This document shows, in pieces, positions 1-33,207 of a stretch of 33,207 nucleotides of DNA. This stretch comes from a virus. Each line of letters starts with the position of its first letter. Position 1 is the first letter of the stretch. The position numbers and the translations under genes are program-made. The stretch spans positions 1 through 33,207 of the IMG/VR virus record IMGVR_UViG_3300010296_003689; one strand, 5' to 3'. The notes below the pieces were generated by a model that saw only the letters and a program-made list of their open reading frames with translations, was not told where the DNA came from and did no database searches.

Positions 1-201
1 AGGGAACTTAATAGTTTCTTTAAATTCTGGTACACAGACTACATATCTACAATTAGTCATAGCGTCACATAGCTCATCAATGATTGGAAGCCAGTTTTGA
101 GGTACTTCAAGACCCCAACACATACAAGTCTCAGTCATTTGTTTATCTTTATCAACAAAGATCTTTGGATATTTTTCGTAAATTTCTTTTTCTGTTATCA
201 T
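1..201 (-). CDS. Small conserved phage protein, 3' end outside window
   Basis: An open frame runs from an ATG at 201 leftward off the window edge, giving at least 67 residues beginning MITEKEIYEKYPKIF. It contains a motif around CMCWGLEVPQNW followed by an acidic/hydrophobic helix (LPIIDELCDAM) and NCRYVVCV. This Cys-rich WG pattern resembles small uncharacterised proteins I associate with large phages, but I cannot assign a function. The preceding gene on the same strand stops 1 nt upstream (TAA at 203-205), which fits co-transcription in the small-gene operon that starts near 1092. The C-terminus lies outside the window. Inference only: an early or accessory phage protein. Confidence 0.7.
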   Translation of the reverse strand, partial: MITEKEIYEKYPKIFVDKDKQMTETCMCWGLEVPQNWLPIIDELCDAMTNCRYVVCVPEFKETIKFP

Positions 202-202
202 A

Positions 203-397
203 TTATTTTACTGAATACCAACTCATTTGAAACCATAACCACCCAGCATAATTATTATAAACTCCATTTCCATAGGTAGTACGAATATCTTCATATAAAT
301 GCTTACTAAACCAAGGTTTAAACCTAAACACGGGAGATACGCCTACGTTAAACCAATTATCGTGTTTTTTAAACGGATGTGGTATATAAATTCTCAT
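203..397 (-). CDS. Hypothetical phage protein, 64 aa
   Basis: Starts MRIYIPHPFKKHDNWFNVGV and is unusually rich in aromatic residues (about ten Trp/Tyr, eight Phe). There is no signal peptide or membrane segment; the composition suggests a compact soluble domain. The start at 397 lies only 4 nt after the TAA of the upstream gene (402-404), and its own stop is 1 nt from the next ATG, so it sits inside a tightly packed minus-strand operon. I do not recognise a named family. Its reality rests on packing, the strand-consistent run of neighbours and a non-random composition rather than on homology. Confidence 0.65.
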   Translation of the reverse strand: MRIYIPHPFKKHDNWFNVGVSPVFRFKPWFSKHLYEDIRTTYGNGVYNNYAGWLWFQMSWYSVK

Positions 398-401
398 TCG
401 A

Positions 402-578
402 TTATTCTTCGTCGTGCTTCATGCAGTTTAATTGCTCTAGCTCAAGAATAATATTTTCAAGATCCATTTGAGCATAGTCGAGTTCATCTCTTAGCTTGGA
501 TACTCTTTCCAATACTTTGATGTATTCGCCATTAAGCGAAACCTTCCTTTTTTCAAGGAAACTTTTTGTAACTACCAT
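402..578 (-). CDS. Small coiled-coil protein, 58 aa
   Basis: The ATG at 576-578 is preceded by a good Shine-Dalgarno (GGAGGA, 8 nt upstream), which fixes the start. The product begins MVVTKSFLEKRKVSLNGEY and continues as one long amphipathic helix with a heptad-like pattern (VLERVSKLRDELDYAQMDLE, then IILELEQL) and an acidic tail. A short dimeric coiled coil is therefore likely. No family is recognised. It lies between two small same-strand genes with short gaps. The SD makes this the best-supported of the small ORFs in this stretch. Confidence 0.75.
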   Translation of the reverse strand: MVVTKSFLEKRKVSLNGEYIKVLERVSKLRDELDYAQMDLENIILELEQLNCMKHDEE

Positions 579-609
579 AATTCTATTCCTCCGTTAAATT
601 AAGGGTTTT

Positions 610-774
610 TTACTTTGGCGCGTCTTTTTTTAAATTTTTCTTAATTGCCGCATCTATTTTTTGCGTAACTTTGCGACCGACATGATCGTTAAATACCATT
701 TCTCCGTGAGACCGCCCATAAAGCTTTCCTACGCCCTTTTTTTGTGTTCTACCTTTTAATAATTTTTTAGACAT
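610..774 (-). CDS. Small basic hypothetical protein, 54 aa
   Basis: The frame begins MSKKLLKGRTQKKGVGKLYG and ends KKNLKKDAPK. It is strongly basic (about 15 Lys/Arg), with a central RSHGEMVFNDHVGRKV segment. No SD is evident upstream of the ATG at 772-774. The basic composition would allow nucleic-acid binding, but that is inference only. It occupies the gap between two same-strand ORFs and no better ORF overlaps it. Function unknown. Confidence 0.55.
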   Translation of the reverse strand: MSKKLLKGRTQKKGVGKLYGRSHGEMVFNDHVGRKVTQKIDAAIKKNLKKDAPK

Positions 775-821
775 GATAGGTATAATGACTAAAATATCCA
801 GAATGTCAAATAAAAAGTGAA

Positions 822-929
822 TTATTTTTTGGATTTTTTGAGCTTATCCTTCAGCCAAATAATTTCTTGCACCAAAATAATTAAAGCAAAAATTGGGAAA
901 AACAAAAGATTAGTTAGAAAATGTTTCAT
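822..929 (-). CDS. Very small predicted membrane protein, 35 aa
   Basis: The ATG at 927-929 lies inside the 3' end of the upstream gene (20-nt overlap in a different frame). The product has an N-terminal hydrophobic segment of about 19 residues (residues 4-22, FLTNLLFFPIFALIILV) followed by a short Lys-rich cytosolic-type tail (WLKDKLKKSKK). The topology, one transmembrane helix with a positive tail, resembles small phage inner-membrane proteins, but no family assignment is possible. Confidence is limited by its size and lack of an obvious SD. Confidence 0.45.
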   Translation of the reverse strand: MKHFLTNLLFFPIFALIILVQEIIWLKDKLKKSKK

Positions 930-1092
930 AGATTATAAATTCGGGTTGATTTTCTTTTTCCTTATATTGGTTGGGGAAAACAGTAACGGGGTATTTCTTA
1001 CCTTCTATGGTAACGTATCCAGCTAGATATGTGCCATTTTTGCCTTCTTTTTTCCAGAAAGCACCGCGTTGTTGTTCAGTCCATTTACTCAT
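910..1092 (-). CDS. Small phage protein, possibly DUF736-like, 60 aa
   Basis: Begins MSKWTEQQRGAFWKKEGKNG and has a beta-strand-rich core: GAFWKKEGKNGTYLAGYV, then a KKYPVTVFPN strand and a QPEFIIYE strand. The pattern W-K(K/R)-x-G-x-x-Y-L-G, then N-x-x-P-x-F-x-I-Y-E, resembles the small phage/plasmid proteins grouped near DUF736, whose role is not established. This is the first gene of the left-hand operon. A TTGACA/TATTAA promoter lies directly upstream, with its expected start site at or next to the ATG. The family call is tentative; the gene itself is likely real. Confidence 0.65.
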   Translation of the reverse strand: MSKWTEQQRGAFWKKEGKNGTYLAGYVTIEGKKYPVTVFPNQYKEKENQPEFIIYETFSN

Positions 1093-1099
1093 TGCCTTA

Positions 1100-1127
1100 T
1101 TAATATCAGAAAAAAGGCTTTTGTCAA
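1100..1127 (-). promoter_or_regulatory. Sigma70-like promoter for the left small-gene operon
   Basis: On the minus strand a perfect -35 hexamer TTGACA (1122-1127) is followed after 16 nt by TATTAA (1100-1105). The first ATG downstream (1090-1092) is 7 nt from the -10 box, so the predicted transcript start falls on or next to the start codon and the mRNA would be nearly leaderless. The promoter sits just after the terminator of the preceding minus-strand operon, which supports both calls. Confidence 0.65.
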
Positions 1128-1137
1128 GTAAAATTGC

Positions 1138-1165
1138 AAAAAAAGACCAATCTTTAAAATTGGCC
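1138..1165 (-). terminator. Rho-independent terminator after the tail/fibre operon
   Basis: Read on the minus strand, GGCCAAT and ATTGGTC form a 7-bp stem (one G-T pair) around a 7-nt loop, followed at once by seven T residues. It lies 30 nt beyond the stop codon of the DUF4376-like gene and directly before the next operon's promoter, as expected for an operon boundary. Confidence 0.75.
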
Positions 1166-1195
1166 TTGATTAATTTTTAAATTATTTTTTATTTA

Positions 1196-1732
1196 TTACC
1201 AAGTAATAGCTTCAAGCTCTGCAAATGTTGTAGCTGCACTTACAGACGCTACAAGCTGGGCTTCCTTAGCAAAAGCGGCAGACTTTCGTGCTATACCTTC
1301 TGTAATCGCTGTCTGGAATTGCTCTTTGGTAATTGTGTTGTAAGAACCATCTGCTGATTTATAGCCGTCAAAAGAGCCTCCATCTGGAAGGATTTCAATC
1401 AAAGTTTTTACATCAATAATTGTTTCTAAATCTGATTTGAATTGAAGGCCATCGCTAGTTACAAGAATTGCATTATATTCTGCGTCTCTAGCTTTCTTGA
1501 TTTCTTGTATTTTTTTAGATTTTAAAATGTTAGGGTTATCAATAAAAATCTTTCCCCTGATGCCTACAACTTCATTGTTGATTAAAAACATCGGCCCAGT
1601 CGAAGATTCGAAAATGGCGGCTTTTGCGTCAGAAATAGATACTACTTCTGCAAATTCGGGTATATCTAAAAAATCATCATCTTGCACTCTGATGATTCTA
1701 TTTGTTTCTTTGTTAATTAATGCGTTTTTCAT
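1196..1732 (-). CDS. DUF4376-like tail-fibre-associated protein
   Basis: The 178-residue product starts MKNALINKETNRIIRVQDDD. The C-terminal half fits the DUF4376 pattern found in phage tail and tail-fibre-assembly proteins: an Ala-rich helix with ARDAEYNAILVTSDGLQFKS, a TKEQFQTAITEG helix, and a final KEAQLVASVSAATTFAELEA segment ending at ITW. Such proteins are usually encoded next to fibre genes and thought to act as fibre chaperones or structural tail parts. Its ATG overlaps the sulfotransferase stop in an ATGA junction, so translation is probably coupled. It is the last gene before the terminator at 1138-1165. Confidence 0.65.
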   Translation of the reverse strand: MKNALINKETNRIIRVQDDDFLDIPEFAEVVSISDAKAAIFESSTGPMFLINNEVVGIRGKIFIDNPNILKSKKIQEIKKARDAEYNAILVTSDGLQFKSDLETIIDVKTLIEILPDGGSFDGYKSADGSYNTITKEQFQTAITEGIARKSAAFAKEAQLVASVSAATTFAELEAITW

Positions 1733-2529
1733 AATTCGTTAATCCAGTTAAATTTCTGATTAATTGTTTCCGAAAGCTGGCGACCAAGTGTATCATGCCA
1801 GTCTGGGATTAGTGGCTTAATTTCTGGTCGGATGATATGATCCCCAAAAGGCCATCCAAGGTCATGCTCCTGAGTGTATTGCTCCACATTTCTTGTGTCA
1901 TGTGTAATAGGTTCAATTCCTAAGTATTCCCACACTCTGTTCATCGTTTCTTGCGGGTGGCTGGTCAGGTCTTCGGCATGGACGAAGTGAACCTTATCTT
2001 TGTGAAGACGTGCAATCTCATGGATGCGTTGAATAGCAATACCTACAGGTGGGTGTTGAAGCCAGAAATTAACACGACCTTCAATAGTCTGAATGTTAGC
2101 TGTGTCCTGCTGGCTCATTTCCATTTGAAACTCAGGATGATGCTGGAACTTCTTTTCCATGCTTGAAAGCACCCCGCGAATATCACGGACGGGGATCAAT
2201 AGTTTTGCATCTGGAAACAGCTTGAACAGTAGGGGGGCGCTACCAATCCAACTGCGGCATTTGTCGACTACAATAGGGCGATCCGTCACGTTGTTGAATG
2301 CGTTAGTTATACCTGCTCGAATAAAGTCACCGAACAACTTTTCACCATCATTCGGATTCGGAATAGTGCGAAACTCGTCAGTCTTAAAAAACGCCTTGGA
2401 CAAATACATGATCTCATGCACTCCGCTGGTCGCCGTAGCATGGACTTCTGGGTTCTGTGCAAGTAGGTTCTGCAATAGAGTTGAGCAAGCTCTGGGAAGT
2501 CCTGATGTATAATGGATTGTTTTACTCAT
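1729..2529 (-). CDS. PAPS-dependent sulfotransferase
   Basis: Sulfotransferases move a sulfuryl group from PAPS to a hydroxyl or amine. The N-terminus carries the 5'-phosphosulfate loop (TSGLPRACSTLLQNLLAQNP, residues 8-27) and the 3'-phosphate motif follows at about 110-125 (PDAKLLIPVRDIRGVLSSM), including the expected Arg and Ser. I place the start at the ATG at 2527-2529, two bases after the upstream gene's stop. A longer version from a TTG at 2544 would add five residues and overlap that gene. Base composition is visibly richer in GC than the tail genes (27 of 60 in 2101-2160 versus 19 of 60 in 12001-12060), hinting at recent acquisition. Its position beside the fibre suggests modification of virion or host-surface glycans, but the substrate is unknown. 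Confidence 0.85.
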   Translation of the reverse strand: MSKTIHYTSGLPRACSTLLQNLLAQNPEVHATATSGVHEIMYLSKAFFKTDEFRTIPNPNDGEKLFGDFIRAGITNAFNNVTDRPIVVDKCRSWIGSAPLLFKLFPDAKLLIPVRDIRGVLSSMEKKFQHHPEFQMEMSQQDTANIQTIEGRVNFWLQHPPVGIAIQRIHEIARLHKDKVHFVHAEDLTSHPQETMNRVWEYLGIEPITHDTRNVEQYTQEHDLGWPFGDHIIRPEIKPLIPDWHDTLGRQLSETINQKFNWINEL

Positions 2530-2530
2530 A

Positions 2531-3931
2531 TTAAATTCTGACAACGGTTACGGCGGCATTACCTTGATACGATGTGGGTTGAGGTAATGCTGCGAGTGCG
2601 TCCCATGTCGTGTCACCCGTAGGAACCCGAAGAGTGAGAGTAGCTGCTGTGCCAGTTAAGATATTTGATCCTGTATCAAAAACAGTCTTTGTGACATTAG
2701 CCGTTACATCGTTAAGAGTTGGGTTGTCACCAAACGCATAGCCCCCAATCGTAGTCACTGAATTTGGAATTGTGACTGATGTGAGGTTGTTGTCACGAAA
2801 CGCACTGATCCCAATTGTAGTCACTGAATCTGGAATTGTAACTGATGTGAGGTTGTTGCCACGAAACGCACCGTTCCTAATCTCAGTCACTGAATCTGGA
2901 ATTGTGACTGATTCGAGGGAGTTGTTACGAAACGCACCGACCCCAATCTCAGTCACTGAATCTGGAATTGTGACTGATGTGAGGCTGTTGTTAATAAACG
3001 CATTTTCCCCAATCGAGGTCACTGAATCTGGAATTGTGACTGATTGGAGGTCGTTGCTAGCAAACGCATAGCCCCCAATCGAGGTCACTGAATTTGGAAT
3101 TGTGACTGATTGGAGGGAGTTGTTACGAAACACACCGTTCTCAATCTCAGTCACTGAATTTGGAATTGTGACTGATTCGAGGGAGTTGTTACGAAACGCA
3201 CTAGCCTTAATCTCAGTCACTGAATCTGGAATTGTGACTGATGTGAGGCTGTTGTTAAGAAACGCAAAACTCCCAATCGTAGTCACTGAATCTGGAATTG
3301 TAACTGATTGGAGGTTGTTTTCACTAAACACACCGTTCCCAATCGTAGTCACTGAATTTGGAATTGTGACTGATGTGAGGCTGTTGTTAAGAAACGCATA
3401 GCCCCCAATCGAGGTCACTGAATCTGGAATTGTGACTGATGTGAGGCTGTTGTTAAGAAACGCATAGCCTCCAATCGTAGTCACTGAATCTGGAATTGTG
3501 ACTGATTGGAGGTCGTTGCTAGCAAACACATAGCCCCCAATCGTAGTCACTGAATTTGGAATTGTGACTGATGTGAGGGAGTTTCCAAAAAACGCATAGC
3601 TCACAATCGTAGTCACTGAATCTGGAATTGTGACTGATGTGAGGCTGTTGTTAAAAAACGCATAGCCCCCAATCAAGGTCACTACACTCCCAATCTGACA
3701 ATGAGCGCAAGACGATGGGATGTCAGCAGAATCCAAAGACCCAACAACACGCTTGCTACTGACAGATTCATCCGTAAGAGCAAAGAATGTAATCTCCGAG
3801 CTTTCGTAAGGAAGATTTTTTATTTTAACCTTTTTCGTCTCATTTGTGTTAAAATCGACAATCACTAGAACGTCATTAGATGAATCTACAGTAGTTAATT
3901 CGGTTAATTCTGATATTTTTTTGTCTGCCAT
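2531..3931 (-). CDS. Tail-fibre-like protein with BspA/TpLRR-type leucine-rich repeats
   Basis: The 466-residue protein has three parts. Residues 1-40 (MADKKISELTELTTVDSSND, then a VLVIVDFNTNETKKVKIKNL segment) match the short N-terminal region often seen in phage fibres that dock to the tail. Residues 87-394 are fourteen tandem 22-residue units of the form IGxxAFxNNSLTSVTIPDSVTx, typical of BspA/Treponema leucine-rich repeats, which form a solenoid and often bind proteins or surfaces. Residues 395-466 form a degenerate repeat and a beta-rich cap (FDTGSNILTGTAATLTLRVP). A pair of Cys residues lies just before the solenoid (SSCAHC). Variation is concentrated at the F-x-N-N and L-x-S positions. 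A GTGTAAAG motif sits 9 nt before the ATG. Likely a receptor-binding fibre; that role is inferred. Confidence 0.8.
   Translation of the reverse strand: MADKKISELTELTTVDSSNDVLVIVDFNTNETKKVKIKNLPYESSEITFFALTDESVSSKRVVGSLDSADIPSSCAHCQIGSVVTLIGGYAFFNNSLTSVTIPDSVTTIVSYAFFGNSLTSVTIPNSVTTIGGYVFASNDLQSVTIPDSVTTIGGYAFLNNSLTSVTIPDSVTSIGGYAFLNNSLTSVTIPNSVTTIGNGVFSENNLQSVTIPDSVTTIGSFAFLNNSLTSVTIPDSVTEIKASAFRNNSLESVTIPNSVTEIENGVFRNNSLQSVTIPNSVTSIGGYAFASNDLQSVTIPDSVTSIGENAFINNSLTSVTIPDSVTEIGVGAFRNNSLESVTIPDSVTEIRNGAFRGNNLTSVTIPDSVTTIGISAFRDNNLTSVTIPNSVTTIGGYAFGDNPTLNDVTANVTKTVFDTGSNILTGTAATLTLRVPTGDTTWDALAALPQPTSYQGNAAVTVVRI
2750..3673 (-). repeat. Fourteen tandem 66-bp coding repeats
   Basis: Tandem units of exactly 66 bp encode the leucine-rich repeats of the fibre gene. 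Adjacent copies share long near-identical stretches around the TCTGGAATTGTGACTGAT core (plus-strand reading) and differ mainly in a short window that encodes the xAFxxNxLxS part. Because 66 is divisible by three, unequal recombination would change repeat number without a frameshift. Confidence 0.9.
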
Positions 3932-3936
3932 ATTAA

Positions 3937-3946
3937 TTCTTTACAC
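3937..3946 (-). promoter_or_regulatory. GTGTAA promoter-like motif upstream of LRR fibre
   Basis: GTGTAAAGAA on the minus strand overlaps the stop of the preceding gene, and its GTGTAA core ends 9 nt before the fibre ATG. It is one of seven copies of the same motif at gene starts in this window. Promoter function is inferred from recurrence and spacing. Confidence 0.5.
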
Positions 3947-4311
3947 TAAATGTCTTGTTCTAGGATTAATTTGAATCCATTTTCTTGGAATAGATACGAA
4001 TCATTTTCTAATTCTAGATAATCTGGGAGGTTAGGGCTTGGAGAGGCATCTCCAAAGAAATCATTAAAATTGAGAGGCCGAAATCCCGCATCTATTGGTT
4101 GAACGATATTATCGGCGAAACCAAATTGGTCAAGTTTTCTGTTTAGCTCTTGTATAATATGAGTAAACATGTGAAAATTTTGGGAATCTCCAGTTGGATA
4201 TACTGAGGCTAAAGCAGCTACTCTACTTTCTAGCGTTCCTCCAGCAAGAATACCAGTGTCTGAGGTGCTATGAATCTCACTTCTTAATTCATTTGGGTTT
4301 TCAGATGACAT
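3946..4311 (-). CDS. Hypothetical structural-region protein, 121 aa
   Basis: Starts MSSENPNELRSEIHSTSDTG. No family is recognised. Visible features are a Ser/Thr/Gly-rich N-terminus, a helix with FHMFTHIIQELNRKLDQFGF that could oligomerise, and an acidic, Pro-rich C-terminal part (FFGDASPSPNLPDYLELEND). Position directly upstream of the LRR fibre, on the same strand, and a low-complexity N-terminus suggest an adaptor or minor structural protein, but this is contextual. It is preceded by its own GTGTAA motif (9-nt spacing) and is divergent from the APH-fold gene. Confidence 0.6.
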   Translation of the reverse strand: MSSENPNELRSEIHSTSDTGILAGGTLESRVAALASVYPTGDSQNFHMFTHIIQELNRKLDQFGFADNIVQPIDAGFRPLNFNDFFGDASPSPNLPDYLELENDSYLFQENGFKLILEQDI

Positions 4312-4316
4312 ATTAT

Positions 4317-4326
4317 TGTTTTACAC
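4317..4326 (-). promoter_or_regulatory. GTGTAA promoter-like motif, leftward
   Basis: GTGTAAAACA on the minus strand; the core ends exactly 9 nt before the ATG at 4309-4311. It faces away from the motif at 4383-4392, so the two form a divergent pair in the 86-nt gap between oppositely transcribed genes. Confidence 0.55.
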
Positions 4327-4382
4327 TTAAAGGCTGAAAATTTCAAAAAATATAATTATCAAATAGAAAAAGGGTTAAATAT

Positions 4383-4392
4383 GTGTAAAATA
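4383..4392 (+). promoter_or_regulatory. GTGTAA promoter-like motif, rightward
   Basis: GTGTAAAATA on the plus strand; the core ends exactly 9 nt before the ATG at 4398. This gene is isolated on the plus strand and needs its own promoter, which makes this one of the best-supported copies of the motif. Confidence 0.6.
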
Positions 4393-4397
4393 TATTT

Positions 4398-5537
4398 ATG
4401 GAGCAGGTAACTGAGAAAATTTTAAAAATAGACGAGTTTTTGCAGGATAGAATATTGGTAGATAAGATAGATAACAATATCTCAAAAATCGAAAAAAAAT
4501 TCATCATGTCTATTTTGACGGAGGTGGCTTTTTTTAAAAAAATGCTAAACGAGAACGAATCTTCCAGCACTTTACAACTTATTGATTCAAATTTGGAGTA
4601 TGATTCCTACAGTTTCAGAAACAACGACACAAAATACATACTAAAGATTACCGAAGACGACGAAGATGGCGTTCTTAAAAAAGAATTCGATAATCTTACA
4701 GAAATTGATGAACTGAATATATCCCCAAAAGCCCTCCACTTTGAAACCCTAGACTTTGGTAGAAAAATAGATGTTCTCATAACCTCTTTTGAACACGGCT
4801 TATGTTTTAAAGATTTATCTAGGTCGGATTTGCTTTTCAACATTAGAACATTGGCAAACACCCTGTCTTATTTGCACGAAAGCACTGTTGTTAACCAATT
4901 ACCAGAAACACAAGAATTCAAGGAAGAATTTTTTGCTTTAACAAATTACAAAGAAAACTTGCCAGAAGACAGATACCAAGGTTTGGAGAATAGCCAAGAA
5001 TTTCTCAGCCACCTACCCGTTTTGGATGCTTTAAAGCAATCAGTTAATGAAAATTTGGCGACCCTACCCAAAAACCAAATTTGTCTCAATCATACAAACC
5101 TTTTCTCTTCCAGAATAATGTATAGAGACAAAATGATTAAATTCATCAATTTTCAATATGGGAAAAAAATAGACTGTCTTTGGGATGTTGCTTTTACTAT
5201 ATATTATTTAGGTTTAAACAATAACCCTAAAAATGAAAAAGCGTTTTTAGAACAGTATTTAAAAAGTCACGATAAACTCGACATGACTGAAGTGGAGTTT
5301 TTAGAAAAAGTATCTATTTACAAAAACGCAGCCTTTAAGCTTATTTTGATTAAATTGCTTTGCAGCTACTTCTATGAAGCTATTATCTTTGGCACGGATA
5401 GGCCTTCCAAATTTGTAGAAATTGTAACTGTTTATGAAAGTATTAGAGATGATTTAGCAAAAGCTAAAGACGCCTACTTAATTCAAAGCGGGGCCATCAA
5501 AACAGTTGATGAAATTTTTAATGTTTATTTTAAATAG
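4398..5537 (+). CDS. APH/choline-kinase-fold protein, probably catalytically dead
   Basis: The 379-residue protein has the layout of aminoglycoside/choline phosphotransferases. Residues 68-130 look like a kinase N-lobe, with a candidate ATP-binding Lys83 in TKYILKIT, a following acidic helix, and a hinge-like VLITSFEHG. Residues 228-270 align with the APH catalytic stretch: family HGDLxxxN is here HTNLFSSR (232-239), and the metal-binding IDW/IDF is FINFQYG (249-255). Thus the catalytic Asp is Asn234, the Asn is Arg239 and the second Asp is Asn251, while flanking positions (LWDVAF resembling PxxDLA) are kept. This suggests a pseudokinase that binds rather than phosphorylates. It is alone on the plus strand between the fibre genes and the tail-tip genes, with an 8-nt convergent overlap with J'. 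Its role is unknown. Confidence 0.55.
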   Translation: MEQVTEKILKIDEFLQDRILVDKIDNNISKIEKKFIMSILTEVAFFKKMLNENESSSTLQLIDSNLEYDSYSFRNNDTKYILKITEDDEDGVLKKEFDNLTEIDELNISPKALHFETLDFGRKIDVLITSFEHGLCFKDLSRSDLLFNIRTLANTLSYLHESTVVNQLPETQEFKEEFFALTNYKENLPEDRYQGLENSQEFLSHLPVLDALKQSVNENLATLPKNQICLNHTNLFSSRIMYRDKMIKFINFQYGKKIDCLWDVAFTIYYLGLNNNPKNEKAFLEQYLKSHDKLDMTEVEFLEKVSIYKNAAFKLILIKLLCSYFYEAIIFGTDRPSKFVEIVTVYESIRDDLAKAKDAYLIQSGAIKTVDEIFNVYFK

Positions 5538-8500
5538 TTTCGTCTACTTCAAAGAAAAAGCTTTTTAAGTTAGCTCCAGAATTAATGAGGCTAAATTGTT
5601 GATAGCCAGTCTGGTCAAACACAAACTCCATAAAGGAAACGGTCTTGTTTAGCTGTTCGGAAAAACCAGTTACACTGAAAGCCTTATTTCCCCCAATGTA
5701 AAATTCTGTGGCGTAATCTCCAGTTTCAGAATAGCTGAAGCTCCCCTTAATAACGTAACTATTATTTTCATTGCAAAATATACCTGTTTTTCCGTTAGAG
5801 TCTTGAGTGATAGATTCCCCACTTCCTTTGCATATATAAACAGTCTTAAAGGATTTAGAAAGTTCTTCCTCTTCTTGTTCTGTTGGTTCTGGAGATTCGT
5901 AGCTTATTCCTCCTAAAGCATTACCGCTGCCGTAATCATCGAAAGGGACGAGGGAAAAAACATCTTCCTCAGAAAAGTCGAATAAATCAATATAATCTTT
6001 CCCTTCAAACACTAATTCTGTTTTTAAAAACTGCTGTGAGGTTCCAGAACCTACGGATTTATAAACATCAACTTTTTTTAAATCCTTTTTAGAGTCTTCG
6101 GAAATTTCAAAGTTGATTCTAGGGGGATTAAAGTCGGCTTTTGAGATTATGGGCGCAGGATTGTTAACTTGAATTTTTGCGGTATGATGTATTTGTCCGT
6201 TTTCGTCTTTGAGTTTAAATTCTATGTCCAAATCCCTTTTTGGATATCCGAATAAATTGATATTGTTTTCATGGCTAAATCTAAACGTATTAGTTCCGTA
6301 GTTTTCTTTATAAATATCTCCATCAATGTATATATCCAAAATAGGCTTGGTGAAAATGTTATGAGCCATATCTTTACCCCTCATATCTTCCAAACTTAAT
6401 TTAAACACGTAATCTTTTGTTTGTGGAATTATAAAACCAGAACCAGTTAAACCTTCTGGAGAATAATTGTTTGTATGTTCGCCATTGATATTGACAGACT
6501 TAATTAAGAAATGGTCCCTGATTTTTGCTGGGCGCTGTATTTGAAAGCTTTCTTTTAAACTGATACTGGATTCAGGATTTCTCAAAGAAGTTACGTTTAT
6601 ATCATAATTACCCGCTACAGACAAGTTGGAAATTGAATAGTTTGTTTTGGGTGGGGAAGTTGTGGTATCTTTTAAAAACTCATGAGTAGAATATTTTCCA
6701 TTAGGGTAAATCAAGCTGACTCTGTATTTTAATTCATTTCCTCCCAATTCGCCAGAAATGGTTCCAGTAACATCGTAAGAACCGAATTGATTCTCCTCCA
6801 CAAAAGAAGTGAACCCTACTGGAGCGGGTGGTCTATTTATTGTGTGATTGGGTATCCCAACATTATATTCGTTTTCTGTTAAATCATAATCTTCTTGTTC
6901 TATATAATCGAACTTATCAAGCCTATACTCAAGAGCATTGACGTTATACTTGTTAGAGTCTTCTTCTGATATCTTAATTACTTTGAAAAAGTCAGAACTT
7001 CTATTTTCCAACTCTACATTAAAAAACGCACCTTTGATTATTCCAGTTATATCGTTATAACTTTCTTGATTTTGGTCTAGAAAAACTCTATTGAAATTAG
7101 CGCCAGTTTCTATACCAGTAATATAAAATTTAGTAACTTGTTCCTCGTCTATAGAATCTATTTGGCTTAAAGCTGGAACCCCACTGTATAAATCTCCATC
7201 TGGACCGACTTCGACTACATGATTGAAATTAATCATATCATAAAGGGATTTAACGTCTGTCTGCTCCTTGTTGTTGTAAGTATATAAACCCCCATTTTCA
7301 CCCGTTACAACTGAACCAGTTTTGAAAGACTGTTCTAAATCAAGATACCCTTGGCCTGTGTTAATATTTAAAATTCTGCCATAATTGATTTCAAAATTTT
7401 TGATTTCATCTTCTATTTGTATAATATCTCCAGGACTTAACAATGAAGCTTCGGAACCAGCTACAAAAGATATAGCTTCTGTTTCAAACTGATTACTAAA
7501 CAATATATATTTAGCCATTCTTCGTGCTTGAGATTTAGATGTGAGGCCAAAACCGCTTTGTTTATTGGTGCGCTTCCCATATTTACGCATTTTATCTTCA
7601 TCTTCTACATATTCAATTTTGATTTTATAATTGTCATTTTTGTCTAGATAAGGAACCTCAACGCTCGTATATCTTGCAGATGAAACAATATCAGCGTAAT
7701 TAAAAACACCGTCAAAAACATTGGCATTATTGAATATAGCTTGAACCCCTTTAGGCTTGTCCATTGTGAAGTTGAAAAAGCCGCCATTCCAGTATGTCAT
7801 AGCTCTGAAAAGGGAAGCTATTTCAGCGATTACCTCAAAAGCATTTTTTTGTTCTTGTAAAATAAAATTGGCGGAAAATCTTGGCTCAAGCCCTTTTGTT
7901 GAATCGGGAACACCTTCAAAATATCCATCTTCGTCAACCGCATCACAATACCTACCCAATTCGTATAGATGGAAAATATCTATATCTTCCATATCGTCTA
8001 AATAATCGCCCAGCCCATTTGTATGGTTAGTCATTATATCATACAATATCCAAGCTGGGTTATCAGTCCAAGCTAATTTAAATGAACCATCCCATTCGCC
8101 TATGTAGACTTGCTCTTTATTCTTTCCAAATTCAAAAACTGAATCTTCTTCGGTCTCCCCGTATGCGCCAATTAAAAGAGCATGATTGCCTCCGAATTTA
8201 TCTCTAAAGGCTTTCCCGCGAGGAGTTTGAATAATTGTTCCGTCCCAGTAATGGCGTAGTTGGTTGTTTATTTTTATTTTTACGTCAGTAATCTTCCCAT
8301 CATCTTTTAATTTTGATGAACCGTCGGAAGCCGCGCCAAAATATAGGTCATTACTGTCTATATCTTCATTTGTCAAGGTTCCAGAAATAGAATCTGTTAA
8401 TTCGGTTCCGCTGCTATCTTTTATAGAAATGGAGCTAAAATTACCCCTTCTGCGGCAAACAATTTCAAGAGTTTCGTTATTATAACTGGAAATATCAACC

Positions 8501-11256
8501 GAAACGATTTGACCAGAATTACAAACAAATCTCAAAATACCACTACTATCAATATAGATTCTCAGGGTATTAGGAGTGTCAATAAGATACTGAGTTTCAT
8601 TTGTAGTATCTGGAAGCTTAATTTTAAAACTTATTTCATAATTGTTTTGCCCCAATTTTACTTCATTAGGACATCTAAAATACGAAGCATCGTTAAATTT
8701 ATAGACTTCCCTTAACCCGTATTTTGAAGAGTCAAAAACAAACCTTTTATCCATGCCATTGGCAAATAAGGGTTGATAATTAGAAGGAACTAAACATTTT
8801 TTTAATCTCAACTCAAAAGTTCTATCGGGAGCTTGGTTGAAAGACCTAGCATCAATAACACTACCGAAAAGAGCGGAAAATGGATAAGTAAAATTTTGGT
8901 CTATCTCTTCTGTTATATAAGCTAATGAAACATCTCGCGATATTAAGATAGATTCGGTTTCATAAGTTTTCTTAAAAACCTTAATGTAACGATTAATATT
9001 TTTCCATTCATCGTTGGGGAATAAAGCTTCATTTATATCCAATCCATATTGGGCTGCAAGGGCTGGCGTCATATTCTCAATATCAGAAACAGTAGCATTT
9101 CTTAATTCTCTATTTTGTGGAAGGTTGACAACATTTAATTCCGCTAAATATGGTGAACTGATTACACCTTCGAATCTAAATTCTTCTTTTTTAGTTTGTT
9201 CTGCTAGATATATTTGTTTTGGGGGAATTCCTTCTATTAGGGAGGTTTCTAATCTACTCTCTGTTGTTTTATCTACATTTGGTCCATCAGTTTGAATCTG
9301 GAAAGGCGAAGAAAGGAAAAAGTCTTCACCTAATTCATAGATGCCCCTATATAAGCCGCCATCAAAATTAGAGGCGCTTCTTACAATAGAACCACTACCA
9401 GAAAGACTTAACGCCGTATCGAAATCAGCGGCTTGAGCTACTGAAAAATTTTTAATTTGCGGAAACAGGTCAGTTTCTATACCTGTATAATCCTTGCCAG
9501 AATCAACAACTATAACGTTTCTAACATTAAAAAATAAAGCTCCAACGTCCTCCGCTGTAAAACCGAAATTAGTAAGAACACTATTTCTATCTATATTTTG
9601 TAGAGTGTTAGTTTGATCTTTTAAATAAATTCCGCTACCATCTGATATGTTTCCATTATCAACCTCAGTGAAGAAATTGGGGCTTAAAAGAGATTCATTT
9701 ATGTTTAAAAATTCAGAAATTATAGGTTCGTTGGAGCCATTTAGTCCGACTTTGAATGGAGTTAATTCTGCGGCTAAAAATGATTTGTTTATGACATTTA
9801 AAAAGAATTCATCTGAAAGAGGTATTTCGTCGCCTTCGAATCCCTGAGTAACCTCAAATTCAACAAATTCTCTCAAGGTTTTGCCTATATCATCCCCCGC
9901 CTCTTCTGTATCACTAAGAGACGAAATCATAATAGTCGGAGTGGCTTTACTGATTTGGTTATTCTTAATTATATGGGTATAGCCATAAGCGTCACTGTCT
10001 TGAGGGAGGTTATTTTGCCAATTAGCATAAAGTCTGCTAGCTCTCGTATCAGTATTGCCGTCTCCATCTCTCGCGTCCCCACCAAATCTTCTAAATCTGC
10101 CAAAAAGCTGTTGATTGATATTGGCCTGTATGAAACACTTACTATGGTTTAAAAGTTTGAGTTGATATTCGGTTCCGATGGTATAATCAATAGAAGCGTT
10201 TAAATAATTAAATTGCGAATCTTCGCTCGTTTTTACAGAAACGTTAAGTTGTTCTCCTATTATAGAGCCTTTTGATGGAGAAGTTTGATTAGCTAAATTT
10301 CCGAAACAGATATCATCGCCGCTATGAATCAAAACGTCATAATTATTATCTATACCGCTTTGCAATTTGTCTTCAATATTTGGGTCATTATACGGAACTA
10401 TAAATTTGCCAGTTAAAAATTCTCCGCCAACGCCTGTAGATAAATTATCCCCTATGTAGAAGAAAATAAAGCCTCCGCCATGAAAACCAGAAGTTGGGTA
10501 GAAATCACCGACTTTATTTGCTGGCGCTCCAGAAGGGGAACCAGTTAAAAATGAAGGTGTTGTAAAAAAAACTTCACCTGGAGATTGAATAATTGTTCCA
10601 TTTTCCGCTTGAATATTTCTCTCAAAACCCCTTTTCTCTTCTCCAAGAGATAGGTTTATAGAGAATTCGGACTCATCCCTTAAATAAAGGTCTCCGCTTC
10701 CAAAAATATTCTTAGTGTCAAACTGAATAAACCCAAAATGATTGAAAAAAGACTTATTTTTATCAACGAGGAGAAGAAATTCTTCTCTGTATTGATTGAT
10801 TGAATTTATGGTTTCGCTATAGTTTCCAGATTGTCCAGGTACGCCCTCTACGGCGTTTAGGTTTGAAATGATGTTATCTATCGCATCAGACGCTTCCACA
10901 GCCGTAAACCTGTCCACAGCTTGCGTGTCGCTGTATTTTATGGGTTTGGTTATATACTCGGAAACAGAAGGTGATTTTATAGGAGTTTCATTGTAAAAAA
11001 CTGATTCTAAAACGTCAATACCCAATGCTCGTTCACCATTTTGCTTTACTGGACCATCAATTGGCCCTTCGCAAACGAGATCTAAATTACTAATATAGGA
11101 TATACTTTGGAAAATGTCTGAGGATTCGGGTGGCTTTAGATATACATTACCGCCAGCGGAACTCTTGCCTTTACCGCCGCCCCCTGCACCAGCCACCGCA
11201 TTTAGACCAAGTTGGTTTTTAATGTTTCTAGCTATCCTTTTCCTTACATTATTCAT
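5530..11256 (-). CDS. J: Tip attachment protein J-like, second copy (J')
   Basis: This 1908-residue protein is a lambda gpJ-type tail-tip protein, which forms the tip and contacts the host receptor. The N-terminus has the family's basic stretch and Gly-rich linker (AGAGGGGKGKSSAGG, residues 22-36), then LVCEGPIDG and an ESVFYNETPI strand. The central hub domain lies at about 1050-1300: AWILYDIMTNHTNGLGDYLD, GLEPRFSANFILQE, SQARRMAKYILFSNQFETEA and SPGDIIQIEDE. An FN3-like domain begins near 1475 (RPPAPVGFTSF). Residues about 840-1045 are a LamG/ConA-like beta-sandwich absent from the neighbouring J copy. A DARDGDGNTD loop near 395 resembles a calcium site. It starts 19 nt after J, with a GTGTAA motif between them and AAGG before the ATG. 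The 3' end overlaps the APH-fold gene by 8 nt. Confidence 0.88.
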   Translation of the reverse strand: MNNVRKRIARNIKNQLGLNAVAGAGGGGKGKSSAGGNVYLKPPESSDIFQSISYISNLDLVCEGPIDGPVKQNGERALGIDVLESVFYNETPIKSPSVSEYITKPIKYSDTQAVDRFTAVEASDAIDNIISNLNAVEGVPGQSGNYSETINSINQYREEFLLLVDKNKSFFNHFGFIQFDTKNIFGSGDLYLRDESEFSINLSLGEEKRGFERNIQAENGTIIQSPGEVFFTTPSFLTGSPSGAPANKVGDFYPTSGFHGGGFIFFYIGDNLSTGVGGEFLTGKFIVPYNDPNIEDKLQSGIDNNYDVLIHSGDDICFGNLANQTSPSKGSIIGEQLNVSVKTSEDSQFNYLNASIDYTIGTEYQLKLLNHSKCFIQANINQQLFGRFRRFGGDARDGDGNTDTRASRLYANWQNNLPQDSDAYGYTHIIKNNQISKATPTIMISSLSDTEEAGDDIGKTLREFVEFEVTQGFEGDEIPLSDEFFLNVINKSFLAAELTPFKVGLNGSNEPIISEFLNINESLLSPNFFTEVDNGNISDGSGIYLKDQTNTLQNIDRNSVLTNFGFTAEDVGALFFNVRNVIVVDSGKDYTGIETDLFPQIKNFSVAQAADFDTALSLSGSGSIVRSASNFDGGLYRGIYELGEDFFLSSPFQIQTDGPNVDKTTESRLETSLIEGIPPKQIYLAEQTKKEEFRFEGVISSPYLAELNVVNLPQNRELRNATVSDIENMTPALAAQYGLDINEALFPNDEWKNINRYIKVFKKTYETESILISRDVSLAYITEEIDQNFTYPFSALFGSVIDARSFNQAPDRTFELRLKKCLVPSNYQPLFANGMDKRFVFDSSKYGLREVYKFNDASYFRCPNEVKLGQNNYEISFKIKLPDTTNETQYLIDTPNTLRIYIDSSGILRFVCNSGQIVSVDISSYNNETLEIVCRRRGNFSSISIKDSSGTELTDSISGTLTNEDIDSNDLYFGAASDGSSKLKDDGKITDVKIKINNQLRHYWDGTIIQTPRGKAFRDKFGGNHALLIGAYGETEEDSVFEFGKNKEQVYIGEWDGSFKLAWTDNPAWILYDIMTNHTNGLGDYLDDMEDIDIFHLYELGRYCDAVDEDGYFEGVPDSTKGLEPRFSANFILQEQKNAFEVIAEIASLFRAMTYWNGGFFNFTMDKPKGVQAIFNNANVFDGVFNYADIVSSARYTSVEVPYLDKNDNYKIKIEYVEDEDKMRKYGKRTNKQSGFGLTSKSQARRMAKYILFSNQFETEAISFVAGSEASLLSPGDIIQIEDEIKNFEINYGRILNINTGQGYLDLEQSFKTGSVVTGENGGLYTYNNKEQTDVKSLYDMINFNHVVEVGPDGDLYSGVPALSQIDSIDEEQVTKFYITGIETGANFNRVFLDQNQESYNDITGIIKGAFFNVELENRSSDFFKVIKISEEDSNKYNVNALEYRLDKFDYIEQEDYDLTENEYNVGIPNHTINRPPAPVGFTSFVEENQFGSYDVTGTISGELGGNELKYRVSLIYPNGKYSTHEFLKDTTTSPPKTNYSISNLSVAGNYDINVTSLRNPESSISLKESFQIQRPAKIRDHFLIKSVNINGEHTNNYSPEGLTGSGFIIPQTKDYVFKLSLEDMRGKDMAHNIFTKPILDIYIDGDIYKENYGTNTFRFSHENNINLFGYPKRDLDIEFKLKDENGQIHHTAKIQVNNPAPIISKADFNPPRINFEISEDSKKDLKKVDVYKSVGSGTSQQFLKTELVFEGKDYIDLFDFSEEDVFSLVPFDDYGSGNALGGISYESPEPTEQEEEELSKSFKTVYICKGSGESITQDSNGKTGIFCNENNSYVIKGSFSYSETGDYATEFYIGGNKAFSVTGFSEQLNKTVSFMEFVFDQTGYQQFSLINSGANLKSFFFEVDETI

Positions 11257-11265
11257 CCTTAGTGT

Positions 11266-11275
11266 TATTTTACAC
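11266..11275 (-). promoter_or_regulatory. GTGTAA promoter-like motif between J and J'
   Basis: GTGTAAAATA directly follows the TAA stop of J, and its core ends 13 nt before the J' ATG, leaving room for an AAGG ribosome site. It suggests J' can be transcribed separately from J. Confidence 0.5.
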
Positions 11276-14200
11276 TTACAAACCTTTTATTTCCAAATCT
11301 AAATCATTCAAATCTCCACTAACTAATTTTACCAAAATCCCGCTATTGCCAGAAAGACTGGATTCATATTGGAAAAGATTGTTTTCTCCAGTTTTAAAGG
11401 GGTTAGTCGTAAAATATACACTCTCTGAAAAACTGCCGTTATTAAAAGGCAATTCAAACCTTCCAGAAAACTGATTTAAGAAAATATCTAAAACGCAGTC
11501 CGAATTAGCGACTTCTCCGCCTATCTTAAGAACGAAATCCTGTTTTGGGATTTGAAACGAATCTGAGAATATAAATTCTCCGTTGGTGTTTGAGGCGGTA
11601 TTTAAAAAGAGGGTATTATGTATAGAATTTTTAAAATTATTTAAAATTACTGGTTCTGGGAAATTAATAGTCTCACGGTATCCTGAATTAACTATTCCAG
11701 AACCAAAGCAATCATAAGGAACAAAACTATAAAAGATTTCGCCAGTTTTTTGATGCCCAAATTCTATCTCATTTGTTTTTTGGGTTTTCAAAAATTCTGA
11801 TTTTAGGAAACTGGACTGTGAAATTTCAAAATTTGAATTTTGCCCACTATATATATCAATTTTGACAATATTGGTGTGATGTTCTATATCAACTTCTAAT
11901 TTTAAATTGTGTTGATTATTAACGGTTCTAATCTCATTAATTTCTGGAATTGGGTAGTTTATTTCAATTTCTGGAGATGGATAAATATTTCCTTTCCCGT
12001 CATCTAGAAAGCTTTGTATTTTAAAATTTCTTTCGGCGGTTCCAAATAATTGTCGTCTTTCGTCCTCCGTTATTGAAACGGGGAAATCTGAAACATCAAA
12101 AACATATCCAGTTCCACCTTGTAATAGATTGATATTGATATGAGATTTATCTTTATATGGTAAGCCATGTAAATCAATAAAATTGAAATCAATAGACAAA
12201 TCTTTACCAAAATCTTGGACAGAAGCTATATTTGAAAATTGTTCATATTTATTACCACCAATTTTAACTGAGTCAAGAAATGGAGATTCATAAATTGAAA
12301 GAGTTGGCTCTTTCGTAAAGAATTTTTCTAATTTTTCGCTGGATTCTGGATTCAATAATGAAGTCACTTCTATTTTGTATTGACCCGTTCCTATGAGGTT
12401 GTTAAATTCAAAATATGTTTGAGGAGGCGACAAAGTTGAATCTTTTTCAAAGTCCTGAGAAAAATACATACCATTTGGTTTTGTTACAGATACTCTATAT
12501 TTTTCTTCTATGCCATTTAATTCACCAGTAATCAATCCACTGAGATTAATGCTATACATATTATTTTCCCCAGTTGAAAAGGAAAAACCTTGCGGTGCTG
12601 GTGGTCTGTTAATTATATTGGAAGGCAATCCTATATTAGGAAGTTCATATAACTGATTGTTTTCCAAGCCCTCTTTTTGCTCCATAATTTGGTATTTTAT
12701 TGGGTTGTATTGTCTGCCAACTATTTCATACAAATTATCTTCGCTAGGTATGATTGATATCACTCTGTATAAATGTTCTGGATATCCGTTTATTCTGAAA
12801 TTACAGAATTGCCCCAAAACGGCAGAATCTAATTTGCCGATATCTTCATGAAGTCCATTTAGTAAAAACTCTATATAATTACCAGATTGATTTATCCCTG
12901 TAATATCTATGTTTACAATTTGGGGGGATTCATATGCAGAAAGACTCGAATCATTAATCATTAAATTATGAAAATTAATGCCAGTATATAAATCATTCAG
13001 ATTTTGTTGGTCAATAGGTGTATAAAGATAAACTCCATCACCAGTTGAAATAGAACCTGTGTCTAAAACGTTTTCAACCTTAATGGAATTGTTTGGGATA
13101 TCTACATCTAAAAGTTTCGCAGAGGCTTCTTGGAAATTTTTCAATTCATCATTGATTCCAATAACGTCTCCAGGCTCTACTATTAAGCTTTGCTGGGAAG
13201 TGCGGAAGTTCACGCTTTCGTTTTCCAGTTTATTTGTATATAAAATATATTTAGCGTAACGTCGAGCTTGCGAGCTAGAAGTTATTCCACGCGCACCTTC
13301 TTGGTATTTTATTATACCATTTTTTCTAATTGATTCTTCATCTTCAATGTATTCTATTTTTGTTTTATAGTTGTCGTCTTTGTCTTTATACTGTATCTCA
13401 ATCAGATTAAATCTTTCGTTTTTATTTAGGTCTGTATACGAAAACACTCCATCAAAAACATCTGAATTACCAAAAACAGCAGAAACGCTTTCGGGTTTAT
13501 CTGCAAAGAAATTTAACGAACCATTTTTCCAATAAGCGACACCTTGGAACATATTGCAGACCGCATTTACAAAATCGAACCCATTAAAAGATTCTTCAAA
13601 CAAGATATTGCAAGAATGTCTAGGCTCCAAGCCTCCTTTATTATCTGAAACTCCTGAGAAATAACCGCTCGAATCAACAGCGTCACAATACTTACCAATC
13701 TGATAAAGTTTAAATATATCTATATCTTCAATATCATCTTGGTAATCCCCAAGACCGTAAGAATTGTTAGTTAAAATATCATAAAGTATCCACGCAGGAT
13801 TATCGGTCCAATCTTCCTTAAATGAACCGTCCCAATCTCCCGAATAAATTTGTTTTTTAGTATCTAATTCAGAAGTTAAAAATCTTTTATCAAGACCATT
13901 ATCCTCTAATGGAAAATAATTAGAAGGAATTTGACACTTTTTGAGTCTAAGGTCATATGTTCTTTTTGGGGGGTCGGTAAATGTTTTAGAATCAAAGTAT
14001 ATAGCAGCAAGCGCAGAATTTGGATATGTGAAATTGGAGTCTATAATTTCGTTAAATCCCATAACACTAGCACTTCTAGAAACGAGTATAGATTCTGTTT
14101 CGTAAGTTTTTTTTCTGACTATTACATATCTTTTGTGATTCTCCTTTAAGAAAGGTAAGCTTTTGTCTGGATATTGTGATTGTATTTCTGAATAAGAAGG

Positions 14201-17200
14201 TAAATCTATAGTTGACAAATTAGTAATAAATGGAGAGCTTGGGTCAACTAAGCCTTTAAAAGTTTTTTGCGTCTTGGTCGTATTATCAAGTCCATCAAAT
14301 CCAACCTCCAATTCAAAAAGAATTTCAGAAGGAATTATGCTATTAAAAGTAGTTGTTTCTTGTAGAGCATCAATCCTAATTATACATTCGACTTTAACAA
14401 CCTCGCTTCTATCAATTATATATTTGTAAGATATTTCGTCTTCATTAATTGGTAATTCATTCGTCCAAGCGGCGTAATTAATAGTTTCCGCGCCGACACT
14501 TCTAATATCAGCATTTCCATCCCCATCTCTAGCGTCTCCGCCAGTTTGGAAGGGGCCGTATAAATCAGAAACTATGTTATTTTCAGTTTTGCTTTCGGCA
14601 AAAGTTGAAATTTTTTCTTGCTGTTCTTCCCCGTTTCTAAACTCTACGAAAACATCATCGTAATTAAAAAGAGTTTGAGAAAAGCTATTTAAATCTACTA
14701 TTGCTATTTTCCCAGCTATAGAAGCGTCAGCGATTCCGTCTAGTTTTTGAAACGCATTGTGTGAATATATAATATTTGAGTAACTATCAATGACGTTAGA
14801 AGAAATTAAAGGTTCTTCAAATGGATTTATTATTTCCTCTTTGTCGGAAAACTGAAACTGATTAAAGCGGTCTTCGGGTGAATTATCCCGATAAGAATCT
14901 AAATCTGGAAGTTCAAATGATTTTATAAAATCATATTCATCAGATTCGGCTTTATCTAAAAAATTCTTACTTGCAAAACAAATGTCCCCGTTGTCGTTTA
15001 ATAAGAATTCACCATTTTTAATAAAAATAGCATCGCGATTCGTGGTTAGATGTCCAAGTTGTCCGTAATAATATGTAGACCAAAATTCAGTATATGGATA
15101 TTGTTTTTTATAACTGGTCTGTGGGAAGTGTTGAAAATGGTAATAAGTGCCAAAATAATATTCTTCAATGTTTTCGTCATCATATATTGTGTTACTATAA
15201 GTGCCATCATAAAGTGCTGGATTTTGATTGAAAATAGACCGAAGCTTACAATCCCCTAATATATATTTAATTTCGCCGCTAACTAAGACCTCCATGCTTA
15301 AAAAATCCCGCAAAGATGTGAATTCAATTCGGTTGCCTGTCGGCGTTTCTTGATAAAGACCACCCACAGAAACCTTGCTATCTAAACTTATTCCAGAATC
15401 GTTATCGTAATGAATATAAAAGTTTTGATAATCAACGTGTACGTTCCAATACTGATTTTTAATATCGCTTGAATTCGTCCACGAATTGATTTTCCAATCC
15501 CCATATCCAGTCCCCAAAATAGATACTACATTACCTGGCATACGCCCATTGTAACTTGTCCAGCCTCCACTATATTCTTGGGAATTATCGTTTTGAAATT
15601 GTGTAAATTCGGGAGAGCCAGTCAAACTTAAAGCTGTATTGTGAGTAAATTCTAAAGAACCAGTCCACTCTCTTCTCGAAAATTGTTGTGGGGAATATAA
15701 GTCATACCCTTCTTCACCATTGTAATTAAACTTTTTTTGAACACAATTATCAAAATAATAATATGGAACCCCGCTGTATTTCAATATCCAGCCAGTAGTA
15801 TTATTGGGAGTTAACCCCGTTTCCATATAAGCTGCTAAGTCATAACGGTTTACAAATTTTGTATTATGTTCATATGGATTTATGGCATTAGTTTGATTCC
15901 GAATTTTTCTATCTGAATAAATATTTGATTCATCAATAAAGCCGTCTACAGTTCTAAAAATATGACCCCCGCTTCTCAAGTAATAACCATTTAAAAAGTC
16001 TTCTTGAAAATTTTCAACCATAAGAGGGGTAGTTTCTCTCGAAGAGGCTCCACCTAAAGATGTGGAAGCTGGGTCATAAAATCTATATTTATTGCCAGAT
16101 ATTCGGGGATATTTATAATCATGTAAAGCTATATTAGAAAAAGGTGCAATAAATATTGAGTCATCAGATATATTTGGAGGAGCCCCTGCATAATCTGATT
16201 GCGTCTCCCTATGGTTATAATAAGTGCCATCTTCGTTAAATTGATGTGGAAGACTTACTGTTTTATTTATCGAGTACCCTAATGACCACAAGTCGCTTAA
16301 ATCAAGTGGAGTTGTCAAAATAGGATTATTAGGATTATGTTGAACATTGTATCCAATTTTTCTATAAGCTAAAGAACTAAAAAGCCTTTCCTCACCCCTA
16401 GTTGAGTAAAATGGAGGCCAACTAGCAGCTTGGGAATAGTAATAAACCACATCTTCGGGATCGATGAATGCGCGAACGGGGTCTATAGCAATATCATTCA
16501 TAAATTGACTATTAGGTTTTCTTCTTTTGGTTAATGATAAAGCGGGAAGGTTAGTTATATAACTATCTAAAACCCCTAAATTGTATAAACCCCTATCAAA
16601 TAGTTGTTTACTATCATATATAGCTAAATTAAATTTATCCGCATTTCCAGTATAATTACTAATGCAGTCGTTTAAGTTTTGAGGTTCTGTTATACCACTT
16701 CCGCTTATATTATATTTGAAATTTTGGTATTGTGCGCCGCTAATTGTTCTTTGATTTGTTTGCTGTATAAAAACAGAGTTAAATATAAAATTTAAATTAG
16801 AACTACCTCTAAAACCGTAGCCATTCAACACGGCCTCTGCATGATAATTAACGGCAAAACCCCTTCTATATTTTTTACTAAAAAACCTGTCAAAAGGATG
16901 AGTTTTAAAAAAATATGTTCCAAAATTATACGCTGAAACTGTTGGGTCATATATAGTTTTATCATTATATTTTGCGGGAATTAAATTAGCGGGAATATCT
17001 TCTGAACCGTTAATAGCGCTAGAGGAAGAGGGTTTACCAACAAAACAAAACATAGTTTTTTCTAATTCCCCTAAAGGAATTAAGTCTTTGTTCAAATTAA
17101 CCTCTTTTGCAAGATATTTTAAAAAGTCATCTTCGCAATAAAACTGAATATCATATCTTCCTGTATCCTCCATATCGAAGGTGGTTCCGCTATGACTAGT

Positions 17201-17560
17201 GTGTAGTAAAAAAGTGTTTTGTATAAAAGTTTTTTGAGAAACAATATTTTCAGACGATTCGAGAACCGAAACATCGTTTAAATAAACAGATTGTAAAACA
17301 TTTAACCCACCAAGAGAATCTGTATAAATGCCTCTTGGATTAACTGTTCCTCCTATAGGGCCTTCGCAAAGTAAATCTAATGAACCCGCAACCGCGATTG
17401 TTTGTTTCAGGTCTGTTGCTGTTGGAGGTAATAATTGGGCGCTACGGCCAGAAGATTTTCCCCCCTTACCTCCACCTCCACCAGACCCAGCTACGCCCAT
17501 CAAGCCAAGCTTTTTAGATATATTGCGCTTAATGCGCTTATTTACGTTGGGTAAAGGCAT
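11276..17560 (-). CDS. J: Tip attachment protein J-like, first copy (J)
   Basis: At 2094 residues this is the larger of two tandem gpJ homologues. It has the same N-terminal signature as J' (a basic start, VAGSGGGGGKGGKSSG, LLCEGPIGG) and the same hub segments: AWILYDILTNNSYGLGDYQD near residue 1250, GLEPRHSCNILFEE, SQARRYAKYILYTNKLENES and EPGDVIGINDE. A DARDGDGNAD loop occurs near 1010. An FN3-like domain starts at RPPAPQGFSF near residue 1650. The region between the N-terminal signature and the DARDGD loop is much longer and Tyr-rich, and is not obviously related to the equivalent part of J', so the two copies share a hub and differ in their outer parts. Its ATG is 10 nt after the stop of I', in the order I-J as in lambda. 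Confidence 0.88.
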   Translation of the reverse strand: MPLPNVNKRIKRNISKKLGLMGVAGSGGGGGKGGKSSGRSAQLLPPTATDLKQTIAVAGSLDLLCEGPIGGTVNPRGIYTDSLGGLNVLQSVYLNDVSVLESSENIVSQKTFIQNTFLLHTSHSGTTFDMEDTGRYDIQFYCEDDFLKYLAKEVNLNKDLIPLGELEKTMFCFVGKPSSSSAINGSEDIPANLIPAKYNDKTIYDPTVSAYNFGTYFFKTHPFDRFFSKKYRRGFAVNYHAEAVLNGYGFRGSSNLNFIFNSVFIQQTNQRTISGAQYQNFKYNISGSGITEPQNLNDCISNYTGNADKFNLAIYDSKQLFDRGLYNLGVLDSYITNLPALSLTKRRKPNSQFMNDIAIDPVRAFIDPEDVVYYYSQAASWPPFYSTRGEERLFSSLAYRKIGYNVQHNPNNPILTTPLDLSDLWSLGYSINKTVSLPHQFNEDGTYYNHRETQSDYAGAPPNISDDSIFIAPFSNIALHDYKYPRISGNKYRFYDPASTSLGGASSRETTPLMVENFQEDFLNGYYLRSGGHIFRTVDGFIDESNIYSDRKIRNQTNAINPYEHNTKFVNRYDLAAYMETGLTPNNTTGWILKYSGVPYYYFDNCVQKKFNYNGEEGYDLYSPQQFSRREWTGSLEFTHNTALSLTGSPEFTQFQNDNSQEYSGGWTSYNGRMPGNVVSILGTGYGDWKINSWTNSSDIKNQYWNVHVDYQNFYIHYDNDSGISLDSKVSVGGLYQETPTGNRIEFTSLRDFLSMEVLVSGEIKYILGDCKLRSIFNQNPALYDGTYSNTIYDDENIEEYYFGTYYHFQHFPQTSYKKQYPYTEFWSTYYYGQLGHLTTNRDAIFIKNGEFLLNDNGDICFASKNFLDKAESDEYDFIKSFELPDLDSYRDNSPEDRFNQFQFSDKEEIINPFEEPLISSNVIDSYSNIIYSHNAFQKLDGIADASIAGKIAIVDLNSFSQTLFNYDDVFVEFRNGEEQQEKISTFAESKTENNIVSDLYGPFQTGGDARDGDGNADIRSVGAETINYAAWTNELPINEDEISYKYIIDRSEVVKVECIIRIDALQETTTFNSIIPSEILFELEVGFDGLDNTTKTQKTFKGLVDPSSPFITNLSTIDLPSYSEIQSQYPDKSLPFLKENHKRYVIVRKKTYETESILVSRSASVMGFNEIIDSNFTYPNSALAAIYFDSKTFTDPPKRTYDLRLKKCQIPSNYFPLEDNGLDKRFLTSELDTKKQIYSGDWDGSFKEDWTDNPAWILYDILTNNSYGLGDYQDDIEDIDIFKLYQIGKYCDAVDSSGYFSGVSDNKGGLEPRHSCNILFEESFNGFDFVNAVCNMFQGVAYWKNGSLNFFADKPESVSAVFGNSDVFDGVFSYTDLNKNERFNLIEIQYKDKDDNYKTKIEYIEDEESIRKNGIIKYQEGARGITSSSQARRYAKYILYTNKLENESVNFRTSQQSLIVEPGDVIGINDELKNFQEASAKLLDVDIPNNSIKVENVLDTGSISTGDGVYLYTPIDQQNLNDLYTGINFHNLMINDSSLSAYESPQIVNIDITGINQSGNYIEFLLNGLHEDIGKLDSAVLGQFCNFRINGYPEHLYRVISIIPSEDNLYEIVGRQYNPIKYQIMEQKEGLENNQLYELPNIGLPSNIINRPPAPQGFSFSTGENNMYSINLSGLITGELNGIEEKYRVSVTKPNGMYFSQDFEKDSTLSPPQTYFEFNNLIGTGQYKIEVTSLLNPESSEKLEKFFTKEPTLSIYESPFLDSVKIGGNKYEQFSNIASVQDFGKDLSIDFNFIDLHGLPYKDKSHININLLQGGTGYVFDVSDFPVSITEDERRQLFGTAERNFKIQSFLDDGKGNIYPSPEIEINYPIPEINEIRTVNNQHNLKLEVDIEHHTNIVKIDIYSGQNSNFEISQSSFLKSEFLKTQKTNEIEFGHQKTGEIFYSFVPYDCFGSGIVNSGYRETINFPEPVILNNFKNSIHNTLFLNTASNTNGEFIFSDSFQIPKQDFVLKIGGEVANSDCVLDIFLNQFSGRFELPFNNGSFSESVYFTTNPFKTGENNLFQYESSLSGNSGILVKLVSGDLNDLDLEIKGL

Positions 17561-17570
17561 TTTTAAAGTC

Positions 17571-18260
17571 TTAAATCAATAAAGGCGCATAAGGCACAAG
17601 AGCCGTCGCAAGAGCAAATTTATTAAAAGTCGGGTTGCCGTCGTCTTCACTCACACTTGCAAATGGATTCTCAGCAGTTTCAATATTCCTATTCCTGATA
17701 GCGCTAGAAATTACTTGAGAACCCACTCTTAATCTTCCATAACCCAATCTAACTGGAGAGCCTTGAGAAGCTGTGTTATTTTGACTTTGGAAAAGAAAAG
17801 ATTCGGCTTTTACTGTCGCTTCTATTTCTCGCGGCTCCACTTCTGGAATTGGGGTCAACAAGTAAGTAATACCAGCCATTATCAGCCCCACTCCCAAGGT
17901 GAAAAAAAATGCAGAGGCAAAAGCGCCCAAAGCCCCAAAAGCCCCAGCCCCCGCAGCTACAGATAGGCCTCCAATAACTATTGCTGAAATTGGGTCTTTA
18001 CCCAATATGCAAGGAACTATTTCTATATGATTTATTTTTTCGCGCGAATTTTGAAGAGAGTGAGTGTCTGCACTTTCTCCATTGATAATAATTTCATAAT
18101 GCTGTCCTATTTTAGCGTGGTCTTTGATTGTTTGTTTGAAGTCTTTGTGTATAGTATTGATTGCTTGAATAGCATCAATGGGTTTTAAAATATTAAAGAA
18201 TTCGAAAGAATCTCCAAAAATTTTACTCAAATAGCCATGTAATTTTATTTTCGTTTTCAT
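17571..18260 (-). CDS. I: Tail assembly protein I-like, second copy (I')
   Basis: The 229-residue protein matches lambda tail assembly protein I, needed for tail-tip assembly. It has an N-terminal ubiquitin-like region (MKTKIKLHGYLSKIFGDSFE), a long Gly/Ala-rich hydrophobic stretch (about 92-137) ending in ITYLLTPIPEVE, and then the conserved SFLFQSQNNTASQGSPVRLG, YGRLRVGSQVISS segment, equivalent to the family's SFLFSGPxNxTxQGxPVPLxYG. The C-terminus is hydrophobic (FALATALVPYAPLLI). It follows copy I with 1 nt between stop and start, and precedes J by 10 nt. The longer hydrophobic region distinguishes it from copy I. Confidence 0.85.
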   Translation of the reverse strand: MKTKIKLHGYLSKIFGDSFEFFNILKPIDAIQAINTIHKDFKQTIKDHAKIGQHYEIIINGESADTHSLQNSREKINHIEIVPCILGKDPISAIVIGGLSVAAGAGAFGALGAFASAFFFTLGVGLIMAGITYLLTPIPEVEPREIEATVKAESFLFQSQNNTASQGSPVRLGYGRLRVGSQVISSAIRNRNIETAENPFASVSEDDGNPTFNKFALATALVPYAPLLI

Positions 18261-18261
18261 T

Positions 18262-18867
18262 TTAATTGTCGTATCCTAAGTTAATAACTTTAACAGTGTC
18301 GCCGATAAAATCCTCATTAGAGGTGCCTAATTCATTCAATAAAAAATTTTCCATAGAATAGTCTTCTATATCTACGTAAGATGTTTTCGTCCCAATAACT
18401 CTAGAACCTATTCTTAGCCTTCCATACCCCAAAGGAACGTTGACACCTTGCTGGGTAACATTGTCGGGAGTCGAAAACAAGAAAGAATTAATCTTGATTG
18501 AGGCTTCTATATTCCTCATCGTAACCTCTGGCGCAGGAGTTAGTAGATACATAATTCCACTCATTAAAAGATTTACGGCCAAACTTATAAAAAATGTAAC
18601 TGGGTCGTTTCCAGAAATTGATGGAACTATATCTATTTGTTTTATAGCTTTTTCACGGGCAAGCCCCTCAAAAGAGCTAACTCTCTCGCCATCAAAAAAC
18701 ATTTCAAAAAACATTCCATCGTTAGAAAGATTAAGTATGGTTTTCTTAAACCCTTCTGAATTAGCTTCTATAGCGTTGATGAAGTTAAAGGGTTTACCTA
18801 AGTATTTAAAAGAATACTTCTCTCGGAACTTTTTGCCCAATATGCCGTGAAGTTTAACATTAGTCAT
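18262..18867 (-). CDS. I: Tail assembly protein I-like, first copy (I)
   Basis: At 201 residues this has the same architecture as its downstream neighbour: an N-terminal MTNVKLHGILGKKFREKYSF region, a shorter hydrophobic segment (FFISLAVNLLMSGIMYLLTP), and the conserved SFLFSTPDNVTQQGVNVPLG, YGRLRIGSRVIGT signature. The shared LHGxLxKxF, IEIVPxIxGxDP and YLLTPxPEV blocks show the two are paralogues rather than a chance match. The C-terminus is acidic and different (YSMENFLLNELGTSNEDFIG). Its start overlaps the K-like gene's stop by 8 nt (ATGACTAA), implying coupled translation. Confidence 0.85.
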   Translation of the reverse strand: MTNVKLHGILGKKFREKYSFKYLGKPFNFINAIEANSEGFKKTILNLSNDGMFFEMFFDGERVSSFEGLAREKAIKQIDIVPSISGNDPVTFFISLAVNLLMSGIMYLLTPAPEVTMRNIEASIKINSFLFSTPDNVTQQGVNVPLGYGRLRIGSRVIGTKTSYVDIEDYSMENFLLNELGTSNEDFIGDTVKVINLGYDN

Positions 18868-19237
18868 TAATTGCTTCCTCCAATTTATTTACTGTCTCAA
18901 TCGAGCAATCCAAAAACTCTGGCTTGAATATGCTAAATTTTTGAGTTTGATAAGAATAAACAACAAAAGGGAAACATACCAAATTAGAAATCTTTTTATC
19001 AAATTCAGAAGCATTCTCTTCTGATTTTATATGGGAATGATAAACCGCTACGATTTCAAAATTGTTTTTTATATACAAAAATTCCTTAGCAGGAATATAA
19101 AATTCGCCCTCTTTGTCTTGAGCTTTGTTTTCGCATTCATATACTTCGAATTGCTCATTTTGATATATAATGAAGCCACATACTTCCTCATTTTTTTTCT
19201 TATTGCAAGCTTTAACTATTTTTTGTTTTATATTCAT
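18860..19237 (-). CDS. K: JAMM/MPN peptidase-like tail protein (K N-terminal type)
   Basis: The 125-residue protein contains a complete JAMM zinc-peptidase motif: Glu17/Glu18 in EEVCGFI, then H67-S-H69, seven residues, S77-x-x-D80 (YHSHIKSEENASEFD). In lambda gpK this Mov34/JAB domain is followed by an NlpC/P60 domain; here only the JAB part is present and nothing in the adjacent genes looks like NlpC/P60. The family acts in tail-tip assembly and may cut peptidoglycan or a tail protein. The start codon overlaps the L stop codon (TAATG). Since all metal ligands are kept, it is probably active. Confidence 0.8.
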   Translation of the reverse strand: MNIKQKIVKACNKKKNEEVCGFIIYQNEQFEVYECENKAQDKEGEFYIPAKEFLYIKNNFEIVAVYHSHIKSEENASEFDKKISNLVCFPFVVYSYQTQKFSIFKPEFLDCSIETVNKLEEAIND

Positions 19238-20298
19238 TAGTATGAGTATTTTTCGGTTCCTGGAAAACCTCCATATGGTAAATCTTTTGATACGTTAATT
19301 CCGTTAAAATCATCTGACCAATCTTCATTGTCAAATCGTTGTAAACATCCTCCTAATTTTTTAGAACATGAGTCTTTAACCCATAAATCGGAACGAAGTT
19401 CTGGACGGGTATTGTTACTGGCTAAGTGGCCAGATTTACAAACATAATAAACGGGGTGCTGTTGGTAATAATTAGAGGTTAGTGCTTGTGAACTTGAAAC
19501 CCTGTCGGAGAGTCTAAAGATATAATCCCCAACAGAATAATTTTGACCAGTTTCCCAAAGACCTTGCGCCTCTAAAACTGCGTCAATATTTTCTCCAGTT
19601 TTTGGTATTGGAAAGTTTTTTTCATTTAATCCCCATTGGTTGCTGGAACCTGTAACCATTAAATTGTCATCAGTATCCGAAACGGGCCTATCTTTATTGT
19701 CTCCTATAGCTTCAGAGGTTGATCCGTATCGGCACCCATAACCTCTGTAGACCCAAGAGCAATATCTTGCACTAACGCTTCTAGAGGGCAATTGGACGTT
19801 CTCTAGCTCCAGACTGGAAACAAGTTCCAGTTCCACGATTAGTTTATTTTCTAAAACCTTTCTGGAAACAAAAAATTTATCGTCCCTTAATCTCGCATTA
19901 GGGTTTGCGCTCCCCCAAGGATTTTTGTTATTAGGGAAATTAATGTCATCTAAAAACTTAGCGAAAGTTCTTCTTCTTACTAATTTTGCGCCATTAAGGT
20001 TATTATATTTCCTCAGCATGGAAGAAACATACATTCCAGCATTGGATACTTTAATTTTTGGTCTAGGTAGTTTTTGGTCACCCAAAACCTCAAAACCTGA
20101 AGCTTCTACGGGCATTGGAAGATACTCTTGACCGTCAAAGTATATTTTTCCATGAATTCCGTTTGTTCCCCCATGAAAATATAAAACTGCTTGACTATCT
20201 TCTTGGTAATTGTAATATAAAGCAAATAATTCTAAAATAGCTGTAGGCTCTAAGCTTAATGCCTCATTTACGAAATCCTTATTTAACCCTCTAGCCAT
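19237..20298 (-). CDS. L: Minor tail protein L-like
   Basis: The likely start is the ATG at 20296-20298 (MARGLNKDFVNEALSL); nine further in-frame codons upstream would run through the GTGTAA motif. Residues 1-190 match lambda gpL (ELFALYYNY, GKIYFDGQEYLPMPVEASGF, LPRPKIKVSN, LVSSLELENVQLPSRSVSARYC). Four Cys in YCSWVYRGYGCRYGS and DSCSKKLGGCLQRF are the pattern that in lambda gpL coordinates an iron-sulfur cluster. Between these Cys pairs is an insert of about 120 residues containing WETGQNYSVGDYIFR and YYVCKSGHLASNNTRP, which resembles a small chitin/cellulose-binding (CBM5/12-like) fold. First gene of the L-K-I-I'-J block. Confidence 0.82.
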   Translation of the reverse strand: MARGLNKDFVNEALSLEPTAILELFALYYNYQEDSQAVLYFHGGTNGIHGKIYFDGQEYLPMPVEASGFEVLGDQKLPRPKIKVSNAGMYVSSMLRKYNNLNGAKLVRRRTFAKFLDDINFPNNKNPWGSANPNARLRDDKFFVSRKVLENKLIVELELVSSLELENVQLPSRSVSARYCSWVYRGYGCRYGSTSEAIGDNKDRPVSDTDDNLMVTGSSNQWGLNEKNFPIPKTGENIDAVLEAQGLWETGQNYSVGDYIFRLSDRVSSSQALTSNYYQQHPVYYVCKSGHLASNNTRPELRSDLWVKDSCSKKLGGCLQRFDNEDWSDDFNGINVSKDLPYGGFPGTEKYSY

Positions 20299-20302
20299 AT
20301 AT

Positions 20303-20312
20303 GATATTACAC
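20303..20312 (-). promoter_or_regulatory. GTGTAA promoter-like motif upstream of L
   Basis: GTGTAATATC on the minus strand with its core ending 8 nt before the ATG of L. It heads the tail-tip operon, which has no other visible promoter. Confidence 0.55.
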
Positions 20313-20357
20313 AAAAAACACTCAAAAACCACTAAATTTATCACAAACGGTTCTTTT

Positions 20358-20837
20358 GTGAAGTTTGACACAACCCATATAAAAATAGCATTGAAAACTT
20401 TTTTAGATTTTCAGGAAAAAGCGAAAGTTGGACATTGGGAAAATATATCTAAAGGGGAAAATAAAACATTTTACAAAGCTTTTCTTGTGGAGGAGTTCAA
20501 GAATATGCTCAAAAAATACCCCATTAAATACACTATGCTGGACGAAAAAGAAATACCGTTTGGTTTTGCATTTTTTACTAAAAACGTATTTTCCGAAAAA
20601 TCTATAGATTTACAATTTGGTTTTAAAAATAACGATTATTTCCTCAACTCAGCCATGTTGAATATCTTTAATGAAATGTTAGATGAAATAAGAAAAGAAC
20701 ACGGCATCGAAAATGTTTACGCCTGTTTGGGCCAAAGAAAAAAACAAGAAAAATACGTTAAAACAATGCTAACAGTATTTAACGCCGAAATTGTAACGAA
20801 AGACACTTTTGGCAGATTATTGGTCAGATTCAAATGA
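20358..20837 (+). CDS. GNAT-like protein, first of a tandem pair
   Basis: The frame is open from an ATG at 20301, but that ATG lies inside the GTGTAA motif of the divergent L gene. The GTG at 20358 (then KFDTTHIKIALKTFLDFQEK) aligns better with the start of its neighbour, so I prefer it without certainty. The protein shows an alpha/beta layout resembling GNAT acyltransferases: YTMLDEKEIPFGFAFFT, IDLQFGFKNNDYFLNSAMLN, an EMLDEIRKEHGIENVYACLG segment, and a KTMLTVFNAEIV ending that resembles the GNAT 'fyeklGF' region. The usual Q/RxxGxG/A acetyl-CoA loop is not obvious. It is clearly related to the next gene, with a 4-nt ATGA overlap. Substrate unknown. Confidence 0.6.
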   Translation: MKFDTTHIKIALKTFLDFQEKAKVGHWENISKGENKTFYKAFLVEEFKNMLKKYPIKYTMLDEKEIPFGFAFFTKNVFSEKSIDLQFGFKNNDYFLNSAMLNIFNEMLDEIRKEHGIENVYACLGQRKKQEKYVKTMLTVFNAEIVTKDTFGRLLVRFK

Positions 20838-21343
20838 ATAAAAAGATTTTAAAAAAATTCAAACTACTTCCTTTGAAAAGAGATCAAGAAGAAGAAATTA
20901 AAAATCAACTTTTTGAATTTCAGAGAGAAGCTGATATAAAAGCCGTTTCCGTAGCATTTAAAAATTTAAAAAGCTCCAGAAGCAAAAATAAGATGTTAGA
21001 AAATGATTTTGGTCAATTCTTTGGTAAAGAAGATGTAAAATATGTTGCTATAGACGAAGAAAACGGAGAAATGGCTTGTTTTTTTTCTTTTTCTGTCGAA
21101 AATGGTGAGGCTAATTTCAAAATGGCCTTGAAAAATCCAGAATATGTTTTTGGACCCACTATAATAGAAGCGGCAAAAAAAATGATATCTTTAATGGCGT
21201 GTAAATATAATTTGAAAAAAATGTATTCGCTTTTATACAGAAGAAACAATTACCAAAATTATAAACGTTTCATAGTAAAACACTTAAATGCGGAGATAAT
21301 AACAGATGGAGAAAAAATCACAACAATCGAATATAAATTATAA
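20834..21343 (+). CDS. GNAT-like protein, second of a tandem pair
   Basis: The 169-residue product is a paralogue of the preceding gene. Corresponding blocks are LFEFQREADIKAV with LDFQEKAKVGHW, KYVAIDEENGEMACFFSF with KYTMLDEKEIPFGFAFFT, FKMALKNPEYVFGPTIIEAA with LQFGFKNNDYFLNSAMLNIF, and HLNAEIITDG with VFNAEIVTKD. The fold prediction (GNAT-like) is by pattern only, and the acetyl-CoA loop is again not evident. It overlaps its upstream neighbour by 4 nt and the polyamine gene by 38 nt, so the three were probably translated as one unit. A role in modifying polyamines or a tail component is possible but not shown. Confidence 0.6.
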   Translation: MNKKILKKFKLLPLKRDQEEEIKNQLFEFQREADIKAVSVAFKNLKSSRSKNKMLENDFGQFFGKEDVKYVAIDEENGEMACFFSFSVENGEANFKMALKNPEYVFGPTIIEAAKKMISLMACKYNLKKMYSLLYRRNNYQNYKRFIVKHLNAEIITDGEKITTIEYKL

Positions 21344-22547
21344 AAGGTTTTCGTCTTACGATCAATACATCAATCTACACTTTCCCGTAGAAAGAAAAGT
21401 CGCCCACAAAACATCAGACAACAATGGAAAATCTGAGCCTATTGATATAGAAATATATGATGTAAAAAATCTAGGTAGGGCTTTATTAATACAGGGTGAC
21501 ATACAACTACTAGAATCCCATGAATACAAATATCATGAATCCTTTGTTCATATCCCTCTCTCTTTCGTTAGGGAGCCTAAGAAAGTTCTTATTCTTGGGG
21601 GAGGCGATGGCGGCGCAGCTAGAGAAATCCTGAAACATGAATCCGTAGAAGAAATTAAAATTGTAGAGCTTTCTTCAGATGTGGTTGAAATGTGCAAAAA
21701 ATACATACCAAGCGTAGGCTATTCATTAAACGACCCTAAAGTTAAGATTGTATACGATAATGCTTGTGATTGGATTAGAAAAACAAAAGAAAAGTTTGAT
21801 TTGATTTTGATTGATGCTACAGATTTTTGCTCAACCCAAGACCAAGATTCAAGCAAATTTAATTTAAGGGACGAGGAAAATGTATCTTTTTGTCAAAATC
21901 TTCTATCGTCGAAAGGGGTGCTGGTTTATAATGACGATTTCTTTGGAATTAAAGAGCAAAATACAATCAACAGAACTATATATCTGCAAGAGCAATTTAA
22001 TTTTGTGAAGCCTTATAAGATAAACGTTCCGTATTTCTTAGGCGGCGATTATACTTTTATGATATGTTCCAATGAAGTTAATTTAGAAGCGGGAATTTTA
22101 CATACAAAAAAAATCAAAACCAAATTTTTCAATGAAGGTGTTTTAAAGTCTTGTTTCAATTTAGGCGAAAATTTCGATAAAGGAATGCTTAATTATACAC
22201 TGGAAAGAAGTTTAGGAAATACCGTTACAATCGACTTTGTTGGATGCGATTTTGACTTGATAAACAACTTAAACTCTATTAAAGGTATTATGCAGGAATG
22301 TTTGGATTCTGGCGGCTTCAATGCTTTGAATTGCATCAGTCATCAATTTAAACCACAAGGAATAACTATAGCTTTTATATTAAGTGAGTCTCATTTTACC
22401 TGTCATTCTTGGCCCGAATATGGCAGAATTTGTTTTGATATATTTAGCTGCGCAGACCTCGAAAGAACTCAAAAACTTGTAGATAAATTGACTGAATTGA
22501 TTCCAAACGAAGGTATAAAAACAAACAGAATGGAAAGAAAAATTTAA
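21306..22547 (+). CDS. Spermidine synthase - AdoMet decarboxylase fusion
   Basis: Two polyamine enzymes are joined. Residues 1-270 are a SpeE-type aminopropyltransferase: EYKYHESFVHIPL (74-85), VLILGGGDGGAAREILKH (94-111), the acidic IVELSSD, and LIDATD (168-173) for the catalytic aspartates. Residues 295-413 are a prokaryotic SpeD: HQFKPQGITIAFILSESHF (346-364) with the Glu361-Ser362 self-cleavage site that makes the pyruvoyl group, then His367 in CHSWPE and Cys382 in DIFSC. All key SpeD residues are kept, so the protein should decarboxylate AdoMet and transfer the aminopropyl group to an amine. GGAG lies about 10 nt before the ATG despite the 38-nt overlap with the GNAT-like gene. Confidence 0.88.
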   Translation: MEKKSQQSNINYKRFSSYDQYINLHFPVERKVAHKTSDNNGKSEPIDIEIYDVKNLGRALLIQGDIQLLESHEYKYHESFVHIPLSFVREPKKVLILGGGDGGAAREILKHESVEEIKIVELSSDVVEMCKKYIPSVGYSLNDPKVKIVYDNACDWIRKTKEKFDLILIDATDFCSTQDQDSSKFNLRDEENVSFCQNLLSSKGVLVYNDDFFGIKEQNTINRTIYLQEQFNFVKPYKINVPYFLGGDYTFMICSNEVNLEAGILHTKKIKTKFFNEGVLKSCFNLGENFDKGMLNYTLERSLGNTVTIDFVGCDFDLINNLNSIKGIMQECLDSGGFNALNCISHQFKPQGITIAFILSESHFTCHSWPEYGRICFDIFSCADLERTQKLVDKLTELIPNEGIKTNRMERKI

Positions 22548-22549
22548 CA

Positions 22550-23152
22550 ATGAATAAAAAAAGAAGAGAGGGTTTTTATGTTAAATGTGGAGATAAAATA
22601 TTTGCCGCTGTTTTGAAATCTGCTTCTGGTTCTATTATATTAGCCATATTAGAAAAACATTATAAATATATCTCAGATACAAATTCCCACATACAATTAG
22701 ATATGAAAAGGTTGCATTTGGAAGCTCCAAAATTAAGAAAGGGGCAAATAAATGGCAAAAACGTTATTTTAATCTCTAGAAATCCAATGGAAAGATTTCG
22801 CTCGGCTTGTGTCGAGGCTGAGAAGACGCCCGAAGAAGCTATTAATGAATTTGGAAGCTCGAAAATGAACCCCCATTTCATACCCACTTCTCATTGGCTC
22901 GTCGATGGATGTAAGTTATATAAATTTGAAGACCATTTAGAAGAAGCAGTTAAAGACTTGGGGTTAGATTGGCCCATGCCAATAGTCAAGGGTAAAAAAA
23001 TCCCAAAACCTATTTTGACTCCAGAACAAGTAAAGTCTGTAGAACTATTTTATAACGAAGATATAATTCTACATCGGTCTATAAAAAAAGCCGCCCAACC
23101 TTGGGAAGCTTTGAAAAAACCTTCTGTTGAGGAAGTTTTGAAATTTAAATAA
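22550..23152 (+). CDS. Carbohydrate-type (Sulfotransfer_2-like) sulfotransferase
   Basis: The 200-residue protein has KIFAAVLKSASGSIILAILE (16-35) in place of the 5'-phosphosulfate loop (family form: PKxAGTS), the 3'-phosphate motif in ILISRNPMERFRSACVEA (73-90, with RNPxxRFxS), and the later NPHFIPTSHWL and YKFEDHLEEAVKDLGL blocks typical of membrane-carbohydrate sulfotransferases. It is not closely similar to the sulfotransferase at 1729-2529, so the two were acquired separately. It begins 2 nt after the polyamine-fusion stop and converges on the next minus-strand gene with an 8-nt overlap. Acceptor unknown; a surface glycan is a reasonable guess given the nearby glycosyltransferases. Confidence 0.7.
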   Translation: MNKKRREGFYVKCGDKIFAAVLKSASGSIILAILEKHYKYISDTNSHIQLDMKRLHLEAPKLRKGQINGKNVILISRNPMERFRSACVEAEKTPEEAINEFGSSKMNPHFIPTSHWLVDGCKLYKFEDHLEEAVKDLGLDWPMPIVKGKKIPKPILTPEQVKSVELFYNEDIILHRSIKKAAQPWEALKKPSVEEVLKFK

Positions 23153-23897
23153 GTTTCAAAAGCTTGCGACATTCTTTTGCTGGAATGTCTTTATAATCTT
23201 TCCAGGTTTTAATTGTCTCTGGATCATTTTCATATTTGCCGTCTCCATAAAGCTTTCGTAGCTCATTTAGGAAAGAATTGAAGTCAGTACCCGCCTTTTC
23301 TTTTAAAATCCCTTGTGGGCTAATATCCTTTGCTCCAGAGGTTGATGAGGCAACTACGATAGGAGATTTATTCTTGGAAGAGTCAATTTCGTCAGCACCC
23401 ACAATATGAATACCTAAAAAGTTGCGAACAGCGCGAACAAATGCGCGATTCTCAGCAATGCACTCTAAAAACTTTGCGGCAAAACCATTTGTATTATGAA
23501 GTGTCGCATTAGCAATAGAGGAAAAACTGCAACCCCAATCATCAGCTTCTAAATTTTCATAATTCTTTACCCAATCAATTGTGCAACGAATGACTACTCG
23601 CTCATCAGAACTTTCTTCAATTGAATAAGAAACACTTTTAAATCCACGAAGCTTTGCAAGCTCTTTAATTCCCCCAAGCTTGATCAAAAGCTGAGAATCG
23701 TCCAACCCTTCAATGGATTCTGGCACTGGCATCTTTCGCATTTCGAACCAATCTTTATTGGGGTACAAATGTTCTGGATTAATCATGGCTCGCCAGTTGA
23801 CGGAACCATCCTCGTTAAAAACATAATCAACGGAATCAAGCAGTCCGTGTTCGTTGCGCTTCCAGATGTCTGGACCATATAATTTATTCTTCGTCAT
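23145..23897 (-). CDS. Possible Rad52-like/annealing-type recombination protein
   Basis: The 250-residue protein starts MTKNKLYGPDIWKRNEHGLL. A central beta region (VSYSIEESSDERVVIRCTID) is followed by a helix pair FAAKFLECIAENRAFVRAVR, NFLGIHIVGADEID. The A-E-x-R-A-x-x-R-A-(V/L)-R pattern followed by G-I-x-x-(V)-x-A-D/E-E is common in phage proteins of the Rad52/annealase neighbourhood that act on DNA ends, so a recombination role is plausible but not certain. The C-terminus (FNSFLNELRKLYGDGKYEND) may be a separate short domain. It overlaps the upstream GT9 C-half gene by 14 nt. I regard the DNA-repair assignment as weak. Confidence 0.4.
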   Translation of the reverse strand: MTKNKLYGPDIWKRNEHGLLDSVDYVFNEDGSVNWRAMINPEHLYPNKDWFEMRKMPVPESIEGLDDSQLLIKLGGIKELAKLRGFKSVSYSIEESSDERVVIRCTIDWVKNYENLEADDWGCSFSSIANATLHNTNGFAAKFLECIAENRAFVRAVRNFLGIHIVGADEIDSSKNKSPIVVASSTSGAKDISPQGILKEKAGTDFNSFLNELRKLYGDGKYENDPETIKTWKDYKDIPAKECRKLLKLI

Positions 23898-24996
23898 ATA
23901 AATATAAACTTTCTAATTCTTTAGATGAGGCTTCATCATAGACGAAGTTATTTGATTTGTCAAGTCTTTTTGCAGAAGATTCTGACTTAAATACTTCAGT
24001 ATTAGTAACAAACCTCTTTTTGGATATAAATTTTGACGCTTTAACCTCTTCTTGGGCTTGTGGCTCTGGTAAGACATTATAATCAAAATACTTTAACCTT
24101 ACATCTGAAATGTCTAAATTGCTACCTACTTGAATCAAAATATTAATTTTGCGTTTTTTTAAAGCTTTTAAAAATTCTGTCAAGTCCTCTTGCTTTTTGT
24201 ACTTGTATATGACCTGTTTTAAGTTTGGCATATATTTAAGCAGTTCGGCGTTAAAGGGTGAGTTTAAATATAAATTAACTAAACTAAACTGGCACCATCT
24301 AACCACATTTTCCAAATCCCAATGTAAATCGCCACGAATATTTATTGGCTTACCTTTTAATTCTTCGGATAGGGCTGAAAAATTTGGAACAATTTCAACA
24401 ATATTATTGGTAAAATTTGCGCCGATTTTGATCGTTTTAAATTTGATTGACTTTTGAATTCCTAATTGGTTGAGAATAGCTTGAGCAATAGTTTCTGGCT
24501 TAATTTCGTTAATTTTATTACAATTAACACCAAAAGAAGGCTTAATTTCGGAAAAATCTGGCTCCAAACAAATGGCTTTATTTTTTTTGTTCCATAAGGG
24601 CAGAGCGTTCTCTTTATAAAGATTACTGAAAAGAGCCACGATTGGCTTGTCATAAACACTAGCTACATGCATTGGCAAACTGTCTACTCCAAAGTGAGCT
24701 TGTCCATTTTTAATAATATAATTCATTTGCCTATACGAAGATGGGATAAATAAATCAACTCCATTTACTTGTGGATCTTTTGGGCTGCCAACTTGAACTA
24801 TTTTCGTGCCTTGAAGATGAGGGGTAATTAAACTAATAACTAAATCCCAGTAATTATAGTTTTTTGCTGGCATCTTATTGGACGCCTGAAAAGTTATATA
24901 TTTTTCAGGAAGTCCTGGATAAAAATGATCTGCAATAATTGGCTTGCCAATTTTGACACCCAAATCTTTAGCATAAACTTCAGCTATATGACTCAT
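23884..24996 (-). CDS. GT9 heptosyltransferase C-terminal half plus unknown domain
   Basis: Residues 1-180 match only the C-terminal (nucleotide-sugar binding) Rossmann domain of GT9 ADP-heptose:LPS heptosyltransferases: YITFQASNKMPAKNYNYWDL, GTKIVQVGSPKDP, and the HFGVDSLPMHVASVYDKPIV, ALFSN stretch. The very start (MSHIAEVYAKDLGVKIGKP) is the linker that normally joins the two GT9 domains. The N-terminal domain is missing here but a matching one sits at the end of the gene at 25380-27068. Residues about 185-370 are a different, unrecognised region ending in a charged tail (SSKELESLYLYDEE). Its start overlaps the DUF6165 gene by 17 nt. Confidence 0.7.
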   Translation of the reverse strand: MSHIAEVYAKDLGVKIGKPIIADHFYPGLPEKYITFQASNKMPAKNYNYWDLVISLITPHLQGTKIVQVGSPKDPQVNGVDLFIPSSYRQMNYIIKNGQAHFGVDSLPMHVASVYDKPIVALFSNLYKENALPLWNKKNKAICLEPDFSEIKPSFGVNCNKINEIKPETIAQAILNQLGIQKSIKFKTIKIGANFTNNIVEIVPNFSALSEELKGKPINIRGDLHWDLENVVRWCQFSLVNLYLNSPFNAELLKYMPNLKQVIYKYKKQEDLTEFLKALKKRKINILIQVGSNLDISDVRLKYFDYNVLPEPQAQEEVKASKFISKKRFVTNTEVFKSESSAKRLDKSNNFVYDEASSKELESLYLYDEE

Positions 24997-25390
24997 ATGA
25001 TTTTACTTCTTTTATGTCTGAATTTGTTATTTGATTAATTTTGTTTTTGATATTAAAACGTTCATCATTTGTGTAATAAACATCTCTTGCTAGTCGAATA
25101 AATACTGCACCAAAATCTTTGTTTCGTTCACATTCTCTGATTTGATCTTCAATTTTCCATAATCCTAGATTGATTTCATAAAGGTCTGCTTTTAAAGCTA
25201 GAAGGTTTGATTGAGAAAAGTTAAAGCCCAATGTTGGATTAATTAAATCTGCAAACTTTTCGTTTAGTTCTTTTCTTTCATTTTCAACTTCCTTTAATTT
25301 ATTCTCATCTTTAATCATTGCTGATTTGATTTCCAAGATTGTGATCTTATCTACAAGCTCGCCGACCGATATTGGTGTATTAATTTTCAT
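24980..25390 (-). CDS. DUF6165-family protein
   Basis: I use the ATG at 25388-25390 (MKINTPISVGELVDKITILE), seven codons inside the longest frame, because it matches the family start (I-S-V-G-E-L-V/L-D-K-I/L-T-I-L-E-I-K) and produces a short overlap (ATGAAAATTAA) with the upstream glycosyltransferase stop. The 136-residue product is mostly helical with a long coiled-coil-like central part (ENKLKEVENERKELNEKFAD) and LYEINLGLWKIEDQIREC. DUF6165 proteins occur beside LPS/glycan glycosyltransferases in bacteria; their biochemical role is not established. Here it lies between what look like the two halves of one GT9 enzyme. Confidence 0.75.
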   Translation of the reverse strand: MKINTPISVGELVDKITILEIKSAMIKDENKLKEVENERKELNEKFADLINPTLGFNFSQSNLLALKADLYEINLGLWKIEDQIRECERNKDFGAVFIRLARDVYYTNDERFNIKNKINQITNSDIKEVKSYESYS

Positions 25391-27068
25391 ATAATTCAAA
25401 TTGAGTTTCATCTAGTCCGTTGTGATGATAATTATGGAAGCGTTGAGTTCCATAATGAGGCAAAAATGCCATATCAAAATAACCTTTATGATCCCCTTTG
25501 CCTTCTAAGAAATGTAAGTTATCAATTTCTGGTGAATAGGGTAGGGCCTTATGTACTGCTGGATGATCTTCAATGTAATCAAAAAATTGAGGTTTAGTAA
25601 ATACATATATATCAAACTCAGGATACATTTTCTTCATATTCTTCATTAATGAATTTATCCACAAAACGTCCCCAGCAGATTCTGGCATTACAACCGCAAT
25701 CCTCTTACCAGTATCCAACAAATCTTCCAAATTTATACTTTTATTTTCTTCTGTTTCCCAATTAAAATCATAATCAACTGATGGCATTGCGTCTAGAATT
25801 TCTTCAAGCTTTTTACCAACTGCTTCTGTTGAATAATTTTCAATAGTCCATTCTCGACCCTTTCTACCTATCTGTAAGCGCTTTAAGTCGTCCATTTGCC
25901 AAACCTTTTTTAATTGCTTTGCTATGCTAGATGGATAGGTTGATGCTTTAATAAATTGAGTTCCTGGCTCTCTATATTCAGACCAATCTAGTGGGAAACT
26001 GCCAGATTCTACTGTGGAAGAGTCTTCTCCGCAAGAATAGTTTGTTACAAGAGTTACAAGCTCCGTCATCTTAGCTTCAAAGATAGGGATTTCCATGCCG
26101 CCACTTGTAAATGGATGACAGTAAACATCCATGAGATTATAAATCTCATTAAGTTGCCACTCATTAACCCCCGCCTTAACATTGGTTGTGTTGAGGGATT
26201 TTTCAGTGCCACAAAAACGACAATTTTGCTCTTGGCCTGTAAATGGTCGAACTTCGTATTCGCCACAAGCAGAGCAGAAATAAGTAGTAAGAATATCTTC
26301 TTTATTTAAACCTTTTTCTTCGATAAGTCTTGGAATATCCCAACCTTCAGACCAATGGGTGTGTAGAAGTAATTTTGCTTTTGGGCAATCTTTTTTAAAG
26401 ATTTTAAAACCTTCTAAAATATTTGGGACACTCTTGCGAAGCTGGTTTCTAAAAACAAAACCTATAATAAATTCATCAGACAAGCCAAACTTACTTCTTA
26501 GATTTCTTCTATCTTGATTTGGCAGTCGATAAAAATCTTCTGTATCAACACTGCCATGAAGAGTGCCAACATGATCGTGACCCATTTCTTTTAAATCTCT
26601 TTCAGCAAAAGAAGCCCAAGCATAAAAGTTTTTTGTTTTTGGCGCGGCTTCTACTGCTTGTGGTAAGATTGGTTGACTATCAAGAGTAGTCCAAATCATG
26701 TGGTTGATTTTATCCCACCAAGGTTTATCCCAGTAACCGCCAAAAGCCCAAATATCTTCGCAGCCTATATAAATATCTGGCTTGTATTCTTTGATTGCAG
26801 CGTCAATCGTTTCTGCGCCATAACCAGCCGCACGACCTCTTTGGGGGTCTTTATTTAGCTGTTGGAGCAAAGCTGGATTGTTTGGCAAGGAGCCTTGAGC
26901 TTTCCAGGGTCTAAGTTTTAATGAAGGATGATCCCATTGCATTCCGTTGGCAAATTCAATAACTTCATATTTGCCAGTCTTATGAAGATAGCGAAGAATA
27001 TTTTTCGCATTTTTTCCAAAGCCTGTAAAAGCTTTTGCTCCGTTTGAATGGAAAAGAATCCGTTTCAT
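25380..27068 (-). CDS. GT4 glycosyltransferase with zinc ribbon, fused to GT9 N-terminal half
   Basis: Residues 1-430 form a GT4-type glycosyltransferase: GFGKNAKNILRYLHKTG near the start, VGTLHGSVDTEDFY, the FGLSDEFIIGFVFRNQLRKS strand that opens the donor domain, AKLLLHTHW, and SGGMEIPIFEAKM (about 322-335) for the family's E-x7-E nucleotide-sugar motif. Inserted at about 264-285 is a zinc ribbon, CSACGEYE followed by CRFCGTE. From about residue 455 a new Rossmann start appears (RIAVVMPESAGDVLWINSLM, KNMKKMYPEFDIYVFTKP, DMAFLPHYG), matching the N-terminal domain of GT9 enzymes; the reading frame stops before the second GT9 domain, which is in the gene at 23884-24996. Confidence 0.8.
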   Translation of the reverse strand: MKRILFHSNGAKAFTGFGKNAKNILRYLHKTGKYEVIEFANGMQWDHPSLKLRPWKAQGSLPNNPALLQQLNKDPQRGRAAGYGAETIDAAIKEYKPDIYIGCEDIWAFGGYWDKPWWDKINHMIWTTLDSQPILPQAVEAAPKTKNFYAWASFAERDLKEMGHDHVGTLHGSVDTEDFYRLPNQDRRNLRSKFGLSDEFIIGFVFRNQLRKSVPNILEGFKIFKKDCPKAKLLLHTHWSEGWDIPRLIEEKGLNKEDILTTYFCSACGEYEVRPFTGQEQNCRFCGTEKSLNTTNVKAGVNEWQLNEIYNLMDVYCHPFTSGGMEIPIFEAKMTELVTLVTNYSCGEDSSTVESGSFPLDWSEYREPGTQFIKASTYPSSIAKQLKKVWQMDDLKRLQIGRKGREWTIENYSTEAVGKKLEEILDAMPSVDYDFNWETEENKSINLEDLLDTGKRIAVVMPESAGDVLWINSLMKNMKKMYPEFDIYVFTKPQFFDYIEDHPAVHKALPYSPEIDNLHFLEGKGDHKGYFDMAFLPHYGTQRFHNYHHNGLDETQFELYEN

Positions 27069-27535
27069 TAGTAATTAAAAAACTTAAATAAGAAAAGATC
27101 AAACAAACCCTTTAGAGTTCTAGCTTCTGATAATTCAACACCCATTCCAAACTTTAGAGTAGAGTTTTTTACGACGCTAAATGAGAACGCTTTGTCTCCA
27201 TTCTTTTTTGTATATGGCTTAAAAGAAATTTGGGTCTTGTCATCATTGTAACTATGAAAAGCTGAAAATTCTGTATAGTTTTCAATTGCATTTAGCATTC
27301 CACCAATCTCGTTTTCATTGAGTTTGAAATAAATGTTTTTTTCTGCATCTTTTGCATTTGCACTAAAAGATCCTGTCTTTTTCTTTTCGTCCCATGTCGC
27401 TTGTTTAATTGATTGAATAAGAAAAGTAGGTTTGATTTTGTTTCCTTCTTTATCTGTTTCGACAATTTTAAAAGAAAACGCGCATCCAGTATTATATGAA
27501 TTTGGCTTGTAAATATCGTATTGTTTATGACTCAT
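27068..27535 (-). CDS. Possible ssDNA-binding protein (Whirly/PC4-like)
   Basis: The 155-residue protein begins MSHKQYDIYKPNSYNTGCAF. Two beta-rich segments are visible: CAFSFKIVETDKEG followed by PTFLIQSIKQATWDEKKKTG, then ISFKPYTKKNGDKAFSFSVV with VELSEARTLKGLFDLFLF at the end. The order FKLNENEIGGMLNAIEN, FSAFHSY, long hairpin, and a closing helix resembles phage single-strand-binding proteins with a Whirly/PC4-type fold. This is pattern matching only. A perfect TATAAT lies 5 nt before the ATG. Downstream, the GT4 gene starts at the same base where this frame stops (TAATG), linking the two in one transcript. Confidence 0.4.
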   Translation of the reverse strand: MSHKQYDIYKPNSYNTGCAFSFKIVETDKEGNKIKPTFLIQSIKQATWDEKKKTGSFSANAKDAEKNIYFKLNENEIGGMLNAIENYTEFSAFHSYNDDKTQISFKPYTKKNGDKAFSFSVVKNSTLKFGMGVELSEARTLKGLFDLFLFKFFNY

Positions 27536-27540
27536 GCCAG

Positions 27541-27546
27541 ATTATA
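27541..27546 (-). promoter_or_regulatory. TATAAT -10 box 5 nt before a start codon
   Basis: The minus strand has a perfect TATAAT with only CTGGC between it and the ATG at 27535. No matching -35 hexamer is visible at 16-18 nt. If used, the transcript would start on or next to the ATG. It lies back to back with the plus-strand GTGTAA motif at 27556-27565. Confidence 0.45.
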
Positions 27547-27555
27547 ACATAAAAA

Positions 27556-27565
27556 GTGTAATATT
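27556..27565 (+). promoter_or_regulatory. GTGTAA promoter-like motif upstream of plus-strand gene
   Basis: GTGTAATATT on the plus strand with its core ending 10 nt before the ATG at 27572. The gene is isolated on this strand, so it requires its own promoter. Confidence 0.5.
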
Positions 27566-27571
27566 CTATGA

Positions 27572-28228
27572 ATGGCTTATTTAAATCATAATTTGCCCAC
27601 TTTTACTTGTTTTTTGAGGAACGAATACCTTTTTAACCACGAAAAAGGGCATAACGAATATACTCTGTGCGATGTTCATTCAGTAGCATCTATGGAAAAA
27701 AGAGTACCTTTATTTGAGTGTTACTTGGATAATGGAGTGAACTGGACAAGAAGACCAATAACTGCGCTTTGTTGGAAAAAGTGCGACCCAGTTCCTTTGG
27801 AAGAATCAATGTATTGGGATTGTTTCTCTCCATATGTTGATGTAAACGTTAGATTGCGATTAAAAGGATTAAGAGCTATCTTAATTACTCCATCAAACAA
27901 AAGAGAATGGGGCGAATATATGTTTACTATTGATTGGGCTTGGGAGAATAAAAGCGTGTTAGATACAAATTTCTCAGAGCATCCAGAACATAAGTGTGCG
28001 CATTTTTTTAAGATGGAAAATGGCAATTTTTATGCCTATCCAAATAATAGAATAATTTGGCATGATGATGCATGGGTAGAAAAACCGCTTACATCAAATC
28101 CTGGATACCAAATAGACCAAAATGTTTATAGCGTAGAAAACAAAAGAATTAAATACACAGACAATTCTTTTATGACAGAGTTTACTGACCTACACTATAC
28201 AGAAAAAGAATCAAAAAAAGATTCGTAA
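27572..28228 (+). CDS. Hypothetical phage protein, 218 aa
   Basis: Starts MAYLNHNLPTFTCFLRNEYL. There is no signal peptide or membrane segment. The sequence is rich in Trp, Tyr and His, with blocks such as LFECYLDNGVNWTRRPITAL, CWKKCDPVPLEESMYWDCFS, RAILITPSNKREWGEYMFTI and HFFKMENGNFYAYPNNRIIW. The even, mixed composition and conserved-looking aromatic positions indicate a folded beta-rich domain, possibly with metal-binding His/Cys. I do not recognise the family. It sits alone on the plus strand, preceded by a GTGTAA motif, and overlaps the 3' end of the ATE-like gene by 34 nt. Confidence 0.65.
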   Translation: MAYLNHNLPTFTCFLRNEYLFNHEKGHNEYTLCDVHSVASMEKRVPLFECYLDNGVNWTRRPITALCWKKCDPVPLEESMYWDCFSPYVDVNVRLRLKGLRAILITPSNKREWGEYMFTIDWAWENKSVLDTNFSEHPEHKCAHFFKMENGNFYAYPNNRIIWHDDAWVEKPLTSNPGYQIDQNVYSVENKRIKYTDNSFMTEFTDLHYTEKESKKDS

Positions 28229-28959
28229 CTATCTGTCAGGTCTTTGATAGATTTTGTTTGCTCGTCTTTTTCTAATAGATTGTGGTAAGCTGATTCATTA
28301 TCGCTCCAATTTCTACCAGTCCAAAATTCAAATCCTGAAAAAGAGCTTTTGTATTTTGCGTGACTTTCGTAACTTGGGCCAAGATACAAATACTTTAAAC
28401 CCAAGTTTTGAGCAATACATATCTCTTGATAGGTTGAAAGTCTCCCCAAACCTAAAGATGGGTCACCGTAATCCCAGCAAAATTGATGGGCGATTAAACT
28501 TTCGCCAATTTTCTCCGTTATACTGAAAGCTGAGTCATTATATAGAATAAAAATATGATCAGAATTATTGTAAGTGTTTATAAATTCTTCTTTAGACAAG
28601 ATTGATGAAAATTTTTTATAAGTTACATAATTCAAATAAATTTTATACAACTTCTCAAAATCTGGTTCTTTTGTTACTTTAATTAATATATTTCTTTTGA
28701 TTGCTTTGCTCCAGCATCTTCTTTCCGTTTTTGTCTCTATATGTTTGCTTAAATTAATTCTTGTTTGGCGGCTTTGATACCAAATAATCTTGTTTTGTTT
28801 TACGAAGTTTGTATCTTGATTATACCATATACTTGAAGGAGACCAGCCATTATTTAAAGCCTCTTGCTCTTCGTGTTTGTCGAATGTGGCACTAACTAGT
28901 GTATGTATAAAATCAGTATCTGCCTGTTTGCCGCAAATGTGGTCAAAAAATAATTTCAT
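28195..28959 (-). CDS. Aminoacyl-tRNA-protein transferase-like (ATE/Bpt) protein
   Basis: The 254-residue protein matches the layout of arginyl/leucyl-tRNA-protein transferases, which add an amino acid to protein N-termini and so create degradation signals. N-terminal part: EALNNGWSPSS then SRQTRINLSKHIETKTERRC, WSKAIKRN, corresponding to the family's GFRRSG ... CxxCxxxRIPVAxFxxSRSQRRxWKRN. C-terminal part: DYGDPSLGLGRLSTYQEICI, NLGLKYLYLG, KYKSSFSGFEFW, corresponding to DPxxxxxSLGxxxILxQIxxAxxLGLxYxYLGYWIxxxxKMxYKxxFxPxE. The cysteines of the N-terminal cluster are absent (WYQSRQ instead), so the substrate or activity may differ. It starts behind a GTGTAA motif just past the terminator of the dnaE-clp operon. 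Confidence 0.6.
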   Translation of the reverse strand: MKLFFDHICGKQADTDFIHTLVSATFDKHEEQEALNNGWSPSSIWYNQDTNFVKQNKIIWYQSRQTRINLSKHIETKTERRCWSKAIKRNILIKVTKEPDFEKLYKIYLNYVTYKKFSSILSKEEFINTYNNSDHIFILYNDSAFSITEKIGESLIAHQFCWDYGDPSLGLGRLSTYQEICIAQNLGLKYLYLGPSYESHAKYKSSFSGFEFWTGRNWSDNESAYHNLLEKDEQTKSIKDLTDSYESFFDSFSV

Positions 28960-28973
28960 ATTTTTTCTTAAGT

Positions 28974-28983
28974 TATATTACAC
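28974..28983 (-). promoter_or_regulatory. GTGTAA promoter-like motif upstream of the ATE-like gene
   Basis: GTGTAATATA begins immediately after the T-tract of the terminator at 28984-29008 and its core ends 18 nt before the ATG. A terminator directly followed by this motif is strong contextual support for promoter function. Confidence 0.6.
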
Positions 28984-29008
28984 AAAAAAAGGCGGTATTT
29001 CTACCGCC
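28984..29008 (-). terminator. Strong terminator of the dnaE-clp operon
   Basis: A perfect 7-bp GC-rich stem, GGCGGTA and TACCGCC, with a 4-nt loop is followed on the minus strand by seven T residues. The plus strand also has TTTTGTTT after the stem, so it could stop transcription from both sides. It lies just past the stop of the 69-residue gene. Confidence 0.9.
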
Positions 29009-29014
29009 TTTTGT

Positions 29015-29224
29015 TTAGATCTGTGTCGCCCCCATTGAGAGCTTTTGCAAGCTAGACTTTGCAAACTTTCGAACTTGTCGAGAGTTTCGATCTCGCACAA
29101 CCACATATTGTGGAGTTTCGCGAACGAATTGTGCGTTTAGGGTTTCACCCTGCCGAGTTGTAAGGCCGAAGAAACGGCCACGACTCGCGCTGATTGCTTT
29201 TACTATACGGTTTGTCTTCTTCAT
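29015..29224 (-). CDS. Small basic conserved protein, 69 aa
   Basis: Starts MKKTNRIVKAISASRGRFFG. It is basic, with an SH3/Sm-like strand pattern (GRFFGLTTRQGETLNAQFVR, then QYVVVRDRNSRQVRKFAKSS). The shape suggests a small beta-barrel that may bind nucleic acid, but the family is not recognised. Its ATG is 2 nt after the Clp-like stop codon and it ends a few bases before the terminator, so it is the third gene of the dnaE-clp operon. Base composition is richer in GC than its neighbours, suggesting constraint or different origin. Confidence 0.7.
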   Translation of the reverse strand: MKKTNRIVKAISASRGRFFGLTTRQGETLNAQFVRETPQYVVVRDRNSRQVRKFAKSSLQKLSMGATQI

Positions 29225-29226
29225 AA

Positions 29227-30714
29227 TTAAAATCCTATTTTGTTGTGAATTCTTATATTTTGCCCAGATTTGATATTCTCTATGGGTTGATTTAATTTAT
29301 CAGCAAATATAGTGTAAATTATATCCTTGTCAACAATAAAAGTTTGATTTTCTAACTTTTCTCCCCAATCTAGTAATAATTTTTCATATTTTTTTTGAAA
29401 TTTATCAAAATCTTTAGAGTTTGCAAATTCTTTATCTGCAAACATAGCTTCCATATCTTTAGCTTTTTGAGGTCTGACAACATTAATTTTTTTTGTTTTT
29501 GCTCCAGACTCATCCAAAATATCAAAAGCTTTATCTGGAAATTTTTTATCTGGTAGATATTGAGAACAAAGCTGTATAATTAGATCAATAAGATCTTCTG
29601 AGTAATTGACTTGATGATATTTTTCGTAAGAAGTTTTTGCTTTCATTAAGAGTGTTTTTACGTCTTCTTTTGAAGGTTCTGCTACATTTATATTTTCAAA
29701 GCGCCGATCTAATGCAGCATCCTTTTTAAAGTATCTTTTGTATTCTTCTTCCGTGGTGGCCCCTATACAAGAGATTTCCCCTCTTGATAGGGCTGGTTTT
29801 AGTATGTTAGCTAGGTCTAAACCACCTTCAGAATTACCAGAACCAATAATGGTATGGATTTCATCAATAAACAAAATATATTGAGTATTTTTGGAAACGA
29901 AGTCTAAAATATTTTTTATCTTTTCTTCCATTTGTCCTCTGAAGATTGTTCCAGAGATTACTGATGTAATGTCTAGCGCAAGAATTTCTTTATGCAAAAG
30001 GAGGTCTGGACACTCTCTCTGTACTATTTTTTCTGCCATTCCTTCTACGAGTGCGGTTTTACCAACACCAGCCTCTCCTACAAAAATTATATTGCTTTTG
30101 TTTTTTCTAAGCAGGATTTCAAAAGCTCTGTCTATTTCTTTATCTCTGCCGAAAATTTCAAAAGTTCCTCTTTTCATTATTTTTTGATTCAGATTTTCAT
30201 AACAAGAAGAAATAGAATTGGCATCCACTTTTTGAGGTGGCGTACTCGCAGTGTTTTGAGAAACAGATTCAAAACCCTTTGAAATACAATTAAATAAACA
30301 TTGTGAAAGTTTGTCTACATCGATCTCAAGGGATTTTAAAAGTTCTCTAACTTCTTCTCGTGAATCAAGAATTGCGAGAAGTATATGATCAACACCAATG
30401 TATTCATGATTTTTCTCCTCCGCCACTTCTTTGGAAAATTCAATAATCTCAAAAATTTCTAGAGCATATATCTTTTTCTTCCTCTTCGGCTCTTTATATT
30501 GAGAAAGAATCTGATTAAAAGCTTCCGCCAAACCTTCTTGAATTACTTCGCACTGATTTAGAGAAAAGCTTATGTTGACATTCTTTTGATTAAGAATTGC
30601 AGAAATTAGGTGAAAGTCGATAACTTTTAAGTGATTAAATTCATCTGCGATTTTTTGAGCTTCTTCAATTGCGTTTTGCGCACTTGGCGTTAAATTAAAT
30701 TTAGTAAAATCCAT
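29227..30714 (-). CDS. Single-AAA ClpA/ClpC-like ATPase
   Basis: The 495-residue protein has two Clp_N-type helical repeats (residues 1-75 and 80-150: FTKFNLTPSAQNAIEEAQKI and HEYIGVDHILLAILDS), then one AAA+ module equivalent to D1 of ClpA/C: GRDKEIDRAFEILLRK, Walker A GEAGVGKT (213-220), a pore loop GTIFRGQMEEKI with the aromatic kept, Walker B ILFIDEIH (280-287), and arginine finger DAALDRRFE (332-340). The second AAA domain, which carries the ClpP-docking loop in ClpA/C (about 750 residues total), is missing. The last three residues are IGF, the tripeptide that ClpX/A/C use to dock on ClpP, here at the extreme C-terminus. The start codon overlaps the dnaE stop (TAATG). Confidence 0.85.
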   Translation of the reverse strand: MDFTKFNLTPSAQNAIEEAQKIADEFNHLKVIDFHLISAILNQKNVNISFSLNQCEVIQEGLAEAFNQILSQYKEPKRKKKIYALEIFEIIEFSKEVAEEKNHEYIGVDHILLAILDSREEVRELLKSLEIDVDKLSQCLFNCISKGFESVSQNTASTPPQKVDANSISSCYENLNQKIMKRGTFEIFGRDKEIDRAFEILLRKNKSNIIFVGEAGVGKTALVEGMAEKIVQRECPDLLLHKEILALDITSVISGTIFRGQMEEKIKNILDFVSKNTQYILFIDEIHTIIGSGNSEGGLDLANILKPALSRGEISCIGATTEEEYKRYFKKDAALDRRFENINVAEPSKEDVKTLLMKAKTSYEKYHQVNYSEDLIDLIIQLCSQYLPDKKFPDKAFDILDESGAKTKKINVVRPQKAKDMEAMFADKEFANSKDFDKFQKKYEKLLLDWGEKLENQTFIVDKDIIYTIFADKLNQPIENIKSGQNIRIHNKIGF

Positions 30715-33207
30715 TATTTTATTTCAGAAAGTTTGGTATAAATTTTTTCGTCAAGAATGTTAAGCTTTTCGCCAAAAATGATATCTTCGCCCTTACTACC
30801 ATAGACAAAAACTATTTCGCCCTCTTTTGGTTTTTTGCCACCATTATTGAGATAGTTGTCTAATGTATTGGATCTACGATTATTTGCAAGCATAAAATTA
30901 ACTTTCCCAAAGTCATCTTGAATTTCTACTCGCATATACTTGTTCCCATTTCGACTTGTTCTTGATATGCAATCTGTAACTACCCCAACAAGTTTGATCC
31001 TGTCATTATCTGCTATGGATTTGATTTCCAAACTGTTGTATAAGTTATCACAATCTTTAAAAACTTTTTTAATTTCTGTGGAGTGGCTATATCCTAGATA
31101 CTTTCTTTCAAAAAACCAATTCGCAAAGTCTAAATGGTTTTTATTTTTTTCGTATATGTCTTTGTAGTCTTTGTATTTTTTCTTGAAAGTTTCAAATCTA
31201 GATGCTTTCATAATTGGTTTGCCATCGTCAGCTACTCTAGATTCTCGGATAGCGGAGTGAATTGTATTAAGAATATCGTAATTAAACTCGTCGCCAATTT
31301 GAATTACATTTCTTTTTTCTCTTTCTGTCAGAATATTAAAAGATTGAGCTTCTAATACTAAGCGACAACGGTTTGGCGAGTCGTTTGAATTATCACAAAA
31401 AGAATCCATCATTCCCCCTTGAATCAAACCAGACAAAACACCTATATTTATTCCAGACTCTTTGGCGGCTATAAATATATCGTATTTGTTTTGACCAATT
31501 TCTTGGGCTTTTCTAAAGTCGATTAAATTCTCTAGGGTTTTTTCTGAAACTCCCTTGACGCTATTGACGCCATATCTAATGTCTCGACCTTCAATAGCGA
31601 AATTGATGTCGGATTTTGATAAATCTGGAGGTAGAAGTTTTATATTAAACAAGCAAAGCTCTTGGCTGATTAGCGCAATTTCTGCATGAGAATCTGGCTC
31701 ATGTTTTGTCATTTTGAGCAAGCTTAAGAAAAATTCTTTTGGGTATTTAAACTTCAAATAAGTTGTAATTGCCGCCAAAATAGCATAACTAATCGAGTGA
31801 GACTTGTTGAAAGAATAATTAGCGGAATCTTCTGCCACCTTCCACAAAACCTCGCCAACTTGTTTGTCTAAATTATTCTCTTCTATCTTTTGTTCAATCT
31901 TGGCTTTCCAAGCTGGCATTTGATCGACCTTTTTCTTGCCAACAATACGCCTGAGTTGTTCCGACTCATCAAGAGTAAATCCAACCTTGACTGCCATTTT
32001 CATTAGCTGTTCTTGGTATAGTGGAATGCCACCAGTATAAGAGAGAATATCATCAAAGAATTCATTAACAGACTGGAATTCACCACTGCTGGTATAATCA
32101 GCATACACATCCAAATAGTCAAGTGCGCCAGGGCGAGCAATCGCAACAACAGCAGAGAGTTCCTCAAGATTTTTGGGAGAAACTTTTTTACAGACTTTAA
32201 AATTGGTGTCGGCTTCAATTTGAAACAGCCCTTTAGGAGCTTCAATATTTTTAAAGTTTTCATATATCTCTGGGAGTTCTACATTTATATCTTCCATTTT
32301 GATACCTAATTCTTTGCAAGTATCATTAACAACAGAGAGGGTTCTTAGTCCAAGGATGTCAAACTTAACCATCAAAGAGGCTACATCATTCATGTCGTAG
32401 CCAGAAATAAAATTACCATCATTTGTTTTTTGCATGGGCATAACCTCTTCAATATTATAGAAGCTAATTGCAATGCCAGATGGATGAACTCCTGTATTTT
32501 TATTTAATCCTTCTAATTTTTTTGCTATTTTAAATATTTTAGGGTTTTTATCAGCAAACTCTCTGAATTTGTCGCTTTCCTCGTAGGCTTTGTCAAGCTT
32601 AAAAACCTTACCAAACTGCTTTGGAATATGGTTACTTATGACGTTTACTTCGTCTTCTGAAAGCTCCCCAACAATTTTACCACACTCCTTTACACAAAGC
32701 TTACTGCTTAACGTATTAAGTGTGAGAATTTTACAAGTTCTACCCTTGTGTTTTTCTTCAATATATTGAATAACTTCTTGCCGACGATCATAAGAAATAT
32801 CATTGTCTACGTCAGCAAGTAGCGATCCGTCAAGATATGTAACACCATCAACAACTGTTTTCTTAGCACGACTTTTGGATACAAATCTTTCAAAGAATAA
32901 GTCGTATTTAATTGGATCCACATTTGTAACCTTTAGTAGATACAATACTAGTGAACCAGCAGCAGAACCTCGTCCTGGGCCAGTTGGTATTTCATTGTAG
33001 TGACAAAAATTTAAAATATCCCAATTCAATAAAATATAATCAACAAAACCCAAATCTTTCAGAACCGAAAGTTCCATCTTGACTCGGTCATAATATTCTT
33101 TTTTATTATCAAGCTTATCAATGCCCCTTTCTTTAACTCCGCGAAGACACAAAGCTCTCAAAAGATCATAGTTCGAAGATTTTGGATCTAAGTCTAATTG
33201 ATAATAA
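30714..33207 (-). CDS. dnaE: DNA polymerase III alpha subunit (DnaE type), 5' end outside window
   Basis: The frame stays open to the window edge, so the N-terminal PHP region is missing here; about 830 residues are visible. Catalytic-domain landmarks are GPGRGSAAGSLVLYLLK, DPIKYDLFFERF, the active-site Asp pair in ADVDNDIS (family PDFDIDF), VHPSGIAIS, and VKFDILGLRTLSVV with the third Asp. Tail features are the helix-hairpin-helix-like INIGVLSGLIQGGMMDSF and an OB fold (IKLVGVVTDC, RVEIQDDFGKVNFML). The order PHP-catalytic-OB is DnaE-like rather than PolC-like. It is the replicative polymerase of the phage if functional, and all three visible catalytic Asp are kept. It is coupled to the Clp-like gene downstream. 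Confidence 0.92.
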   Translation of the reverse strand, partial: YYQLDLDPKSSNYDLLRALCLRGVKERGIDKLDNKKEYYDRVKMELSVLKDLGFVDYILLNWDILNFCHYNEIPTGPGRGSAAGSLVLYLLKVTNVDPIKYDLFFERFVSKSRAKKTVVDGVTYLDGSLLADVDNDISYDRRQEVIQYIEEKHKGRTCKILTLNTLSSKLCVKECGKIVGELSEDEVNVISNHIPKQFGKVFKLDKAYEESDKFREFADKNPKIFKIAKKLEGLNKNTGVHPSGIAISFYNIEEVMPMQKTNDGNFISGYDMNDVASLMVKFDILGLRTLSVVNDTCKELGIKMEDINVELPEIYENFKNIEAPKGLFQIEADTNFKVCKKVSPKNLEELSAVVAIARPGALDYLDVYADYTSSGEFQSVNEFFDDILSYTGGIPLYQEQLMKMAVKVGFTLDESEQLRRIVGKKKVDQMPAWKAKIEQKIEENNLDKQVGEVLWKVAEDSANYSFNKSHSISYAILAAITTYLKFKYPKEFFLSLLKMTKHEPDSHAEIALISQELCLFNIKLLPPDLSKSDINFAIEGRDIRYGVNSVKGVSEKTLENLIDFRKAQEIGQNKYDIFIAAKESGINIGVLSGLIQGGMMDSFCDNSNDSPNRCRLVLEAQSFNILTEREKRNVIQIGDEFNYDILNTIHSAIRESRVADDGKPIMKASRFETFKKKYKDYKDIYEKNKNHLDFANWFFERKYLGYSHSTEIKKVFKDCDNLYNSLEIKSIADNDRIKLVGVVTDCISRTSRNGNKYMRVEIQDDFGKVNFMLANNRRSNTLDNYLNNGGKKPKEGEIVFVYGSKGEDIIFGEKLNILDEKIYTKLSEIK

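Follow-up and report, generated by a model that had tools for sequence, protein, structure and literature searches.

Comparison of the locus with described systems

Arginyl/leucyl-tRNA-protein transferases of the ATE1/Bpt type (PF04376 + PF04377) carry a strictly conserved CX2CXnCC metal site, and in ATE1 this cysteine motif gives the substrate cleft its shape and makes contact with A77 of the tRNA (PMC10115844). A wider group of transferases, comprising leucyl/phenylalanyl-tRNA-protein transferase (Aat), FemX, MprF and the streptothricin-type enzymes Sbb17/Sba18, has a dupGNAT core, and its known members use aminoacyl-tRNA. Our search of the literature turned up no paper that describes ATE/Bpt transferases forming a branch in phages.

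The window analysed here is a stretch of viral DNA of 33,207 nucleotides. It encodes an ATE-like protein, a neighbour that we call c1 and a Clp-like unfoldase, laid out as follows.

27068..27535, minus strand: 155-aa protein beside c1, used to establish synteny for the allele swap (66-92% identity)
27572..28228, plus strand: c1, a 218-aa product assigned to phrog_3704 and annotated as PurM or ferredoxin; its pairing with the ATE-like gene is conserved
28195..28228: tail-to-tail overlap of c1 and the ATE-like gene, 34 nt, seen in 7/7 dereplicated members of the window clade
28195..28959, minus strand: ATE-like gene, 254 aa, virus-specific branch without the CxxC/CC motif; predicted aminoacyl-tRNA-dependent transferase
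28987..29012, minus strand: terminator-like hairpin of 11 bp between the Clp operon and the ATE-like gene
29015..29224, minus strand: conserved small protein of 69 aa with no assigned function, between the Clp-like and ATE-like genes
29227..30714, minus strand: Clp-like unfoldase, 495 aa, with Clp_N and just one AAA+ ring (D1); its gene lies immediately downstream of dnaE
29230..29238, minus strand: codons of the C-terminal Ile-Gly-Phe of the Clp-like protein, kept in 35/35 complete D1-only relatives
30714..33206, minus strand: DnaE-like DNA polymerase III alpha subunit, a context gene open at the window end

A first-pass annotation of this DNA had placed the ATE-like and Clp-like genes at these positions, separated by a terminator, and our analysis recovered both reading frames and the hairpin. 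The 69-aa frame between the two genes, the missing D2 ring and the 34-nt overlap with the convergent c1 were absent from that annotation. A promoter scan of the window returned promoter-like matches at the shuffled expectation (13 vs 13.6), with no excess for separate ATE and Clp promoters, and no tRNA genes were found within the window. From the evidence below we propose, with a probability of roughly 0.55, that the ATE-like enzyme forms a two-gene aminoacyl-tRNA-dependent modification module with c1 (with a protein termed SM in a derived clade), and not with Clp.

The ATE-like protein is a divergent relative of ATE/Bpt enzymes

The C-terminal half of the ATE-like protein matches Pfam ATE_C with 29.5 bits (E 1.2e-6), above the curated cut-off of 25 bits, and the match was recovered again in a genome search at 31 bits. 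An AlphaFold model (pLDDT 87.5, pTM 0.85) was used for Foldseek searches, in which the best matches were all ATE1 (E 5e-8), followed by MprF/L-PGS, FemX, Aat and Sbb17, all aminoacyl-tRNA-dependent transferases. VIA-align superposed the model on human ATE1 over 220 residues (Z 16.3), spanning model residues 1-254 and hence both the N-terminal domain and the GNAT core, whereas only about 145-160 residues align well (2-3 A) with Aat, FemX, MprF, Sbb17 or Sba18, for which there is no sequence-family match. A plain GNAT, the outcome that would have told against the first-pass proposal of ATE/Bpt kinship, was thus ruled out.

Identity between the ATE-like protein and Bpt is 14-17%, and nine positions are conserved in both the viral family and bacterial Bpt (G38, R67, Y111, G172, Y192, Y203, K204, E211 and W218). 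The viral proteins also carry family-specific motifs beyond Bpt, MKxFFDHI and WTGRxW. Against the arginyltransferase equivalog models the best score was 33.9 bits, far below the cut-off of 252; the most Bpt-like viral ATE, encoded by a 347-kb jumbo phage (L034), reaches 70 bits to an arginyltransferase model. By these measures the ATE-like frame is genuinely, if distantly, related to the arginyl/leucyl-tRNA-protein transferases.

The cysteine motif is lost and the tRNA-acceptor helix is basic

The CxxC...CC cysteines were not found in the N-terminal region of the ATE-like protein, whose sole cysteines are residues 9, 82, 161 and 181, and W60, invariant in all viral members, occupies a Bpt cysteine position. 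The first-pass description of a well-kept C-terminal half and lost N-terminal cysteines was thereby borne out. Because the motif is lost and the scores lie far under the equivalog cut-offs, we regard the protein as a relative of ATE1/Bpt and not as a canonical member; with the motif absent, the donor or the acceptor of the viral enzyme may differ from that of ATE1.

The helix equivalent to the tRNA-acceptor helix of ATE1, located by comparison with the ATE1-tRNA structure (PMC10115844), has a mean net charge of +4.8 (about 18 columns, 40 sequences), while the whole-protein mean net charge is -4.4 in the viral ATE-like set. The basic helix predicted to contact tRNA is therefore kept; the first-pass annotation had named a plain GNAT without the tRNA-binding face as evidence against its proposal. 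Loss of the cysteines together with retention of this basic helix would also suit a protein that slows host translation by binding or hydrolysing aminoacyl-tRNA, with no specific acceptor, or a catalytically dead scaffold for c1. We consider this improbable, since conservation reaches >=80% at about 44 positions across the deep viral family, including the YK...E...W block shared with Bpt, which exceeds what a dead scaffold would be expected to keep.

The family was seen only in viral contigs

In this analysis, relatives of the ATE-like protein were seen only in viral contigs; the relative sets gathered by sequence search include near-duplicates. The viral ATE branch had no match among the 38,880 PHROGs, and none among phage records except two Acinetobacter-derived records. 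A pattern scan of about 85,000 cellular genomes, which detects only relatives sharing the viral motifs, found no ATE-family relatives.

c1 or SM accompanies the viral ATE

Among 41 dereplicated loci, c1 adjoins the ATE-like gene in 28 and lies near it in one more. The two genes are co-directional with c1 first in 19 loci, reversed in 2 and convergent in 7, and they usually overlap by 1 or 4 nt, the 34-nt overlap being that of the window clade. This overlap with a partner gene is a further difference from ATE1/Bpt. The pair occurs in varied backgrounds, including siphovirus-like phages, phages with NrdA/DnaB, nrdA-c1-ATE-nrdB operons and the 347-kb jumbo phage. In syntenic phages whose flanks are 72-92% identical, an ATE-like gene with its own c1 replaces a divergent c1 (25% identity). 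Counting against the module, ATE is missing beside c1 in 69 of 80 c1 loci; a gene so much commoner than ATE is taken to have a function of its own.

On a Bpt-rooted tree, the c1-linked ATEs are basal and a nested clade has exchanged c1 for SM, a protein of 65-80 aa whose gene directly follows that of ATE and overlaps it in 65/65 paired loci (by 11, 4 or 1 nt). In four ATE lineages (L007, L008, L059 and L091) neither c1 nor SM is adjacent. Although c1 and SM share a resemblance in the motif GxFxxYxxxxI in the same register, hhalign gave E 0.055-0.093, and a common family is therefore not claimed. Fusions of c1 to ATE or of ATE to SM were also rejected, as the long ATE frames examined were merely extended upstream in frame, and the added part held no homologous domain.

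The genomic setting bears on the nature of the acceptor. In several phages the c1-ATE pair sits within nrdA-nrdB or beside replication genes, the acceptor-side cysteine motif of ATE is gone, and the fold scores nearly as high against MprF (lipid), FemX (peptidoglycan) and Sbb17/Sba18 (antibiotic), all of which would fit transfer to another amine, whether of a nucleotide, a DNA base, a lipid or a small molecule, in the manner of other dupGNAT aminoacyl-tRNA-dependent transferases. However, the sequence kinship in Pfam and NCBIfam is specifically to ATE/Bpt, enzymes with protein acceptors, and ATE1 alone, at top rank, matches the model from end to end, N-terminal domain included. We give a non-protein acceptor about one chance in five.

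c1 is a member of phrog_3704 (4e-48; 112 phage records), the cyanophage and pelagiphage family labelled 'PurM' or 'ferredoxin' (T4-GC 171). No PurM or ferredoxin match was found for c1 in Pfam, NCBIfam, PDB sequences or PDB folds. For PurM/AIRS, the Pfam/NCBIfam profiles did not match c1 of the window, of the jumbo phage (Pfam), of L013 (NCBIfam), of HTVC027P or of P-SSM4, and no ferredoxin profile of either database matched c1. Both labels thus look unsupported by sequence and by fold. At low confidence, the models suggest that c1 may consist of SH3/Tudor-like beta barrels.

The neighbouring Clp is not a general partner

In agreement with the first-pass annotation, the Clp-like ATPase retains Walker A (GEAGVGKT), Walker B (LFIDEIH) and an invariant arginine pair (R337/R338). 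Like ClpA/ClpB/ClpC (Hsp100) it has Clp_N and a complete D1; unlike ClpA and ClpC, which have two rings with the ClpP loop in D2, it has no D2 ring, its profile match stopping before D2 and no second ring being aligned against full-length phage relatives. The conserved C-terminal IGF of the D1-only Clp proteins resembles a ClpP-docking motif.

The joint tagging and unfolding route first suggested for the two genes did not hold up when related phages were compared: the lack of co-occurrence that the first-pass annotation had named as a refutation was largely what was seen. ATE lay within the fetched flank of only 7 of 36 related D1-only Clp genes, and no ATE-like gene from beyond the window clade was seen to neighbour this Clp. 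In two near-identical contigs (L068/L069), the ATE-like gene has a distantly related Clp-like frame (130 bits) in its vicinity. Clp_N proteins were at least as common without ATE (9/17 ATE-free c1 phages vs 6/22 ATE phages). The functional link was accordingly rejected on co-occurrence. ClpS was found in only one of about 20 ATE-bearing records, the jumbo phage, and not in the window; these records are fragmentary and host ClpS may serve. That phage also encodes ClpP, and as the only such case it gives no basis for phage-encoded ClpS/ClpP as a general accompaniment of ATE.

An N-degron route, in which a destabilising residue would be added to protein N-termini and ClpS would deliver the products to host ClpAP or phage Clp for degradation, draws on the kinship with ATE/Bpt, on the ClpS and ClpP genes of the phage with the most Bpt-like viral ATE, and on host ClpS-ClpAP being usable without a phage Clp. 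With Clp/ATE co-occurrence confined to one phage clade, ClpS present in one ATE record of about 20, the phage Clp lacking a second ring and the conserved partners being c1 and SM, we consider this route unlikely, somewhat more so than a non-protein acceptor.

A predicted two-gene modification module in phages

The favoured reading, a module of the ATE-like enzyme with c1 or SM, builds on the computed fold, superfamily, cysteine loss, pairing, partner swap and joint cassette replacement, from which we infer catalysis, tRNA use and a protein acceptor. In the proposed mechanism, the ATE-like protein, a virus-specific ATE_C/dupGNAT member, probably binds a host aminoacyl-tRNA at its acceptor stem and would pass the amino acid on to an acceptor amine, most likely that of a protein; c1 (or SM) would be either the acceptor or a subunit selecting it. 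More tentatively, at odds we put nearer to one in three, the module may be a previously undescribed viral two-component tagging system, in which a transferase without the ATE metal site depends on an exchangeable partner, the small beta-barrel protein c1 or SM, that chooses or is the acceptor; the cassette would have spread between aquatic phages of unrelated kinds and would modify molecules of the host or of the phage.

The D1-only Clp with its invariant IGF offers a separate test case for the idea that a phage unfoldase can be reduced to a minimum and may dock on ClpP of the host. A widely counted phage metabolic gene, 'purM', is probably misnamed; 45% of 82 pelagiphage genomes are credited with it under purine biosynthesis (PMC9599517). 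If active, the viral ATE would be a case of a virus employing charged tRNA for something other than translation, the modification of other molecules, and the partner gene would give a ready genetic handle on it.

A viral family of ATE-like proteins

The ATE-like and Clp-like ORFs named by the first-pass annotation are both real, at the positions it gave, and a convergent neighbour, c1, lies beside the former:

28195-28959 (-), ATE-like gene, 254-aa product
29227-30714 (-), Clp gene, Clp_N and D1 only
27572-28228 (+), c1, phrog_3704

The ATE-like product matched Pfam ATE_C with 29.5 bits (cut-off 25) and the NCBIfam arginyltransferase models weakly (33.9 bits; cut-off 252). It had no PHROG assignment, and a search of 50,697 phage records gave zero matches. 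In IMG/VR, the single sequence recovered 14 relatives and an alignment query at least 80. A pattern scan of the genome collection found none; within the reach of these searches, the family is therefore viral. It was found neither in PHROGs nor in the literature searched, and among phage records only in two Acinetobacter-derived ones. The observation is not due to chance.

An AlphaFold2 model built from 40 aligned sequences had a pLDDT of 87.5 and a pTM of 0.85. Human and yeast ATE1 took the top 32 Foldseek places (E down to 5e-8), ahead of MprF/L-PGS, FemX, Aat and the peptide synthase Sbb17. VIA-align superposed 220 residues on human ATE1 over model range 1-254 (Z 16.3, rmsd 4.1); MprF and FemX equalled ATE1 in Z, but mostly across the GNAT core (about 150 residues). 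These matches show a complete ATE-type fold, and the alignment across the whole model rules out a plain GNAT. Together with the ATE_C score, the fold comparison bears out the proposed ATE/Bpt kinship, and superfamily membership is clear.

In an alignment of the viral family with four bacterial Bpt sequences from annotated or translated plasmid records, nine positions are conserved in both (G38, R67, Y111, G172, Y192, Y203, K204, E211 and W218), at an identity of only 14-17%. The cysteine motif of ATE1 and Bpt is gone from the viral family, as the first-pass annotation had noted for the N-terminal cysteines. In yeast ATE1, this motif is the zinc-binding site, the tRNA terminus is contacted by a residue lying between the motif's cysteines, and one ATE1 helix enters the acceptor-stem groove of the tRNA (PMC10115844). 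The equivalent helix is basic in 40/40 viral members (mean net charge +4.8), the proteins being acidic overall (mean net charge -4.4). The retained basic helix and the lost metal site suggest that aminoacyl-tRNA binding has been kept and the acceptor side changed. Judged by its metal motif and equivalog score, the protein lies outside canonical ATE1/Bpt.

c1 is the conserved partner of the ATE-like gene

Among 41 dereplicated ATE loci, c1 adjoins the ATE-like gene in 28 and is near it in one more. The two are co-directional with c1 first (19) or ATE first (2), or tail-to-tail (7), with a 34-nt overlap in all 7 members of the window clade. Gaps between co-directional pairs are -1 or -4 in most cases, as is usual for translational coupling. 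The pairing occurs in the window's tail-fibre-J/DnaE phage, in NrdA/DnaB/primase and helicase/primase phages, in nrdA-c1-ATE-nrdB operons and in a 347-kb jumbo phage. The real partner of the window ATE is c1. In the cultured phages HTVC008M and Mosig, which have no ATE, c1 lies between nrdA and nrdB; ATE therefore appears to have been added beside a pre-existing c1.

c1 occurs in 112 phage records, many annotating it as PurM or ferredoxin. Profiles of both gave no match for c1 of the window, HTVC027P or P-SSM4, which leaves these identities unsupported; the gene labelled 'PurM' ('ferredoxin' in RefSeq/PHROGs) resembles neither in the window, contigs L098, L102, L103 and L106, or the 112 records. 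The 'PurM' phage gene has been counted as a purine-biosynthesis auxiliary gene (PMC9599517). The c1 model was moderate (pLDDT 72.8, pTM 0.71) and best matched tandem Tudor/SH3-like barrels (Foldseek E 0.03), with a Z of 7.4, a level at which the tool warns of mere arrangement; an SH3/Tudor-like fold is a lead only.

Partner swap and joint exchange

In one ATE clade, with proteins of about 222 aa, c1 is missing and SM (65-80 aa) lies downstream of ATE. In an SM search, ATE was adjacent at 65 of 74 scorable loci, and paired genes always overlap by 11, 4 or 1 nt; six-frame searches confirmed SM at loci missed by the ORF picker. A Bpt-rooted IQ-TREE phylogeny places the c1-linked ATEs at the base, with the SM clade nested, which makes c1 the older partner and SM its replacement. 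c1 and SM have a common motif in the same register; their hhalign E (0.055-0.093) is not significant. Neither adjoins ATE in four lineages (L007, L008, L059 and L091). The L059 and L091 ATEs have another convergent neighbour in common, with the motif SFGxxPPCPYARQF, and an L059 upstream ORF overlaps ATE by 4 nt and is amidinotransferase-like by eye, with no Pfam match. Features in these lineages are:

L059:3069-4004 (+)
L059:4750-5457 (-)
L091:4719-5243 (-)

Phages syntenic with the window have the order Clp, (69-aa ORF), kinase-like gene, c1, 155-aa gene, glycosyltransferase, both with and without ATE. Between contigs L307 (with ATE) and L311 (without), identity is 72% for Clp, 92% for the 155-aa protein and 82% for the glycosyltransferase, but only 25% for c1 and 49% for the kinase-like gene. 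The L307 c1 is 91% identical to that of an unrelated phage (L006), and c1 among the ATE-free syntenic phages is 93-98% identical. ATE and its c1 were exchanged jointly. Two c1 alleles, 25% identical, occupy this locus (L301, L311, L314 and L319 versus L307, L285 and the window), and each is almost invariant even between diverged phages. This is a cassette under rapid exchange, a pattern that exclusion or anti-defence genes might be expected to show.

Two further window genes were noted:

4398-5537 (+), APH-like kinase (PF01636, 4e-5), also L001:8751-10001
21306-22547 (+), 413-aa protein

In relatives, the kinase gene is the immediate upstream neighbour of ATE; in the window it sits among tail genes. 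It is among the fastest-diverging genes of the locus, syntenic phages sharing 23-49% identity. The C-terminal third of the 413-aa protein is S-adenosylmethionine-decarboxylase-like (phrog_3125, residues 301-412); its about 300 N-terminal residues had no PHROG match.

Clp and ClpS as candidate partners

The first-pass annotation had proposed that the ATE-like enzyme and Clp may form a joint tagging and unfolding route, and had suggested checking their co-occurrence. The window Clp is present in only 2 of the first 14 ATE relatives, the two closest. A search with six aligned Clp copies found 36 D1-only relatives, seven of which had an ATE-like gene within the flanking sequence retrieved; the window does not show such a route. 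Clp_N proteins occur in 9/17 ATE-free c1 phages versus 6/22 ATE phages, and a distant Clp-like ORF (130 bits) lies near ATE in the near-identical contigs L068 and L069 of another ATE clade. ClpS (PF02617, 45.6 bits) was found only in the 347-kb jumbo phage (contig of L034), which also encodes ClpP, a GroEL-like protein, c1 and the most Bpt-like viral ATE; two loci noted on this contig are:

L202:8500-8799 (-)
L203:6775-7350 (+)

Jumbo phages encoding ClpS and ClpP have been described before (PMC7824862). The proposed route is therefore possible in this one phage, the single genome in which an N-degron pathway looks plausible.

A D2 is present in full-length phage Clp relatives, where MGF occupies the position of the ClpP loop. 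The Clp proteins of the window clade end after D1, with Ile-Gly-Phe at the C-terminus:

29230-29238 (-), C-terminal Ile-Gly-Phe of the window Clp

All 35 complete D1-only relatives (L285-L320) have it, with at most two residues after it and variable flanks. ClpX and ClpA dock on ClpP through an IGF/IGL motif; the motif here resembles it, but is C-terminal. Alternatively, it could be left over from VIGQ, the motif at the start of D2; docking to host ClpP is a testable idea.

Proposed mechanism

The viral enzyme would use an aminoacyl-tRNA and transfer the amino acid to an amine acceptor. This acceptor may be non-protein, given that enzymes of this fold also carry out lipid, cell-wall and antibiotic aminoacylation. 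In the mechanism we propose, c1 or SM would be the acceptor or an acceptor-selecting subunit.
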